Source: Acidisarcina polymorpha
GTDB taxonomy: Bacteria > Acidobacteriota > Terriglobia > Terriglobales > Acidobacteriaceae
Length of the DNA stretch: 64,000 bases
Direction: 5' to 3'
Assembly: GCF_003330725.1 (NCBI RefSeq)
Contig: NZ_CP030843.1
Location: forward strand, 124,001 to 188,000
This document shows positions 1 through 64,000 of this stretch, piece after piece. The position numbers were made by a program, and so were the translations under genes. The notes below the pieces were generated by a model. That model made no database searches. It had not been told where the DNA came from and saw only the letters and a list, made by a program, of their open reading frames with translations. Every line of letters starts with the position of its first letter. The first letter of the stretch is position 1.

Positions 1-1220
1 GGAAGCAGGATGGCTGAAGTCGGACTGATGCGGGCGGGGCAGATTACATTCAGCGCTCCATTGCACTGAAACTGCGCCCCGGTCGTCGGATCGAAGATCG
101 GAATTACGTTGCCATTACTATCGACATAGTGGCTAAAGTCACCGGATTTCATCGCGACACTCGGCACCGTCGCAGGGTTCTGATTTAGGTTATTGAGGCT
201 GAACCACTCCTGGCTGTAATGGCCAAACGTCCGGTTGCGGCCGTCATATACTTTGGGGATGCTGATCGGACCGCCGACCGAAAATCCATAGTTGTGTTCG
301 TGATCGGTTGGCGGTTTATTGTCCGGATTGTTCGAGTTCCAATCCTTACCGTTGAAGAAGCCGACCGAGTCGAACCAGCTATTACGCATAATCTCAAAAA
401 GGTCGCCGTGGTAGGTGTTGCCGCCCGATGCCATCTGGTACGTGAGCGCACCCAATCCCAATCCGAACTGGGCGGCGAATGTTGAGCGCTCGACGCGAAA
501 CTCCTGCACTAACTCGAAGGGAGGATTGAAGTTGGTCGTGTAACCTTCCGTCTCCGGCTGGACTACGGGAATGCCGTTATAGACAATCTCTTGTTCGAAA
601 TCGACACCGCCGCCGATGCGGTGAGAAAATTGGCTTCCAGTGGTTCCCGGTACCAGGAATTGGAGAGCGGAAATATCGCGACCACGACCGGAAACCAGAT
701 TGGGTAGTGAAGCGACGACTTCGGGCTCGACGGTGCTACCCAACTGGGGTTGAGTTGTATTCAAGGCTATCTGTGGAGAGGTGACCTCGACCGTCTGGCT
801 AGTGGCTCCGGCGCTAAGCACGATGTCGATGGTGACAACCAGGCTAACCTCGACGTTCACGTCGCGATGAATTTCCTTCTCGAACCCTGCAGCTTCGACC
901 GTGATTGTGTAATGACCAGGGTTAAGTCCTTTCACCGCATAGGTTCCGGCGCTGCTCGATACGAGGATGCTCGAGACGGCAGTGGTCTGTTCGGTGACGG
1001 TGACCTTGGCGCCTGGAACGACAGCTCCGCTGCTGTCAGTAATGGTGCCGGTGATTCCGGCGTTCGCTTGTGCTAAAGCAGTTCGCGGCATCAAAAACTG
1101 GAAGCATCCGATCGCGACGGCCAACGCGATGGCCGGCCGGAGGGAGGGTTTCCAGTAATGGAGATGCAGATTCTTCTCGATTTTGGCTAAGTGTCTCACT
1201 GTGCTCCTCAAATTAACCAT
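1..1220 (-). CDS. TonB-dependent receptor, Oar-like (3' end outside window)
   Basis: N-terminal about 406 residues of an outer-membrane TonB-dependent receptor, read leftward and cut by the window edge. The ATG at 1218-1220 gives a long signal peptide ending ALAQA near residue 51. A carboxypeptidase-regulatory/CNA-B-like domain (GITGTITDSSGAVVPGA) follows, then the plug region with MASGGNTYHGDLFEIMRNSW and FGLGLGALTYQM. This is the Oar-type architecture that acidobacteria use for glycan import without SusD. Two copies of the putative LacI-family operator lie 80-140 bases upstream, and the nearby genes degrade alpha-mannan, so I infer uptake of mannan oligosaccharides. The substrate is inferred from context only. 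Confidence 0.9.
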   Translation of the reverse strand, partial: MVNLRSTVRHLAKIEKNLHLHYWKPSLRPAIALAVAIGCFQFLMPRTALAQANAGITGTITDSSGAVVPGAKVTVTEQTTAVSSILVSSSAGTYAVKGLNPGHYTITVEAAGFEKEIHRDVNVEVSLVVTIDIVLSAGATSQTVEVTSPQIALNTTQPQLGSTVEPEVVASLPNLVSGRGRDISALQFLVPGTTGSQFSHRIGGGVDFEQEIVYNGIPVVQPETEGYTTNFNPPFELVQEFRVERSTFAAQFGLGLGALTYQMASGGNTYHGDLFEIMRNSWFDSVGFFNGKDWNSNNPDNKPPTDHEHNYGFSVGGPISIPKVYDGRNRTFGHYSQEWFSLNNLNQNPATVPSVAMKSGDFSHYVDSNGNVIPIFDPTTGAQFQCNGALNVICPARISPTSAILL

Positions 1221-1298
1221 CAGTTATTGCGACTCATCCATCAATTGCCAGTTCTCCCTAAAGTTCCGATTTAGGGCGATACCGATCCGTTTGAAACA

Positions 1299-1316
1299 TT
1301 TGACACCGTTGTCATC
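1299..1316. promoter_or_regulatory. Putative LacI-family operator, copy 1
   Basis: TGACACCGTTGTCA is an inverted repeat (TGACA-N4-TGTCA) resembling the perfect-arm site at 4214-4231. It lies 79 bases upstream of the TonB receptor start, with TTTGACA on the plus strand. Proposed binding site of the LacI protein at 11505-12560; inference from motif sharing. Confidence 0.6.
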
Positions 1317-1343
1317 GCTCAACGGCCGGAACACTAAATCCAT

Positions 1344-1361
1344 AGAAACAGCGTTGTCAAG
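1344..1361. promoter_or_regulatory. Putative LacI-family operator, copy 2, with -35 box
   Basis: Second operator-like site upstream of the TonB receptor. On the minus strand it reads CTTGACAACGCTGTTTCT: one half-site and the centre match the 4214 site exactly and the other arm is degenerate. The minus-strand TTGACA at 1360-1355 could be the -35 box of the receptor promoter, so repressor binding would occlude RNA polymerase. Confidence 0.55.
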
Positions 1362-1559
1362 GTAATACTTCCGTAGGGTAAATGTGTGCAACTTTAGGCG
1401 GAAGTGGATTCTTGATCTATCCTTCTGATCGGCAATTTCCATACAGCTAGTCTGAGACTATGCTGAAGCTCCGAGATTCTTACCGTTTGCCTCGCCTTAG
1501 ACTGAGGGCGTGCGCGCCGCGATGGGTTTGCGCTAGACTCTATTGTTCAGAAGGACTCA

Positions 1560-2035
1560 TTGGTGCACGTCAGACAGTTCGCGGCTCTCCTCCTGTTGGT
1601 CTCATTCGGCACAACAGCATGTCATTGGAGGCACAAACGGTCGCCGGGAATCAGTCGAAGCCGGCGCCAGCTGTGGCGTCAAAATCATCGTCATTGGCGC
1701 GCGGAGCGGAGAAGCTATCAATTACGATCGACGGCATGGTGGTTTCTGGACCCAACATCTTCTCTGACGGGACCAGGGCCGCTGGGCTCTCAGGCTGGAA
1801 CCATGTGATGGGAGCCGCCGACAAGAGGCTCATTATCGACACCAACGGCTCTGGAGTGGGCTTGATCGACTACGATAATGATGGCTGGCTCGACATTTAC
1901 CTGGTGAACGGCTCGACTTTCGCAGCTCTGGACGACAAGCAACCTCTCCTCACGCCGCGTTGTTCCACAGCAACCAGCGGCACATCGCTCAAGACGTGGA
2001 GTATCTGCCGGATTTTCGGCGTAGCGAGAACCCAA
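1560..2035 (+). pseudogene. CRTAC1/FG-GAP-like lipoprotein gene remnant
   Basis: A signal peptide with lipobox-like end (FAALLLLVSFGTTAC) opens at 1560-1626. The mature part is then in another frame, so a one-base shift near 1630 separates them. The second frame carries the typical start of ASPIC/UnbV-CRTAC1 proteins (GLSGWNHVMG, then SGVGLIDYDNDGWLDIYLVN, an FG-GAP/VCBS calcium-binding repeat). Similarity fades after a partial LFHSNQ segment near 1960-2000, far short of a family member of more than 500 residues. I call it a truncated, frameshifted pseudogene between the receptor and the mannosidase genes. Confidence 0.75.
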
Positions 2036-2042
2036 TCTGAAT

Positions 2043-2446
2043 TCATTGCGAGGAGTTGTAGAGACTCTTTGCTCGTGGACTCATATCGGTGTTTTGGAAG
2101 GCGGCACAGGTCCATCGATCGGAACGCCGAATCATCATCAACGTCTGCAGCTTCTCATAGCGGATCGTTGCATCTTTCCCAGCCCCACTGGCGGTCAAGA
2201 CGATCGCGACATCCTCCGTCAGAGGTTTTATGGACAGCACCTTGACCTTCATTCGGGTGCCTCTTCTCAGCACGTCAATGTGTCCTCTTTCGATTTCAGA
2301 TCGACCCGAAAGAGAGTCGCCTGACCAGAGCACGTAAGTCGCATCTTCAATAAACTGAGCGGCAAACGCGGCTGCGTCGCCGGCATCCCACGCAACCCGA
2401 ATCCTTCAAGACAGTCTTCAATCGAATCGTTTTGATTTGCGGACAC
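2043..2446 (-). pseudogene. SgcJ/EcaC-like (SnoaL fold, DUF4440-type) gene, frameshifted
   Basis: Minus-strand remnant of a small NTF2/SnoaL-fold protein. The C-terminal half is clear: TYVLWSGDSLSGRSEIERGH, then VKVLSIKPLTEDVAIVLTASG and IRRSDRWTCAAFQNT. The N-terminal piece (QNDSIEDCL) joins WDAGDAAAFAAQFIEDATY only through a frame change near 2400-2410, and no start codon fits the joined frame. Family members are about 130 residues, so most of the protein is present but broken. No link to mannan metabolism is evident. Confidence 0.7.
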
Positions 2447-2568
2447 TTCAGCTCCGACCCTATTTTGGAAAGCTAAAACTGGCCGATATGTGACTGCAAG
2501 ACCCAACCAGCCTGAATCACACGTAGAGGGCAAATTCGTCCTTCAGGCCAGGAAGGGCAATGCGGCGG

Positions 2569-4062
2569 TCATGCGAGCAGCTCCGGATGCAACTGAGCGG
2601 TTTTTCCGATCAGTTCTCCGAAAAGCGTATTCGCCCAGGCAAACCACGACCTGGTAAAAATAGCCGAGTTGTCCCGGTTATACGATTCATGGATGAACCC
2701 GGTAGCGGCGGCGGCCGCCTTCAACATTTGAATTGAGCGACCAATTTCGCGGGGAGAAATGCTAGTAAGCGCATAGATGATCTGTGACATAGGCCATATG
2801 CTGTAGCGGCCGATATGCGGACCGCCGATACCCTCACCCGCCTTGCCCCGGAAGAACCACGGATTCCGATCGCTCCAGACAAACTCCCGCGTTCGTGCAT
2901 ACAATGCCGCGTCCGGGGAGCTATCGAGATAGGGCAAACTCAGCAAGCTTGGAACGTTAGCATCGTCCATAAGAGCGGAACCGCCGAAGCCATCGACCTC
3001 GTAGCACCATATTGTGCCCGAATCAGTAGAGGCGATGGCGTGCTGCAGCAGCGCGGCGTGGACTTCGTCGGCCAGGGCCGAGGCCTGATTGGCCATGACC
3101 GTGTCGTTCAAAATGGAGTTGGCCATGGTTGCCAGCTGTCGGAGACAACTGATGGCGAAAAGGTTAGCCGGCGTCAGAAAGGGGAAGATGCAGGCATCGT
3201 CAGACGGCCGAAAGCAGGAGGCGATGAGGCCTATCGGATTTGCGGGGTTTCCGATGCCATTGACCAACGAGTCCGTTGGGTTGGGCGCGTCGCGCTGAAA
3301 AGTATACGGTCCCGGGCCGTGTTTTCGTTGTTGCACCTGCATGGTGCTGAGAGCATTTTGCATTGCACGCTTCCAGCTCGCGTCAAATGGGCGGACATCC
3401 CCGGTACTCCTCCAGTAACCATGGGAAAGCCGAATCGGGTAACAGAGGGAGTCCAACTCATACTTGCGCTCGCCCACGCCCTGCTTCATATCGGTCTTGT
3501 CGTGCCGGCTTCCCTCCAGAGGGGGCGCATTGAGGTCGGCCATGAAGCAATTCGCGTAAGTATCAATCAATAGGCAGCGGGTCTGCCTGCGGACCACCCC
3601 TTCGAGAAGCTCACGCAAAGCGGCATCTTTTGAAGCGAGTGGGAGGTAAGGCCACACCTGGGCTGAAGAATCCCTTAACCACATTGCGGGAATGTCTCCG
3701 GTGATCACGGCGGTATCCGGCTTACCTTCAAACCTACCTGGCTCGACCGTGGTATCCAGTGTGTTGGGGAAACAGTCTGTAAATAGGGCGCTCAGCGCAG
3801 GATCTTGAATCCTGGCAGCTATGTCAAGAATGTACGCTTCTAGCGCGCGACTGCGAAACTTACGGTCAGCGGGAAGCGGCCGCTTCGAGCTAGCAGATCC
3901 GGTTGTTTGCGGAAAGGCGGATTTCGGAACGACCGATAGCAGACTCGCGCCGGCTATGACTCTGCTCATCTTGGACGCAAATGCTCGCCTGGTCAGGATC
4001 GTGGCATGCGCCGTAGTTCTATCGTCATTGGGACCCTTACTGTTCAAACGTTCACACGCCAA
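2569..4062 (-). CDS. GH125 exo-alpha-1,6-mannosidase, exported
   Basis: Glycoside hydrolase family 125 (formerly DUF1237), which releases mannose from the non-reducing end of alpha-1,6-linked mannan. The 497 residues match family length plus a signal; RRAFASKMSRVIAGASLLS near residues 25-45 is Tat-like. Family blocks are GDIPAMWLRDSSAQVWPY, ERKYELDSLCYPIRL, DDANVPSLLSLPYL, WPMSQIIYALTS and the end block TRSWFAWANTLFGELI. It is divergent from the GH38 gene and shares its operator/promoter region, fitting co-regulation. The enzyme probably acts in the periplasm on oligosaccharides generated by GH76. Confidence 0.93.
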   Translation of the reverse strand: MACERLNSKGPNDDRTTAHATILTRRAFASKMSRVIAGASLLSVVPKSAFPQTTGSASSKRPLPADRKFRSRALEAYILDIAARIQDPALSALFTDCFPNTLDTTVEPGRFEGKPDTAVITGDIPAMWLRDSSAQVWPYLPLASKDAALRELLEGVVRRQTRCLLIDTYANCFMADLNAPPLEGSRHDKTDMKQGVGERKYELDSLCYPIRLSHGYWRSTGDVRPFDASWKRAMQNALSTMQVQQRKHGPGPYTFQRDAPNPTDSLVNGIGNPANPIGLIASCFRPSDDACIFPFLTPANLFAISCLRQLATMANSILNDTVMANQASALADEVHAALLQHAIASTDSGTIWCYEVDGFGGSALMDDANVPSLLSLPYLDSSPDAALYARTREFVWSDRNPWFFRGKAGEGIGGPHIGRYSIWPMSQIIYALTSISPREIGRSIQMLKAAAAATGFIHESYNRDNSAIFTRSWFAWANTLFGELIGKTAQLHPELLA

Positions 4063-4202
4063 AAGCTCTCCCCTGTAACTTAAACTTGCGGCGGATCGAC
4101 GGCGTTAGCGCGTCTGAAACCCAGCTAAAGATCCCTGACCCTGCGTTAACTGAACGAAGCGCGATCGGCAAGCAAGCACAGGGCAAGACAAGTCCATGCT
4201 AT

Positions 4203-4231
4203 ATTTTATGCCATTTGACAACGCTGTCAAA
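4203..4231. promoter_or_regulatory. Divergent promoter with embedded LacI-family operator
   Basis: TTTGACAACGCTGTCAAA at 4214-4231 has perfect 7-base arms. Each arm is also a -35 box. On the minus strand TTGACA (4230-4225), 16 bases, then TAAAAT (4208-4203) forms a near-consensus promoter toward GH125. On the plus strand TTGACA (4215-4220), 17 bases, then AACAAT (4238-4243) points toward GH38. A repressor on this site would shut both promoters. The architecture is seen in sequence; the regulator is inferred. Confidence 0.75.
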
Positions 4232-4401
4232 TCAGGAAACAATCTTCGTTTAGCACGCCGCACAATCCGGCCCGCGACGTATCCTCTTAGACCTTCGCAT
4301 CAGATGCCCTAATGAACATCGCAGTCTAAAACACCCGAGGGACTTTGGACGAAAGGGAACCTGCAGCGCTTCGCCTAGTTTCGACTAACCTATGGAGATT
4401 T

Positions 4402-7400
4402 ATGATGAGACGTCTGTGCACTGCCCTGGTCGTAACCCTGCTCCTCGATTTTGTAGCGCCGTCTGTCACAAGCGCCCAGTCTGCCGAACAGCCCGATTTG
4501 AGCACTCAACCGACCTTGTATGTGGTGGGCTACGCTCACCTGGATACGGAGTGGCGCTGGGAGTATCCGCAGGTCATCGACGAATATCTTCGTAAAACCA
4601 TGGAAGACAACTTCGCATTATTGGAAAAGTATCCGCATTACACGTTCAATTTCAGCGGGGCCAATCGTTACCGCTTCATGAAGGAGTATTTTCCCGCCGA
4701 CTTTGCGAAGGTGAAGACATATGTTAATGAAGGCCGATGGTTTCCGGCGGGGTCTTCGATGGAAGAGGGCGATGTGAACACGCCTAGCGCGGAAGCTATC
4801 ATCCGGCAAATTCTTTATGGGAACGATTGGTTCCGCGGCGAGTTCGGCAAAGCTAGCGCGGAATACATGCTGCCGGACTGCTTTGGATTCCCAGCTTCGT
4901 TGCCGAGCATCCTGGCGCACTCGGGCGTCAGGGGCTTTTCGACGCAAAAGCTGACGTGGGGCTCATCAGTCGATATTGGTGGCCGGGACTCCCTGGAGAG
5001 AACGCCGGAGGGCACGCCGTTCAATGTGGGAGTGTGGGTGGGACCCGACGGGGAAAGTGTCCTCGCCGGCTTGAATCCAGGCGGCTATGGCGGCGACATC
5101 GACACCGACCTCAGCAAACCGCTTCCACCGACGCCGCCCAATCAAACTCTCGTGGACGCCGAAAAGAAGATTTCCGAATTGCAGCCTCGGCTCCAGGACG
5201 CCAGGAAGAATGGCCAGCCGGTGGATCGACACGACTACGAGGACCTCAATGCCGCCCGGCAAACGAGAGACGCTTTTTCCGAGTGGCAAGGGAACTATGA
5301 ACTGCAGAGATTCCAGGACGATTGGGCCGCGCGCGTCGAACTCAATGGAAAGGTGACTGGACTTTTCACCGACTATCACTATTACGGCACCGGCGATATC
5401 GGCGGAGCGCCGCATGAAGCGCGGGTCAAGACGCTGGAGGCCATCGTCACGAAGGGCAAGGCATCGCTTCCGGGCCCAGGGCAGCGCGGCAGTGACGACG
5501 CCAAGACCTCGGTGCAGGTCGGCGATGGCCTGGTACACGTGATCTCGGCGACGGCGGAGCAGATGTTCCTCGACATTACGCCGAAAGAAGAGGCCGGCTT
5601 ACCGCGCTACACCGGAGAGATGGAACTCACCAACCACTCAGCCGGCTCATTGACGTCGCAGGCTTATCACAAGCGTTGGATCCGGCACGAAGAACTGCTC
5701 GCGGATGCTGCGGAAAAGTCTTCCATCGCCGCTCAATTGCTGGGCGCGAAACCCTATCCGTTGGAGCGGCTCAATGGCGCCTGGACACTGGCGATGGGCG
5801 CCCACTTCCACGACCTGGCGGCCGGAACCGCTACGCCGCGCGCGTATGAGTTCGCTTGGAACGACGATGTGATCGCACTGAATCAATTTGCCGGCGTATT
5901 GAGCAGCGCTGTTGAAGGGGTCGCGGCAAGCTTGAAAACCACCGCCAAAGGAGTGCCGCTGGTGGTGTTCAATCCGCTCAATATTCCCCGGGAGGATATC
6001 GTCGAAGCGGCAGTCGCCTTTCCGAACGGAGTTCCTAAGGCCGTGGTCGTAACTGGTCCCGACGGTGCCAGTGTGCCGGCGCAAATCTCCAACGGCAAAG
6101 TAGTCTTCGTGGCCAAGATGCCATCGGTGGGTTATGCGGTCTACGATGTTCAAACCGCTGACGCGCCGGTCGCCTCGTCTTCTGCTCTCCGCGTCTTGCA
6201 GAACGAACTGGAGAACGCCTACTATCGCGTTCAGCTCAATGCGGATGGAGATGTCGCCAGCATTCTCGACAAGGGAACCGGCAAGGAGCTTCTCTCGGCG
6301 CCCGCCCGGCTGGCCATCTCCTATGACAATCCGGCGTACTGGCCGGCCTGGAACATGGATTGGGAACAGGAGCAGGCGAAGCCAAAAGAGTTTGTCTCCG
6401 GCCCGGCTCAGATTCGAATCGTTGAAGACGGGCCCGCCCGCGTTGCTGTCGAGGTCGCGCGGAATACCGCAGGATCGCACTTCGTTCAGACGATCAGCCT
6501 TGCGGCCGGCGACGGCGGAAGGCGGGTCGAGTTCGGCAACGTCATCGACTGGAAAACCAAGGAATCGAATCTCAAGGCGACCTTCCCGCTCACCGCGTCA
6601 AATGTAGTGTCTACCTACAACTGGGACATCGGCACGATCGAGCGGCCGACGGCCCAGATCAGGAAATTCGAGGTGCCGACTCACCAATGGATCGACCTTA
6701 CCGATGCGAGCGGCAAGTACGGGGCGACAGTTCTGACCGACAGCAAAGTCGGATCGGACAAACCCGTAGACAACACGCTTCGCCTCACGCTCATTCGGAC
6801 CCCAGGAGTCGCCGAAGGCTACCCCGATCAGGCCACGCAAGATATCGGACACCACGAGTTCGTCTACGGCATCGCGGGGCACTCAGACGACTGGCGCGTC
6901 TCGCAGACCGATTGGCAGGCGCAGCGACTCAACGCGCCGCTTCTTGTCTTCGGAACATCACAGCATGAAGGCTCGCTGGGCAAGGAGTTTTCGCTCTTGA
7001 AGATAAGCAATCCGCGCATACGGGTGCTGGCGGTTAAGAAAGCAGAACTGACCGACGAAGTCGTCGTCCGCATGGTCGAGCTCGATGGCAAGCCGCAGCT
7101 GGACGTCAAGGTCAGCTTTGCGGCGCCTATCACCGCCGCGCGCGAGGTGAATGGACAGGAGCAGCCGGTTGGATCGGCAACGATAAGCGACGGCGCGCTG
7201 GCGACCTCATTTGGCGCGTATCAGCCGCGAACCTTCGCGCTCCGTCTCGGCCCGCTCCCCTCCGGCGCGAAGGGCACGCAATCCACGCCGGTTGCCTTGC
7301 CCTACGACGTTGCCACGGCGAGCAATGATGACGATCCCTCCAGGAACGGCTTCGATGGCAAAGGCAATGCCTATCCGGCAGAGATGCTGCCGACGCAGAT

Positions 7401-7953
7401 CCGCTTCAACGATGTCGGTTTCCAACTGGCCGCGGCCAGGACCAACACACCGAACGCGCTGGCGGCGAAGGGGCAAACCATCAAGCTCCCGGCGGGAAGC
7501 TATAACCGGATCTACCTGCTCGCGGCGTCCGCCGACGGCGATCAGAAGGCGGTTTTCAAAGTCGGAGCGCAAGAGACTGAACTGAACATCGAGGATTGGG
7601 TTGGCTTTATCGGCCAGTGGGACGACAGACGGTGGAATCCACCAGACGTATTACACGACCATTATGGCGAGATGGTGGGCCTGAAACCGGGCTTCATCAA
7701 GCGGGCGGACCTGGCCTGGTACAGCGACCATCACCACAACTTCGCTGGGAAGAACGTGGCCTATGCTTATTCCTATCTGTTCGCGTATGCCCTCGACCTT
7801 CCTGCCGGCGCAAAGACCATCAAGCTGCCCAACAATCCAAGCATTCGCATTTTGGCAATCTCACTGGCGGAAGAAAGCCCGGCGGTCACCCCGGCACGAC
7901 CACTTTATGACGTTCTCCCTGCAATGGTTGCTGACGCCAATTCACATGATTGA
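4402..7953 (+). CDS. GH38 alpha-mannosidase, exported, about 1183 aa
   Basis: Large secreted alpha-mannosidase of glycoside hydrolase family 38. After a signal peptide (MMRRLCTALVVTLLLDF...SAQS) the zinc-ligand motif AHLDTEWRW lies near residues 45-53. MLPDCFGFPASLP near residue 157 carries the predicted nucleophile Asp, and the C-terminal half has the usual beta-rich GH38 domains. The ATG pair at 4402/4405 has GGAGA at 4394-4398; a TTG further upstream (4345) would put 19 extra residues before the signal and is less likely. The protein trims alpha-mannosidic side chains and works with the divergent GH125 and downstream GH76. At about 1180 residues it is longer than typical bacterial GH38; the extra C-terminal segment is not assigned. 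Confidence 0.93.
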   Translation: MMRRLCTALVVTLLLDFVAPSVTSAQSAEQPDLSTQPTLYVVGYAHLDTEWRWEYPQVIDEYLRKTMEDNFALLEKYPHYTFNFSGANRYRFMKEYFPADFAKVKTYVNEGRWFPAGSSMEEGDVNTPSAEAIIRQILYGNDWFRGEFGKASAEYMLPDCFGFPASLPSILAHSGVRGFSTQKLTWGSSVDIGGRDSLERTPEGTPFNVGVWVGPDGESVLAGLNPGGYGGDIDTDLSKPLPPTPPNQTLVDAEKKISELQPRLQDARKNGQPVDRHDYEDLNAARQTRDAFSEWQGNYELQRFQDDWAARVELNGKVTGLFTDYHYYGTGDIGGAPHEARVKTLEAIVTKGKASLPGPGQRGSDDAKTSVQVGDGLVHVISATAEQMFLDITPKEEAGLPRYTGEMELTNHSAGSLTSQAYHKRWIRHEELLADAAEKSSIAAQLLGAKPYPLERLNGAWTLAMGAHFHDLAAGTATPRAYEFAWNDDVIALNQFAGVLSSAVEGVAASLKTTAKGVPLVVFNPLNIPREDIVEAAVAFPNGVPKAVVVTGPDGASVPAQISNGKVVFVAKMPSVGYAVYDVQTADAPVASSSALRVLQNELENAYYRVQLNADGDVASILDKGTGKELLSAPARLAISYDNPAYWPAWNMDWEQEQAKPKEFVSGPAQIRIVEDGPARVAVEVARNTAGSHFVQTISLAAGDGGRRVEFGNVIDWKTKESNLKATFPLTASNVVSTYNWDIGTIERPTAQIRKFEVPTHQWIDLTDASGKYGATVLTDSKVGSDKPVDNTLRLTLIRTPGVAEGYPDQATQDIGHHEFVYGIAGHSDDWRVSQTDWQAQRLNAPLLVFGTSQHEGSLGKEFSLLKISNPRIRVLAVKKAELTDEVVVRMVELDGKPQLDVKVSFAAPITAAREVNGQEQPVGSATISDGALATSFGAYQPRTFALRLGPLPSGAKGTQSTPVALPYDVATASNDDDPSRNGFDGKGNAYPAEMLPTQIRFNDVGFQLAAARTNTPNALAAKGQTIKLPAGSYNRIYLLAASADGDQKAVFKVGAQETELNIEDWVGFIGQWDDRRWNPPDVLHDHYGEMVGLKPGFIKRADLAWYSDHHHNFAGKNVAYAYSYLFAYALDLPAGAKTIKLPNNPSIRILAISLAEESPAVTPARPLYDVLPAMVADANSHD

Positions 7954-8074
7954 TAGTCGATGGAATTGTCGTAGTGCGCCCAGGCTGTGCTTCAACTTCG
8001 ACGCCGCAGGTGCACTCAATGACTGCCTATTGCCGTTTATGAAGATGTAGCTGGAGCACAAAGCCAACTTGAAG

Positions 8075-9108
8075 ATGAATCGATACCTGTTCAAGGGTAC
8101 AGCGGTCGGCGCACTGGCGGTCTACTCTTCGGCTTCGATACGGCGGTGATTGCGGGGGCGACACACCAGTCAACCCGGGTCTACGCTTTGGTACCTTGGC
8201 AGCTGGGTTTGACGGTCGCGATCGCGCTCATCGGCACAGTGATCGGAGCCATGTCGGCGGGTGCAATCGGACAGAAGTTTGGCGGTCGTGACATGCTGCG
8301 CGCAATGGCCGTGCTTTATGTCATTTCCGCTCTAGGGTCGGTGCTGGCCTGGAGCTGGTATGCGTTGCTGGCCGCGCGCTTCATTGGCGGCCTTGGCATC
8401 GGAGGGTCCTCTGTCCTCGGGCCCGTGTATATCGCAGAACTCGCTCCCGCTCCGTGGCGCGGCCGCATGGTCGGCATGTTTTAGGTCAATATCGTGGTCG
8501 GTATTCTGTTCGCTTACTTTTCGAACTTCGCTATAGCTCAATTACACTTGGGCCCGACGGAATGGCGCTGGCAACTCGGAATTGCCTCCCTTCCGGCAAT
8601 CATCTTCCTCATCATGCTCTTCGGAATCCCTCGCAGCTCCCGATGGCTTGTTACACAGGACCGAATTGACGAAGCTCGGGAAGTGCTGGAGCTGATGGGC
8701 TCGCCAAATTCCGGGGCGGAACTGAAAGAGATTGTCGATTCCATCCATACTAAGCGCGCGCATCGATCTGAGCAGCTCTTCTCCTGGAAGTATCGCAAGC
8801 CGATCTTTCTCGCCACCACGATCGGCATGTTCAATCAATTGTCGGGTATCAATGCGATTTTATACTACCTCAATGACATCTTCGCCGCGGAGGGTTTCAA
8901 CAAAGTGTCCGGGAATTTGCAGGCGGTTGCCATCGGCCACGAACCTGGTCGCTACCCTTCTGGCCATGACGGTGATCGACAAGTTAGGGAGAACAAAACT
9001 GCTTCTCGTGGGGTCAGTAGGCATTGCGGTTTGTCTGGTTGGTGTGGCATAGGTGTTTTTTTTGAACTCCCATCAGGCATTACTGGTGTGGTTGTTAATG
9101 GCTTACAT
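8075..9108 (+). pseudogene. MFS sugar porter, 5' part, inactivated
   Basis: Sugar-porter family MFS transporter remnant. The start MNRYLFKGTAVGALA joins GLLFGFDTAVIAGATHQ only after a frame change near 8110. ARFIGGLGIGGSSVLGPVYIAELAP and WRGRMVGMF follow, then an in-frame TAG at 8482-8484 where relatives have Gln (the remnant at 12590-13090 has CAG there). The frame resumes with VNIVVGILFAYFSN through GMFNQLSGINAILYY, shifts again near 8930 (VIDKLGRTKLLLVGS) and is cut at 9108 by an IS6-family element. It was probably the mannose or manno-oligosaccharide importer of the locus. Confidence 0.88.
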
Positions 9109-9126
9109 GGTTCTGTCGCAATAAGG
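9109..9126 (+). repeat. Left terminal inverted repeat of the IS6 element
   Basis: GGTTCTGTCGCAATAAGG, pairing with the complement of 9908-9925 at 17 of 18 positions. It begins the homology break in the MFS gene. Confidence 0.88.
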
Positions 9127-9168
9127 CGACTTGTTATTCTTTGGACGGACGGGAGGTGTTGAAGAGCC

Positions 9169-9870
9169 ATGAAGCAGACGATGAATCCAACGGTGGCAAA
9201 GGTATTGAAGCGGTTGCATTATCCACTGGATGTGATTCTGCTTTGTGTTCGCTGGTATAGCGCGTATCCGTTGAGCCTCCGGCATCTGGAGGAAATGATG
9301 GCCGAGCGTGGAACCTCTGTCGATCACTCGACCGTGCACCGTTGGGCGATCAAATTGTTGCCAGTCCTGGAGAAGGCGTTCCGGGGCGTCAAGCGCAAGG
9401 TGGGGAGGAGTTGGCGGATGGACGAGACCTACATCAAGGTGAAGGGCGAATGGCAGTATCTATACCGCGTCGCTGATAAGGCAGGCAAGACCGTCGATTT
9501 CTTGCTGCGGGCGCATCGCGGCAAGGCCGCGGCACGCAGGTTCTTTGAACAGGCGATCGAACGGAATGGCGCACCAGAAAAAGTAACCATCGATAAGAGT
9601 GGCTCGAATGTGGCGGCTTTGGAAACCATCAACGCCGAACGAGGGAAGCAGATCCTCGTGCGCTAGGCCAAGTATCTAAACAACATCGGTGAGCAAGACC
9701 ATCGTGGGGTGAAACGTCGAACCAGACCGATGCTCGGCTTCAAGGATGTTCGCTGCGCTCGCATCCTTCTTTCCGGCATTGAACTCATGCGCATGATCAG
9801 CAAAGGACAAATGAAAACTGGCCGCAGCGGACAAACCCCTGCACAGCAGTTCTACTCCTTAGCAGCATAA
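9169..9870 (+). pseudogene. IS6-family transposase with internal TAG
   Basis: Transposase of the 9109-9925 element. The N-terminal HTH part (SLRHLEEMMAERGTSVDHST) precedes the DDE core (SWRMDETYIKVKGEWQYLYR, then VTIDKSGSN). The frame is open from 9169 to the TAA at 9868-9870 (233 codons, normal length) except for one TAG at 9664-9666, just before AKYLNNIGEQDHRGVKRR, which carries the last acidic residue region. Family members have Gln at this place, so CAG to TAG is the simplest explanation. The element is probably no longer autonomous. Confidence 0.88.
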
Positions 9871-9907
9871 GTAGCCCCACCCCATCGGCATTCCATCGTT
9901 CATATAT

Positions 9908-9925
9908 CCTTATCGCGACAGAACC
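9908..9925 (-). repeat. Right terminal inverted repeat of the IS6 element
   Basis: CCTTATCGCGACAGAACC, the near-exact inverted copy of 9109-9126. The MFS C-terminal frame resumes directly after it. Confidence 0.88.
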
Positions 9926-10072
9926 CCCTTGCTCGCCAAGTCGTCGGGTGCATATCCATTTGTGTTCTTTGCCTCGATGATGGTGTTGCAGATCGTTGTG
10001 GTGCTGTTTGCATAGCCCGAAACCAAGGGTGTGTCGCTCCAACAGTTGCAGCGGGAGTTGGGAATCGAGTGA
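9926..10072 (+). pseudogene. MFS sugar porter, 3' part
   Basis: The reading frame gives AYPFVFFASMMVLQIVVVLF, then TAG (10013-10015) and PETKGVSLQQLQRELGIE to a TGA at 10070-10072. The last helix and PETKG signature mark the C-terminus of a sugar porter and complete the gene that begins at 8075. The segment for roughly helices 8 to 11 is absent. The TAG replaces the Tyr usual in F-Y-PETKG, a further inactivating change. Confidence 0.85.
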
Positions 10073-10108
10073 GTCGCAAGGGCTGTTCTATTGGTAGTAA
10101 TCTTTGAA

Positions 10109-10137
10109 CTTGATCAAGACTTATTGAGAACGCTCAA
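10109..10137. promoter_or_regulatory. Inverted repeats upstream of GH76
   Basis: Two short palindromes 12-40 bases before the GH76 ATG: CTTGATCAAG (10109-10118, perfect) and TTGAGAACGCTCAA (10124-10137, arms TTGAG/CTCAA). The second shares the AACGCT centre of the 4214 operator but its arms are one base closer on each side. Possibly a variant operator; untested. Confidence 0.35.
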
Positions 10138-10148
10138 GAGGTTCACGC

Positions 10149-11255
10149 ATGTTGACTCGCATTCAAAAATCCAGAGGTCGGTCATTTGTTTGACTCGCCA
10201 CCTCGCTTCTCCTTCTCTGCGTAGTGTCGAGCGGCGTCGCCTCGGCACAGGGCCCTTCTTATGGAGAACGGGCCTCTCTTGCGATAGGTACTCTTCAAAC
10301 TTGGTACGACCTTGACTCGGGCTTGTACAAAACGACAGGCTGGTGGAATTCCGCAAACGCTCTCACCGTTCTTGCCGACTTTGCACGCATTGCCAAATCG
10401 CGCAAATACGATTTCGTCTTTTCAAGTACACTCTCAACCGCGCAGAAAACCTCGCCGGGATTCATCAACAAGTATTACGACGACGAAGGTTGGTGGGCAC
10501 TCGCCTGGATTGATGTGTATGACCTCACCCATGATGAGCGCTACCTCGCTAGCGCCGCTTTGATCTTTGCGGACATGACGTACGGCTGGGATCAAACCTG
10601 CTCCGGTGGGATATGGTGGAGCAAAGATCGAAAGTACAAGAAGGCTATCGCAAACGAGTTGTTTCTCTCGGTCGCGGCACGGCTGGCCCTCCTGACCAGG
10701 GATCCTAGGCAGCGGACGACCTACTTGGCATGGGCCGATCGAGAGTGGCAATGGTTCGCCAATTCGGGCATGATCAATCCTCAACAGCTCGTAAACGACG
10801 GACTCACCGAATCATGTAAGAACAATCAGCGCACCGTGTGGACCTACAACCAAGGTTTGGGAGGGCTCGTCGCCTTGCACGCAGTCTCGGGTGATGCAGC
10901 TACTCTTTCTGAAGCCCACAGGATCGCCCGAGCCGCGTTGTCGTCCCTTACTGACCAGCAGGGTGTCCTTCACGACCCATGCGAACCGAAATGCGGCGGG
11001 GACGGCACGCAGTTCAAAGGTGTGTTCGCCCGAAATTTGCGAGCGCTCAATGAAGCCGACCCGAGGCCAGCTTATGACCGTTTCGTGAGGACGAATGCAG
11101 ACAGCATTTGGAATCAGGTGCGTCCACCGGATTACCACCTCTGTGAAGGCTGGTCGTCAACGTCGGGGACGCCTGACGCAAGCAGTCAAAGCTCAGCTTT
11201 AGATGTCTTGGTGACCGCAGCGAAACTGTCAGCTACGACGCGTGCAATTCAGTGA
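10149..11255 (+). CDS. GH76 endo-alpha-1,6-mannanase, stop codon in signal peptide
   Basis: Glycoside hydrolase family 76, which cuts the alpha-1,6-mannan backbone. The mature domain is intact: INKYYDDEGWWALAWIDVYD contains the catalytic Asp-Asp pair, with GWWNSANALTVLADF, CSGGIWWSKDRKYKKAIANE and VWTYNQGLGGLVAL as further family blocks. The natural start is the ATG at 10149 (MLTRIQKSRGRSFV), but codon 15 is TGA (10191-10193) inside the signal peptide, just before LATSLLLLCVVSSGVASAQ. The next in-frame start, GTG 10224, keeps only eight residues ahead of the AQ cleavage site and would not be exported normally. It is a recent pseudogene, a sequencing error or a read-through case; CGA to TGA is one transition. 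Confidence 0.88.
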
Positions 11256-11432
11256 AGAAGTGGGGCAAGGAAGAAGCCACTCTAGCTAATTGTTCAGGGT
11301 GGCAACGACATTCTCCTTCAGCTCGTCAGGGAGTTCGGGAGCTACGCTTGTTGAACTCGCTCTTTGATGACCGTTTTTAGGTGAACGGTAGGTGAGGCGT
11401 TGGTCTTCTAAACATCGACCGATACCTGTCGC

Positions 11433-11444
11433 GTAAAGCGTTAC
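11433..11444. promoter_or_regulatory. Possible autoregulatory operator of the LacI gene
   Basis: GTAAAGCGTTAC is an inverted repeat (GTAA-N4-GTTAC type) about 60 bases upstream of the LacI start. It has the central CG usual for LacI-family sites but differs from the 4214 operator. Weak evidence. Confidence 0.3.
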
Positions 11445-11504
11445 CACGCGGCCCAATCCCACTGGGCGGGTCATCTAGGATAGGCTTATACCTACAGAAC
11501 ACTT

Positions 11505-12560
11505 ATGACCGCAACGCAAAATCGAAATGCCCCTACCCTCGTTGATGTTGCCCGAGAGGCAGGTGTGTCTCTAAAGACTGCTTCGCGCGTACTCAACGGA
11601 GCTTCCTCCGTCAAAGAAGACAAAACGAGCAAGGTTCGTGAGGCCATGGCTCGTCTTGGATACCGTCCGAATGAGTTGGCCCGGGGCTTGAAAGCACGCA
11701 AATCCGCAGCTATCGGAATGATTGTTGCAAATTTGTCCGATCCGTTTACCGCCAGCGCCGTTAAAGCTGTCCAGGAGGTCGCCCGGGCCAACGGACATGT
11801 GGTTATCCTGGCAAGCTCCGGAGGCTATCTTGATGTCGAGCGTTCCGAGATCGAGAGTCTTGTTGGCCGACAAATCGACGGTCTGATCATTGCTCCCGCT
11901 GACGGCCGGTCTGACAATTTTAGTGACGTGATTCCCCCTGAGCTGAAAGTTGTAACTTTCGACCAGCCCGTCAAAAACTCCCCTTTCGACGTCGTTAAGA
12001 TTGCCAATCGCCGCAGCGCTAAAGAAGCGACTCAACATCTGTTGGGTCATGGTTTTCAACGAATCGTTGCGATTGGGGCCCGTCCGCATTTATACACTTG
12101 CTCCGAACGTCTGGCTGGTTATTGCGATGCTATCAGCAACGCTTCACTGGAACCACGAATGTGTTCAGTTGAACATGAAATGGCGTTGACCAGCGAATGG
12201 CTCTCGGATTCCGTCTTCAAGAAGCATAAAGCGGACGCAATCATCCCGATGAACTGGGTTTGCACAATGCTTACGCTACGCGGTCTGCGAGTTCTTGGAA
12301 AAGAACCTGGGCGCGATGTTCCCATACTTTCCTTCGATGATTTCGACTTGGCGGATATGCTCTCACCTAGCATATCCGCCGTCCGTCAACCTGCTGCGCA
12401 ATTTGGCTATGAGGCGGCCAGACTGCTGTTTAACCGGCTCAATGGGCAAGCGTCGGAAAAGCGCGCATCGATTGTACTGTCGACCGAGCTCATCTTACGT
12501 GAGTCTTGCGGTTGCAACCTATCTGGCCGCCGTCATCCTGCCACGAGACCTCGACGATAA
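11505..12560 (+). CDS. LacI-family transcriptional regulator of the mannan locus
   Basis: A 351-residue LacI/GalR regulator. The N-terminal HTH (TLVDVAREAGVSLKTASRVL, residues about 11-31) and hinge helix (GYRPNELARGLKARKS) precede a periplasmic-binding-protein-like effector domain (IGMIVANLSDPF, IDGLIIAP, ILSFDDFDLADML). It ends in an unusual Cys-rich and basic tail (ESCGCNLSGRRHPATRPRR); LacI members often stop near ESCG. It lies between GH76 and the ROK kinase, so it probably represses the mannan genes through the TTGACAACGCTGTCAA sites. The inducer, probably a manno-oligosaccharide or phosphorylated mannose, is inferred. Confidence 0.93.
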   Translation: MTATQNRNAPTLVDVAREAGVSLKTASRVLNGASSVKEDKTSKVREAMARLGYRPNELARGLKARKSAAIGMIVANLSDPFTASAVKAVQEVARANGHVVILASSGGYLDVERSEIESLVGRQIDGLIIAPADGRSDNFSDVIPPELKVVTFDQPVKNSPFDVVKIANRRSAKEATQHLLGHGFQRIVAIGARPHLYTCSERLAGYCDAISNASLEPRMCSVEHEMALTSEWLSDSVFKKHKADAIIPMNWVCTMLTLRGLRVLGKEPGRDVPILSFDDFDLADMLSPSISAVRQPAAQFGYEAARLLFNRLNGQASEKRASIVLSTELILRESCGCNLSGRRHPATRPRR

Positions 12561-12589
12561 CGTTCGTTTCTAATCATGGTCAGTTTCGT

Positions 12590-13090
12590 GTGCATCGCCG
12601 GGCGATTGGGCCTCAATGCGTACTGCGCGGAATTCCGAACAACATGATGAGGAACAGGCTCGCCGAACCGCCGCGATTGCCAGTTGCCGGGCCCCTCGCT
12701 CGTCTCCTAGTTGCAATTCGGCGATGACGAAGTTCGAGGAGTGAGCAGCAAAATGCCGATCACGATGTTCACCTGGAACATGCCCAGCCGCCGACCTCGC
12801 CAATAGCCGAGCTGTCTTCCTCAATGTACACGGGACCTAAACCGAGAATCCCGACTCCAAGCCGCCTTAAACGCGCGACCGGCAGAGTATACAAGTTTCA
12901 TACAAATCCCAAAAGCGCATATAGAACGGCAATTACTCGATGTGCCGCCAAACTTCTCGCCAGTCGCCCCGGCCGAGAGCTGCGACGGAGTCGGCGAGTA
13001 CGCCTGGGCCAGTTTGTGCTTTGCGCTCGTGATCGCCGCGGTATCGAAACTGAACCGCAGCCGCCCATCGCGTCAACCGCCTTACCGTTG
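12590..13090 (-). pseudogene. Second MFS sugar porter, heavily eroded
   Basis: No long frame exists, but minus-strand pieces match a sugar porter in order: FSFDTAAIT (compare LFGFDTAVI), GATGEKFGG, RRLGVGILGLGPVYIEE, GRLGMFQVNIVIGILLAHSSNFVIAELQLG and LFGIPRS, in at least three frames. It resembles the porter at 8075-9108 and preserves CAG (Gln) where that copy has TAG. The C-terminal half is missing. It is a decayed paralog between the LacI and ROK genes. Confidence 0.7.
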
Positions 13091-13122
13091 GATAGTATCG
13101 ATTGATCTTCAAGTCCGGTCCT

Positions 13123-14136
13123 TCATCCAGAACTGCCCTGCATCAAAGGCAACAAGCAGGCCCCGAGTAATCCTGCATCCGCGCCCAATTCGGCGCGCAC
13201 CACATGTGTCTTTCGAGGAGATCGCAAACGCGAGTCGTCCTCAGTCGGCGCGTTCATGCGGTAGACGTAGCTGCGCATGCGCAACTCCACCGTCATCTGC
13301 GGAGCAAAAAGATCCCAGGCCGCCGACACTCCGCCGCCGATCACATAGAGCGGCAGGTTCAAAGTGTTCACCAATGCTCCAAGACCGATTCCCAAAGCCG
13401 TGCCGACACGCGCGAAGACGGCGAGTGCCGCAGCGTCTCCTGCGGTTGCACTTTCGGCGATGTGCCGCGCTGTCAGAATTGACGATTCGTCCGAGTCATT
13501 TGCGTCGGAGCCTCGCGATTCTTTGGCCATGCGCTTCAAACCCGTTGCTGACGCGTAGAGCTCCAGGCAGCCCCGGCTTCCGCATGGGCAAGGTTCCCCC
13601 TCAGGATCCACGCTATTGTGGCCTGCCTCTCCGCCCATCCCGTTGTGGCCGTTCCACACTTTGCCGTCGAGGATAATTCCATTGCCGACGCCCGTGCCCA
13701 ACGTCAGCATGCAGAGCGATTGCGCCCCATAGGTCTTTCCGGAACCTAGACGAAATTCGGCCAGCGCCGCTAGGTTCGCATCGGACTCGATGATTGCCGG
13801 AACACCGACCCGAAGCTCGACTGCTCGGCGTAGATTGTATCCGTTGAAGCCAGGCAAGTTTGGAGGATTGCGCAAGATACCATCCGGCAGCTCCAGCGGT
13901 CCCGGAGTGCCGATGCCCAAACCGGCAAAGTTGCCTCCATGACCATGCTTGCTCAAGAGCTTCCGGATCGCCCCGCTCATGTCGTCGGCTACCGCATCCG
14001 GTCCGTCCTCCACACGAGTGGGCAGGACGATGCTGTCCGCAATCATTCCATTTGGTGTCGACTCCTCTTTATAAGTGGCGATGCGAAGGTTAGTACCGCC
14101 GAGATCCACTCCGATCGCGTAACGTTCCAAAGTCAA
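13123..14136 (-). CDS. ROK-family sugar kinase (glucokinase/mannokinase type)
   Basis: A cytoplasmic ROK kinase that phosphorylates a hexose after import. The N-terminal phosphate-binding motif is YAIGVDLGGTNLRIATY. LGIGTPGPL, the catalytic region IIESDANLAALAEFRLG and the ROK zinc site CPCGSRGCLELYAS follow, then the second nucleotide motif LYVIGGGVSAAWDL. I chose the TTG at 14134-14136 because AGGAG (14148-14144) sits seven bases upstream, giving 337 residues; ATG 14166 and longer starts are possible. Context suggests mannose or glucose as substrate. Confidence 0.9.
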   Translation of the reverse strand: MTLERYAIGVDLGGTNLRIATYKEESTPNGMIADSIVLPTRVEDGPDAVADDMSGAIRKLLSKHGHGGNFAGLGIGTPGPLELPDGILRNPPNLPGFNGYNLRRAVELRVGVPAIIESDANLAALAEFRLGSGKTYGAQSLCMLTLGTGVGNGIILDGKVWNGHNGMGGEAGHNSVDPEGEPCPCGSRGCLELYASATGLKRMAKESRGSDANDSDESSILTARHIAESATAGDAAALAVFARVGTALGIGLGALVNTLNLPLYVIGGGVSAAWDLFAPQMTVELRMRSYVYRMNAPTEDDSRLRSPRKTHVVRAELGADAGLLGACLLPLMQGSSG

Positions 14137-14545
14137 GTGAATACTCCTGGGAGTTGCATTTCTCATTACCAAATCGCAGACTTCTTTATATTCGACAGCT
14201 CGTGGCGGCATCCATTCCGTGCACGCGATGTGACTTGAATGAGAGCAAGCGCCTTTGATAACGAAAAGTCTCGGCAATTGCATCTCGCCATGCCGATTCA
14301 AGTCAAATGCATGAAAGATCAATATCACGTTCTGAAGCTAGGCCTTGTGCAGACCAGGAGACGTCCCGCGCGGACACCACTAGTCAATCGTAAAGGGCTC
14401 TCCATCAACGTAACCTGGGCGCTCCCGGAACTCGCACAAATATATCGATATAACTCGTTTTAGACCTACTCCGTCTGACACACAAAAGAAGAATTTCGGT
14501 TTCGAGACACCATCTTCCCTGGTCGCTTGCCACGACTGGCAGCAC
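14137..14545. other. Intergenic, no gene recognised
   Basis: About 400 bases between the ROK gene and the MFS gene end. Short frames on both strands show no family resemblance. I see no clear terminator. Confidence 0.5.
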
Positions 14546-15820
14546 CTACCCGCTCCTCTCCCTATCTTGAACCGAAGCCACAGCACCTAAAACAGTATCC
14601 CGCGTTTCCGGATACCACAGCCATATCACCGCAATCTGAAGGGCCATCATCAACGCAAACAGGTAGAAGGTTCGCACCGATGAGGCATGTTGCATAATTG
14701 GGTAGACCAGAACGAGAAGAGCGTTAGCAATCCAATGCACCGAGGAGCCGTATCCTTGACCAGCACCGCGTATTCCTGGTGGAAACAATTCACTTAGATA
14801 TACCCAAACCACAGTTCCCTGGGAAAACGCGAAGAAGGCGTTGTATACAGCAAAGATGGAGAGATACCACAACGCCGCCAGATGTCGCGGGATGGCAAGA
14901 CCCAGGCCGATGAGGCATAAGGCCATCCCAGCTGCTCCTATGAACAAGAGCGGCTTGCGCCCCAATTTATCAACAAAGGCCATACCAAGCGTGGTTGTTA
15001 CCAGGCTAAGGCAGGAAATCAGCACTGAATACGTATGCCCCGAGAACAAACCAATGCCCGCACTGGCGAGAATATCCAGCATGTACAGCAAGAGGATATT
15101 GACACCAGAGAGTTGATTAAAGATGGCGATGCTCGTTGCCAACAGGATCGAACGTGTGTTTCTCCGCTGAAACAACCTTTCTCGATTTGAGGGTCTGACG
15201 GCGTCTCCCAAATAAATGACATGAGAAGCTTCAGTTTGGACGTCCTGGACTGGAACATTGATTGGTTCTAGCGTCTTCAAACGCAGCAAGAAGAACAGAA
15301 CGACGGCGGGGAACGATCCCATTCCGAGACACCACCTCCACGCTATATCAGCAGGAACTAAGTGTGCGACCGATGACCCGATGCAAAAGGCAACCAACAC
15401 TCCCGCCCCAATCTCAAGCTGGAACATGCTGACGACTCGACCGCGCTGACCAATTGGAGCCGCTTCAGAAAGATAGAGTGGGCAACCAACTGTAAAACCC
15501 CCTATAGCCGTTCCGCAGAGGAATCTCATAACGAGAAGACAAATCCACTCCTCAGAGACCGGCAGACTGATTCCGAACGTCGCAACCGCGTAGAGGATAG
15601 CGCACCATGCAATCAAATTTCGTGCTCTTACCCTATCTGCAGCCCGCCCCCCGAGGAGCGACCCGAAGATGGTGCCCCATAAGGAAATCGAAATGGTCAA
15701 TCCAAAAGCGGCAGAAGAAAGGCCAAAATGACCCCTGAGACTCTGGGTTGAAGAGGACAGTGCTCCGAGGTCATACCCGAAGACAAACCCACCCAGTGAA
15801 CCAACGAAGGCAGCCGTCAT
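14546..15820 (-). CDS. MFS sugar porter, intact
   Basis: A 424-residue inner-membrane sugar porter with 12 predicted helices. Signatures: GSLGGFVFGYDLGALS (helix 1), GGRAADRVRARN (loop 2-3), GGFTVGCPLYLSEAAPIGQRGR, FNQLSGVNILLLYMLDIL (helix 7), VDKLGRKPLLFIGAAGMA (loop 8-9) and C-terminal YPETRDTV. It is the only complete sugar porter in this locus, the other two being broken, so it may carry uptake alone. The ATG at 15820 lacks a Shine-Dalgarno sequence, and the N-terminus before helix 1 is very short; an in-frame TAA (15866-15868) limits extension. Confidence 0.9.
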   Translation of the reverse strand: MTAAFVGSLGGFVFGYDLGALSSSTQSLRGHFGLSSAAFGLTISISLWGTIFGSLLGGRAADRVRARNLIAWCAILYAVATFGISLPVSEEWICLLVMRFLCGTAIGGFTVGCPLYLSEAAPIGQRGRVVSMFQLEIGAGVLVAFCIGSSVAHLVPADIAWRWCLGMGSFPAVVLFFLLRLKTLEPINVPVQDVQTEASHVIYLGDAVRPSNRERLFQRRNTRSILLATSIAIFNQLSGVNILLLYMLDILASAGIGLFSGHTYSVLISCLSLVTTTLGMAFVDKLGRKPLLFIGAAGMALCLIGLGLAIPRHLAALWYLSIFAVYNAFFAFSQGTVVWVYLSELFPPGIRGAGQGYGSSVHWIANALLVLVYPIMQHASSVRTFYLFALMMALQIAVIWLWYPETRDTVLGAVASVQDRERSG

Positions 15821-16353
15821 TAGGCGCTTATTAATTTGAAGTCCCTCGATCGGACGGAATCCTTGTTACAAGGGGATATGCCTCACCGCCCGAGCTCACA
15901 TGGGTATAATCCCCCGGAAACTGGATTGCCTCTGGGGATCGCCAACATGCAAGTAAGACAGTTCGCAAAGTGAGTATGATCCTTCCTGAGGATACAAAGA
16001 ACTTCGAAGGATTGCCGGCGCAGAACCACCGGTAACGCACCGCGTGCCGCACTCTACGGCGACTTCGGACGGCAGCGCGTTGTACTTTTGATAGGTGATG
16101 CTCGGCCTCAATTCCGGCGGACCAGCTCGTTTGCATTATAGGGAGGAACGACGCTGGCGTTGTCGGAGTCATTAGAGAAAACGATGATCTTTCGGCACCG
16201 CGCGCGAACTCCCCTGCCGAAAGCATCTGTGAGGTCTGAGCTTCAAATTCCGCGATTCGCGACATGATTTGAAAAGAGAGGGAGCCTAAACTCCCTCTTT
16301 GGGAGGTAAAAACTGACTTCGAAAAGACAGCCAATGAAGTGATGGTAGTGTTT
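15821..16353. other. Long leader or gene remnant upstream of the MFS porter
   Basis: About 530 bases separate the operator at 16354 from the porter start. A minus-strand frame fills most of it but starts inside the operator, is Arg/Ser-rich and resembles no family I know, so I do not call a gene. Either a decayed gene once lay first in this operon or the porter has a long leader. Confidence 0.4.
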
Positions 16354-16371
16354 GATGACAACGCTGTCAAT
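16354..16371. promoter_or_regulatory. Putative LacI-family operator upstream of the MFS porter
   Basis: TGACAACGCTGTCA matches the 4214-4231 operator over 15 of its central 16 bases. On the minus strand TTGACA (16370-16365), 17 bases, then TACCAT (16347-16342) forms a plausible promoter toward the porter. The same operator-on-minus-35 design occurs at 4214. Confidence 0.65.
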
Positions 16372-16618
16372 TGGTCAAATACTTATTCGATCAGCCTTTT
16401 TTTGACCTGTAACGCGCCCAAGGGCTCTGTTGATGATGAGATACGCCGCGTTCCTGTCCTGATAAGTTTCTCGGCTTCGAAGAGCCATTTGCAACATCAG
16501 GTTTCAGGTCCGCCGTTTGACTGTTCTTCATCCTGACTATTCCGGTGCAGACCTCGGTGGGTGAGCTTTAGATATCAAAAGCTACGGTGAAGTGGTGCGA
16601 ACGCCTTTTGGTGCCTGA

Positions 16619-17650
16619 TTATGAGGCCATCGGTGCGGGGAATGCTCGATACTCGTTACCGCTCGACAACACAGCCCACGCGATTCGGGCGAGTTTGTTC
16701 GCTACGGCCACAACCAGGACATTTCTTGGAGCCCTTGCCTCGAGCGCGCTCATCCATTGGCCCATCTGAACGCGGTCTCGCTTAGAATTCAGGACGACAG
16801 AGCGTGCTCCGTGGATCAGGATCTTCCGCAGGTACTGGTTGCCGCGCTTACTTATCCCAAGCAACATTGCCTTACCGCCGGTTGAGTGCTGTCTTGGCAC
16901 CCGACCCATCCACGCTGCGAACTCGCGTCCTTTGTGAAAGGCCGCACCGTTGCCGATCGCTGCAACGATGGCGGTTGCAATCAGCGGACCGATGCCGGGT
17001 ATCTCTCGTAGCCGCCGACATGCTTCGTCACTTGAAGCAATTTGCTCTACCTCAAGGTTCAGCAGATCGAGTTGCTGCTCCAGTTCCTTCCACTCCTCCC
17101 ACAGAGAAGAGAGCAGATTACGCATGCGCGGGGTGATATTCTCGTCCGCATTCTCCAGCACATCGGGCATCCGCTCGCGTAGACGAATCGGACTCTTCGC
17201 GAAGACCACACCACGCTCCAGAAGAAAGGCCCGTATTTGGTTGATCACAGCGGTTTTTCGAGCTATGAGACGATCCCGCACACGGTGCAGTGCCTGAAGA
17301 TCAAGCTGATCATCTGTTTTGATCGGAACGAAACGCATGTTCTTGCGATCGACCGCCTCAGCAATCGCTTCTGCATCGAGGAAGTCGTTCTTATTGGACT
17401 TGACGAATGGCTTTACAAACTGAGCTGGGATCAGCTTTACATCGTGGCCCTGCGCTCGCAATGCTCGGCTTAGGAAGTGCGCGCCGGAGCATGCTTCCAT
17501 CCCAATTAGAGAGGTCTGTAGGTTGGCTGTGAAGGTAATCAGCTGCTTCTGCGTAAACTTCTTTTTGAGCAGCACCTTGCCGTCATCGCTCAGTGCCACC
17601 AGGTGAAAGGTCGTTTTGCCAAGATCGATGCCAATCGAACGAATCTGCAT
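16619..17650 (-). CDS. IS110-family transposase
   Basis: Intact 343-residue IS110-type transposase. The N-terminal DEDD domain starts IRSIGIDLGKTTFHLVAL, followed by GMEACSGAHFLSRAL and KNDFLDAEAIAEA. The C-terminal transposase-20 part has LREIPGIGPLIATAIVAAIG and GRVPRQHSTGGKAMLLGISK with the conserved serine region. ATG 17650 has a strong AGGAGG nine bases upstream. IS110 elements use a bridge RNA from their non-coding end and leave no ordinary inverted repeats. The bases just outside this gene (16433-16618 or 17651-17774) are where such an RNA would be encoded. Confidence 0.92.
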   Translation of the reverse strand: MQIRSIGIDLGKTTFHLVALSDDGKVLLKKKFTQKQLITFTANLQTSLIGMEACSGAHFLSRALRAQGHDVKLIPAQFVKPFVKSNKNDFLDAEAIAEAVDRKNMRFVPIKTDDQLDLQALHRVRDRLIARKTAVINQIRAFLLERGVVFAKSPIRLRERMPDVLENADENITPRMRNLLSSLWEEWKELEQQLDLLNLEVEQIASSDEACRRLREIPGIGPLIATAIVAAIGNGAAFHKGREFAAWMGRVPRQHSTGGKAMLLGISKRGNQYLRKILIHGARSVVLNSKRDRVQMGQWMSALEARAPRNVLVVAVANKLARIAWAVLSSGNEYRAFPAPMAS

Positions 17651-17774
17651 GTCGATGATCCTCCTTGAACCTGCCAACAAGATCACTCATCCTCAACGGA
17701 AGATCAAGCGGCGGACCATCTCATTAGTTTTTGATGTGTCGTGAGAATGAGCTGAACGCGAGCGGAGCTTAGAC

Positions 17775-18554
17775 ATGTCAGATTTTAAATGGCGTCAATT
17801 TGAAGGAGCGGTCCTTTGGGCGGTGCGCTGGTACTGTCGGTATGGCATCAGCTATCCGGACATCGAGCAGATGATGGGCGAACGTGGCGTGAGCGTCGAT
17901 CATTCCACCATCTACCGCTGGGTTCAAAGGTATGCGCCTGAGATAGAGAAACGGCTGCGCTGGCAGTGGCGGCGCCCACAATCCACGAGCTGGCGAGTCG
18001 ATGAGACGTACGTGAAAGTTCGCGGCCAGTGGACCTATCTCTACCGGGCGTTGGACAAGCAGGGGGAAACGATCGATTTCTATCTTTCGCCAACACGGAA
18101 CGCCAAAGCGGCTAAACGCTTCCTCGGCAAGGCCCTGAACGGTTTGAAGGACTGAAGGACTGGGAGAAGCCAATGGTGATCAATACGGACAAAGCGACGG
18201 CCTATGGTGTTGCGATCTCAGAACTGAAGAACTGAAGGCCGAAGGCAAATGTCCTCAGACAACGATGCATCGACAGGTCAAGTACTTGAACAACGTCATC
18301 GAGGCCGATCATGGCAAGCTGAAGCAACTCATCCGTCCAGTACGAGGTTTTAAGACACTGAAGACTGCTTATGCGACGATCAGAGGGTTTGAGGTAATGC
18401 GTGCCTACGGAAGGGCCAGGCGGCAGTCTTCAATCTCACGCGTGACATCTGCGGCGAGGTGCGCATCGTCGAACGCGGTTTCGGCATTGGCGCTTGTGCT
18501 CCCGCGGAGGCCGTTGCGCTCATCGATGAAAAACCCACACTTCAGACTGCTTGA
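17775..18554 (+). pseudogene. IS6-family transposase, frameshifted
   Basis: Second IS6-type transposase. GISYPDIEQMMGERGVSVDH and SWRVDETYVKVRGQWTYLYR are intact up to a TGA at 18153-18155. A repeat of GGACTGAAGGACTGGGAG and GAACTGAAGAACTGAAGG shows small tandem duplications at the breaks. The frame resumes with MVINTDKATAYG and MHRQVKYLNNVIEADHGKLK, then shifts again near 18415 to AVFNLTRDICGEVRIVERGF and ends at 18554. It is inactive. Confidence 0.85.
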
Positions 18555-18616
18555 CCCACGGCGGGGAAACGCCTCGAACGCTCTGCGTCTTGACTTTAAT
18601 CTTGCAACAGAGCCCC

Positions 18617-18883
18617 CTATTTAACGGAGAGTTTCCCATAGAGTATGACTGCGATGAGCGTCGGAAGCAGAAATGCTAGCAAGAAGACTGGAAGCTCTTC
18701 ATGAAACGAATATCCGGCTCTGCATACTCCGACATAAAAGTTCACGCCGGCCGCTACAAGCCAGATCGGAATGAAGATCAGAGACGCAATCACCATCCCT
18801 CTTGACGACGCAGCTAAGCGACCGACGAATAAGCAGACCGCTAGCAGGGCCAAGCCGGACAAGAGAACTTTCAGTGTATGCAT
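18617..18883 (-). CDS. Small membrane protein, hypothetical
   Basis: An 88-residue protein with three predicted membrane helices (LKVLLSGLALLAVCLFVGRL, then MVIASLIFIPIWLVAAGVN, and LPVFLLAFLLPTLIAVILYG). I do not recognise a named family. Its stop codon (18617) sits three bases from the end of the preceding IS6 element (18614), so the element may have inserted right at its 3' end. Confidence 0.65.
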   Translation of the reverse strand: MHTLKVLLSGLALLAVCLFVGRLAASSRGMVIASLIFIPIWLVAAGVNFYVGVCRAGYSFHEELPVFLLAFLLPTLIAVILYGKLSVK

Positions 18884-18905
18884 GCAATTACCTTCCAGAA
18901 GGTGT

Positions 18906-19505
18906 TTAGCGTCGTTGCTGTCTTACCTGAGTCAGCGAAAGATTGGGCAGCGTCCATATGAACGTTAAAAGAGCAATAAAGCAAAGGATTAGTTTAGGAA
19001 AGAAGGGCGCCAACACGGCGCTACTGAAGTACAAACATATGCTGACAACGTGATTTCGTAGCCCTCTCCGGTCTTCGTCAGTGACCTCGTCCCGACCGCT
19101 CAATATCCCGTGCAATGCGAGACGAACCCACATGAAAGATAACGCGACGATGAGCAGTGAGGTAGCATAAAACGAGACAGCAAAACCGGACAGTTGCTTT
19201 TCCACGACGTAAGCGGTGCTGAGCGGTAGCAGCGATAAACAGAAAAGGAATCCAAGGTTGGCAATCTGCAGCGAGTGGTCAGCGCGCTCGGTACGTCGGA
19301 TGATGTGCTGGTGATTCAACCAGTAAATACCGGTGAAGCCAAATGACATCAGGTACACAGACAGACCAGGTGTGAGAGTCCGTAGGCCTTCGAAACCCTC
19401 GGCATGGGGGACCTTGATCTCCAGCACCATGACGGTGATGATGACTGCAATCACACCATCCGAAAATGCTTCCAACCGCGCTGGTGTTGGTGTTTTCTCC
19501 GACAT
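18906..19505 (-). CDS. TMEM175/DUF1211-family membrane protein
   Basis: A 199-residue integral membrane protein starting MSEKTPTPARLEAFSDGVIA. The R-x3-FSDG-hA motif in helix 1 is the hallmark of the TMEM175 potassium-channel family (DUF1211). A second half contains YWLNHQHIIRRTERAD and further helices. Start chosen at ATG 19505, which puts the motif near residue 11 as in relatives. Transport of K+ is inferred from the family. Confidence 0.87.
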   Translation of the reverse strand: MSEKTPTPARLEAFSDGVIAVIITVMVLEIKVPHAEGFEGLRTLTPGLSVYLMSFGFTGIYWLNHQHIIRRTERADHSLQIANLGFLFCLSLLPLSTAYVVEKQLSGFAVSFYATSLLIVALSFMWVRLALHGILSGRDEVTDEDRRGLRNHVVSICLYFSSAVLAPFFPKLILCFIALLTFIWTLPNLSLTQVRQQRR

Positions 19506-19619
19506 AGTGTTCCGCTTCAGGCCGGCATCCGGCAGAACGATGTTCGTCAGCTCCTGACCCTGCATGAACTCTTATTAGTAGAGCGGTTTCCGAATCGCTC
19601 TACTGAGCAGCGAAGTAGA

Positions 19620-20384
19620 TCAACTCTTGCCTTGAGCCGTGCGAGAAGCGCGGTAGTAAACGCCACAGACGCCAAAGACGAGGCTGTTTTGGCCCGTAAG
19701 CATCACCGTCTCGCCCGGAACGGCAGCACAACATTCAGCCGATTTGTCATACACGGATGCATCAGGGTGCTGTATTTCGATTTGCTGTACAGTCGTTGAA
19801 TTGATGCCCAGTTGGTGGAAGTCTACCGATCCGGCACTTCCGCTGTTGTCAGCAGCAAAATCTTTCCTTTGCACCGTGCTCGTCGTGCTTCCCGAATTGC
19901 TGATCGTCTTGCCATTCCACGCGAAAGAGTCTGCGCGGTATTTCAAGGTGGTGCCAACGAGAGCGTTGGCCTGCTTTTGATCCCAGCAACTCACATTCTG
20001 CGTCGGCAAGACTTTGCCGATTGTCCATTTCCCCCAGAGTTGACGTGGGATTGGTGAGCTCGTCTTTGGAGAGCCTGCGTTTGTTTGAGAACCGTTCTGG
20101 GCGATCTGTTGCTGAAGCTCATCGACCCGAGCTGTCGTCGCTTGCGCCAGGCAGCTCACATCCTTGTTGCATTTCGCGTCACGTTCCTTGATCCAACCCC
20201 GTTCTTGATCCCGCAACGCACTCACTGCTGAGGAGTCATTGCGTAGTTGAGCCACCCGCTCCTGATAGATTTGGTTAAGTCGGGCATCCGCCTGGCCCAA
20301 TCGACTTGCGTCCTGAGCTGTGAGACCGACAGCAGTCCACAAAAGCATGACTGAGACGGCTTTGCAGTTTCTAAAAGCGAACAT
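19620..20384 (-). CDS. Secreted protein with LprI-like N-terminal domain
   Basis: A 254-residue protein with a signal peptide ending near GLTAQD, starting at ATG 20384 with GGAGG six bases upstream. The first domain (ADARLNQIYQERVAQL, DQERGWIKERDAKC, CLAQATTARVDELQQQI) has the lysozyme-inhibitor LprI-like (DUF1311) pattern with paired cysteines. A C-terminal beta-rich domain of unknown family begins LWGKWTIGKVLPTQN, with Cys residues near KSAECCAAVPG. Probably periplasmic. Inhibition of lysozyme is a family inference only. Confidence 0.72.
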   Translation of the reverse strand: MFAFRNCKAVSVMLLWTAVGLTAQDASRLGQADARLNQIYQERVAQLRNDSSAVSALRDQERGWIKERDAKCNKDVSCLAQATTARVDELQQQIAQNGSQTNAGSPKTSSPIPRQLWGKWTIGKVLPTQNVSCWDQKQANALVGTTLKYRADSFAWNGKTISNSGSTTSTVQRKDFAADNSGSAGSVDFHQLGINSTTVQQIEIQHPDASVYDKSAECCAAVPGETVMLTGQNSLVFGVCGVYYRASRTAQGKS

Positions 20385-20450
20385 GATCTGCCTCCAGGTT
20401 CTTGGCCATGTGATTAGCCACCTATTGCGTCTTGCCACTGCCAATATCTC

Positions 20451-20972
20451 CTACTTGCAAAAACATTTCGCCTGCCATGCACATTGGGCAGGGCGGTCGC
20501 TCAACTTGGCGAAGTCCGATCCTTGTTTGCAGGTGGCCTGTTTCCCACCGTCGCAACTGACACTGCATCCAGAACAGCCATCGGTCGGGCCAACCCGGCA
20601 AGAGGTTGGGCCCGAAGATGCTGGCGGAGGCGCAGAGTTCTGACTCACATGACTGGTTCCCAGAATGACGCCGACGCCCTCCGCGAATCGCCGACCGGGA
20701 TTTTGCCGGCACCATTCCTGCACATTCCGCGCACTATCGCTGAGTGCAGCTGCTGGCAGATCGACTCCAGCATTAGGGTTTGTCGCGCTGGCATAGCCAG
20801 CGATGTAGGCAAAAAAGACGTCTTGCTTCGCTGTGTCGCTCTTGGTTCCCGTATAGTCAGAGCAATTGGCTCCTGCGACCGGTGAGACTCCCGATTGTGC
20901 GTGGGCGCCGCTTTCGATCCCACTGAAAACAAGCAGGCAGTACGCAAGAAGTCCTGTCGTGTAACGAATCAT
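20451..20972 (-). CDS. Exported Cys-rich hypothetical protein
   Basis: A 173-residue protein with a signal peptide (MIRYTTGLLAYCLLVFSG...HAQ) and AGGAGG before ATG 20972. The central part (CSDYTG, DVFFAYIAGYASA, ARNVQEWCRQNPGRRFAEGV) is like small HdeA/Rap1a-type periplasmic helical domains with two Cys. The tail is Pro/Ser-rich, then Cys-rich (CRVGPTDGCSGCSVSCDGGK). I cannot assign a function. It may be co-transcribed with the LssY-like gene upstream and the LprI-like gene downstream. Confidence 0.65.
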   Translation of the reverse strand: MIRYTTGLLAYCLLVFSGIESGAHAQSGVSPVAGANCSDYTGTKSDTAKQDVFFAYIAGYASATNPNAGVDLPAAALSDSARNVQEWCRQNPGRRFAEGVGVILGTSHVSQNSAPPPASSGPTSCRVGPTDGCSGCSVSCDGGKQATCKQGSDFAKLSDRPAQCAWQAKCFCK

Positions 20973-21014
20973 CACATCCTCCTTTATGTCCAACAGAATT
21001 TTCACAAGCAACTT

Positions 21015-23408
21015 TCAAAACGAAACTCCAAAGCCAGCAGAAAAGCGCTGTTGTCGAAGTGGTCCCGCACTTTGGTATGTACCCGGTGCAACTGTAAGGA
21101 CGCCAGGACCAAGAATAGTTTCGAGATCGGGCAGCGATTTCTTCCACCAGTTGGGCTGCGGCGAGAGCGTCTCCTTGAAGTCACTGCAGATAAACCATCG
21201 CGGCGTGACTTGATACTTGAAACCGGCTCCGTACTGAAGGCCGGACTGGAAGATTCCACCGCCCTCGAGCGGTGGCTTTGAACCGAAGTTGTAGGCGTCG
21301 ACGATGATTCCTACATCCTTCACCGTAAACTTCAAGATGGCATTCTTAGAAGGCTTGGAATCCGAGAGGCGAATCAACTGAAAGTCCGGCCCGATAGACA
21401 CGTATGGGCGGAAGCGCTTTCCGTTCGGAGTTGGATGAATTAGCACGTTGTAGGTGAACTGACGCACCTGGCCGTCAAAATAAACTACGCTAGCGCCGTT
21501 GAAGAGCGGATTGCCGGTAACCACTTCGGTGATGGTTAATGGAGCCTGGTTGTAGCTGTAGCCAAACTCGTTGGAGATGTATTTCCAGGAGTCCAGAGTC
21601 GAATTCACCGAGATGTTCCAGCCGGTGTGAAGCTGGTTGATATTCGCCGAGTTGAAAGGACCACCGTAGGGAGGCGGTTCGTCCAAGTTATACACAAGGT
21701 TCTGAGTCGAGAAAGCGGAGTTGCCGAACCGAGAGTAGCCACCGCTGACGCTGAAATTAAGCCGGGTCTTATAGGTTCGCTCAACACCGGGGAGGTGATA
21801 GGAGGGAGTCGAAAAGCCAGCGTCTTTGAGGCCGCCTTTTGACGAGCTTGCCCCAGGTCTCGATACGACCTCATATTCTTCCCCCGCTATATTAAGAACC
21901 TTAGGCTGCAGCGGGTCGGTCGGTCCCTCGGGTTTCTTACGCAAATTAATCAGCATCTTCGTTCCGGCGTAGCCCTGGTAAACGATGTTGCCGCGCAGGA
22001 AATCATCCCTCATATAGAGGATGAAATCCCGGCCAACGCGTTCGGTCAAGGGGGCCTTGGTTTGCACCATGGGTGCAGCTGCCGCTGGTGTGTCGGCGCG
22101 GACAGGGGAGCTGCAGCTGTTCATGCGCACAATCGCGATCCGGCCGTCGGTCGTGAGCTTATCCCCGGTTGCGTTCTTTGCGTCGAGTGGAACCCATGGT
22201 CGGTCCAGATAGCTGACCCCATCAACGCATCCGGTTAGCAGTAGGTCATCGATGACCTTACTTCTTTCCTGGTCGATGTTTTCGTCAATCAGATGAATCA
22301 GCCGCTTGTTTTTCTTGTCTATGCCTATACCGGAGTCGTGCGTCGCGGTGGAGGAGAAGAGGGGCTCACCGTCAAAGGTTCCTGTCTGCGCATAGATCCG
22401 CAGATGGTCGCGTTTAAAAAACGTGTCGAGAGACTTCGAAAAAGTCGCCGCGGGCTGTTTGCCGTCCAAAAGTAGCGTCGAGACAGGGCCCTCTTTGTAG
22501 CCTTGGTCTTCTATGACTGACCGCATGACGCCAAAACTGGACTGTGCATTGAGAGAGTCAGAGGCGCTCCATCCTGCGGCGGCGAATGCACGCTCGATTG
22601 CATCCTGCTGACCGATATAAAGCAGAGAGACAAGATCCGACTCGAAAACGGGCGAAACGGTCGTCGTACGAAAAGGCAGCGGACGAACTATGCCCGTAAG
22701 TTCGGTCACCTGCGATGGGTTTGACAGAGCGGGTGACGGATTGGGAAAAACCGTTGAAACGTTCAGCGGAGCATGCAAGGTGAGGTGGAGTTCCGTGCCG
22801 GCCGGGAGAATGATTTCGGACTCCGGAATGCGGAAGGCGCTGACGCTGGCGGATGCAGCAAAGAGCTGCGACATCGGGTCGAAGCTGGCGGCGGAGATAG
22901 CGAAGCCGCTAATGATCTTAGAGGCGGTCGCCGTCGCACGAATGCCATGAATTTTGCCTTGCAGATCGACGGTCTCTCGTGAATTGTTCAGCTCCGAGAC
23001 GAGCGCATTGATTGTCTGCGGTTGGCCGCCCGGGACGGTGATGGTCTCCCACTTGAGATCGAGGGATGCAGTCTCCGATCCGAACCCGACTCCCACCCGA
23101 CCCACTGCCGCCAACGTTCCATGTAGGTCGGATTCCAGAGGAAGGACAATCTTTCCGTCGATTTCGACTGGAGAAATCAGGATCGCCGAGACGGGAGTTC
23201 CGGGCTTACTGCCAAATGAGGAGATGTTCTGGGTGAGCCGAATCTGGAGCACAGTCCTTGGCGGTACTAAGTAGCCTCCAGCCGCGGCAGCGTCTACATT
23301 GGCGGGGGCGCTAACCGGACTCTGCGAGTGAGCGAAGCCCACCGTGCAAGCCCAGAGAATCAGGAAGGTAAAGGTATGTAGAAAGTGCTTCGAGGACAAC
23401 ATAGCCAA
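21015..23408 (-). CDS. LssY_C-domain protein with C-terminal beta-barrel
   Basis: A 797-residue exported protein. After the signal peptide (ending AHSQS) is a TrbI/VirB10-like beta region (VPPRTVLQIRLTQNISSFGS, LPAGTELHLTLHAPL). Residues about 255-420 match the LssY C-terminal domain (SDLVSLLYIGQQDAIERAF, GWSASDSLNAQ, HLRIYAQTGTFDGEPLF). The last about 270 residues show alternating beta strands, conserved aromatics and a C-terminal Phe (FSAGFGVSF), typical of an outer-membrane barrel. Function is unknown. The fusion suggests an envelope-anchored form of LssY_C. Confidence 0.72.
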   Translation of the reverse strand: MAMLSSKHFLHTFTFLILWACTVGFAHSQSPVSAPANVDAAAAGGYLVPPRTVLQIRLTQNISSFGSKPGTPVSAILISPVEIDGKIVLPLESDLHGTLAAVGRVGVGFGSETASLDLKWETITVPGGQPQTINALVSELNNSRETVDLQGKIHGIRATATASKIISGFAISAASFDPMSQLFAASASVSAFRIPESEIILPAGTELHLTLHAPLNVSTVFPNPSPALSNPSQVTELTGIVRPLPFRTTTVSPVFESDLVSLLYIGQQDAIERAFAAAGWSASDSLNAQSSFGVMRSVIEDQGYKEGPVSTLLLDGKQPAATFSKSLDTFFKRDHLRIYAQTGTFDGEPLFSSTATHDSGIGIDKKNKRLIHLIDENIDQERSKVIDDLLLTGCVDGVSYLDRPWVPLDAKNATGDKLTTDGRIAIVRMNSCSSPVRADTPAAAAPMVQTKAPLTERVGRDFILYMRDDFLRGNIVYQGYAGTKMLINLRKKPEGPTDPLQPKVLNIAGEEYEVVSRPGASSSKGGLKDAGFSTPSYHLPGVERTYKTRLNFSVSGGYSRFGNSAFSTQNLVYNLDEPPPYGGPFNSANINQLHTGWNISVNSTLDSWKYISNEFGYSYNQAPLTITEVVTGNPLFNGASVVYFDGQVRQFTYNVLIHPTPNGKRFRPYVSIGPDFQLIRLSDSKPSKNAILKFTVKDVGIIVDAYNFGSKPPLEGGGIFQSGLQYGAGFKYQVTPRWFICSDFKETLSPQPNWWKKSLPDLETILGPGVLTVAPGTYQSAGPLRQQRFSAGFGVSF

Positions 23409-23518
23409 ATCCTTGTCTCACATTGGGAACTAAGTCGATTCGTAGAGGTATTCGTGTCGTGCGGTGAGAAAGGATAGTGCACCGCTGATCTCGCGGAGAT
23501 CAGCGGGAAAGTCGTGGT

Positions 23519-24289
23519 TCATCTGGTCGTATAGCCACCATTTGCAAAAATGGTCTGGCCTGTGATCCACCAGCCGTCCGTAGCTAGAAAAGTGACGACC
23601 GGCGCGATATCGGCAAGGTCTGTCAGGCCAGTCTTCGTGTATTTGCTCAACGCCGCGGCGTTTTGATTGTAGGCAGCTGACTCCTTCGTCTCTTGACCGT
23701 AGAAGAATGGAGTCTCCATGGGCCCAGGTCCAATCGAGTTTACAGAAATGCCTCGTACTCCAAATTCTTTCGAAGCGGCGCGGGTGAAGTGCTCGATCGG
23801 TGCCTTGCTACCTGGATAAATCGCGTAGGAGTCCGTGTACGCAGCGAGCAACGAGGTCACGATGGTGATGATCTTTCCTCGTTCATTCAATTTCTTGCCA
23901 GCAGCTTGCATAAAGAAAAACGCGATTTTTGAATTAATCGCAAAGATATTGTCATAGTCTTTTTCTGTGCAATCCTCAATCGGCTTCTTGATCACCATTC
24001 CAGTCGTGTTTACGGCGACGTCAATTCCACCGAAGCGATTTATCGTTTCATCAAAAACGCGGGCAATCTCGCCAGACTTGGTGAGATCGGCTCGAATCGA
24101 AAAAGCTTCACTACCAGAATCTTCGATATAGGCGATGGTCTCGTCAGCCGCTGTTTGAGTGGCTGCGCTGTTGTAGTGAACCGCTACCTTTGCCCCTAAA
24201 TCCGCCAGCTCCCTGCTCACGAGACCGCCAAGATTTTTAGCTCCTCCGGCGACGAGGGCGACTTTGCCATTCAATTTCTGATTAGCCAT
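23519..24289 (-). CDS. SDR-family oxidoreductase
   Basis: A 256-residue classical short-chain dehydrogenase. The Rossmann glycine motif is GGAKNLGG (residues about 15-22), NTTG stands for NNAG, and the catalytic motif is YPGSK; PGPMETPF follows. AGGAG lies eight bases before ATG 24289. It is divergent from an AraC regulator across a 237-base gap, an arrangement usual for a regulator and its target. The substrate is unknown. Confidence 0.9.
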   Translation of the reverse strand: MANQKLNGKVALVAGGAKNLGGLVSRELADLGAKVAVHYNSAATQTAADETIAYIEDSGSEAFSIRADLTKSGEIARVFDETINRFGGIDVAVNTTGMVIKKPIEDCTEKDYDNIFAINSKIAFFFMQAAGKKLNERGKIITIVTSLLAAYTDSYAIYPGSKAPIEHFTRAASKEFGVRGISVNSIGPGPMETPFFYGQETKESAAYNQNAAALSKYTKTGLTDLADIAPVVTFLATDGWWITGQTIFANGGYTTR

Positions 24290-24526
24290 TCGTCGAAGCT
24301 CCTTATATATGGTGATTACGTAAGTATCTGTCTCTGCAGTTTCCAAGCAGTGCACTATGAAATACGTCTGGCTGGGACGCTGAGCGATGCTCACCACTCA
24401 CTTTCGCGCGTCAACAGATTTTCGGACAAATCAGGGCTCGCTGTCTTTCAGAATCTCCACGGCACCTTTCAAAATCTCCGCTAGAATTATGGGGATAAGA
24501 GATCACCCGAAAGGTGTCATTCACTC

Positions 24527-25459
24527 ATGCTTTTCGATCCCCACTCTTCTACATGGACAGACGTGTCGGTCGGCGAGCGGAGACCTCTCTCGCAGTCTCA
24601 CTGGCCTGGAGGCAAGTTCTCATGGACAGTCGAGAACATCTCTCAACAGACCATTTGGTCGATCAAAAGAGAAAAACACACGGTCATCGTGCATCTAGGT
24701 GGCCCGATTCGTAGGATCGAGACCGAGCTGAATGGGAAAGGCTTGTCACCTGGTTTGCCACTTGCTGGCGACATCTGGATCATTCCCGCCGGCCACAGCT
24801 ATCAAAGTGAAGCATTGGGGGGGACCATCCGGTACGCGGAGCTTGAGTTCGACCAAACAATCTTGTCAGCGTTGACGGAACGAAACGTCGATGTTCGGCC
24901 GATAACATATCAGATTGGCCACAGTGACTCATTTCTTCATCGTTCAGCAGTGCGATTGGCACAGCTGACGCAGCATGTCGACGATCTGTCCGCCTTGACA
25001 TCTGCGAGCCTTGGTCATACGCTGTTGCTTCACTTCTTCACTACATATCCGGGAAAATACAATATGGTTCGGCGGCTGACCCCCCGCAATCAATTCAATG
25101 CTCATCAAAGAAAACTTCTCAAAGAATTCATTGCGGATCACCTGCAGGGATCCATCATGCTCACCGAGCTGGCCAGCGTAGTACAAATGACATCGCACGA
25201 GCTGCTCGAAGCCTTCCGCCACGCATTTGGCACGACTCCAGCCCAATACATTATTGAGCAGCGTCTCCGACGTGCACGTGCGGCATTGTTAGCAGGCAAC
25301 AAGACTATTGCGACTGTTGCGTCAGAATCAGGCTTTGCGAGTCATGCGCATCTCACCAGTACGTTTTCCGCAAGGTTCGGAATGACCCCTTCTCAATTCC
25401 GAGCGTCGAAATTTACGGGAAAGGTTCTTCGCACATCTCGTCTTCAATCGCAGACGTAG
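24527..25459 (+). CDS. AraC-family transcriptional regulator
   Basis: A 310-residue regulator. The N-terminal cupin-like sensory part (GDIWIIPAGHSYQSEALGG) precedes a C-terminal double HTH (LTELASVVQMTSHELLEAFR, TPAQYIIEQRLRRARAALL, IATVASESGFASHAHLTSTF, FGMTPSQFRAS). It is divergent from the SDR gene and probably controls it. The gap 24290-24526 must hold both promoters. Confidence 0.92.
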   Translation: MLFDPHSSTWTDVSVGERRPLSQSHWPGGKFSWTVENISQQTIWSIKREKHTVIVHLGGPIRRIETELNGKGLSPGLPLAGDIWIIPAGHSYQSEALGGTIRYAELEFDQTILSALTERNVDVRPITYQIGHSDSFLHRSAVRLAQLTQHVDDLSALTSASLGHTLLLHFFTTYPGKYNMVRRLTPRNQFNAHQRKLLKEFIADHLQGSIMLTELASVVQMTSHELLEAFRHAFGTTPAQYIIEQRLRRARAALLAGNKTIATVASESGFASHAHLTSTFSARFGMTPSQFRASKFTGKVLRTSRLQSQT

Positions 25460-25644
25460 GCTCCAGAAGATGTATATTCTGGCGGTAGTGCAGAAAGTGT
25501 CGAATGTTCGTAGCTTCAGCAAGGAAGCGTTTCGCAGCCGGTTAGCGCTCTTAGAGTGAAAGGTAACCATTGGCGATGCTGGCTGGCCCATCGTAATTCC
25601 GCATCTTGTCATCAGGTGCAACGGAAATTGCACACATGGTGTGC

Positions 25645-26013
25645 TCAGCGCTTTTGGGGATCGGAATCGAGCCGCTTCGAAACCAAGAATACTTGGACCC
25701 CAGTCATTGAACACTCCTCCATGGAGGCATCATGCAACACGATTGCTTGAATAGTATCACCAGAGCGGCTCACAAATGTGACCAGGTAGACTTGGTGCCA
25801 GAGATCGGTATTCAACCTTTCAGATGCCAGTCTGGTGGTCCTAGTCTTTGACGAAACGATCACTTCCGGTTTCAAAATTCCATCGTTCTTCAACAAGGTT
25901 TGAGCCATACTCGTGGGCCAACCCCCACCACAATTTGGGCCGTGGCTTTTTCCAGACTGTGAAGCAGCATTGATGCTGGAAGCCAGAAGGAGTAAAGAAA
26001 GAAGCCTCGTCAT
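25645..26013 (-). CDS. Exported hypothetical protein
   Basis: A 122-residue protein with a signal peptide (MTRLLSLLLLASSINAASQ). The mature part has CGGGWPTSMAQTLLKN and WHQVYLVTFVSRSGDTIQAI, with one Cys at each end (CGGG, EECSM), perhaps a disulfide. No family recognised. Confidence 0.6.
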   Translation of the reverse strand: MTRLLSLLLLASSINAASQSGKSHGPNCGGGWPTSMAQTLLKNDGILKPEVIVSSKTRTTRLASERLNTDLWHQVYLVTFVSRSGDTIQAIVLHDASMEECSMTGVQVFLVSKRLDSDPQKR

Positions 26014-26362
26014 ATGGTGCCCTTCATGCTCGTTAACGGTCCGATCCCTCACCTAGTATCTAACGAACCGACATCAGACGTAATGATGCCGCTAGTATTG
26101 CATGCACACTGTAGAGATCCAGGCGCTTCTTTTCTATACTTACTGAAACGACCGTTTCAGCCGGTATTTCATTGTTCCGGTGATCCGAAGCTCAACATTG
26201 CTGATAACCATGGCGGGAATACGGGACGCGTCCGGAAGTCTCGTCAGCCAAAGAGATGCTCTTCTCGGAACGCCTTCAGTCCAGGAGAAGATGTTGCTTG
26301 CTGTCGTAGGATAAAGCGATAAAGCCGTGGGGAAGATAGAACCAGCGGTTTGGCAAAAACCC

Positions 26363-26443
26363 CATTGTGTGGTGCTTGACGGTCTGCGTGGTGTCGCCGC
26401 GCTCTGGGTTGTCATATTTCACTTTTCAGAGATGGTTATCTGA
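26363..26443 (+). pseudogene. Acyltransferase-3 N-terminal fragment
   Basis: The 26-codon frame reads VVLDGLRGVAALWVVIFHFS and then stops. LDGLRGxAAxxVxxFH is the first-helix signature of acyltransferase family 3 (OatA/NodX type), which normally has 350 or more residues. Only the first helix remains; the XRE-like remnant follows directly. Confidence 0.75.
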
Positions 26444-26445
26444 AA

Positions 26446-26953
26446 GTAACGTTGGCAGCTCCGGCCACCCTTTCGGACGCTACTTTCGAGATCGGCTGGC
26501 TAAGCTCGATCCTGCGTCACTTGGATTCAAATCTTCGCGCCGCAGGACGCCCGGCTTGCGACGTGAAGAGGTTGCCCAACGAGCCAACATCAGCTCGGCA
26601 TGGTACATGTGCCTGGAGCAAGGACGGGGCGGAGCACCATCGGCTGAAGTACTCGACAATCTTGCGAAGGCGCTGCTGTTGAGCTGTTGACTGACGCGGA
26701 GCGCGAACATCTGTTTCTTATCGAGCTCGGCAGAGCGCCGGAAAGCCATTACAAGCAGCCCGACGGCATCGAACCAAGACTCCAACGTGTATTGGATAAA
26801 CTCAGCCCCTCTCCGGCATTCATAAAGATCGCGACCTGGGATGTCGTCGCGTGGAACAAAGCAGCAATGGTCATCTGGCCAAATGGCCTGCCCCCGAAAG
26901 CACGTGTTCGCGAACGATTCCGACCCGGAACCTCACTCCAGAAAGGCATCTCA
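26446..26953 (+). pseudogene. XRE/MmyB-type regulator, frameshifted and truncated
   Basis: FGRYFRDRLAKLDPASLGF, RRRTPGLRREEVAQRANISS and YMCLEQGRGGAPSAEVLDNL form the HTH of MmyB-like regulators. The frame stops at 26687-26689. A one-base overlap into the next frame gives LTDAEREHLFLIELGRAP, then PRLQRVLDKLSPSPAFIKI and WDVVAWNKAAMV. The ligand-binding domain is cut off after about residue 160 and runs into the next gene. The divergent target that such regulators usually control is not visible. Confidence 0.78.
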
Positions 26954-27367
26954 ATGACTCTCTCTACTACGTTCGACGAGACCGCGATCAAGAAGACAAT
27001 TGCCCGATACTTCGACGCGCTAAATCATAGCGATGTCGACGCAGCACTCACGCTTTATACAGACGATCCAGTGATGTTGCCGTTCCTTCAGCCCACCGTC
27101 GTCAGGAGGGAGGCCGTCCGACAAAATTATGAGGGCACCTTCCAGCACATCCAATTTGGATGGAAACGAGGATCCAGGAGTTGGTGGAGATGTCTCCAGA
27201 GTGGGCCTACGTACGGAGTCCGCTGGACTGTTCACACCGGCCACCACTCGAAAGGGCTCTTCGGCCACGTTTCACGGTTTCACGAACTTTCCTCCTTCCA
27301 AAACGAGCAAGGAGAATGGCGCATCGCGAGATATAGCTTTTCCCCCACTGCCGAGTTGCCCGCGTAA
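26954..27367 (+). pseudogene. SnoaL-like protein, multiply frameshifted
   Basis: ATG 26954, preceded by AAAGG, opens MTLSTTFDETAIKKTIARYF and LYTDDPVMLPFLQPTVVRRE, a SnoaL/NTF2-fold start. From about 27150 the sense is split over three frames: IQELVEMSPEWAYVR, TESAGLFTPATTRKGSSATF and FQNEQGEWRIARYSFSP. One frame stays open across all of it by chance. Small indels near 27155, 27215 and 27285 are needed to restore the protein. Confidence 0.65.
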
Positions 27368-27389
27368 TGAGTGCGTTGGTAGTAACGTT

Positions 27390-27539
27390 TTCCCGGGTAG
27401 ACAGGCCCCTCGGCATACTCGTGCAGATCGGTGCGCAGATGCCGCACCAGGCCACATCGACCTGAAGCTGACCTGGAGGCGGATTGGGCATGTCCTGAAT
27501 CCGACCATCAAGCCTGCCGTGCAACACTGCTGCTTTCAA
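27390..27539 (-). pseudogene. Zinc alcohol dehydrogenase N-terminal fragment
   Basis: MKAAVLHGRLDGRIQDMPNP, then QLQVDVAWCGICA is the N-terminus of a medium-chain Zn-dependent dehydrogenase (butanediol/threonine type, GICGTDLHEY). Directly after GIC the frame shifts. The rest (YAEGPVYPGK-like) is only partly legible and the gene ends beside the SnoaL remnant, having lost about 300 residues. Confidence 0.65.
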
Positions 27540-27554
27540 CGCTGACCTGCCGCG

Positions 27555-29000
27555 CTATTGACGCTTGATTCGCAGAGCTATGTCGATCTCGTAAGTTGGT
27601 GTCGTCAGTGTTCGAAGCCCGCCAGGATGCTTGAAGCTGGTGCTGGCCAGGATCGCATACGAGGCCGGGTCGATCCACTCCGCATTGTAATTGCCGGCTG
27701 GCAGGTTCGCGACCAGGTCTTCCTTGTAGCGACCGGGCTTGACGAGATAGACCGACCCTCTGCCTCCTTCGCCATGATGGATATAGAGGGCGTATTGCTT
27801 TCCGTATTCGCTCAATCCTCGGTACGAGGTATCAGGATCAATTCCGCTCACGATAAAGCCCCTGTCTGGAGCGGTCTTGACGAAGTCGAAACTCTCTAAA
27901 AACAGCTTAAGGTTACGCAGCGAGCCTAGCAGCCTTGCGTTGTCAGGCGTGTTCCCGGCAGGATCTTCAACTGTGTACAAACCGTTCAGCTGATTGAAGC
28001 CCGCTCCCCCGCCAACCATAAACTCCCAGGCTTCCACTCTTGATGCCGCGACTGCATCGCCGGAATACAGGGGGTAGTATTCGGTCTCATTTTGTTCGAT
28101 CGGCTTGTTGCGCAGGTATTCGAAGGTGAGACCTTTCATGCCCCCCATCTCGTCATCACTGGTGTGCCATACGTACTGCGTAACGATGACTGAATTGGCA
28201 GGTTTGCTCGACAAATCGACCGGACCATTCACCGGCCCCTGTACCTCCTGCCCAATCAGATGCTTGTTAGGAAGTCCGGCTTCGGCTTTGTAGGTGGTCT
28301 CCAACATATGGGCCACCCATGGGCCGGCTTCCTCAAGTGGAGTGAAGAGCGCGGGCTCGTCGCACACTTCGAGAATTACGTTATCAAATCCATTCACTTC
28401 CGTGACGATCTTACGAATATAGGCGTCTTCTCGCGCGACCAACTCAGGATCTTTCAGCGTCTGCGCGTCTCTGAATCCACCGCGTCCGGCACCCTGAATA
28501 TTGTTCTCATGGTATAGCGGGCTGAGTGGCCAGGTATCCGAATATTGCCCGTTGAAAAAACAAATTTCCACCACAATCCCACGCTTCGCCGCCTGTGCAA
28601 TGAAGTCCTTCAAGCGTGCGAAGTACGCAGGGTTCCAATGATCGAGGTCGAACTTATTCCCGGACAGTAGGTAACCGGGCTGGTTGCTTCGCGACCAGGG
28701 AAGAATTAGCGCCGACGGCTTCGCACCCAGGGTATTGCCAGTCACGAACTTCCCCATTGGCTCGAAGAGATAGCCAGGGTAAATACGCGTATAGTTCAAC
28801 CCATACTTTTGTAGCGCGTCAAAGTACTTTAGGTAATCGAAATCTGCATTGATAACCGCTCCATAATGCTCAGCAGAGGTAATCAGCAACGTCGGCTTGC
28901 CCTGAAAGTCATAGTAGTGTGGATTGACGGGATCCGCCTGGACGGTTTGCGCATTAAATCGAGCGACGGATAGCACAAGAGACAGTAACAACGCTTTCAT
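27555..29000 (-). CDS. Exported TIM-barrel glycosidase-like protein
   Basis: A 481-residue protein with signal peptide (MKALLLSLVLSVARFNAQT). PHYYDFQGKPTLLITSAEHY and LQKYGLNYTRIYPG resemble the start of apiosidase/cellulase-like (DUF4038 or GH5-like) barrels. VILEVCDEPALF places a Glu at strand 4 in the manner of NEP motifs, and IEQNETEYY offers a second acidic site. The C-terminus (SVYLVKPGRY, NYNAEWIDPAS) looks like the small beta domain of such enzymes. It is adjacent to a second related enzyme, a TonB receptor and an AraC gene. Probably a plant or microbial glycan hydrolase; the substrate is not predictable here. Confidence 0.72.
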   Translation of the reverse strand: MKALLLSLVLSVARFNAQTVQADPVNPHYYDFQGKPTLLITSAEHYGAVINADFDYLKYFDALQKYGLNYTRIYPGYLFEPMGKFVTGNTLGAKPSALILPWSRSNQPGYLLSGNKFDLDHWNPAYFARLKDFIAQAAKRGIVVEICFFNGQYSDTWPLSPLYHENNIQGAGRGGFRDAQTLKDPELVAREDAYIRKIVTEVNGFDNVILEVCDEPALFTPLEEAGPWVAHMLETTYKAEAGLPNKHLIGQEVQGPVNGPVDLSSKPANSVIVTQYVWHTSDDEMGGMKGLTFEYLRNKPIEQNETEYYPLYSGDAVAASRVEAWEFMVGGGAGFNQLNGLYTVEDPAGNTPDNARLLGSLRNLKLFLESFDFVKTAPDRGFIVSGIDPDTSYRGLSEYGKQYALYIHHGEGGRGSVYLVKPGRYKEDLVANLPAGNYNAEWIDPASYAILASTSFKHPGGLRTLTTPTYEIDIALRIKRQ

Positions 29001-29032
29001 TGAGAATTCACCGGCTTTCTAAGCATTTCGAA

Positions 29033-30490
29033 CTATATTCTCTGCGTACTCAGAACCAACACCCAATCGCTATCGCGGTCGTGGTTTTTTGCTGGCGGAG
29101 TAAATTGTTGAATCCCCTGGTTCTCGAAAGGCTCGGGACGAATAGTGGTGTATCTGCCATTTGTTGGGTCGAACCATCGCGCATACGCGGCCCCCTTTAA
29201 GCTCGCCATATTCAAGGTGATCGACCTTGCGGTTGGCATGTAAACCACTACGATTGAACCGTCCGACGTTTTGGCGGCCGTAGAGTATTCAGCCTGACTG
29301 ACGCGAGTGCGAAGATCTCCGTAGTTTCCCATCCCGGCTACCAGAACCGAATGATCCTGATCGGGAACAAGATCCTGCCACGGCAGTGTGGCAAAGAACT
29401 TCTTCCATATCGTGAGCTGCATCACGCCTGGGGTGTCAAGATGCGTTTCCCATCCGGATTTGAAAGACCAGGTATAGGCGTTGCCATAAAACTGCCCAGT
29501 ACCACCGGTCAACATCGTCCAGTATTCTTCTCTCCTGAGCACAGGAGGATACCCGTAGTCCGGGGGCTTGCCGGCGTCCTCCAGGTCGTAATGTGCCTCA
29601 ACCAGATAGGTCGGAGCAACTGGAGTCTGGTTGTAGCTGTGAAGCATCTGGATATAGGTAGGTGAATACGCATAGGTGCTATTGATCTCGGCGAGTGGCA
29701 CCCAGGTGGGATCATCATAAGACGAGCTGTTGAAGACATTTAGCTCCACCGTTTGAATATGTTTCGGGTCGGTGGTCCGAATTCCGTTGGACACAGCCTG
29801 CACCAGCGAATCATCTTGGACATCTTTCCAGGTATTGAAGTCATTGCCGTTGAGCCAGGCGACATTAGGAAACCTCTTATAACGACTACCTAGATATTCT
29901 CCGTAGGCCCTCGCGGCTGCCGGTCCGTTATTGCGAAGGGTCGGAAGCCAACCAATCGTCTCGATCGGATCGATAAAGACCAGAATCCCGTGGTTGCCGG
30001 CAAGGACAACTATCTTATCGAGACGGGAAAAGTAAGCTTCATTCGGCTTGCTTAGATCGTAATGGGCGAAGTCCTTCCCACCCGGTAGATAGCCCGTGAA
30101 GGGGCGAATTCCGTTAGGAGTGCTGGCATCGAGATTAGTGGGAAAATCATGGCCCGCACAAGCTACGTCGATCCACCCCACCGTATTAAATTCATGTGCC
30201 TGGCGGTTGGCAAAGTATTCGTCCGCCTCTTTTTCGCTAAGCCGCGACATTAAGCCCTGCGGAGTATCCCCGACAATCAGGAAGGGGGTGCCGCGTTGGT
30301 CTACCAGATAGCGCTTATTATCACTGACCTTCACGGGATAAACTGCGGATATCCCGGAGGCCGCTACCTGGGCGGGGGCGGCTTGAACGCATATGCCGAC
30401 ACCTAACATAACCAGCAGCCCCAGGCAGGTCGCGCTTAGCGCTGCATGCTGGTGTCGACGGTTCGTTCGTTGATCGATCCTTTTTGCCAT
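29033..30490 (-). CDS. DUF4038/apiosidase-like glycoside hydrolase
   Basis: A 485-residue exported protein. Motifs of the apiosidase-like (DUF4038, GH140-type) barrel are visible: RYLVDQRGTPFLIVGDTPQG, NTVGWIDVACAGHD, GILVFIDPIETIGW, NVAWLNGNDFN and REEYWTMLTGGTGQFYGNAY. The C-terminal DGSIVVVYMPTARSITLNMA and ARWFDPTNGRY form the putative collagen-binding domain that follows DUF4038. ATG 30490 has AAGGA eight bases upstream; ATG 30523 is possible but lacks an SD. It lies 47 bases after the TonB receptor gene, so co-transcription is likely. Confidence 0.83.
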   Translation of the reverse strand: MAKRIDQRTNRRHQHAALSATCLGLLVMLGVGICVQAAPAQVAASGISAVYPVKVSDNKRYLVDQRGTPFLIVGDTPQGLMSRLSEKEADEYFANRQAHEFNTVGWIDVACAGHDFPTNLDASTPNGIRPFTGYLPGGKDFAHYDLSKPNEAYFSRLDKIVVLAGNHGILVFIDPIETIGWLPTLRNNGPAAARAYGEYLGSRYKRFPNVAWLNGNDFNTWKDVQDDSLVQAVSNGIRTTDPKHIQTVELNVFNSSSYDDPTWVPLAEINSTYAYSPTYIQMLHSYNQTPVAPTYLVEAHYDLEDAGKPPDYGYPPVLRREEYWTMLTGGTGQFYGNAYTWSFKSGWETHLDTPGVMQLTIWKKFFATLPWQDLVPDQDHSVLVAGMGNYGDLRTRVSQAEYSTAAKTSDGSIVVVYMPTARSITLNMASLKGAAYARWFDPTNGRYTTIRPEPFENQGIQQFTPPAKNHDRDSDWVLVLSTQRI

Positions 30491-30536
30491 CCTAAGTTTC
30501 CTTCTGCATGGGCTGCGGTTCATGATCTGCGCACCC

Positions 30537-33500
30537 TTAAAACTCCAGGCGAAACGTGGCTTGTCCCTGACGGTTGCTGATCCGCGAACTCAGATTGGTA
30601 ATCTGGCCAAATGTAGTATCGAGAGAATTCGTGTCCGGCCCCTGAAGCTGCGTCCGATTAAACGCGTTGAAGTAATCGACCCGTAGTGATGCGAGGAATC
30701 TATCTGTTATATGAAACGACTTGATAACGTTGAAATTCTCGATGCTCAAGGGTGGTGTTCGCAGCGCCGCATAAGCTCGTTTGGAGTCGCCGATTTGCCA
30801 CGGGCCGGTGTTCGCAAAGGCGTTCGTCGTGAATTGAGTCGGCGCCAAGGGCAACTTTCCTGTAAAGAATTTCTTGGAACGGCCATAGCCATAGGTCTTT
30901 AAAGACACCAAAGGATCGATGTTTGGCCGGTCGAATCCGTTGACCAAAAGCGGATTGAAACCGTTTTGTGCGCCAAACGGATTGCCCCCGGCGTACTGCA
31001 GGATGACGCTAATCTGCCATCCGCCAAGAAGTTGGCCCGCCAAACCGCGCGAGTTCAAATATTTTTTCCCGGGACCGACTGGTAATTCATAGGTTCCCAC
31101 CAACTTCACGTTATAAAGCTGATCGAGAGATGAGGGCACGTACTCGGGCTTGGGGTTATATGCATTCAGGCCGTTCGGCGACTGCGGGCTTGATCCAATC
31201 GACGTATTGGCGGTATTCCGCGCAAGCGTAAGGTTAGCCAAATAACTCAGACCGCCCGAAAACCGCTTTTCCCCCTGAACCTGCAATGCGTTATAAAACG
31301 CAGTTCTGTCCATCTCATAGACCGGGAAGAATCCACCGAATTGAGGAAAGGGTGTCAAAGCCTGCTCCAGCGTCGCGGAACCTCCGAACTGCTGGGAGAA
31401 CTCCGGATACGGTTGCTGGAAGCCCGCCGCGATGACCGCGGGATCCAGAATATTGGCGCTTAGAAGGCTGCCGTACTGCAGCACGGACGGGTTGGGCTGG
31501 TTGGATAGCTCAAGAGTGGTTGGGAGATGAATCGCACGGTTCCCAACATAAGCCGCCGTCAAGAACATATTCCATGGAAGCTCTCTCTGCACCCGGAAGC
31601 TCCAGGCGGAATCGTAGGGAGCGGTGCCGACCGAAGGCGAGTTTGGCAAGCCCGGAGAAGGGTTGCGATGCCTGAAGGGAAAGTCGAAAATCACACCCGC
31701 GTTTCCGATAGATGGACTAAACGGAGTTGGCTGCGGGAATGGCAATGTTTGACTGTCCCAGTTTCCGTAGCCGGGAGTGCTGCTCCCTGTCGACGCCCGG
31801 AGAAAGGATCCGTTGAGCAGGTCGGTCATGAAGGAAGCGCTTTCGGCAGTGCCATACTCATAGGCGCCGCCATTCAGTATGGTAATGTAGAAGCCGGCCT
31901 GGAGGACGGTCTTCGAATTCAGCATGTAGGAAAGGCCCACTCTGGGCTGAAAGTATCTCCAGTGAATGTCCGCGCGGTCGATTCCTGCGCACCCTGGGCA
32001 ATGGCCAAATTTGGTGGCCGCGCCGGGGATTCCGCCCGCCCCTGGATTCGGCGCTGTGCGGTCCACGAAGATGATGTTGTTCCCAATGGCTGTAAAGGGC
32101 ACCAGGATGTCCCACCGGAGGCCGGTGTTCACCGTCAGTCGATTCGAGAGCTTGAAGTCGTCCTGGGCATAGATTGCGAATGCGTTGTTTCTCAGTTTCG
32201 ATTCCGCAGAAAAAATTCGTTCACTGGCGTCGACATCTCCAAGCAGGAAGCTCGCAAAGGAACTGCCATAACTTCCAAAGTTTGGGTCGTTGGAATTAGG
32301 AGTGGAGGTCGTCCTCTGGCTGAAGTTGAATGTGCCGCCGCATTGGACGCAGGCTATGAGGTCTTGATAGGTGCGCCGGTACTGACCGCCTAAATTCAAG
32401 GTGTGGCGCCCCTTCGTCAAAAGCCAGTTATTGACGAGTACGACGCCCAGGGTGCGGTTATTACTAACGGTGAGTCCGCCGGAGCAGCACTGAAGAAAAG
32501 AGCCCGGAGTGGTCACTCCCCAACTTGTCGGCGCATTTTGTCCATCGAAATTGATGTAAGGCAGCGTGGTTCCACCGGCCACGCCGCCGAAGCTGACATG
32601 AGAGTTGGCGTTGTGCATGCCGGCGATATTTTCAACCCAGTCCGCCCCCGCGGTGACGACCAGGTTAGCGTTGAAGGTTTTTACATAGTTGAGCAGAAAG
32701 CCGGCGCCAACATTCGTGTTATCGATCACGCTTTGCAGCGGATTGCTGATCGGGACGATCCCTGCCTCAGTCAGAGTTGGCGAGCTGAAGGAAGCGCGCC
32801 ATTGGCTCCAGTGGATGCTCTGGGTTGACGTCAGATTCTCGTCCATCGTGTAGTCCCATAGAGTCTGCTTGACTGGGACCGAAGAAATCGCCGGCGAAGC
32901 GTTGTTTTGCAGGCCGGAGTTGGTGCCAACCCTATTTGGATTGGGAATTGACGGCAACAGAGATACGGCCAACGGGCTAAAGCGGGAAGTCGGAATGATG
33001 TTCGCTGGAAACGGACTGCCGGTTTGAGGGTCATAAATCGGAATTAGATTTCCGTTAGCGTCGACGAAGCTGCTGAAGTCCCCGTTTTTCATTGCTGTCG
33101 TTGGCACTGTTCCTATAGCTGTTTCAGCGAGATTTTGGCGAAACCAGTCTGCGCTAACGTGGAAGAAAGTACGATCTCTCCCATCGTAGAGCCTGGGAAT
33201 CCACACCGGCCCTCCTACGGTGAAGCCGTAGTCGTTCTGGTGATTTACCGGGGCGGTTGCGTGACCGTCGCGACTGAAATTGGTGGGGAAAAATCCAGCG
33301 GAATCGAAAAGCTGGTTCCGCAATATCTCAAAAGCGTCTCCATGCAGCTGGTTTGTGCCCGAGGCCATGTTAAATACGACCGCGCCCTGCCCCAGTCCAA
33401 ATTGAGAGTCAAAAGTTGAGCTGTTAACGCGGAATTCGCTCACCGACTCATACGGCGGATTGATATAGGTCTGGTTGCCCTGGTACTGGACAAACGCGAC

Positions 33501-34118
33501 CGGGACGCCGTTGAATTGTACTTCGTTTTCGAAGGTCACCCCGCCATTGATGTTATGCGAGGTGGCGCTGCCCTGTACGCCCGGAGCAAGATAGATAAAC
33601 GCATCGATCTGCCTGGCCAGGCCGTTGATTTCAATCGGAGCAGACTTCACCAGCTCGGGCTCCAGTGTGGTGCCAACCTGGGGAGAGGTGGTGTTCAAGG
33701 AGATATCGGCTTCTTTTACGTTGACGGTTTCACTGGTTGCTCCAAGCTGCATCTGAAAACTCAGCGACTGCATCTGGGCGACTTCTACCACGGTGTCCGT
33801 CCGCTCAGTCTTGAATCCCGCAGCATCCACGACTACGGAATAACTTCCCGGGATAAGTCCAACTAACCTGAAGGTACCCGCGGAAGACGTAGCTGCGCGG
33901 GAGACGACGCCAGTAGACGTGTTCGTAGCCGTTACGTTAGCACTGGGGACAACGGCTCCACTCGAATCCGTCACCGTGCCATTGATCCCGTTTTCGACCT
34001 GGGCATTCAATCGGCCACCGGATAGGAGGACGAAAGCCGAGCAGATCATAGCGGCCAGCAAGGCGAAGTCGGGCCCACACCGAAAATACTTAGGGGAACG
34101 GCCAAGTGTACGTGTCAC
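30537..34118 (-). CDS. TonB-dependent receptor, Oar-like, complete
   Basis: A 1193-residue outer-membrane receptor. Signal peptide to about residue 40 (GGRLNAQ), CNA-B/carboxypeptidase-like domain (GINGTVTDSSGAVVPSANV), plug with LGQGAVVFNMASGTNQLHGD and FEILRNQLFDSAGFF, then a large barrel ending QATFRLEF. It is homologous to the partial receptor at 1-1220. It is first in an apparent operon with the two glycosidase-like genes downstream and the AraC gene upstream, so it probably imports the oligosaccharides they produce. Confidence 0.93.
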   Translation of the reverse strand: MTRTLGRSPKYFRCGPDFALLAAMICSAFVLLSGGRLNAQVENGINGTVTDSSGAVVPSANVTATNTSTGVVSRAATSSAGTFRLVGLIPGSYSVVVDAAGFKTERTDTVVEVAQMQSLSFQMQLGATSETVNVKEADISLNTTSPQVGTTLEPELVKSAPIEINGLARQIDAFIYLAPGVQGSATSHNINGGVTFENEVQFNGVPVAFVQYQGNQTYINPPYESVSEFRVNSSTFDSQFGLGQGAVVFNMASGTNQLHGDAFEILRNQLFDSAGFFPTNFSRDGHATAPVNHQNDYGFTVGGPVWIPRLYDGRDRTFFHVSADWFRQNLAETAIGTVPTTAMKNGDFSSFVDANGNLIPIYDPQTGSPFPANIIPTSRFSPLAVSLLPSIPNPNRVGTNSGLQNNASPAISSVPVKQTLWDYTMDENLTSTQSIHWSQWRASFSSPTLTEAGIVPISNPLQSVIDNTNVGAGFLLNYVKTFNANLVVTAGADWVENIAGMHNANSHVSFGGVAGGTTLPYINFDGQNAPTSWGVTTPGSFLQCCSGGLTVSNNRTLGVVLVNNWLLTKGRHTLNLGGQYRRTYQDLIACVQCGGTFNFSQRTTSTPNSNDPNFGSYGSSFASFLLGDVDASERIFSAESKLRNNAFAIYAQDDFKLSNRLTVNTGLRWDILVPFTAIGNNIIFVDRTAPNPGAGGIPGAATKFGHCPGCAGIDRADIHWRYFQPRVGLSYMLNSKTVLQAGFYITILNGGAYEYGTAESASFMTDLLNGSFLRASTGSSTPGYGNWDSQTLPFPQPTPFSPSIGNAGVIFDFPFRHRNPSPGLPNSPSVGTAPYDSAWSFRVQRELPWNMFLTAAYVGNRAIHLPTTLELSNQPNPSVLQYGSLLSANILDPAVIAAGFQQPYPEFSQQFGGSATLEQALTPFPQFGGFFPVYEMDRTAFYNALQVQGEKRFSGGLSYLANLTLARNTANTSIGSSPQSPNGLNAYNPKPEYVPSSLDQLYNVKLVGTYELPVGPGKKYLNSRGLAGQLLGGWQISVILQYAGGNPFGAQNGFNPLLVNGFDRPNIDPLVSLKTYGYGRSKKFFTGKLPLAPTQFTTNAFANTGPWQIGDSKRAYAALRTPPLSIENFNVIKSFHITDRFLASLRVDYFNAFNRTQLQGPDTNSLDTTFGQITNLSSRISNRQGQATFRLEF

Positions 34119-34455
34119 AGTATCTCGCTCCGAGTCGAAGATGGAACTAGAATTGCTACGTATCGTCTAGCTTCTTGTGACGCCGGTATAGTGAATTTCC
34201 ACGATTGTTTCTTGCAAGGCTACGGGGATGATTCCACATTTCGGATAGGTAGACGTTAAGAGGATCTTTTAGCACCGCGGAAATATCGAAGATAAAACCT
34301 GCTCTCTGCGATAGGGAGTATCAGGCTATTCGCTCGCTTCACGATTGCCAAGTGGAAATCCTGAGGGTATACCAGATCGTGACGCTTCTCTGGAACATGT
34401 TTGTGCAACAGTTCATGCGCTCACGATCCCTCTTAACGAGAGCTGAAGTGAGAGG
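34119..34455. other. Intergenic region, promoter of the TonB operon
   Basis: About 340 bases between the receptor start and the AraC stop. No gene. No copy of the mannan operator is present, which fits a separate regulon. I could not fix a promoter with confidence. Confidence 0.5.
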
Positions 34456-35640
34456 TCAGGAAGCCTGCGGCCTTTCAAAGATCTGCTGAATAGGGAGCGC
34501 CGCCGATTGCCGGTTGATTGCGTGGGTGCTGCCTCGCGACGCCCCCGACAAAGATACTTTGGTAGTTACTGGGAAGGGCGCATGGCCGACTCGTGCGTGA
34601 TCGGATCCCCCACCTCCATTCCGAAAGCGCCGGCGATACGCGGCCGGGGTCATGCCCACTAACTTACGGAATACCGTCCCGAAATAGCTTTGATCGCAAA
34701 AGCCCATCTCCTGACTGATAACGGCCATAGACTCGTCGGTATTGACCAGCATTGCTTGGGCGCGTTCGACCCGGTAGTGGTTGAGATATTTCATAAATGA
34801 GAGTCCCGTCACCCGTTTGAAGAAACTCATAAAGTGTGACTCGCACATCCCGCTAATTCGTGACGCCTCCTTGACGTGGATCTGGCTGCCGCAATTCTCT
34901 CCGAGGAATTTAAACAGGGGCAGGAGCCGGTCTAAGTCGCGTTGCTGACGCTGAAACGTCTCTACTGTCCCGGTGTAAGAGACGTATCGATTCAAGAGAA
35001 GAATGAGAATCATTTTGAGGTAGGTCTTAATCGCAAGCCTTCCCCTCGTCGTCTGCGACGGAAGTTCCGAGCGGATGCGCAGCATCAGATCCAAAACCTG
35101 GTTTGGAATCCCAGTCTCTGCAGGCACAACATGCGGGAACTCGGAATCCTGGAGAAGGAACGGAGTGAGGTATTCAGCGCTGTCGCTGCCTCCATCGGAA
35201 CGAATCAGGTCTGGTTCGAAGAAGAGCGCGGCAATCGTTAGAGGAGAAGACTGGCATTCGATGCGGTGATATAGAGTGCTGCCAACAATGGCGAGGTCGC
35301 CCTCCTTGAATGGAAGCAAACGGTCTTGAATATGGCAGTCGGCGGCACCGGAGCAAAGGTACAACACCTCGAAATATCCGTGGCGGTTCATCCGCACGTT
35401 TTGCCGCCCATCCTCAGTTAGAAACAAGACATCCACCGGACATGAAACATCGAAAGGCCAGACATGCACTCCTTCCGCATTGATCTGGGGCTCGACCAGG
35501 CTGAATTGATCCGTGCACGATGTTTTCGGAACGCGGACATGGCCAGTCCGGAGTTGTGGGCGCGTGCGTGGCGGCTCTGCGCAGTGCCTACTAGCACAGC
35601 TGTCAATGCTCAATTCGGAAGATCTCTTCGACTTCGCCAT
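34456..35640 (-). CDS. AraC-family transcriptional regulator
   Basis: From ATG 35640 it has 394 residues. The N-terminal cupin sensor (GYFEVLYLCSGAADCHI, LPFKEGDLAIVGSTLYHRIE) is followed by a typical AraC double HTH (IHVKEASRISGMCESHFMSF, LNHYRVERAQAML, ISQEMGFCDQSYFGTVFRKL, GMTPAAYRRRF). A Ser-rich tail of about 55 residues follows the HTH. It lies upstream of the TonB/glycosidase genes in the same orientation and probably regulates them. The start overlaps the end of the upstream aldolase remnant by 38 bases. Confidence 0.9.
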   Translation of the reverse strand: MAKSKRSSELSIDSCASRHCAEPPRTRPQLRTGHVRVPKTSCTDQFSLVEPQINAEGVHVWPFDVSCPVDVLFLTEDGRQNVRMNRHGYFEVLYLCSGAADCHIQDRLLPFKEGDLAIVGSTLYHRIECQSSPLTIAALFFEPDLIRSDGGSDSAEYLTPFLLQDSEFPHVVPAETGIPNQVLDLMLRIRSELPSQTTRGRLAIKTYLKMILILLLNRYVSYTGTVETFQRQQRDLDRLLPLFKFLGENCGSQIHVKEASRISGMCESHFMSFFKRVTGLSFMKYLNHYRVERAQAMLVNTDESMAVISQEMGFCDQSYFGTVFRKLVGMTPAAYRRRFRNGGGGSDHARVGHAPFPVTTKVSLSGASRGSTHAINRQSAALPIQQIFERPQAS

Positions 35641-36165
35641 TGCGTACTCCGTAGAGGATTTGGTGTAAATTGACCGTCGCATCGCTGTACTGTACCCACA
35701 ATTCAACTTTTTGTCCGATTGCCGGCGGAGTCCCTGCGGATGGATCGACCTCCAGCAAAGCATGCTCTGCGTTCAGGGCGACCAGCCTGCTCCCGGCGAT
35801 GTTCTTTAGTTGAGACAATCCGCGTTCCGCGCTGAGGGCTTTGACTCCGCAGTCGAGCACCGCGCGGTGCGCGTTCGGCTGGCTTATAACCGTGGCCAAA
35901 AGGGTAAGCGCCCGTTGGAACCGTGAACCTCGGTCGAAGTAGAGAGTGTCCATCAAGAGATACGAGCCGGCCTGAATTTCGGTGATCCCGGGAAAGGCTC
36001 CCGCCGCATCGTAGGTTCCGGTCCCGCCGGTGGAAATGATAGGCACGGGGATCCCCGCCGATTGGATCAGCTTCGCTGAATCGACCAGCGACTGACTGCC
36101 CGTGCGCACTCTCTCGTCCCGTTCCTCGCTCTTGGACTGCGCCTGCAGGTGACCATCGTAGCCCA
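35603..36165 (-). pseudogene. D-threonine aldolase/DSD1-like, 5' truncated
   Basis: C-terminal about 185 residues of a fold-III PLP enzyme: GYDGHLQ, VPIISTGGTGTYDAAGAFPG, GSYLLMDTLYFD, AVLDCGVKALSAERGL and the metal-binding C-terminal domain ending HQILYGVRNGEVEEIFRIEH. The N-terminal half with the PLP lysine is missing; homology ends near 36165, where plus-strand coding begins. Family length is about 370-400 residues. A gene fragment at a rearrangement junction. Confidence 0.78.
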
Positions 36166-36490
36166 TGATTGGACAACGACGGATCCAAATGATCCATATC
36201 CGGCACACTTCGCGAGTCTTCTCAATGGGCCTGACTTTGAGTCGGTAGAGTTTAGCAAATTTGATGCGATGCGCGAAGATTCAGCTCTTGCCGTTCCGGC
36301 TTCGAAAGAGGGCCGGTACCTCGGATCACGTTTCACAATCCGTGTGGTCGAGAACAATCCCGAGCAGGACCGCAGAACTCTGTACATGGTTGAGCCTGTT
36401 CATGGTGAGCTTCATATTTTTTCCGGAAAGGTCGTGGGTGCGGTAAAGGCAGCGAATATGGTTTTGAAAAGAGTCTCCGCGGATGGATGA
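36149..36490 (+). CDS. Unrecognised protein, probably 5' truncated
   Basis: The 113-residue frame starts at the rearrangement junction. HFASLLNGPDFESVEFSKFD and LGSRFTIRVVENNPEQDRRT look coding, and it ends with the ATGA-type overlap (36483-36490) typical of coupled genes. The first about 10 residues are antisense to the aldolase fragment and probably not original. No family recognised. Likely the 3' end of a longer gene of the same operon as the next one. Confidence 0.45.
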   Translation: MTIVAHDWTTTDPNDPYPAHFASLLNGPDFESVEFSKFDAMREDSALAVPASKEGRYLGSRFTIRVVENNPEQDRRTLYMVEPVHGELHIFSGKVVGAVKAANMVLKRVSADG

Positions 36491-37232
36491 AGTTCCGGCT
36501 TATCTTGTCGTTGGCCGAGGGCGATGGGCGTCCCTTATTCAGACGATCCTGCTTCAAGAATGTCGTCACGCTTCAATGCTCAATGAAACGCGAATGGAGA
36601 CTGGAGAGTCTAGCGATGTTTATCAGCAGCGTCTAGAAAATGCCATGCTGGCAAGTGGCGCGGCCGTTGCTTGGCTGTGCGTGCCGTTTGGACACTGGAC
36701 TCCTACGATTGTGACCGCTGCGATGCATTCCGGGCTCGACGTAATCGCGGAATGTCCATGGCTTTGCCCTCCTGAAATTACGGAATCACTCCAAGCTCTC
36801 GAGCAACGGGAACGACGTGTGTTGAGCGTTCATTATGAATACTGCTTGCTCGACGAAATGAAGCAGTGGCAGAGCCAGTTTACTTACGGGGCCGGGTGCA
36901 CTTTCAATGGCGTTTTTGATATTAGCCGCCCGGCCCGATATCGATCGACTGCTGAGCTGCAGTTGGGATCTCATCTTCTGGCAATGAGACGCTTTGCGGT
37001 TCCCGATTCGGTCATTGGTCGGATCCAATGTTGCTATCAGTCCTTCGACCGAAGGGAGGTTTGGCTCGAAAGAGATGGAGCAAAAGTCGCTAGCGTTGAC
37101 TTCTTAATCAATAAACAGCCCCTTATTCAGCGGTATATTCAGGCATTTGAATCGAGGCGGAGAGGAAGGCGGGCTCTCTTTGGGCTTGAGTTTGCAGGGC
37201 GAATCGCGGCTGACGTACATAAGCTTCTGTAG
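36483..37232 (+). CDS. Gfo/Idh/MocA-like NAD-binding protein (divergent)
   Basis: A 249-residue protein with an N-terminal Rossmann-like strand (YLVVGRGRWASLIQ), VAWLCVPFGHWTPTIVTAAM and GLDVIAECPWLCPPEI, the layout of Gfo/Idh/MocA proteins (CVP, E-PW for E-KP). It is short: the catalytic C-terminal domain is reduced (LGSHLLAMRRFAVPDSVIG). The start overlaps the preceding frame by eight bases, suggesting translational coupling. Substrate unknown. Confidence 0.55.
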   Translation: MDEVPAYLVVGRGRWASLIQTILLQECRHASMLNETRMETGESSDVYQQRLENAMLASGAAVAWLCVPFGHWTPTIVTAAMHSGLDVIAECPWLCPPEITESLQALEQRERRVLSVHYEYCLLDEMKQWQSQFTYGAGCTFNGVFDISRPARYRSTAELQLGSHLLAMRRFAVPDSVIGRIQCCYQSFDRREVWLERDGAKVASVDFLINKQPLIQRYIQAFESRRRGRRALFGLEFAGRIAADVHKLL

Positions 37233-37277
37233 CGTGCAAGCGTACTTGGGCCAATAAACGCGTGCGCCTTTATCGGT

Positions 37278-37694
37278 TTAGCTGCTCTCTGTCGTTTGGG
37301 GCGAGGTACGCCCTACTATGAAAACACCCAAGCAGATAACGCCTATTCCTACCCATCGCAGCGGAGAGACCTGCTCGCCGAGCAGGAAGTATCCGAGCAA
37401 CGCTACTACGCCATATGACAACGACGAGGCTGGTTGCACGAAACTGTAATCGGCCCACGAAAGCACAAGCATATAAGCCACAAAAAATATAATTAACAAC
37501 GAGATTCCGATCCAGATGTGGCCCGATTCAAGAATGTTCTTGCCAGCCTTGAGGAGCTCCGCTGGAGGCCAGATCGCTATACGCCCAATCTGCCTCATAC
37601 CCATTCCGAGATACACGTTTCCTAAAGGTGCCACGATCACTATTACTGCGATCATGAGATAGGTTTTTAGAAAAAGATGTTTTTTGCTAACCAT
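37278..37694 (-). CDS. EamA-domain small membrane transporter
   Basis: A 138-residue protein with four predicted helices and the EamA/DMT features SLSYGVVALLGYFLLGEQVS and WVGIGVICLGVFIVG. This single-repeat size matches SMR/ArnE-like members that act as dimers. NVYLGMGMRQIG recurs in a subgroup of short EamA proteins. Substrate unknown. Confidence 0.75.
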   Translation of the reverse strand: MVSKKHLFLKTYLMIAVIVIVAPLGNVYLGMGMRQIGRIAIWPPAELLKAGKNILESGHIWIGISLLIIFFVAYMLVLSWADYSFVQPASSLSYGVVALLGYFLLGEQVSPLRWVGIGVICLGVFIVGRTSPQTTESS

Positions 37695-37772
37695 TGAGCT
37701 TGCCCTCAGAACGCGTCTCTCATAAGCGTACTGGTTTTGGACTTTCGTCGAGTTGCGGTTGCGCCTTCGCGG

Positions 37773-37957
37773 TCAGGCTGCGAGGGCGATTGGTGAAGCG
37801 AGTGCTTGTTGCTCGAACTGTGCTGGGCTGAGGTAGCGCAACGTCGAGTGCATCCTCGATCGGTTGTACCAGAGCAGCCATTCGAGCATCGCGTCCTTGG
37901 CCTCCCTATTGTTGTTGAACTCCATGCCATGCAGCCGCTCAACCTTCCGCCAGACGC
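37773..37957 (-). pseudogene. IS3-family transposase C-terminal fragment
   Basis: The last about 60 residues of an IS3-type OrfB: KVERLHGMEF, AMLEWLLWYNRSRMHSTLRY and LSPAQFEQQ, with a TGA at 37775-37773. The HTH and DDE core are missing; homology breaks near 37957. Confidence 0.85.
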
Positions 37958-38150
37958 GCAGTCCGCAGCAGCCCCGGCCCAGGGAGCCATCAGATTCATC
38001 TCAAAATAGCCAGCAGTGTTCACAACTTTTGCCGCATTGTTGAAAGTCGATGCGTTACCCGCGCCGAAAACGGCCGCCGCCAGACTGCCGGGATCGAAGC
38101 CGCCGTTTATATTAGGCCCCTGAATCACTCCAATGCCGATGCCCTCACTG
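37958..38150 (-). pseudogene. Unidentified gene fragment fused to the IS3 tail
   Basis: A minus-strand frame (IGIGVIQGPNINGGFDPGSL, FNNAAKVVNTAGYFEMNLMA) has protein-like composition but no start, and ends where the IS3 fragment begins. I do not recognise the family; Gly/Asn/Ala content suggests a secreted protein. Confidence 0.35.
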
Positions 38151-38251
38151 TCTGGGGGGCCAACAATAATTTAAGGAAACACGAAAAAGAGGGACGCAGG
38201 GCGCATCCCTAGATCCTGCAGTGTGGGGCGAGCCTCGAAGATGGACTCGCG

Positions 38252-38690
38252 CTACCTGACTGATTCAAAATTCAGTAATAAGGTTGTACAACACCTGTTC
38301 CAGGTCACTCCATTGTTGAGCGACTCATTGGTGACCAGGGTCCGAATGTCATTGTGGTTCCCATCAGAAACCGGAGCGAATTCCACCCGCAAAGTACAGC
38401 TCTTGCCTGCGGCCACTCCCGCTAAGCAGGTGCTCGACGCAATCGTATAGCTGGGCCCGTTGATCGAGGGCGCAAGCGTCAGCGTGCCACCGCTAATGTT
38501 GGTGATCGTCAACGGAAGCGTCGAGCTGGTGGAATAAGCGATGCTCCCGAACTGCAGCGTCCTCGCCGAAAGCTTGCGCTGAGCCCGCATTGCCCACCGG
38601 GGTTGAAGCCGAAAACGCAAGGCCGGCCCCAGTGCAATGCAAACTGACGCGGGGCAAAGCGAGGGGAGGAAAATCCTTCATGGGTATTCC
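38252..38690 (-). pseudogene. Fragment of an ASH/choice-of-anchor repeat protein
   Basis: SLHCTGAGLAFSASTPVGNA in one frame and LPLTITNISGGTLTLAPSIN with CLAGVAAGKSCTLRVEFAPV in another are halves of an abnormal-spindle/Hydin-like (ASH) Ig-type repeat of large secreted bacterial proteins. There is a frame break near 38560 and no start. A remnant of a much larger gene. Confidence 0.65.
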
Positions 38691-38800
38691 TCGACGCCAG
38701 TAGGAGGCGAATTTGAGGGGGTCTACTCGAGCCCAGCGATAATACCCTTAAAAGCCCAACAACAACCAGTTGATTAAAGGGGCAAAGCGTTCCATGGACC

Positions 38801-39502
38801 ATTCAAGCCAACATCCGGCACGTCGCATATTACCGCATTAGCACCGACCGCCAAGGCGAAAGCGGATTAGGACTGGAAGCGCAGCACCACGCCGTTGCAC
38901 AGTTCACCGGCGGCGCTCCGCTGTTGGCCGAGTTCGAGGAAATCGAAAGCGGACGCCATCACCGGATCCAGCCCCAGCTCGCAGCCGCGATCGACGTTTG
39001 CCGAAAGCAACGTGCAACGCTCGTAATCGCAAAGCTCGATCGGCTGGTCCGCAACGTGCATTTCGTTCCGGCCTCATGGAAAGCAAGATTGATTTCGTGG
39101 CCGTGGACAATCCCCACGCTACGCGATTCACCGTCCATATTCTCACCGCTGTGGCCGAGAAGCAGACCGCGCAGATTTCGCAACGCACACGCGCAGCACT
39201 CCAACAGGTAAAGCGCGAGCTCGCGGAAAAAGGCCCAGCGCGTCAGCGTTCGCGGACGTGTATATACCCGATTGGGAACCCGCCCGGCTTCGACACCAGC
39301 AAAGCGCGAGCAAAACGGCAATCTTGTTCAACCAGCTCCACAAGTGATCGAGCTGATGCGCCAGTACCGGGCCGAAGGCAAGACCTACCGGGACATCGTC
39401 GCCCAGCTCGACGCCTTGCAGATACAGACGCCACGAGGTTGCAAGTGGCACCCGCAGACTATCCATGAAATTCTCAACCGATCACAGCAGGAGCAGACCT
39501 AA
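38801..39502 (+). pseudogene. Serine recombinase (resolvase family), frameshifted
   Basis: Resolvase-type catalytic domain: VAYYRISTDRQGESGLGLEA (catalytic Ser in R-I-S-T), LVIAKLDRLVRNV, then in another frame from about 39065 SKIDFVAVDNPHATRFTVHI, LTAVAEKQTAQISQRTRAAL and, in a third frame near 39240, the C-terminal HTH-like LMRQYRAEGKTYRDIVAQLD and GCKWHPQTIHEILNRS. No ATG fits the start. An inactive mobile-element or plasmid recombinase. Confidence 0.82.
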
Positions 39503-39530
39503 TGAACAACTATCTCCGCGCCGCGACATA

Positions 39531-39770
39531 GTGCAGCTTTCCATATGGCCGGAGCCGGTGAGGGGTGGGCCGAACGCTCTCCTGCGGTCCGCATTGTTCG
39601 CCGGCATCGCCAGCAAGAAGCGCAAGGTGCTGGGAACACAGGTCAGCCCAGTAAAAGCGCCGGAAGGGGTCGAGATCATCGCGCAGGCCGGATCACGGAT
39701 CAAATACGCCGGTGCAGCTAAACCAGTATGACGCCGCCGGGTCACATCCCCGAGGGCTTCGAGCTGGCGA
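39531..39770 (+). pseudogene. TrfA-like plasmid replication initiator remnant
   Basis: QLSIWPEPVRGGPNALLRSA, LFAGIASKKRKVL, VEIIAQAGSRIKYAG and, after a one-base shift near 39715, VQLNQYDA follow the order of the N-terminal winged-helix domain of TrfA-type initiators (W-P-x2-R-x3-N-x2-RSALF and I-x-YTG-x-QLNQ-D). The remaining about 150 residues are absent. It starts 28 bases after the recombinase remnant, suggesting that both came in with a plasmid. Confidence 0.65.
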
Positions 39771-40246
39771 CCTTAGTAAGTGATCGCTAACGGTAAGTTA
39801 GTGCTGACGGTTGGGATTGATTACGAACCTGCCCATTTTAATCAGGCGTGACCTTTCTACCGCTACCCGGACGGCGGTCCTTTACGATCTGAAGCAAAGG
39901 ATGGGGCATGTCTTTTCACTCCGGCAATCTCTTCCTTGCCGCACTTACTTCCAAATGTAGAGATCGGTTGCTCGCGTATTGCACTGCGCTACCGTTACCC
40001 ATGAGACGAAGCAAATCAGACACCTGCCTACGCCTATTTCTTCACCTCGAGAATGGCTTCCGTGGTTGCTTCGACGGATAGCGGCGCCAGGCCGCAGAGA
40101 TCCGCCGTCGACCTAGGTTTACTTAGAAAGCAACGGCAATTGTTTCAGTCATCAACATTCGCTTTGCTTTCGCACATACTGAGAAGAAAAAGGGCGAATT
40201 CGGCTTAGCTTACTCGAATTCGCCATCGTAGTCGGAAGGAGACCAC
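39771..40246. other. Non-coding stretch
   Basis: About 475 bases with no convincing frame. I looked for iterons or a replication origin because of the adjacent TrfA-like remnant and found no clear direct-repeat array. Confidence 0.5.
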
Positions 40247-40405
40247 ATGTTAACTCACACACCACTTGAAATCATTAGCGTCGACCGACTGAATGACACA
40301 GAACTCGTAATAGATTTTTCGGATGGTACCACAGCTGTCATTACAGCGGAAGAATTGGCTTCTTGTGCCCCGAACCGATGCAGCACAGACGGCGAGACAG
40401 AATAG
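40247..40405 (+). CDS. Small protein, 52 aa, hypothetical
   Basis: ATG 40247 with GGAAGGAG (40234-40241) upstream; the protein reads LEIISVDRLNDTELVIDFSD, GTTAVITAEELASC. The DGTTAVITAEEL block resembles short DUF2442-like folds that read residues off a beta hairpin. Strong SD and sensible composition support a real gene. Function unknown. Confidence 0.6.
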   Translation: MLTHTPLEIISVDRLNDTELVIDFSDGTTAVITAEELASCAPNRCSTDGETE

Positions 40406-40675
40406 CCCAACGCTTTAGTCCATTAGTAAGCTCGAGAGGTACTCATCGGACGCTTACAACAGATCAGAGGAGAGCTGCAATGACAAAATTGGAAGTTTTG
40501 TGCTTTTGATGCAGCCAGACTGGTGCTCAACGTTGTCATTTGGGGGTACTCGGCGTCGCGGTGTGGATGTTCTACCGTCTTGAAATGGCCGTTTAGTCAA
40601 ACCTTGTGGCCGCCTAGGATGGCTGACACGTCGAGGCACACGAAGGTGAAATTACCATAGACATCGTCAAGAGCC

Positions 40676-41182
40676 CTACCTTCGTAGGCCGAAGTTCGCG
40701 TCACAGTAGGCCTTGGATTCTGAGCAAGACAGCTCACGGGATTGAGAGGAAGCAACACGGAGGTAGCTGCCCAGGATGAGGTCGGAAATATCGCCCCAAT
40801 CCAAGGCAAAGCGATCCAAGCGAGCGCCAACCCAGCCTTTCAGCTCAGGGCTGGGAGGAGTGAACCACCGCGAGATGGCGTTCTCTATAGGTTGATGTCT
40901 CTCTCCAGATCGAACCCTGCAGCACACACCAATAACTCCATTACTCCGGTAATCGGAAATATAGTAGGCAAACACTCGTCCGTCGACGAAAAAGGCGGCA
41001 TGCTTCCCCGAGCTCTCCATCCGCACCCCCGGAAGTCTCAGGCAAATCTTCTGGAGTCTGGCTAGACGAAACGGTTGCAGGTCGGCATTTGTCAGACGGG
41101 TCTTTCTTTCCCCGCGCTCGTAGGTTCTTGTTCGTTCACATTCCTTAACATCATGTGTCGGGCCCCAGTCTTCAGAAGTCAT
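40676..41182 (-). CDS. MmcQ/YjbR-family protein
   Basis: A 168-residue protein whose core (LQKICLRLPGVRMESSGKHA, FFVDGRVFAYYIS, GWVGARLDRFALDWGDISDL) matches the CyaY-like DNA-binding MmcQ/YjbR family (about 110-120 residues). The first about 35 residues (ERTRTYERGERKTRLTNADL) may be an over-extended start. Such proteins are thought to bind DNA; no target is implied by the neighbours. Confidence 0.82.
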   Translation of the reverse strand: MTSEDWGPTHDVKECERTRTYERGERKTRLTNADLQPFRLARLQKICLRLPGVRMESSGKHAAFFVDGRVFAYYISDYRSNGVIGVCCRVRSGERHQPIENAISRWFTPPSPELKGWVGARLDRFALDWGDISDLILGSYLRVASSQSRELSCSESKAYCDANFGLRR

Positions 41183-41382
41183 ACGTCTCCTTTCAGCTGA
41201 TCCGCACGGTTAAATCGCAACATCTTTCCGAGTTACGGGACCTAGGGTCATTCAGATCTTCCAATTGCCGCACCCAATGTACATCGATTACTTCAAGAAG
41301 TGCATTCCCCTGAGTGACCTTTGTACGCTCAGATTCAGCTTGGGGATGGTCACTATTGGTCATACATTTCAGAAATTGCACA

Positions 41383-42072
41383 TTTTGATAGATATACTTT
41401 CCCGGCTGAGCTTATGTATTTAGTCGGGAAAGTCACTGAATCCTTCAAAAACCTGCTTCAACAGCTCCAATGAATTGTTAAGGAGGTCGCTGGACTGTAG
41501 CACCGCAATTCAGATTCGCAACCCGATGACCTTTAACTCGCCTCAAATAGTTGAGGAGGACCTTTGACCTTGCGCCTTAGCTGCCGCCGCGATCGCTTAG
41601 GGTCGTTCCGGGTTGAAGGGCACCGGACTACGGGACCTTGGGCGAATGAGATAAGGGCCAGATTGTCCTATGATGGTCATGCCTCCTCACATTTCGGAAC
41701 AAGCAACTCTCCCACCAGTTTTGATAATTGATGAGTTCTTTCAGCGCCTGCTTAACATATGCGAGCGCTTGGTCCCCCCTGCTCTGCCAGTAGACCATAT
41801 TTGTCAGACTTTGCAATGGGTTGGGCTGGAGGGAGGGCATCGACAAACGTCATGAGCTTAAAGCAGTGTGATGTGAAGCTGAGGCGTTGGGTACTAAGCG
41901 TTACCTCCGTATAGTGCTGATCACCTTCGTAATCGTATGGCACAAGAAATAATGCTACCTTTTCACTGGATGTAAATCCTCTTCTCTAGCGTATTGCTGA
42001 CGATTCAGCTAGCGGGCCGCGCCATCGGACCTCGCGCCTGAAACTGAACAGAGACATGCGGGAGATGATCCG
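41383..42072. other. Non-coding or unrecognised
   Basis: About 690 bases. Overlapping short minus-strand frames near 41630-41940 have no recognisable motifs, no SD and no supporting context. I call no gene. Confidence 0.45.
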
Positions 42073-42762
42073 ATGGAGGTTGAAATCGCAACCGCGCGAC
42101 CTGAACTGCCGCTTTCTGCCTTCCAGCCGAACGAGTGGGAGTCGGTACCCGCGTTCACCCCGATTCTGGCAGAGGACCCAAAGTTTCTTGCTCGCCTACC
42201 AGCCGCTCGCCTTACGAAAGCCGGCTCTCTGTTACTTGAACAAGGGTCTGCCATCAAGGCGATATACCTGTTGCAGTGTGGGCTCGTAAAACTCTCGCAT
42301 CTTACCCCCAAAGGATGTGAGGGGACGATCGGGTTAAGGTCTGCAGGATGGTATGTTGGCGCTGTCGCGTCTCTCTTGAGCGCTCGACCCGTCTACACGG
42401 TGCGAACCGTAACGGATTGTATGGCGGTTAGGATCCCAACCGCCCTGTTCTCGCGGCTACTCAGGGAATCCCCGGAGATGGCTCAACATCTTTTGGAAAT
42501 CCTTTGCATTGAAGTAGCTTCGCAAGCAAGCTTCCAGATCGAAATGGCGTGCTATTCAGCAGAAGAGCGTTTACACCACTTTATGAGCGAGCGGGAGAGG
42601 GTACTCCCCTTAGGAAAATCTCTTGCACCCCTCCCTATGCTTAAACAACTGGAGGTCGGTCAACTGCTTTCGATTACCCCCGAGTATCTCAATCGCTTGC
42701 TTCACAAGAGGAAATTGCTTAAAGCGCTTCGGCCGCAAAAGTCTTACGTCAAACTGGTTTAG
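42073..42762 (+). CDS. Crp/Fnr-family transcriptional regulator
   Basis: A 229-residue protein with a cyclic-nucleotide-binding-like domain (LLEQGSAIKAIYLLQCGLVKL, about residues 55-75) and a C-terminal winged helix (QLLSITPEYLNRLLHKRKLL). The Cys residues expected of an Fnr iron-sulfur cluster are absent from the N-terminus, so a ligand or redox input is not predictable. It precedes the coiled-coil protein gene at 42934 and may regulate it. Confidence 0.82.
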   Translation: MEVEIATARPELPLSAFQPNEWESVPAFTPILAEDPKFLARLPAARLTKAGSLLLEQGSAIKAIYLLQCGLVKLSHLTPKGCEGTIGLRSAGWYVGAVASLLSARPVYTVRTVTDCMAVRIPTALFSRLLRESPEMAQHLLEILCIEVASQASFQIEMACYSAEERLHHFMSERERVLPLGKSLAPLPMLKQLEVGQLLSITPEYLNRLLHKRKLLKALRPQKSYVKLV

Positions 42763-42933
42763 TTAAGAAGCCAAAGGAAATCGTCCAAAGGGTCAACGTC
42801 TGTGCTGCTTTCCGGAGGGATGAAAGATCGCTATCTATGGACCTCTTGTGCAATAAATCAATAAATCGATCGGCCACACATTCGCTGGGTTGACTTCGTT
42901 TGCAACAGTCCCACCGGAAGGATGTATTCATCT

Positions 42934-43290
42934 ATGAGTAGAATCGACGAGCTCAAGCAAGACGTGAGAATCCTGGAAGCCCAGTTCAAGTCTAAAATGG
43001 ACCAACTCTACGCTGCAGAGTCTGCTCTCTTTCACATCAAGACAGGAGACCTGCTGCAACTAGAAGAAGGAACCTACGGCCATTCCAAACGGACGGTGTA
43101 CATAGTGAGTAGGATCATTTTCTCCCTGCGCGGAGAATCGATTTTATTCGGCCATAAGCAATTGAAGGATAGAAGGTCATTCCATCACCGGGAGGTAAGA
43201 GTCTGTTTAGACTTCGAGGAGCCCACAGTGATTGGGCGTGTTGAGGACTGGCGCGGATTGTGTGCTAATACGGTTCTGAAGCGGCTCTAA
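42934..43290 (+). CDS. Coiled-coil protein of unknown function, paralog 1
   Basis: A 118-residue protein: an N-terminal helix of about 35 residues (MSRIDELKQDVRILEAQFKS, likely coiled coil) and a C-terminal beta-rich domain (FHIKTGDLLQLEEGTYGHSK, RTVYIVSRIIFSLRGESILF, GHKQLKDRRSFHHREVRVCL). The start at ATG 42934 is preferred over 42922 because paralog 2 (43961) begins at the equivalent residue. I know no named family. Two copies lie one after the other between Crp-type regulators. Confidence 0.65.
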   Translation: MSRIDELKQDVRILEAQFKSKMDQLYAAESALFHIKTGDLLQLEEGTYGHSKRTVYIVSRIIFSLRGESILFGHKQLKDRRSFHHREVRVCLDFEEPTVIGRVEDWRGLCANTVLKRL

Positions 43291-43787
43291 TTGTCGATTT
43301 CTGAAACAACAGCCGTACCAAGTGTGCCGGTTTGCAATATCTTCACTGATTCGTAAGGAAGGGGTCGAGCGGAGGACGCAGGGCAAGGAGCCACGAACGA
43401 AGAGTCGTGCTCAGAAATGACCTAACGGCGGATACCCCAATCTACTCTTCAAAGCACATCCAACGAGTTCGCAACCATATGCAGCGGAGCAAAAGACGGC
43501 GATAGAACCGCCTCGGAAAACGCTGCGCGTATCCCACTTTCCCTCCGCACGGCTGCGGCGGGGTTCTCTCTCAAAAGTAATCCGGCCACTTGTTGGAGGC
43601 CGTCGCTTGAGTTACATTAACTGCAAATCTGCCGGTAAATCCGGCACGAATCGAAACCCCGCAGGTCGAAATTTCCAACCTGCTGCGGCTCAGTTTCCCG
43701 GGGGGGGTAACATTTGCTGATATTTTTGCCGTTCACGAGCGGCTAGAGTTTGCTTACGTTTCTTAGGGCGAAAAGAATAGCACGTCA

Positions 43788-43803
43788 TGTTCAGTATTGA
43801 CCA
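43788..43803. promoter_or_regulatory. Operator-like palindrome, copy 1
   Basis: TGTTCAGTATTGACCA matches the perfect palindrome at 45036-45051 at 14 of 16 positions. It lies about 160 bases upstream of paralog 2. Possibly the site of one of the local Crp/Fnr-type regulators. Confidence 0.4.
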
Positions 43804-43833
43804 TACAAGCGTCCTAAGCCACGTGATAACTTC

Positions 43834-43857
43834 CCGGGTAGGTAGGTAGGTAGGTAG
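43834..43857. repeat. (GTAG)n tandem repeat
   Basis: About five tandem copies of the unit GTAG (GGGTAGGTAGGTAGGTAGG and on), an uncommon tetranucleotide run in the leader of paralog 2. Prone to slipped-strand length changes. Confidence 0.8.
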
Positions 43858-43960
43858 GCGGGCGACGCGTGACGATGTCGGAGTAGGCCACTCTGATATG
43901 CGAGATATCTCGTACGCCTCGCCGCGCCGGCCTGGCTACTCTTAGATCAAGGAGTCTTCC

Positions 43961-44403
43961 ATGGGCAAAATTGACAACATGAGGCAGGAAGTAAGGCTCA
44001 TAAAGGCGCAGCTCAAGTTGAAGATGGAGGAGCTCCACGCCGCACAATCTGCTGAATTTCGCCTAAAGGTCGGAGACCTCCTCATAAAAAGGAGGGCGAG
44101 TATGCAAATCCAACATGCAAGGTGTACATGATATCAAAGCTGGTTTTTCACACAAACCAAACACCCATAATGTACGGCAGACAGCGCTTGAAGGACGGGA
44201 TCTCGTTTCACTCGACGGAGACAGTTCTGTGTTTCCGCGCCGACGAGCTGCCGATGGCAATTGGCCATGTGGATCACTGGCAGAAACTCCTCCAAGTAAA
44301 GTCTAAGACTTACCGAGGTAGCTGGACCAAGCCTTCGGTCGTACGCTCCCCCTATCCGACATGCAAGCCCTTTCAACAGATGAGTAATTCAGCTCAGCAA
44401 TAA
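43961..44403 (+). pseudogene. Coiled-coil protein, paralog 2, split by a -1 frame change
   Basis: ATG 43961, with AAGGAG upstream, opens MGKIDNMRQEVRLIKAQLKL, the same helix as paralog 1. At 44086-44095 (ATA AAA AGG AGG) the matching sense moves to the -1 frame: EGEYANPTCKVYMISKLVFH, MYGRQRLKDGISFHSTETVL and ELPMAIGHVDHWQ align with paralog 1 to its end. The 0 frame stops at 44129-44131. The run of five A followed by tandem rare AGG codons is a slippage-prone site, so programmed frameshifting cannot be excluded, but a lost or gained A is simpler. Confidence 0.65.
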
Positions 44404-44532
44404 CAATACGCCACTGGGCTCCTCTAAGAGCCGCGAAGTGAGTGCAAACGTCGGAGACACTCATCGATATCACTGCTATTCGCCTTATGCTCAACCGGCG
44501 GACCCACTGACATAACACTTTTCAAACACCCT

Positions 44533-44808
44533 CTAAGAACGCGAAATGGCACCAAGGGACTTTGCCCGATGTATTGCCGCCTCGGATTCATCCCGCCTTT
44601 GTCCAGTAGAGAGGCTCTCTAAAAGTTTGCTCCAGATATCTGGTCGTGCAGAACCACGTTGAGCCAAGCCTTGTGGACGTAAATGGCGCTCCTTGTATTC
44701 GATATACCCCAGCTTGCGGAAGCGATTCATAAAAAGACCCACACGCGACCGGGTTGTCCCGACCATTATGACCCGACGCACTCTCGTGGGTAGTCGATAG
44801 TCACCCAT
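44533..44808 (-). pseudogene. Crp/Fnr C-terminal fragment
   Basis: MVGTTRSRVGLFMNRFRKLG (recognition helix) then GYIEYKER, and a tail that matches the 3' end of the gene at 45330 in DNA. The sensory domain is missing and an extra base near 44688 shifts the tail frame. One of three copies of this 3' end in the window. Confidence 0.75.
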
Positions 44809-45329
44809 TCGCGAGCTTGCGCCCGATACTTGCCTACGCGACTTTGGGCGCGCTTTGAAGGTGCCAGCTTAGACGCGAAATGCAGCAAAGATTTGCAGCA
44901 CTTAAATAGCATTTGCTAAGACGAGTGAACCAAGGAGTCTTCAAGCTTTGGGACGAAAGTTTCTGCGACCAAGTCTATACCGTGACCCTGGCATGTAAGG
45001 ACTGACCATTTGTACGTCCTTACCTCGCTGAAAGATGGTCAATATTGACCAGTCGGTTCGGATTCAACGCTTGAGGTGGTCTGCTAAAAGTGCTGTTCCG
45101 GTGAACAACCTTTTGACGTTCCTTAGCAGTTACTTGGTACCACAATTGCCGAAGCAAAAGCGCAGGACCTTAGGCCTCATAAAATGAGGTATTCCACGGA
45201 GAGACGTATACACAAACTTAAGAAATTACAGAGGCACTTAACTTCGAGGGCGGGGTTCAAACGCTACCTTTGTGTAAGTTGTGTCAACCAATAAGTAGCA
45301 CTCGCTGACAGGCCCCTAATCGGCAGGCG
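44809..45329. other. Intergenic with a hairpin and a perfect palindrome
   Basis: About 520 bases. GTAAGGAC (44995-45002) pairs with GTCCTTAC (45016-45023), and 13 bases later comes the palindrome at 45036-45051. No frame is convincing. Confidence 0.5.
45036..45051. promoter_or_regulatory. Perfect 16-base palindrome, operator-like
   Basis: TGGTCAATATTGACCA is fully self-complementary. The arms GGTCAA/TTGACC face inward, the reverse of an Fnr box. A 14/16 copy sits at 43788-43803 upstream of paralog 2. Inferred regulator site. Confidence 0.5.
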
Positions 45330-46103
45330 TTAAGAGCGCGAAATGGCACGTAAGGCTTTGCCCGGTGCCTTGCCGCCTCGGATTCGTCCCGGCCTTCGTC
45401 CAGAAGAGAGGCGTTCTGAAAGTTTGCTCCGGAAACCTGGTCGTGCAGAATCACGTTGAGCAAAGCCCCTGTGAACGTAAATGCGCTCCTCGTATTCGAC
45501 ATAGCCCAGCTTCCGGAAGCTATTCATGAAAAAACTCACGCGCGATCGGGTCGTCCCAATCATTTCGGCTAGATCTTGCTGCGTAATCCGGGGAATAAGT
45601 GTTTTCTCGTCGGCGACTTCTCCCGGCTGCCCGAACTCGGCCATCAACAACAGAACTCTTGCCAGACGCTTTTCACTGGAATTAAAAAGTTGGTCAACAA
45701 GGTCGGCTTGGGTTCGCATACTGCGGACCAGCAGAGACGCTATAAACAGATCGGAGAAGGTACGTTGCTCATGCAGAACGCGGATTATCTCCTTTCTTTC
45801 CATCTTGAGTGCGCTACACCCGGTGACAGCTGTCGCTGTCGCCAGATGCGGCCCGGCAGCCGCCGCAATGCATGCCTCTCCAATGAAGTCGCCGGCCGTG
45901 AAAACGGTGATCGTGGCTTCTTTTCCGGCTGCGGAAACAATCGTGAGCCTGGCCCGGCCCTTTTGAAGGTAAAAGACCGATTCGCAGCGACTTCCCTGCG
46001 AAAAGAAGACTTCGCCTTCCATCAAGCGCACAATCTTGTGGCCGAAAGCAGCGGTGGTGAGATAGGTTGCGGGGTCAAATGCAGTTTGGGTCGGATTCTT
46101 CAC
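45330..46103 (-). CDS. Crp/Fnr-family regulator with frameshifted tail
   Basis: A cNMP-binding-like domain (GEVFFSQGSRCESVFYLQKG, FTAGDFIGEACIAAA) is followed by the Crp winged helix (PRITQQDLAEMIGTTRSRVS, FFMNSFRKLGYVEYEERIYV). After HRG the frame differs from its relatives: the copy at 54965 reads ALLNLILQDQVSKTNFQNAS, and the same sense exists here one frame over. An extra C in the run at 45466-45469 explains it. The domain core is intact, so the protein may still work with an aberrant about 45-residue tail. Confidence 0.85.
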   Translation of the reverse strand: MKNPTQTAFDPATYLTTAAFGHKIVRLMEGEVFFSQGSRCESVFYLQKGRARLTIVSAAGKEATITVFTAGDFIGEACIAAAAGPHLATATAVTGCSALKMERKEIIRVLHEQRTFSDLFIASLLVRSMRTQADLVDQLFNSSEKRLARVLLLMAEFGQPGEVADEKTLIPRITQQDLAEMIGTTRSRVSFFMNSFRKLGYVEYEERIYVHRGFAQRDSARPGFRSKLSERLSSGRRPGRIRGGKAPGKALRAISRS

Positions 46104-46238
46104 GAATGCTCTTCCACACCGTCTCTCACGGTGTACACCGCAAGCTCAGACTATGTCGGGTAGCAAACAAAACTCTTTACAGCAGGTTGATAGGGATAAC
46201 ACTTTCGTAGCTGTGTTTGCCCGGCAAAAGGTCTGTCG

Positions 46239-46709
46239 CCGGAGCCGTTTTCTTGTGCCTGTAGATTGAAACTGATTCATGAACAGATAGCACTGACCAA
46301 CCGAACCACTAAGCTGCTTTAAAGTTAAAAAGTCTCGCTCAAGAGCCATAACCCTAGGTTTTGTACCCGGTCACTATGCCCCAAAGTCTCAGGTACGATG
46401 GCCTTCTGTTCCGGTCTGGTTTGGAACGTGGATTGGGCTGAGTGTCAACGCATCCCCGAGCAAGCGTCTTAGTGCTCCGATCAAATGATTCGGCTGGGAA
46501 TCGATTATTTCCGATGGATAAACGTTATCCGTATCCATTCTGTTCTCGATCTTAAGGACCAGAAGATGTGGATACCTCTCCCGAAGCCTCTGGTCAAGGC
46601 CTTTTTGTTCGATGGTAGAATTCCGCCTATCAAGATGAGATCAAAGTGCTCCGTTTCAAGCAGTGCCAAGGCGGCGTTATCCGAATCAACGGCTGCCACC
46701 TCATAGCCG
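46239..46709. repeat. 471-bp near-identical repeat, copy A
   Basis: Identical to 60029-60499 except for one base (G at 46474, A at 60264), by direct line-by-line reading. It contains the 3' part of a response-regulator gene plus about 240 bases beyond. The left edge begins in the middle of what is a complete terminator hairpin in copy C, so copy A appears to derive from copy C. Confidence 0.93.
46505..46709 (-). pseudogene. Degenerate receiver-domain gene fragment (copy A)
   Basis: GYEVAAVDSDNAALALLETE, HFDLILIGG, then a frame break caused by a missing G (TTCCGCC at 46621-46627 versus TTCCGGCC in the full gene at 50793-51188). The first about 28 codons are lost at the repeat edge. Confidence 0.85.
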
Positions 46710-46724
46710 CTGGACGATGTCAAA

Positions 46725-47111
46725 ATGCATGTAAAGCTCAAGCTCTGAGGTTTGTGGTGCCCCCTTATGTTTTGCTACATCTACGGAGACTTCTTCGAGC
46801 TTTATCAACCAGGAAAATTGCAGCAAATGCCTTCCGGCAGAACTGCATTAGGTGCGGCCGCCCAGGCTACGCTGCTAAGCATGGCGGCACTCATGGCGGT
46901 CCCAAGTCTCATGGTTGTTCTGTCATTCCTTTTGCCCGCGACACTAAGTCGCTGGCTGAATATCGTTCTCGGAGTCCTGTACTCGGCTATCATGGTTCTC
47001 GCCATACAGGGAAGCTGGCACTTCTATGTATTTTTCGGCTTGATCGAGATTGCTCTAACGGTCGAGATCGTTTGGCATGCCTGGACTTGGCCGAAACAAC
47101 CAACTCCGTGA
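46725..47111 (+). CDS. DUF6326-family membrane protein, stop near N-terminus
   Basis: Four-helix membrane protein: LMFCYIYGDFFELYQPGKLQ, PSLMVVLSFLLPATLSRWLN and IQGSWHFYVFFGLIEIALTV fit DUF6326. The natural start seems to be ATG 46725 (MHVKLKL), but TGA at 46746-46748 interrupts it; TTG 46752 gives a 119-residue rescue start. The repeat copy A ends only 15 bases upstream, so the original promoter and leader have been replaced. Confidence 0.75.
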
Positions 47112-47280
47112 GCGTTGGCCGGCCAACCTCGTCGTGAGGCGGGGTCTGAAGGAAGCCTGGAGCAAAGGCGTGTGCGAGAACAGGAATCGGATACGAGGCC
47201 TGTGCTCGTGGGCGAGTTGGCAAAGAGCAGCAAAGCCCATATCCATCAAGACGAGCAGAGGTAAATCCGACGGTAGGTCG

Positions 47281-47577
47281 TCATCCCCGCGTCCAAAGTT
47301 CTGCCACCGATTGGTATACCCAACCCCGCACGCCCACGAATTCAATCCGATCCAGTTCAACTAGCGTGGACTCACGGCATTTTGGTTGGTAACAAGCCGC
47401 CCCTTCTGGCAGAGTGCCTAATGCGACTTTGGCTCTTAACTCTTGTAGCGTAGCGTCGGGTAGCAGATAGATCAAACCCAGTAAAATCGACGCTCCGCAC
47501 GTCATGCAGAAAATTCCGAAGCCGCGCCGAATCTCCATATCGTTTGTTGCGGCAGGCTGGCTGGATGTCATGCTCAT
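47281..47577 (-). CDS. Small membrane protein, hypothetical
   Basis: A 98-residue protein with one clear hydrophobic segment (FGIFCMTCGASILLGLIYLL) after a short polar N-terminus. The C-terminal part (CYQPKCRESTLVELDRIEFV) has a Cys pair. No family recognised. Confidence 0.45.
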   Translation of the reverse strand: MSMTSSQPAATNDMEIRRGFGIFCMTCGASILLGLIYLLPDATLQELRAKVALGTLPEGAACYQPKCRESTLVELDRIEFVGVRGWVYQSVAELWTRG

Positions 47578-47842
47578 GGAAGATCCTCTCTTCAGTTTCC
47601 GTGTACTACTGGCGTTACCTCGAGAGGCGAGTTATCCTTCATTCTCTACCGCAATTCTTCACGATATACACCCTCAGTATCACTGATAGCAATACTATTC
47701 TTCCGATTGAAAGCCGCGTTGCAGCCTGAAGATCAAGGTCTAGATTAGGAACGACGCCAATGCCTCTATGCTGTGAAATGCGGTGTGGTACGCCAGTAGA
47801 TCAATTTTAGTTATCTGAAGTGGCGAGCTGTGACCTATGGTT
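47578..47842. other. Intergenic, no gene recognised
   Basis: No convincing frame or RNA structure. Confidence 0.4.
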
Positions 47843-48145
47843 TTAGGGGCCAACCCGTTCCCTGAAGAGAGCTAAAGCGTCTTCTACCAGGCGAAGTTCT
47901 GCTTCGAACATCGCACGTCTTTCCGGGTTAGCAACTTCCGGAATAAAGAGCCGTACCGTCCGGCAGGCCCTTTCGAGAAATCGTACTTCGGATTGAGCCA
48001 AATCCGGATATCCGAGGTCAATTTGAAGCGCCCCAAAGTCGAGTGCTGTCGAGCAAACCCTTAGCTCGGCTTCAATGAAACCACAGCGGACCCTCTGAGT
48101 TTGCGCTTGGAGCTCAGCCCATTGTTCCGCGAAATTGTCGCTCAT
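47843..48145 (-). CDS. Helical hypothetical protein
   Basis: From ATG 48145 it has 100 residues, mostly helical: FAEQWAELQAQTQRVRCGFI, ALDFGALQIDLGYPDLAQSE and EVANPERRAMFEAELRLVED. No family recognised. An IS6 remnant lies immediately upstream (48283), so its promoter may have been altered. Confidence 0.5.
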   Translation of the reverse strand: MSDNFAEQWAELQAQTQRVRCGFIEAELRVCSTALDFGALQIDLGYPDLAQSEVRFLERACRTVRLFIPEVANPERRAMFEAELRLVEDALALFRERVGP

Positions 48146-48282
48146 GCCAAACTCTGATGCGTTGTCACCTGTCAATGTTCGATAGCGTTTCGCTAGCTCC
48201 ACGTGTCCTCCGTTGCGAATGTGCCCTGGATGGCAAGGGCCCCAGATGACAGCATGCTTCGTGACCATCAACTCGCCCCGAG

Positions 48283-48828
48283 TCAATGCCCTCGACGGAC
48301 CATACGCATCACTTCAAAGCCCTTGATCGTAGCGGCCGCGGTCCTCATCGTCTGAAAGCCTCGGGTGGGTCGGATGACGCGCTTAAGGGCGCCATGGTCG
48401 GCTTCGATGATGTTGTTCAGGTATTTGCAGGTCCGATGTTTTGTGTCGGCAGACAGCTTGCCCTCGCGCTGTAGCCGGCGGATTGCTTTCGGGTAGGAAC
48501 CGAGTTGGTCGGTGGTGATCGAGGACGGTGGCCAGTGGCGCATGGTCGTCAACGCTTTTCCCAAGAAACGATGGGCCGCCCGAGTATTGCGGCGATCTGC
48601 CAACATGAAATCAATCAAGCGGCCATGCTTGTCGACGGCCCGAAACAGGTACTTCCACCGACCGCCGACCATCACATACGTCTCGTCTACGCGCCAGGAG
48701 CTGGTTCGGTAGCCTTGGTACCAGCGAACCGCTTCTCCAATTCAGGCGCATAACGATGCACCCAGCGCATAATCGTAGACGGGTCTAGTTCCACGCCACG
48801 CTCCTGCATCATCTCCACGAGATCCCGA
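48283..48828 (-). pseudogene. IS6-family transposase, frameshifted (third copy)
   Basis: CYRDLVEMMQERGVELDPST and RWVHRYAPELEKRF lie in one frame; after a shift near 48715 the DDE core follows: SSWRVDETYVMVGGRWKYLF, SSITTDQLGSYPKAI and CKYLNNIIEADHGALKRVIR, to GFEVMRMVRRGH. The first about 25 residues are missing. It is a different subtype from the elements at 9109 and 17775. Confidence 0.85.
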
Positions 48829-49130
48829 TAGCACAGTTATCGAGCAGGAAGCCTCGTTTTGCATTCTGAATTACGTGATAGAGGGTCTTACCCGAAGAAT
48901 GTTTAATTGTCTTGACATCGGTGTTTTCGCTTCTCTTGCAACGCCGATAGACCAGATAAGCTTTTTAGGCTCAGCGTTGGGAGATCGTAGGCGTACATAA
49001 ATTCCCGTTTCTTGAGCTGAGGCCTGAAGCAAAGCATCGACCGCTGGACTGCGGCCGCTCACATTCAAGATGGGCCTCTGCTAAGGCCGGTCTCGAAGTC
49101 CGGCAAGCCGGGCAAAATGGCACTGGGGGA
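48829..49130. other. Intergenic, no gene recognised
   Basis: About 300 bases between the IS6 remnant and the GlsB gene. A 65-codon minus-strand frame (SPAVDALLQASAQETGIYVR) has some protein-like character but no SD, so I leave it uncalled. Confidence 0.4.
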
Positions 49131-49403
49131 TTAAATTTGCCGAACTTTTCCTCGTGTCACCAGGCGCAGCAACAACGTAAAAATGACCGCTCCAATGACA
49201 GCGACAAGAATTGAATAGATTAAGCCGCCCTGACCCGCAAATCCGAGCGAGCGCATAATGAACCCGCCTACTATAGCCCCAACGATGCCAATGACAATAT
49301 CCATTACCGCACCGTAACCACCACCGCTCATCAACTTGCCGGTAAGCCATCCAGCGATGAGGCCGACGACAATCCACCAAAGAATGAACACGTTTTCCTC
49401 CAA
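49131..49403 (-). CDS. GlsB/YeaQ/YmgE-family stress membrane protein
   Basis: A 90-residue transglycosylase-associated protein: ILWWIVVGLIAGWLTGKLM, GGGYGAVMDIVIGIVGAIVG and FIMRSLGF, then a third helix. Family members are about 80-90 residues, sit in the inner membrane and are stress-induced. First of a run of stress/envelope genes up to 58.4 kb. Confidence 0.92.
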   Translation of the reverse strand: MEENVFILWWIVVGLIAGWLTGKLMSGGGYGAVMDIVIGIVGAIVGGFIMRSLGFAGQGGLIYSILVAVIGAVIFTLLLRLVTRGKVRQI

Positions 49404-49485
49404 TAACGCCTAAGTTTGCTTTTCGGGCTTCACCCTGGAAGCCAGCACCCAATAGATGCTGGCTTAGTAGCAGGGTGAGAATTGC

Positions 49486-50091
49486 TTAGCGGATGACCTT
49501 TTCACGGTCAACCACCACGCCCCTGTCCAGCTTCGTGTCGACCTGGCCGGAATCCACTCCGTGACTGCTGACGGCCTTCTCGCCCGAAGAGGAGATATCC
49601 TCCGCTCCAGTAGCCTTTAAGATGTCCTTGGCTCTTGATACCTCTTCCGAACTATCGCAATGGATCGAGATCAGAATACCTCCATCCTTTACACGACCTT
49701 CATAGCGTTTGGCTTCGTATTCTGGAATGCCGAGACCCACCAGGGCGCCTACCAGGCCGCCGACCGCGCCCCCAATACCCAAGCCTGCCAGGGCTCCCAT
49801 GATCGGCCCAGCTGCGATGAGCGGCCCCACTCCGGGAATGGCCAAGGCGCCGATACCCGCGAGCAGCCCGAGTGTTCCCCCAACTGTCCCACCCACACCT
49901 ACACCAGTGGCTGCGCCCTCGGGAGCCTTGGTGTTCTTCTCCGCCGCGAAATCCCTCGAGCCCTGATTGTCGGACATTAATACCGAAACGTCTTGATTTG
50001 AAAAACCGCCGGCAACAAACTTGTCAACTGCCGCCTCTGCAGTTGCCCTGTTTGAATAAATGCCAAATGCTGCTGTGTTTTTCCCTGCCAT
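49486..50091 (-). CDS. General stress protein with Gly-zipper region
   Basis: A 201-residue protein. The N-terminal AAFGIYSNRATAEAAVDKFV, AGGFSNQDVSVLMSDNQGSR is the small alpha/beta stress domain (YflT/ActD-like). The middle is Gly/Ala-rich (GGTVGGTLGLLAGIGALAIP, GALAGLGIGGAVGGLVGAL), a membrane-inserting Gly-zipper. The tail GGILISIHCDSSEEVSRAKD returns to the alpha/beta fold. Probably membrane-associated stress protection. Confidence 0.82.
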   Translation of the reverse strand: MAGKNTAAFGIYSNRATAEAAVDKFVAGGFSNQDVSVLMSDNQGSRDFAAEKNTKAPEGAATGVGVGGTVGGTLGLLAGIGALAIPGVGPLIAAGPIMGALAGLGIGGAVGGLVGALVGLGIPEYEAKRYEGRVKDGGILISIHCDSSEEVSRAKDILKATGAEDISSSGEKAVSSHGVDSGQVDTKLDRGVVVDREKVIR

Positions 50092-50129
50092 GGTAAATCT
50101 CCTTCTGCGAGGCCTTCAGAGCGCCGCAA

Positions 50130-50528
50130 TTATTGTTTGACGGTGATTTGGTTAGTGACCTTATCAGGGCTACCGACGACTTCTGCCGCTTTAGCAGCGA
50201 TGCTCTGCTTCTCGTCCTCGGAATGGACTGGTCCCTTCAAGGTGACAGATCCATTGAGGGTGATGATCTTTATATTGTGGCCGTACATCGAAAGCGACTT
50301 GTCGGCAATAATTGCCTGTCTGATCTTCTTGGTGATCATTCGGTCCGATGTGGCTTCGGATTGCTGGTCGGCGGTTGTGGCCTGCGTTTTGTTTTTCGCG
50401 GAATTATCTGGAGTTTGAGCGGCTGGCTGATCCTGGCCGAAAGACGCACCCGTCATCAGGAGCGTGGCGCCTAGAGCCAGGGCCGCCATGAGGCGGAATG
50501 TTGGAGCTGAGAGACGAACGATTTTCAC
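50130..50528 (-). CDS. BON-domain periplasmic protein
   Basis: A 132-residue protein with signal peptide (LGATLLMTGASFGQ). A single BON domain spans about residues 62-132: MITKKIRQAIIADKSLSMYG, NIKIITLNGSVTLKGPVHSE and VTNQITVKQ. OsmY-like proteins of this type support the envelope under osmotic stress. Same strand as the GlsB and Gly-zipper genes. Confidence 0.9.
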   Translation of the reverse strand: MKIVRLSAPTFRLMAALALGATLLMTGASFGQDQPAAQTPDNSAKNKTQATTADQQSEATSDRMITKKIRQAIIADKSLSMYGHNIKIITLNGSVTLKGPVHSEDEKQSIAAKAAEVVGSPDKVTNQITVKQ

Positions 50529-50770
50529 GATGTTCTACCTTTAGGGTTGAAGGTTTCAAGAGGTTCATTTGCCGTATGGATAATGCGTCATACACGAAGC
50601 CGTTCAGGTTCTGGACGCCCATCGATTTCGTTCAACGGCCCCGAGTGGGAAGCTCACAATCAAGGTTAGGTTGCTGTCCTATCGAAAATATGATCTTTTA
50701 TTTCACTAGACTTGATGGCCCGTCCTTGGGGTTCTGTGCTCGCACCGAGCGTCACGGCACCGGATGTGTG

Positions 50771-51152
50771 CCCGGTCACTATGCCCAAATTCTCAGGTAC
50801 GATGGCCTTCTGTTCCGGTCTGGTTTGGAACGTGGATTGGGCTGAGTGTCAACGCATCCCCGAGCAAGCGCCTTAGTGCTTCGATCAAATGATTTGGCTG
50901 GGAATCGATTATTTCCGACGGATAAACGTTATCCGTATCCATTCTGTTCTCGATCTTAAGGATCAGAAGATGTGGATACCTCTCCCGAAGCCTCTGGTCA
51001 AGGCCTTTTTGTTCGATGGTAGAATTCCGGCCTATCAAGATGAGATCAAAGTGCTCCGTTTCAAGCAGTTTCAAGGCGGCGTTATCCGAATCAACGGCTG
51101 CCACCTCATAGCCGGCGTTGTTAAGCAACGCCACTCGAGTGGTCTGGAGGGG
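50771..51152. repeat. Diverged copy B of the response-regulator repeat
   Basis: Homologous to 60165-60537 (copy C) and to 46375-46709 (copy A) with about ten differences, including the G that restores the reading frame. Shares with C, but not with A, the segment coding LQTTRVALLNNAG. Confidence 0.88.
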
Positions 51153-51188
51153 TGGGTAATGAGCAACGACGAGAATGCGCTGGGACAA
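50793..51188 (-). CDS. Degenerate response-regulator receiver protein
   Basis: A 131-residue stand-alone receiver fold (TTG start 51188): QRILVVAHYPPLQTTRVALL, GYEVAAVDSDNAALKLLETE, HFDLILIGRNSTIEQKGLDQ and LLILKIENRMDTDNVYPSEI. Strand 1 ends VVAHYPP where active receivers have VVDDE, and strand 3 ends LILIG where the phosphorylated Asp should be. It therefore cannot be phosphorylated in the usual way. Copies A and C are broken relatives. Confidence 0.75.
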   Translation of the reverse strand: MSQRILVVAHYPPLQTTRVALLNNAGYEVAAVDSDNAALKLLETEHFDLILIGRNSTIEQKGLDQRLRERYPHLLILKIENRMDTDNVYPSEIIDSQPNHLIEALRRLLGDALTLSPIHVPNQTGTEGHRT

Positions 51189-51858
51189 GGTTCGCCTTTG
51201 TGAGTAAAACTACCAGATCGATCTATGACGACCGCTGAGGTTCCCGAACGACGAATGATTTCACTCGAAGCGAGAAGCACCTCAATCAAAAAGATGAAGA
51301 ACCTAACTGGTAGGCTGCTTCTAAACGCTCCAGCAGCAAAAATTATTTCGAGCAAAAAACGACCGAGTCATTGATCTCTCAAGTGCGAGCGTCTCGAAAA
51401 CAGTTGCAAGCGCAACCACTCAAGAGCCTCGCTTCCCGCAAAGGAGGCTAGACAGGCGACAAGTACTTTTGCTGCATAAGACGGCACCGCGAGAGTGTTT
51501 CTTCGCCTTTGTTGAGGCCGACCTGAACACGGCTGCGATTTGCTGAAGCTTGTGGCATCGCTGCTGATTGTAGCGCATTGATCCTTGCAATTCGGACGGC
51601 GAGGCGGGCGGCCGATTACGACGCTCGTCTGAGCAACAAAGACCTGGAGAGGAAATCCACCACGCCATCAGCATGCCTTCAAATACAAATCCATCTTTTT
51701 CCTAGCGAAATCAGCCTTGGCATGGAGTCACGGATGAAAACGCGCCGTGCTGAGCCGGTTCTTTCGCCCGAGGGCAATCGCTCAGCTTTACGCATCCAAC
51801 GGCTGAATAGGATTAGCGGGTGTGGTGATTCTGACCACTGCGCCTAAAGGGAACATTC
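51189..51858. other. No confidently recognised gene
   Basis: About 670 bases. A plus-strand frame at 51578-51847 has low-complexity composition and no motif. It may hold the promoter of the alpha/beta hydrolase. Confidence 0.4.
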
Positions 51859-53067
51859 TTGATAACCCCCGTCTCACTACTCTTCGGCTTTTTTATAGGG
51901 CTGCTGTCTTTGCTTTTCCCGATCTTGGGTGCCTACTTGATTTATCGCGCGATGCACCCTCCGGAGCGCCGCGTTATGACGACACGAGCCGATGAAAAGG
52001 ATCGGGTTCCTACGCCTGAAGTGCTGGTTGAGACCCGCGTCTTACGTTGGCACGAACGTATCCGAGAACCATTGATTTGGGGCCCTTTGACCCTCGGCGT
52101 CTTCCTGCTCCTCTTGCCATTGATCGGCCTCCCTCTCATAGCATCAGCCTTTCCCGTCGGGAGCGACGAGCCCAAAGCGATGTATGGCGAGGTACACACG
52201 CTGAAGCGGGCAGACGGTACGACCATCCACGCTGAGATCTTCGGACCGCAGGATGCGCCGGTGCTCATCTTCACGCATGGCTGGAGCACTGACGAAGCAG
52301 AGTGGTACTACGCCAAGAGGGAGTTGGCCGGGCGCTTCCGCATCATTACCTGGGATCTCTCCGGACTTGGCCGCACCGCGCCCTGGGCAGACCAGAACGT
52401 CACCCTGGAGCGCATGGCGACCGATCTCCATCAGGTCTTGACGCTCAGCAACGGCAAGCCCGTAATCCTGATCGGCCACAGCATCGGCGGCATGATCAAT
52501 CTCACCTTCTGCCATCTGTATCCCCAAGAGCTTGGTACGAGGGTCGCGGGAGTTGTCGAGGTCGATTCGAGCTACACCAATCCGGTGCGAACGACCCAGG
52601 GAAGCCAGTTGAATCTCGCCCTGCAGAAGCCGGTTGCAGAACCGATCCTGCACGCAATGATTCCGCTGTCCGAACTCGTTCGGTTGATAAATCGGCTCAG
52701 CTATCGCGAAGGCCTACTGTACCTAAGTAACGCGCGGAGCGCGTTCGACGGGACTGAGACCCTAGGTCAACTGGATATGACCTCGCGGTATCAGTTCCTA
52801 TCTTCTCCCGGCGTAGTCGCGCGCGGTACCTTGGCGATGTTCCATTGGGACATGACGCCGGAGCTTCGACTTATTAAGGTTCCCGTACTGATGATTGTCG
52901 GTCCCCATGACACCACCACCCTGCCAGCTGCGAGCAAAACTATGGCAAACACAATAGCGGGGGCGCAATTAGAGGTTCTTTCGACTGGAAAACATTATGC
53001 ACTGCTTGAAGACCATCAGAGCGTGGATTCGGCGATCTCGTCCTTTGCCACAGCCATTCTGCATTGA
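51859..53067 (+). CDS. Alpha/beta hydrolase with N-terminal membrane helices
   Basis: A 402-residue protein. Two hydrophobic helices (FGFFIGLLSLLFPILGAYLI; PLTLGVFLLLLPLIGLPLIA) anchor it, and an alpha/beta-hydrolase domain follows: VLIFTHGWSTDEAEWY (oxyanion), IITWDLSGLGRT, LIGHSIGGMINLTF (nucleophile Ser in GHSIGG), VLMIVGPHDTTTLP (Asp) and GKHYALLEDH (His). The start codon is TTG with AAAGGGA upstream. Membrane-tethered esterase/lipase-like; substrate unknown. Confidence 0.87.
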   Translation: MITPVSLLFGFFIGLLSLLFPILGAYLIYRAMHPPERRVMTTRADEKDRVPTPEVLVETRVLRWHERIREPLIWGPLTLGVFLLLLPLIGLPLIASAFPVGSDEPKAMYGEVHTLKRADGTTIHAEIFGPQDAPVLIFTHGWSTDEAEWYYAKRELAGRFRIITWDLSGLGRTAPWADQNVTLERMATDLHQVLTLSNGKPVILIGHSIGGMINLTFCHLYPQELGTRVAGVVEVDSSYTNPVRTTQGSQLNLALQKPVAEPILHAMIPLSELVRLINRLSYREGLLYLSNARSAFDGTETLGQLDMTSRYQFLSSPGVVARGTLAMFHWDMTPELRLIKVPVLMIVGPHDTTTLPAASKTMANTIAGAQLEVLSTGKHYALLEDHQSVDSAISSFATAILH

Positions 53068-53554
53068 TATGGCGGTTGGCAAATCCTCTATTCGCGACTG
53101 GACTTGACCACATGGGCCCAAATGCTGCTTCCGTAAGGTCGGTAATGAAGTAAGCGAAAATAGCGAGAGCGAGCGCCAGCCAGACACGTGGCGAGCGCAG
53201 GCTGCTCGTTTCCAAACCTTCCATTGTCCGCTCCGCAGTTCAGTTGATTATCGCCTGCTGCCCCTGCAGGAGCACGTTAGAACGAAGGTACCGATATCAT
53301 GATCATCTCGCTCAGCGTCAATGAAGCGGACCGGGAAGCTCTTAGAGCCGCAGTTTCAGGAAATACACGCGTTGTTCAGCTTCCAAGCCTCTGTATGCTA
53401 AAGCCGCGTCGGTTTTGGCCGGCAACGCCGGCCCGGCCAAAGCTTTCTACGAGGAGAACCGAAATTATAGGTGAAGGAGTTGCGCCAATTGTCTCATAAA
53501 TGTTGTTGTACGGTGGTCTTTGCCACTTAGCACACAGGGTAGAAGATAGGGACA
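53068..53554. other. Intergenic or unresolved short frames
   Basis: A minus-strand frame from 53224 (MEGLETSSLRSPRVWLALAL, one membrane helix, GGAG five bases before ATG) overlaps the hydrolase 3' end. A plus-strand frame ends AGPAKAFYEENRNYR near 53470. Neither is strong enough to call. Confidence 0.35.
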
Positions 53555-54070
53555 ATGTTTACCCCTAAGACAACAACATCCACTGAAGCCTTTGGAATTG
53601 AGCACATTGACAGTCTTTATCGATACGCAATGGTGCTGACGCGCAACCGTGCGAATGCCGAAGACTTGGTGCAGGAGACATACGTCCGGGCGATGGAGGC
53701 GTTTAGCCATCTACAGGAAGACAGCAATGTAAAGGGATGGCTTTTCACTATTTTGAGGAATCTCTGGCTAAACGAGCTTCGCAAACAGCGAACCGGACCA
53801 CAGCTTGTTGAGGTTGACGCCGATGCCCATTTGTCCGATGGATTGGTGGGGAGCAGTCAAAGCGCTCAAGAGATACTGGAAAGTGAAGAGGACGCAAAGC
53901 GGGTAAGGGCGGCGATAGACAAGCTGCCGTCGGAGTTCCAAGAGATTCTGGTCTTGCGGGAATTCGAGGAGCTCTCCTATCGGGAAATTGCCGCAGTTCT
54001 TAGCTGTCCTGCGGGCACGGTGATGTCTCGCTTGGGCCGCGCACGTGCCAAGCTACGGATGTTGCTATGA
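53555..54070 (+). CDS. ECF-type RNA polymerase sigma factor
   Basis: A 171-residue sigma-70 ECF factor. Region 2: LYRYAMVLTRNRANAEDLVQ, ETYVRAMEAF, GWLFTILRNLWLNELRK. Region 4: LPSEFQEILVLREFEELSYR, EIAAVLSCPAGTVMSRLGRA. ATG 53555 is preceded by ATAGGGAC. The next ATG overlaps its stop (54067) but opens a frame closed after six codons, where an anti-sigma gene would be expected; the following bases look like a decayed one. Confidence 0.92.
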   Translation: MFTPKTTTSTEAFGIEHIDSLYRYAMVLTRNRANAEDLVQETYVRAMEAFSHLQEDSNVKGWLFTILRNLWLNELRKQRTGPQLVEVDADAHLSDGLVGSSQSAQEILESEEDAKRVRAAIDKLPSEFQEILVLREFEELSYREIAAVLSCPAGTVMSRLGRARAKLRMLL

Positions 54071-54474
54071 CCCGCGCCGCAAACTGAGCCGCAGAGGGTG
54101 GAAATGTCGGGCTGAGTGGCCCCATGTCAGGCTCCGCTGCAGAGAGACGAGCCTGGGGGCCGCAGCAAACTGCCATACTTTACGGGGGCCCTTCAGAATT
54201 CGGACTACACAGTGCACTTGTATGTTGAATCTGTGGCTGACCGTTCGTACGCAGATCTGAAAGATCGAGCTTAGCTATGGGTCGCCACTCCTGCTGTTAG
54301 TAGCTCGAATGTGGGACAGGATAGCTTGAGCAAGTTTCTATTGGCCTCCCTCAAAGCCCGGAGATTAGTGGAATTTTGAGTACTTTAGTGACGTTTGCAC
54401 GAGCGGAGGGTAGGTAATCGTATTCCAAATCATCTATCTTCAATCCCATGAACATCGCGAAGTGAAAAGAAATC
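54071..54474. other. Possible decayed anti-sigma region
   Basis: After MTRAAN and a stop, the same frame continues AAEGGNVGLS, SGSAAERRAWGPQQ and further without motif or start. About 400 bases, no intact gene. Confidence 0.35.
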
Positions 54475-54699
54475 GTGGCGACGATGGCTATCTCAGAAGA
54501 GGAGAGGGAACTCGTAACCCAGGGTTGTCTCGCATTATTAAAAATGGGCTGGCCGCCCGCCTATATTGATAGGCAGATGTGCAACCGGGCAACCGCAGGG
54601 CTGGTGCGCCGCTATTGGGGTCTATCCAATTGGATCGCCTATTGTCGCGAATGGGGGATGGAGGCTCCAACAATCTCATCCATCATGCGTCCGTTCTGA
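54475..54699 (+). CDS. Small hypothetical protein
   Basis: A 74-residue frame (or from ATG 54484): ISEEERELVTQGCLALLKMG, YIDRQMCNRATAGLVRRYWG. Helical, charged and Cys-containing, no family recognised. The start context is weak. Confidence 0.4.
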   Translation: MATMAISEEERELVTQGCLALLKMGWPPAYIDRQMCNRATAGLVRRYWGLSNWIAYCREWGMEAPTISSIMRPF

Positions 54700-54964
54700 C
54701 TGGCGAACCTCGCAATTCCGTCAAGCATCACAGGAGCAATCGAATTTGGTCCCCGGAGCTGGCTGTTCACTCGTCCTACCAAGCCCGCATATAAGGCATT
54801 TGTCGCTTCTAGAGTCGGCAGGATGCTTGGTAGCTTATCCGCCCTCCTGCCCCTGTTGAGCAAGCTGGCGATTTTCTTCAGCAGTTTCCTTGGGCCCACA
54901 ATGGCCGAAGCAAAGCGCCAGGCTCCATTTTCATCTGAAGACCTTGGGCCTGCTTACAGACCAC

Positions 54965-55170
54965 TCAGTCACGACAGGCACTAAGAACGCGGAATGGTGC
55001 GAAAGGACTTTGCCGGTGCGTTGCCGCCTCGGATTCATCATCCCGGTCTTCGTCCAGAAGCGAGGCGTTCTGAAAGTTTGTTTTAGAAACCTGGTCTTGC
55101 AGAATTAGGTTGAGCAAAGCCTTGTGAACGTAAATGCGCTCCTTGTATTCGACATACCCTTGCTTGTCAG
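54965..55170 (-). pseudogene. Crp/Fnr C-terminal fragment (third copy)
   Basis: GYVEYKERIYVHKALLNLIL, QDQVSKTNFQNASLLDEDRD matches the 3' end of the 45330 gene but in a single open frame, so it records the unshifted tail. Only about 60 residues remain; no HTH upstream. Confidence 0.75.
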
Positions 55171-55207
55171 GTCTGTTCGCCAACGGAGGGAGTTGCCCGA
55201 TAAAGGG

Positions 55208-55609
55208 TTAGACTAACTTGCTCAGGATTTGCGAGGCCATGCCACCAAATCCACTCTGGGGAGGTGCATTTTGTCCTCCTTGCGTGAAATGGGCGATCAC
55301 CATGGGAAGCACGGTGGCCATGGCGGTCTGAGCCACTTGGGGCGAAACTCCAGACTTTTCAGCAACGCGCTCTATCAACCCTGTTCCTCCCAACCCTTGC
55401 TGAACCTGTTCCGGGGTTGCCGTAGGCTGCTCCCCGGTGGCCCAGCCCTGAACATGATCTTCCATGCCCTGCTGCTTAAAATTGTCCAGGAGTCCGGCCA
55501 AACCACCCGGATGTTCGTCGAGCGCCTGCATCAAGCCGCTCGCCACCTTGGACCGTGTTCCGCCAGCTTGCTCCCCGGCCATACCCTCAATCGAATCTAG
55601 AAGTCCCAT
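55208..55609 (-). CDS. YidB/DUF937-family protein
   Basis: From ATG 55609, 133 residues: MGLLDSIEGMAGEQAGGTRS, LDEHPGGLAGLLDNFKQQGM, GWATGEQPTATPEQVQQGLG and VSPQVAQTAMATVLPMVIAH fit DUF937/YidB, with Gly-rich tail. Function in this family is unknown. Same strand as the YsnF cluster upstream. Confidence 0.88.
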   Translation of the reverse strand: MGLLDSIEGMAGEQAGGTRSKVASGLMQALDEHPGGLAGLLDNFKQQGMEDHVQGWATGEQPTATPEQVQQGLGGTGLIERVAEKSGVSPQVAQTAMATVLPMVIAHFTQGGQNAPPQSGFGGMASQILSKLV

Positions 55610-55658
55610 CGTTATTCCTCCGGTTGTTCGATGCATCCAGTGGCAAAGCCGCCGGCAA

Positions 55659-56243
55659 CTAGCTGTCCCGCTCATCCTGCTGCAGATCTTTGTTCTGTAA
55701 CCCGGAACGTTCCACAATTACATCCTCGACATGGATCTTGACTACTTGAGGATTTCGGGTGGTGACGGTCTGTCTGGTTACCCGGACTTCTTCACGCAGC
55801 AGCAGTTTTTTGTGCACGACCACAACCTCTTCCACGACCGGATAGATAGTGGTCTCGCCCTCCTGACGGACTTGAGGCGCGGTTGCGATCTCTAGGCTCA
55901 AAGGCACGCGTTCAATGGCGTACGTGGTGGCGGCCAGAGGCTCATCGACAAGGACCTCGCGCTCCTCGACCACCTTCTGCAATCGAACTGTTCCGGTAAC
56001 CACCTCTCGTTTCTGAATATCAAGTTCCTCTTCCATGACCGGAATAACCAGACCCTCCGCCTGCGAGGATGAAGTGGGCTGGGGAACAATGGCGGCGCTG
56101 AGATAAGAAAGGAGCACGCTGGTTGGAAGACGGATGACCTCGCCGCTCTCAAGCGTGAGCACGGTTTCAGGACTGGCTGGATCGAGTCTGCCGAAGACGG
56201 TGCCCAGACTCGTCGCAGCATGGGGTGGAAAAGAAGCACTCAT
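55659..56243 (-). CDS. YsnF/AvaK-domain (DUF2382) protein
   Basis: A 194-residue protein. The C-terminal half has the YsnF/AvaK repeat pattern (LVIPVMEEELDIQKREVVTG, VRLQKVVEEREVLVDEPL, IYPVVEEVVVVHKKLLLREE, VRVTRQTVTTRNPQVV). The first about 60 residues (VFGRLDPASPETVLTLESGE) look like a small beta-barrel, PRC-like. One of three DUF2382 proteins here; family is stress-linked, mechanism unknown. Confidence 0.85.
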   Translation of the reverse strand: MSASFPPHAATSLGTVFGRLDPASPETVLTLESGEVIRLPTSVLLSYLSAAIVPQPTSSSQAEGLVIPVMEEELDIQKREVVTGTVRLQKVVEEREVLVDEPLAATTYAIERVPLSLEIATAPQVRQEGETTIYPVVEEVVVVHKKLLLREEVRVTRQTVTTRNPQVVKIHVEDVIVERSGLQNKDLQQDERDS

Positions 56244-56300
56244 TCACAACTCCGCATTTAAAGGTAAAAGGGCGGAGCGAAATCGCTCTGCCCTTCTAGG

Positions 56301-57089
56301 TTATCGATCGTACTTGGTTGTAGTTTCAGTTCCCGGAATGTGTTCGACGTCGACCTCGGTACGCCGGACCGTATCCCGAACCGCTTCCGTATGTTCCGTG
56401 CTCTCCTTGCCGACGAGCACTTCTTCGACGACACGGCTGGTCTTGCCCACTACAGCTTCTTCCGCCGTTTCAGTGAGCTCAATGACATCGCCGTTGACAT
56501 TGCTGAAATCCGCAGCTGTTGCAGCTCTATTGACTGGCCGCCGCGACACAACGACATGTTCTTCACGGAGAGCCACTTCAGCCTCAACCGGCCGTTCGGT
56601 AACACGCGAGTACACCCGTACGCCGCCGCGCTCCACCTCCCGCTTGCCGACCACCAGCTGCTCTTCGACGATAGGGATCGCAGTGAGTTCCTCGCTATCA
56701 GCGACGCTTGAGGTTCTCGCAAGCCCACCGCCAGCAGCGCTTTCATCCACGTGGCGGGCGCCATGTTCTTCTAGAAGCTCAGCAACTTCGTCCGCTTCCT
56801 CGTCTTCTTCAACCGTCACGGCCACCAGGGCGCCGCCTTCAGTCACGCTCTTCTCGTAATAAGCCTGTTCCTTGTCATCCCCGCCGCCCAAAGAATGAAA
56901 GAAACTGCTGATCTTCTCGCCGATGTTCTTCCCGGCGGCTTGAATGCTGGACGACGAGGTTGTGGGACTGCCTTCATCATTCGCCATCACTTCGATGTTC
57001 TGCGCGCTCAACCCGGTCTCAATCAAGGCCTGCTTCACGCTTTCCGCTTTGCCGAAATTTGCAAACACTCCAACGACTGTCTTCGCCAT
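56301..57089 (-). CDS. YflT-like plus YsnF/AvaK (DUF2382) stress protein
   Basis: A 262-residue protein. N-terminal alpha/beta stress domain (TVVGVFANFGKAESVKQALI, VTEGGALVAVTVEEDEEADE) followed by the YsnF/AvaK domain (AIPIVEEQLVVGKREVERGG, VYSRVTERPVEAEVALREEH, VVGKTSRVVEEVLVGKESTE). It shares architecture with the gene at 57664-58410, from which it probably arose by duplication. Confidence 0.9.
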   Translation of the reverse strand: MAKTVVGVFANFGKAESVKQALIETGLSAQNIEVMANDEGSPTTSSSSIQAAGKNIGEKISSFFHSLGGGDDKEQAYYEKSVTEGGALVAVTVEEDEEADEVAELLEEHGARHVDESAAGGGLARTSSVADSEELTAIPIVEEQLVVGKREVERGGVRVYSRVTERPVEAEVALREEHVVVSRRPVNRAATAADFSNVNGDVIELTETAEEAVVGKTSRVVEEVLVGKESTEHTEAVRDTVRRTEVDVEHIPGTETTTKYDR

Positions 57090-57125
57090 AAGATCTCCTT
57101 TGAAAGATGAACTTCGTGATATGGT

Positions 57126-57632
57126 TTACTGCTGCTGAAAGAGCTCGACCCGGCGATTGTCAGCCTTGCCGCTTTCCGTAGAGTTCGGGGCGACGGGTTT
57201 CACTTGTCCAAATCCGGCTCCCGTCAACCGCGATTGCGGTATCCCCTGTCCAACGAGGAACTTTTCGACAGCCGCGGTTCGCTGCTGCGATAAAGCATCA
57301 TTGTGCTCTGGGTTGCCCGTACTGTCGGTAAATCCCTCGACGCGGAGGTGGAGGTTTGGCTGCTGCTTCATCGCAGCCGCCGCCTGAGTGAGCGTTGCCT
57401 GCGCTGCCGGGGTCAAGGCTGCGCTATCCGTATCGAAGTGAATGGCATCGAGATTCGGTGGGGTGACGGGAGCTGTGACGACTGGTTCCTGGGTGGTGGC
57501 CACCGGCTCATCATGGTGACGGGTGAAGTAGTAAGCGAGGATTGCTAGCAAGAGAAGAAGAGGCAAAAGCCAGTACCAGAGTGGCATAGCTTTTTTCTTT
57601 TCTTCGTAAACTTTGACGCGTTCTGTCGGCAT
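57126..57632 (-). CDS. OmpA-family protein with N-terminal membrane anchor
   Basis: From ATG 57632, 168 residues: one N-terminal helix (PLWYWLLPLLLLLAILAYYF), a Pro/Thr linker, then an OmpA-C peptidoglycan-binding domain (IHFDTDSAALTPAAQATLTQ, LRVEGFTDSTGNPEHNDALS, QQRTAAVEKFLVGQGI, GKADNRRVELFQQ). It ties the inner membrane to peptidoglycan and lies between two YsnF genes, so it is likely part of the same envelope-stress set. Confidence 0.92.
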   Translation of the reverse strand: MPTERVKVYEEKKKAMPLWYWLLPLLLLLAILAYYFTRHHDEPVATTQEPVVTAPVTPPNLDAIHFDTDSAALTPAAQATLTQAAAAMKQQPNLHLRVEGFTDSTGNPEHNDALSQQRTAAVEKFLVGQGIPQSRLTGAGFGQVKPVAPNSTESGKADNRRVELFQQQ

Positions 57633-57663
57633 GTCGGATCTCCCTGAGACGATTTCCGTGAGC

Positions 57664-58410
57664 TTACATACTGCGTGGATCCGAGCTGCGATCTGTTCCG
57701 AGTCGCTCAACCTCGACCTCGGTCTTTCGGAGGGTGTCGCGAACGCGCTCGGTGCGCTCGGTCGTCTGTTTTCCTACCAGGACCTCTTCCACGACATGGG
57801 CCATTTTGCCAACAACAGGCACTTCCGCCATCCCGGTCAGTTCGATCGTTCCTTGGGTTTTGTAGTCCGCTTCCGTTGCCGGCCGATTGACGGTACGATG
57901 CTCGACCACGACATGCTCTTCGCGGAGGTCTACCGTGTGGGCGACTGGCGTCTCGACAGTATGTCGAAAGACGCGCACGCCCCCACGCTCGACTTCGCGT
58001 TTGCCGACGATCAAGTTTTCCTCAATCACGGGAACGACCGCAGCTCCAGTGCCGGGCAGAATAGCCGCAGTTGGCGCTACTACTTTCTCATCGATCTGAG
58101 AGGCGGCGTGCTTGCGAAAAACGGCTTCGATCTTGTCGGTCAAGGATTCTCCTGCCGCAACTCCGACAACGGTACCGCCGTCATTAAGGCCGGTGGTGAG
58201 CATTCGCATGTCGCTGTCCGGAACCTTTAGCTCAGCAAAGAAGATCTGGTTTGTTGCATCGCTGCCCTCGTTGCGCGCCGTTGCTCCGCCCATCACGGAG
58301 ATGGCGCTTTGTGGCACACCGGCCTCTAAGAGATCGCGCACGGCTGCTCGCGCATTGTCATTGTTGTGAAACAGGCACACTAGAGTTGTCTTTTCGGGGA
58401 TTTCTGCCAT
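57664..58410 (-). CDS. YflT-like plus YsnF/AvaK (DUF2382) stress protein
   Basis: From ATG 58410, 248 residues. N-terminal stress domain (TTLVCLFHNNDNARAAVRDL, LNDGGTVVGVAAGESLTDKI), then YsnF/AvaK (VVPVIEENLIVGKREVERGG, VRVFRHTVETPVAHTVDLRE, VGKMAHVVEEVLVGKQTTER). Thirty-one bases from the OmpA gene; probable first gene of the operon 58410-55208. Confidence 0.9.
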   Translation of the reverse strand: MAEIPEKTTLVCLFHNNDNARAAVRDLLEAGVPQSAISVMGGATARNEGSDATNQIFFAELKVPDSDMRMLTTGLNDGGTVVGVAAGESLTDKIEAVFRKHAASQIDEKVVAPTAAILPGTGAAVVPVIEENLIVGKREVERGGVRVFRHTVETPVAHTVDLREEHVVVEHRTVNRPATEADYKTQGTIELTGMAEVPVVGKMAHVVEEVLVGKQTTERTERVRDTLRKTEVEVERLGTDRSSDPRSM

Positions 58411-58544
58411 ATCTGCTCCTGGATGCAATTGCACCTTTTCTGATGAATGGGGGACCTATCCTCAGGCTGCGAATGCGCAGGAAAGGATTATTACTAAGGA
58501 ATTTGAGCGGAGATTACCTGTGGAAGATCAAAGAAGGTGGAATT

Positions 58545-58679
58545 ATGGCGTTCGGTTCGATTCCTTCGGCTCATCTTCCCGTGTACACGGTAAGAAGCAG
58601 AACCCTGGATAAGGTTGCTAAAATCGTCACCTCGACGGCACTTGCGAGCTCTGACTTATATCTCTCCAAGAAAGAGTGA
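58545..58679 (+). CDS. Short protein, 44 aa, hypothetical
   Basis: ATG 58545 preceded by AAGGTGG; reads MAFGSIPSAHLPVYTVRSRT, LDKVAKIVTSTALASSDLYL. A strong hairpin terminator begins six bases after the stop, which supports a real transcript. Function unknown. Confidence 0.5.
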   Translation: MAFGSIPSAHLPVYTVRSRTLDKVAKIVTSTALASSDLYLSKKE

Positions 58680-58684
58680 CTTCG

Positions 58685-58717
58685 CGGCAGGGAGGGCGAA
58701 AAAGCCCCTCCCTGCCG
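58685..58717. terminator. Strong hairpin terminator
   Basis: CGGCAGGGAGG...CCTCCCTGCCG: an almost perfect stem of about 12 base pairs with a GAAAAA loop region, followed by ACTTTTG on the plus strand. It ends the 44-residue gene. Confidence 0.8.
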
Positions 58718-58733
58718 ACTTTTGCCTGTCTCT

Positions 58734-59048
58734 CTACGCCGATTTCCTCGCGACGACGCCGAATACATCCCTTTCTTTGGAAGTGTCCTCGTCAGGCAGA
58801 GTCGTTCGCAAGAGCCACTCTTTAACCTTGTCTGCCCAAGGCGGCTTTCTCCCGTAGTGCCGCTCGCACCACTTCACCATTCCCGGATCGAGCCATCGGC
58901 ATATATCATATTTGCTGCTGTCAGGCTGGCGTTTAGGGTCATAACTCCCGCTTCGGCAAATTCTTGAACGGATATTTATTCCGCCCGCACGACCAAAACT
59001 TCTTGAACAAATGGCGAGTTTAGTCCCTCTAAATTGCGCACGGCGCAC
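58734..59048 (-). CDS. Hypothetical protein, uncertain
   Basis: A 104-codon frame downstream of, and overlapping, the CheY-like gene. The C-terminal 55 residues (YDICRWLDPGMVKWCERHYG, RKPPWADKVKEWLL) look protein-like, the N-terminus is basic and probably antisense-like overlap. Start uncertain. Confidence 0.4.
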   Translation of the reverse strand: MRRAQFRGTKLAICSRSFGRAGGINIRSRICRSGSYDPKRQPDSSKYDICRWLDPGMVKWCERHYGRKPPWADKVKEWLLRTTLPDEDTSKERDVFGVVARKSA

Positions 59049-59398
59049 AATAGGTCAGCCGGATGGACAGGTTTGGTAAGGAGGGTGAAGTCATGTCCCT
59101 TCGCGCGAGCTTCAATGAGCAAATCAGCCGTAGCCGCTTGTCCAGAGAACAACAATATTTTGCACTTAGGCGCTGCCGCTCTTATCTGGATGGCCAGGTC
59201 GACACCTGTGATTTCGGGCATTATTACGTCGGAGATCAGCAGATCCGGCGGTTCACTTTTTGCCGCCTCCAGCGCTTTTATGGGATTGGTGAATGCATCT
59301 GCCGCAAATCCGCTTCGGGACAAGATGATCGCTAAAGTTGAGGAGATTGCGAACTCGTCATCCACGACGAAGACGCGAAACCTCTGCGATTCGGACAT
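58976..59398 (-). CDS. CheY-like response regulator
   Basis: From ATG 59398, 140 residues, a single receiver domain with full catalytic set: FVVDDEFAISSTLAIILSRS (acidic pair), DLLISDVIMPEITGVDLAIQ (phospho-acceptor Asp), KILLFSGQAAT (Ser/Thr) and FTLLTKPVHP (Lys). No output domain. Partner kinase not in the window. Confidence 0.9.
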   Translation of the reverse strand: MSESQRFRVFVVDDEFAISSTLAIILSRSGFAADAFTNPIKALEAAKSEPPDLLISDVIMPEITGVDLAIQIRAAAPKCKILLFSGQAATADLLIEARAKGHDFTLLTKPVHPADLLCAVRNLEGLNSPFVQEVLVVRAE

Positions 59399-59670
59399 AT
59401 AGACCTCGTTCAGCAAAACTGTTCGTTTCGCTTGGTTGGGTAGAAAGCGTTATCCGCCTCTCACAACTCAGGTTCGTGAGGTCTGATCGCAGGAACGCGG
59501 TCAAGGAAGATACGTTATTAGGCTCGATTCTCGGCACATTGTCCAGAAAAAGGTGCTACAGCCCATATATATCAACATATTCGCCGAATAGTGTTCACGA
59601 GCCCACCACACTTCAGGCAGGTGAGCCATTCAGTACAGACTTCGTCCTCGACTTGCATCAAGATGATGGA

Positions 59671-59850
59671 ATGCTAAAGAAAAGGAAAGAACCTACGGCA
59701 AGGGAAAAGGCGACCCTTCTAAGCGTTATGAAGGAAATGGACGAGCCGCGATTAGCGGAGTCTGTCCGCAAAGAATTGATCGGAGCGGAGGAATTCCGAA
59801 CTTTCGTTCCCGTCAAAACACCTGCGCTCAGTCATGCAAAACGACATTGA
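59671..59850 (+). CDS. Small hypothetical protein, uncertain
   Basis: A 59-residue basic frame (MLKKRKEPTAREKATLLSVM, KEMDEPRLAESVRKELIGAE) with no clear SD. A terminator hairpin follows at 60011 on the same strand, giving modest support. Confidence 0.35.
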   Translation: MLKKRKEPTAREKATLLSVMKEMDEPRLAESVRKELIGAEEFRTFVPVKTPALSHAKRH

Positions 59851-60010
59851 GTAAGCGCTCCGAACTCAGTGCAGCCCCTATCACTAAAACTGTCATTTCT
59901 AGCTTTTCAGTTCGTTTTGAGGTGGTGCTAAGTACGGCACGTGAGCAGTATTGCTCAGCCCCCGCCATCTTCTGGCCAATGATTGTTTAACACCTCGGCG
60001 AAGTGAATCT

Positions 60011-60044
60011 AAGAAAACAAGGCTCCTCCCGGAGCCGTTTTCTT
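60011..60044 (+). terminator. Rho-independent terminator, broken in copy A
   Basis: AAGAAAAC AA GGCTCC / TCCC / GGAGCC GTTTTCTT: a 14-base-pair stem with a two-base bulge and a T-rich descending arm. The duplicated copy at 46239 begins in the loop and carries only the descending arm. Confidence 0.85.
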
Positions 60045-60499
60045 GTGCCTGTAGATTGAAACTGATTCATGAACAGATAGCACTGACCAACCGAACCACT
60101 AAGCTGCTTTAAAGTTAAAAAGTCTCGCTCAAGAGCCATAACCCTAGGTTTTGTACCCGGTCACTATGCCCCAAAGTCTCAGGTACGATGGCCTTCTGTT
60201 CCGGTCTGGTTTGGAACGTGGATTGGGCTGAGTGTCAACGCATCCCCGAGCAAGCGTCTTAGTACTCCGATCAAATGATTCGGCTGGGAATCGATTATTT
60301 CCGATGGATAAACGTTATCCGTATCCATTCTGTTCTCGATCTTAAGGACCAGAAGATGTGGATACCTCTCCCGAAGCCTCTGGTCAAGGCCTTTTTGTTC
60401 GATGGTAGAATTCCGCCTATCAAGATGAGATCAAAGTGCTCCGTTTCAAGCAGTGCCAAGGCGGCGTTATCCGAATCAACGGCTGCCACCTCATAGCCG
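60029..60499. repeat. 471-bp near-identical repeat, copy C
   Basis: Differs from 46239-46709 only at 60264. Copy C continues homologous to copy B up to about 60537, which copy A does not, and has the complete terminator at its left edge. It is therefore the likely donor. Confidence 0.93.
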
Positions 60500-60537
60500 G
60501 CGTTGTTAAGCAACGCCACTCGAGTGGTCTGCAGGGG
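60295..60537 (-). pseudogene. Degenerate receiver-domain gene fragment (copy C)
   Basis: LQTTRVALLNNAGYEVAAVD, SDNAALALLETEHFDLILIG then the same one-base deletion (TTCCGCC at 60411-60417) as copy A. Its 5' end is cut and fused to the DUF1501 fragment. Confidence 0.85.
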
Positions 60538-60790
60538 CCCGCCGAGAGCGAGAGTGGGCATGGTTCCGGAGACTCTTCCGCCTTTCGCCGCGCCCCAAGC
60601 ACGAAGAGATTGCTTCCCCAGGCGTGATCGCTTCCCGTTGTTCCCATTGGGTTGAAAGGCGCGGTTGAAGTCCGACATGGTGAACGTCGTCACTTGGTTC
60701 GCCACTCCTAGCTCCTGGGTGGCCGCGTAGAAAGCTCCAATCGCCGGGCTGATCACGGGTTCCTTGGCCATCGCCAAGCGTTGTGGTGTC
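60538..60790 (-). pseudogene. DUF1501-family protein fragment
   Basis: ISPAIGAFYAATQELGVANQ, VTTFTMSDFNRAFQPNGNNG, then in the next frame GSDHAWGSNLFVLGA and back to GGRVSGTMPTLALGGP. These are the C-terminal blocks of DUF1501 (TFTxSDFGRTFQ, DHAWG, YPTLALGG). Two small frame breaks and both ends missing. Confidence 0.75.
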
Positions 60791-60986
60791 CACAGTGAGG
60801 AGTTCGACCTCGATGGCGGAACTGAATGTGAGATTCCCCGGCCTCGACACCGCGACCGCGGACGACGTGAAGAGAGCGATTGACAAAGTTGTCGCCGATC
60901 CATCGACCGTCTCCGCAGCTCAAAGCAAGACTGTGAAGCCAGGAATGCGCACCGACGAGGTGAAGAAGTCCCTCGGCGACCCTTGA
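60783..60986 (+). pseudogene. Short fragment ending in a BamE-like motif
   Basis: MAELNVRFPGLDTATADDVK, RAIDKVVADPSTVSAAQSKT, VKPGMRTDEVKKSLGDP. GM-x2-DEV-x3-LG-P is the BamE/SmpA-like loop motif. It stops at once after this motif, so the domain is cut. Frame and start uncertain. Confidence 0.4.
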
Positions 60987-61287
60987 GCATCCTCATCGTG
61001 GATGACGGACGGCAAAGAAACAAACACAAGCGATTTTAGGGAATGCCTGGTGAGAATGTGGTGCGAGATCACCGATCCTCCATACGAATGTCCCACGAGC
61101 ACAAAGGGGCCGTTGAGGGTTGCAAGGATTGAAGACAGGTACTCCGCGCCAGCTTGGAGGCCGCGCAGTGGCAAAGCGGTGCAATCGTGGTGTAACCCTT
61201 GCGCTGTAATTGCCGGGCAACAAGACTCCACAGGGAAGCGTCAGTAATCGCACCATGAACAAGTACGATGATTGGTTGGGAGTTCAT
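60985..61287 (-). pseudogene. Alpha/beta hydrolase, frameshifted and truncated
   Basis: MNSQPIIVLVHGAITDASLW (oxyanion HG) and LVARQLQRKGYTTIAP in one frame; after a shift near 61165, LRGLQAGAEYLSSILATLNG, FVLVGHSYGGSVISH (nucleophile GHSYGG) in another. The second half with the Asp and His is gone; the frame runs into unrelated sequence near 60990. Confidence 0.8.
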
Positions 61288-61364
61288 GAGTGGGCGGCTT
61301 AGGCCCATTGCGTCTTTCCAGCGATGCTCTTTGAACGAGCATCGAACAGATGGGACGATCTCCT

Positions 61365-61919
61365 TTACGCCTCCGGATTCCAGGATTGCTCCTGGAACTG
61401 TGGTTCCAGCGGTGGGTTGGCGACGGTCGCGGCGTAGTTCGTGATGGTTGAAGCAGCAATGATTGTCAAGATCTCCAGGATGTGTTCTTGCTTGAAGCCG
61501 GCATCCAGGAAGGTTTGCATCTCTGCAGCAGAGATGTGTCCACGCTTCTCGATGAACTGGCGTGCGAGGACGGAAAGAGCTGCGTGTCTTGGTTGACTTG
61601 GCAGTCGACGCTCCCGGATGGCCTTAACGTCTTCGTTCGACACGTGATTCCGGAGGGCCAAGGTGCTGTGAAAGGCAACAGCCCAGGCGGAGGCATTGGC
61701 AACCGCGTCCGTAAGCAGGACGACCTGTATCTCGTCTTCGGCGAAACTGCCACTGTGCACATTTGCAAAAACGGCAGCAAAGGCCTTCATCAAGACAGGA
61801 GAGTTCGCAATCGCGCCCGCGACGTTGGGGATAAAACCGAACCCGTCCTGCAACTGCTGCAGGGCAGGCTTCGACGCTGCAGGGGCAGAGCTGGGTGTAT
61901 GAATGGGAAAGGTATGCAT
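61365..61919 (-). CDS. AhpD/carboxymuconolactone-decarboxylase-like protein
   Basis: From ATG 61919 (AGGAG five bases upstream), 184 residues: LQDGFGFIPNVAGAIANSPV, AEDEIQVVLLTDAVANASAW, HSTLALRNHVSNEDVKAIRE and AGFKQEHILEILTIIAAST fit the AhpD-like fold. The redox C-x2-C pair usual before the conserved His is absent (NASAWAVAFH), so peroxidase chemistry is unlikely. Adjacent to an NmrA-like gene on the same strand with a 42-base gap; probable operon. Confidence 0.83.
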   Translation of the reverse strand: MHTFPIHTPSSAPAASKPALQQLQDGFGFIPNVAGAIANSPVLMKAFAAVFANVHSGSFAEDEIQVVLLTDAVANASAWAVAFHSTLALRNHVSNEDVKAIRERRLPSQPRHAALSVLARQFIEKRGHISAAEMQTFLDAGFKQEHILEILTIIAASTITNYAATVANPPLEPQFQEQSWNPEA

Positions 61920-61961
61920 GGATACTCCTTGAGTTGACAAAATCCTGACCGGATCAACAGG

Positions 61962-62831
61962 TTATTCGGACTTTTCTGCGAGAGCAGTTACGGTGGGAAT
62001 TAGGTCGATCCCGCCTTTGGCCTGTTCCGTCCCAGGAACACCGAAGTGGATCCAACCGCTGTTCAGACTGTCGACCATCTCTATATAGGCACCGGAGCGA
62101 TCGCCAGGCATGCCGTTCTGGGCTAGTGTGTCGACCCACTGTTCCCGAGGCACGGCGACCGCAGTGACGGGCCGACCCGTCGCCGCTGCAAGCGCGGCAG
62201 CTGCGTCCTCGCTCGAGTAAGAAGCGGGGCCGGAGATTTCAATAAATCGATTACGATGCCAGGACTGCAGCAGTGTTTGCGCACCTATGACGCCGACATC
62301 CTTTGTGGCAACCATCGCGTAAGGACGCTTGAGCGGCTGATAGAAGGAGAAATAATTGCCAGAGGAACGAGCACCGGAGAGGCTGTACACAAGGTTCTCC
62401 ATAAACCAGGCGGGGCGAAGAAACGCACCGGGAACCCCTGTGTCTGCCAGCTCCTGTTCGAGAATGCGATTTGGAGTGATCAAACCGAGACCTGAGGGCT
62501 GCTCAGCACCCCAGGAAGAAAGAAAGACAGCCCTGGGCGGCTTGGCTGCGATGATCGCCTTCTTGATGGCCGCGATGCGGGCCACGCTATCCGGAAAGCC
62601 GGGCTCAGGAACCATGTTTGGCGGGATCATGATGAAAACGCCTTCGACTCCGCGGAAGGCTTCGATTAGGAGATCGTCGTAGTTCGAGGGGACGACTTCG
62701 ACGCCTCGACCCTGCCACGCCTGCGCTTTAGAAAGATCGCGGACGATACCACGAACCTGTTCTCCGTGCTGCAGAAGCGTATCTGCGACTGCTCCGCCTA
62801 CATTACCGGTGATTCCCATCACTGCAAACAT
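61962..62831 (-). CDS. NmrA-like NAD(P)-binding protein
   Basis: From ATG 62831 with AGGAGG upstream, 289 residues: FAVMGITGNVGGAVADTLLQ (Rossmann GxTGxxG), GVFIMIPPNMVPEPGF, AVFLSSWGAEQPSGLGLITP, NRILEQELADTGVPGAFLRP, AWFMENL. Atypical SDR of the NmrA/quinone-oxidoreductase-like group. Operon with the AhpD-like gene. Confidence 0.9.
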   Translation of the reverse strand: MFAVMGITGNVGGAVADTLLQHGEQVRGIVRDLSKAQAWQGRGVEVVPSNYDDLLIEAFRGVEGVFIMIPPNMVPEPGFPDSVARIAAIKKAIIAAKPPRAVFLSSWGAEQPSGLGLITPNRILEQELADTGVPGAFLRPAWFMENLVYSLSGARSSGNYFSFYQPLKRPYAMVATKDVGVIGAQTLLQSWHRNRFIEISGPASYSSEDAAAALAAATGRPVTAVAVPREQWVDTLAQNGMPGDRSGAYIEMVDSLNSGWIHFGVPGTEQAKGGIDLIPTVTALAEKSE

Positions 62832-62909
62832 GTGTGCCTCCTTGGGGTTGATGTTGGATGACTTACAAGCCCTGGCGGTGATCGCATTCCGATGCACGAC
62901 CTCGGCCGC

Positions 62910-63685
62910 TTACTTTGCGTAGATTTCGTTCGAATTTGAGTCCTGCCAACCTTTGCCCTGATACTCCAGCAGATATGCAGTCTTCTCGGCTGCTTCCCGC
63001 CCGTAGTAGCGCTCTATGACTCGAATCGCGAGATCGATGCCGGACGAGAGCCCGCCTGCGCTGGCGAGATTGCCGTCTTCCACGAACCTGGCTCCGCGCT
63101 TCAGGTGGATATCGGGGTACCGCGCCTCAAATCGTGCATATGCGTTATGGAAGGTGGTGGCGGATCTTCCGGCCAACAAGCCTGTATCGGCCAGAACGAA
63201 AGCACCGACGCAGACCGCCATGGTGACATCGGTTGCCCTGGTGACGGATCGAATCCACGCCAGCATGGCTTCGTTCGCTCCGCCCTGTGCGGGGATGACG
63301 ACGACCTTGGGTGGCGGCGCGGTTTCGAAGGTGTAGTTGGGAATGATCTTCATCCCGCCGCTTGCAGTAATCGGCTCAAGAGTCTCAGCGACGGTATAGG
63401 TTTCGAATACCTTTCCTTGATGGCCGGGAAGATCGGCGGAGTTGAAGACCTCCCACGGTCCACAGAAATCAATGATCACTACACCCTGGGAGATAGGAAA
63501 GGCTACCGGTATAACCCGCACTGCGGTAGGGTTAGCGGATTTGATCTGTCTTTCAGTTGATGTTCGGGTGCGCCGCTGCCAGGGTCCGTGCTCGTCGCAG
63601 CTAACACTGTCTCCGTTGGGAGTGACGAGATAACCGGGCCATGACCGAAGGCCGCAGAGCGTGGGAGCAACGTTCGCCTATTCAT
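62910..63685 (-). pseudogene. DJ-1/PfpI-family protein, Tat signal out of frame
   Basis: The 62910-63521 frame holds a DJ-1/PfpI domain: IPVAFPISQGVVIIDFCGPW, EVFNSADL, VVVIPAQGGANEAML, VTMAVCVGAFVLADTGLLAG (nucleophile Cys). Directly upstream in another frame is a Tat-type signal (MNRRTLLPRSAAFGHG to 63685). Relatives are single exported proteins, so a one-base shift near 63515 has separated signal from domain. Without it, the domain could only be made in the cytoplasm from ATG 63521, which lacks an SD. Confidence 0.78.
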
Positions 63686-63746
63686 AGGTATGAGTCTGCG
63701 CCCGTGCTAGGATGGCGTAAAGGACGTTGTTCCCTCTAATTGCGCC

Positions 63747-64000
63747 ATGGCTAAAGAGATCGGCTTTCTACTTTATCCCGGTTACCTGCTGCTCGACTTG
63801 GCAGGTCCCATGAGTGCGTTCGCCCTGGCAGAGCGTTACAGCCAGCAAATGCCGTATCGCATGCGCATGGTGTCGGTGCCGGGCGGCCCAATCAGCAATA
63901 GCTTCGGACTGTCCGTTGAAACTTCTTCCCTGAATCGGAAGCGCTTTGACACTCTTATTGTGGTTGGAGGCGCGCGTTGGCTGCTCAAGCCGTCGGACAG
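63747..64000 (+). CDS. GlxA-like regulator, DJ-1/PfpI sensor domain (3' end outside window)
   Basis: First 84 residues: IGFLLYPGYLLLDLAGPMSA, FALAERY, RMRMVSVPGGPISNSFGLSV, FDTLIVVGGARWLL. This is the DJ-1/PfpI-like N-terminal domain of GlxA-type AraC regulators. The C-terminal HTH would lie beyond the right edge. Divergent from the exported DJ-1 gene. Confidence 0.8.
   Translation, partial: MAKEIGFLLYPGYLLLDLAGPMSAFALAERYSQQMPYRMRMVSVPGGPISNSFGLSVETSSLNRKRFDTLIVVGGARWLLKPSD

Follow-up and report, generated by a model that had tools for sequence, protein, structure and literature searches.

What is encoded by the two related genes that sit between Crp/Fnr-type regulator genes on a replicon of Acidisarcina polymorpha, and how is their expression controlled? 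Both genes lie in the window analysed here, a 64,000-nucleotide stretch of DNA that corresponds to positions 124001-188000 of the 196,405-bp contig C4. The host genome measures 7.6 Mb in five contigs, among them contigs of 7,112,011, 108,812 and 196,405 bp. Judging from PMC6252331, contigs C3 and C4 would be plasmids of A. polymorpha SBC82.

Gene copies and protein family

The initial annotation described two paralogs in tandem at this locus, and both are present. The first, which we call type A (42934-43290, + strand), is intact and encodes a protein of 118 amino acids with a pI of 9.0, an N-terminal helix and a predicted beta domain. Its start codon at 42934 is common to the four A copies with an intact 5′ end. 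The second, type B (43961-44403, + strand), turned out to be damaged: its protein opens with MGKIDNMRQEVRLIKAQLK, the frame is broken near 44083-44095, and the helix half lies in one frame and the beta half (LKDGISFH) in another. Intact B copies were found at other sites of the same genome.

Altogether, the genome contains 12 gene copies of the family (5 A and 7 B) and two fragments, together with an additional weak remnant at C3:64270 (E 0.006). The chromosome, C3 and C4 carry four copies each. Nine of the 12 are intact, namely the A genes of the window, C3a, C4a and C1a and the B genes C1z, C1b, C3a, C1c and C4a, while the A gene C3b and the B gene C3c lack their 5′ ends and the frame of the window B is broken. 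Some intact chromosomal copies are singletons, with A alone at C1:2205168 and B alone at C1:2944041 and C1:362. The DNA abutting the 5′-truncated B (C3:43992; locus L025, C3:37001-51000) and the 5′-truncated A (C3:26221; locus L020, C3:20001-34000) is related, with 80% identity over about 245 bp, and looks transposase-like by eye at B.

Window A aligns with the six other B copies at 36-42% identity over 94-112 amino acids, with E-values of 1.7e-20 to 5.9e-27, and on these alignments the similarity between A and B is far beyond chance. Identity to window A is 66-86% for the other A copies. Among the A copies, once the near-identical pair C4a-C3b (0.57 at a dS of 0.01) is set aside, the dN/dS ratio ranges from 0.18 to 0.39; among the B copies, it ranges from 0.11 to 0.30. 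Values of 0.11-0.39 show that A and B are real proteins and that purifying selection acts on them. Each of the 11 aligned members is basic, with a pI of 8.8-9.8. An AlphaFold model built from three window rows predicts a helix at residues 3-40 followed by strands, with a mean pLDDT of 47 and values of about 85 only for residues 1-20. Only the N-terminal helix is thus modelled with any confidence, and the beta strands after it are suggested. The predicted helix and strands are consistent with the coiled coil and beta domain that had been proposed from the sequence; a model of this quality cannot prove the fold. Taken together, A and B form two branches of one family of small and basic proteins that are probably cytosolic. 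They probably also bind nucleic acid, a property that, given the poor structure model, we derive from charge and architecture.

To place the family, we searched for relatives at increasing distance. There was no A or B match at E up to 0.001 in 99 other relatives, and the profile search of 396 other genomes of the order gave 0 matches at E up to 0.01. No genome was marked as the same genus in the relatives listing and no second Acidisarcina species was among the genomes searched, so that restriction to the species and restriction to the genus are indistinguishable. At E up to 1, matches occurred in 17 of 398 other genomes of the class sample (best E 0.072) and in 15 of 395 of the phylum sample (best E 0.0127); the two samples share genomes with each other and with the relatives and order samples, and their totals are not additive. 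As these matches were short and scattered, with a best E of 0.0127, they were taken as chance. The profile prefilter scored some candidates only (for instance 9 or 10 per genome in the class and phylum samples), and very distant relatives could therefore be missed. No relative appeared among genome contigs, viral contigs, plasmids and phages either.

Comparison of all 11 members with Pfam, PHROGs and PADLOC gave no meaningful match. Five families in these collections were each matched by a single member with best E-values of 0.011-0.56; the two PADLOC matches, each to one of the 11 members, had E-values of 0.011 and 0.055. NCBIfam, queried with window A and one B, likewise gave no meaningful match, and PDB sequences, queried with the profile and window A, gave no relative. 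Among the literature matches listed, no paper carried the word Acidisarcina. The proposal of an undescribed gene family is thus borne out by the absence of any meaningful match in Pfam, NCBIfam, PHROGs, PADLOC and PDB together with purifying selection. A complete lack of homologs had been named in advance as an argument against such a family; outside the own genome the searches indeed gave none, while inside it there are multi-copy, constrained paralogs, and these argue for a real family. On the searches made, A and B form a real, undescribed family that belongs to none of the families tested and is seen in one genome.

A structured RNA element upstream of B

Alignment of the regions upstream of the B genes revealed a block of about 95 nt that is as conserved as the gene itself. 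In the window, this block corresponds to a structured RNA element of about 96 nt (43846-43941, + strand), which forms the leader of B and ends 19 nt before the start codon. In all six B genes whose 5′ end is intact, the element is located 17-20 nt before the start codon. This leader and the palindrome described below are features beyond the initial annotation. At the start of the window leader (43837-43858), a GGTA repeat is expanded relative to the other B loci.

To assess the fold, we aligned 10 of the 11 element copies by sequence only, omitting C4a, which equals C1c over the element. The consensus consists of an outer stem and two inner hairpins, and 90.4% of the alignment cells pair. Seven pairs show changes on both sides, compared with 2.6 in shuffled alignments, of which 1 in 500 reached this number, and with no more than 3 when the structure was slid along the alignment, and the covariation score of 0.213 exceeds both the shuffles (0.155) and the slides (at most 0.072); eight of the 11 copies served to derive the structure, and this gives it an advantage over the slid controls. 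The number of further pair types is less clear-cut (25 versus 21.5, with 10 of 500 shuffles as high). Five elements scored 104-112 bits on the sense strand and 15-20 bits on the antisense strand. Folding of single copies gave strong z-scores for C3a (-4.08), C1c (-4.01), C1z (-2.45), C1:5108269 (-2.80) and C3:58500 (-2.71) and weak ones for C1b (-1.10) and C4:45192 (-1.41); the window copy reached -3.14 over a longer stretch. These results show that a conserved structured leader precedes every B gene with an intact 5′ end and carries compensatory changes on the sense strand. A structured leader for A was unsupported, with z-scores of 0.43 and -0.57 upstream of the two A copies folded.

The element also changes slowly. 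Comparison of C1z with C3a, C1c, C4a and C1b gave element distances of 0.13-0.21 and a B dS of 1.06-1.77; individually, distances of 0.13, 0.17 and 0.21 compare with a dS of 1.06 (C1z-C3a), 1.15 (C1z-C1c) and 1.77 (C1z-C1b). For C1z and the window, the element distance was 0.23 and the dS 0.80 over the half of the gene compared. By these distances the element is more conserved than the synonymous sites of B, and its divergence is at about the level of B's amino-acid-changing divergence.

A covariance model detected 11 element copies in the own genome and none in 199 other genomes at E up to 0.1, in a scan of 200 genomes that used stricter filters and scored only 20 candidates per genome. Neither window positions 41000-46500 nor five loci with element copies matched Rfam 15 at E up to 1. 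The RNA model R2, run on 33 palindrome loci of other genomes and three more, reached a best E of 0.59, and viral contigs contained no match to an exact pattern of the element. One DNA match to the leader, in genome G017 (58 bp, 76%, E 2e-4), was discarded, as its surroundings look coding-like by eye and the match was not reproduced by the RNA model; we also rejected two shorter ones, in G064 and G076. A published survey reportedly lists 104 candidate structured RNAs, from which the element is set apart only by the missing Rfam match.

Five of the 11 element copies have no B downstream: C1:5108269, C4:45192, C3:58500 and the weaker C1:842404 (E 0.0014) and C1:1276120 (E 0.026). Instead of a leader proper to B, the element may therefore be a dispersed repeat or a small RNA. 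In the full form of this alternative, the small RNA or repeat would stand alone and have its own promoter, and one duplication lineage would have captured B downstream of it, with the element playing no specific role in B control. A YjbR-like gene, either whole or truncated (the latter recognised by eye), stands before three of the five B-less copies, and the divergent copy at C1:1276120 keeps the palindrome at the same distance without B. In addition, a -10-like TGnTAA, identified by eye, stands just before the element in 5 of the 11 copies, three with B (window, C3a, C1b) and two without (C4:45192, C3:58500). However, this explanation has to face the tight 17-20 nt spacing at six of six B genes, and an element divergence about as low as the amino-acid-changing divergence of B. 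We regard it as possible but rather doubtful. The divergent copy at C1:1276120 (locus L090) lies about 0.35 kb before a gene that resembles, by eye, a zinc-ribbon/membrane-protein gene.

Crp/Fnr genes and a Crp-geometry palindrome

Flanking of the pair by Crp/Fnr genes had been noted from the sequence, and this is what we found. Upstream, a Crp/Fnr-type gene (42073-42762, + strand) is located between the YjbR-like gene and A; its product scores 47.8 bits against cNMP_binding, with no HTH match in the Pfam search, and it is not part of the repeated block. Downstream, a Crp/Fnr-type regulator gene (45330-46103, - strand) is convergent with B, and its product matches cNMP_binding with 62.0 and HTH_Crp_2 with 45.9 bits, above the cut-offs of 27.5 and 27. 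A remnant of a second Crp of the 45330 type, reduced to the HTH end, is found at 44533-44808 (- strand). The YjbR-like gene itself (40676-41182, - strand) has relatives directly before A at other loci and ahead of stand-alone element copies; on C3 and C4 such a gene precedes A, and at C1:826 kb one precedes an A fragment. The protein encoded at 40676-41182 resembles YjbR/MmcQ (PF04237; E 3e-5, 25.0 bits; 20.3 bits for a second copy), yet remains below the gathering cut-off of 30.1 and is thus not filed as a member.

The region had been called rearranged, and pieces of the block indeed recur at no fewer than eight other places in the genome. Blocks of the DNA that surrounds A and B are found again on C3, on C1 and at a second C4 locus. 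The latter is the most complete, with the YjbR-like gene, A, a degraded small ORF, the palindrome, the RNA element, B and a convergent Crp gene whose end is about 130 bp from the end of B. The small ORF between A and B, zinc-ribbon-like with a SICLxCF motif, was rejected as a part of the module, with an internal stop in three of its four own-genome matches. In a search of 60 other genomes, this ORF (L018 13900-14175, motif read by eye) had relatives in 4. A second Crp/Fnr type (HTH_Crp_2; L018 11150-11860 and 1-499) occurs in several copies on C3 and C4, including a 97% inverted copy on C3. Further repeats were observed in the window: 46362-46709 and 50767-51114 form a 349-bp direct repeat with 97% identity, and 46239-46700 recurs at 100% at C4:184029-184490 (window position about 60029-60490), and on C5.

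Crp sites have a 5-N6-5 geometry, and in class II activation the centre of the site is located about 41.5 nt before the transcription start. The window contains a palindrome of this geometry, TGTTCAGTATTGACCA (43788-43803), which has two mismatches to TGGTCAATATTGACCA and is centred 42.5 nt before the leader's first GTAGG. The Crp-remnant ORF begins 228 bp downstream of the perfect palindrome TGGTCAATATTGACCA (45036-45051), and the YjbR-like gene begins 165 bp downstream of a weaker copy with three mismatches (41347-41362). With two other matches, at 43962 in the coding start of B and at 34733 far away, the window holds five TGGTCAATATTGACCA matches at up to three mismatches, compared with 0.15 expected. 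Throughout the genome, we counted 12 sites at up to two mismatches versus 3 in the control, and each of the four sites at up to one mismatch has an A or B gene within 5 kb.

The position of the palindrome relative to the element is similar across loci. Its centre lies 41.5-43.5 nt before the element at five of six B loci (window, C3a, C4a, C1c and C1z), and 43.5 nt before it at the unrelated place C1:1276120, where the palindrome is 14/16 symmetric with four mismatches to the consensus. It is absent at the B locus C1b and at four of the five B-less element copies; where present, 10-14 of 16 positions are symmetric. No sigma-70 promoter was found by a simple scan, and the chromosomal 45330-type Crp genes have no site at up to two mismatches within 50 kb.

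Among 100 relatives, the own genome included, a site at up to one mismatch occurs in 24 genomes, and the backward control in 1. In other genera, a 45330-type Crp was found at 3 of 33 site loci, with the site about 230-315 bp before the extrapolated start; two of these Crp matches span about 200 amino acids and one 65, one more site locus has a fragment, and 29 of the 33 loci are without such a Crp. None of 22 control loci had one; since these were loci on hand, fewer and shorter (67.5 kb versus 119 kb), the 0/22 is weak and the link between site and Crp in other genera is suggestive only.

At four of seven B loci, a 45330-type Crp gene is located near B, at a distance of 0.9 kb in the window, 2.2 kb at C3a with another Crp gene between, and about 130 bp at C4a and C1c. 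The latter two are 95.7% identical over 2.6 kb, which leaves about three independent pairings. The linkage between Crp and B inside the own genome is thus real but partial. It could mean that A and B are partners or co-regulators of the neighbouring Crp/Fnr protein, which they would sense or modulate, and not nucleic-acid binders, and the location of the genome's best Crp-geometry sites near A and B genes points the same way as the convergent Crp. Three of the seven B loci, however, have no such Crp nearby, and the lone A at C1:2205168 is also without a 45330-type Crp, which makes a partnership of this kind quite improbable.

Discussion

Our preferred reading joins these observations into a Crp-activated promoter, a regulatory leader and A/B proteins as small basic nucleic-acid binders, with a probability of roughly 0.4. 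A Crp/Fnr regulator of the neighbouring 45330 type would bind the palindrome about 41.5 nt upstream of the transcription start and activate transcription. The transcript would then fold into the three-helix leader, and this leader may gate B translation. The A or B protein would dimerise through its N-terminal coiled coil, and its basic beta domain would bind nucleic acid; the likeliest target is RNA or DNA from the same module. As the family copies are duplicates, the counts given above are not independent.

A more specific version seems unlikely to us. Here, A, B and the element would form a plasmid-amplified RNA-protein module in which the Crp-activated, three-helix RNA of about 96 nt is the target of the basic A/B proteins; it would serve as an autoregulatory leader at B, and the stand-alone copies would act in trans, as a small RNA or a protein sponge. 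If this were true, it would be a new RNA class together with a new RNA-binding protein class in one acidobacterial lineage. If RNA and protein recognise each other, the lineage would be building a new control unit and spreading it on plasmids. It is very improbable that A and B are instead a plasmid-stabilising (addiction) or anti-defence module. In its favour, 8 of the 12 copies are located on two plasmids, which account for 4% of the genome, and several copies are decayed or truncated. Against it stand the lack of any meaningful PADLOC, Pfam or PHROG match and the intact chromosomal singletons (A at C1:2205168; B at C1:2944041 and C1:362), each without the other type.

Orphan genes usually give no handle on function. 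In this case, nine intact diverged copies, a covarying RNA and a candidate operator at fixed spacing in one genome make control and function directly testable. In this soil bacterium, the B branch of the family, with a folded RNA and a likely Crp-type control site ahead of it, therefore offers a testable gene-control unit.

How does this arrangement compare with known systems? With cis-regulatory leader RNAs such as riboswitches and ribosomal-protein-type leaders, the element shares a folded RNA directly before the start and compensatory changes; it differs from them in having no Rfam match, in its presence in 1 of 200 genomes scanned and in occurring also without the gene. The palindrome shares the 5-N6-5 geometry with Crp/Fnr class II operators, and its centre at 41.5-43.5 nt before the element would fit class II activation. 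Its half-site is TGGTC, whereas the E. coli CRP half-site is TGTGA, and we regard it as a candidate operator known from sequence. Finally, A and B are like lineage-restricted orphan families amplified on plasmids in their lone genome, many diverged copies, plasmid bias and decay, but unlike these families, one of the two branches, B, has a conserved RNA element and a candidate operator attached.
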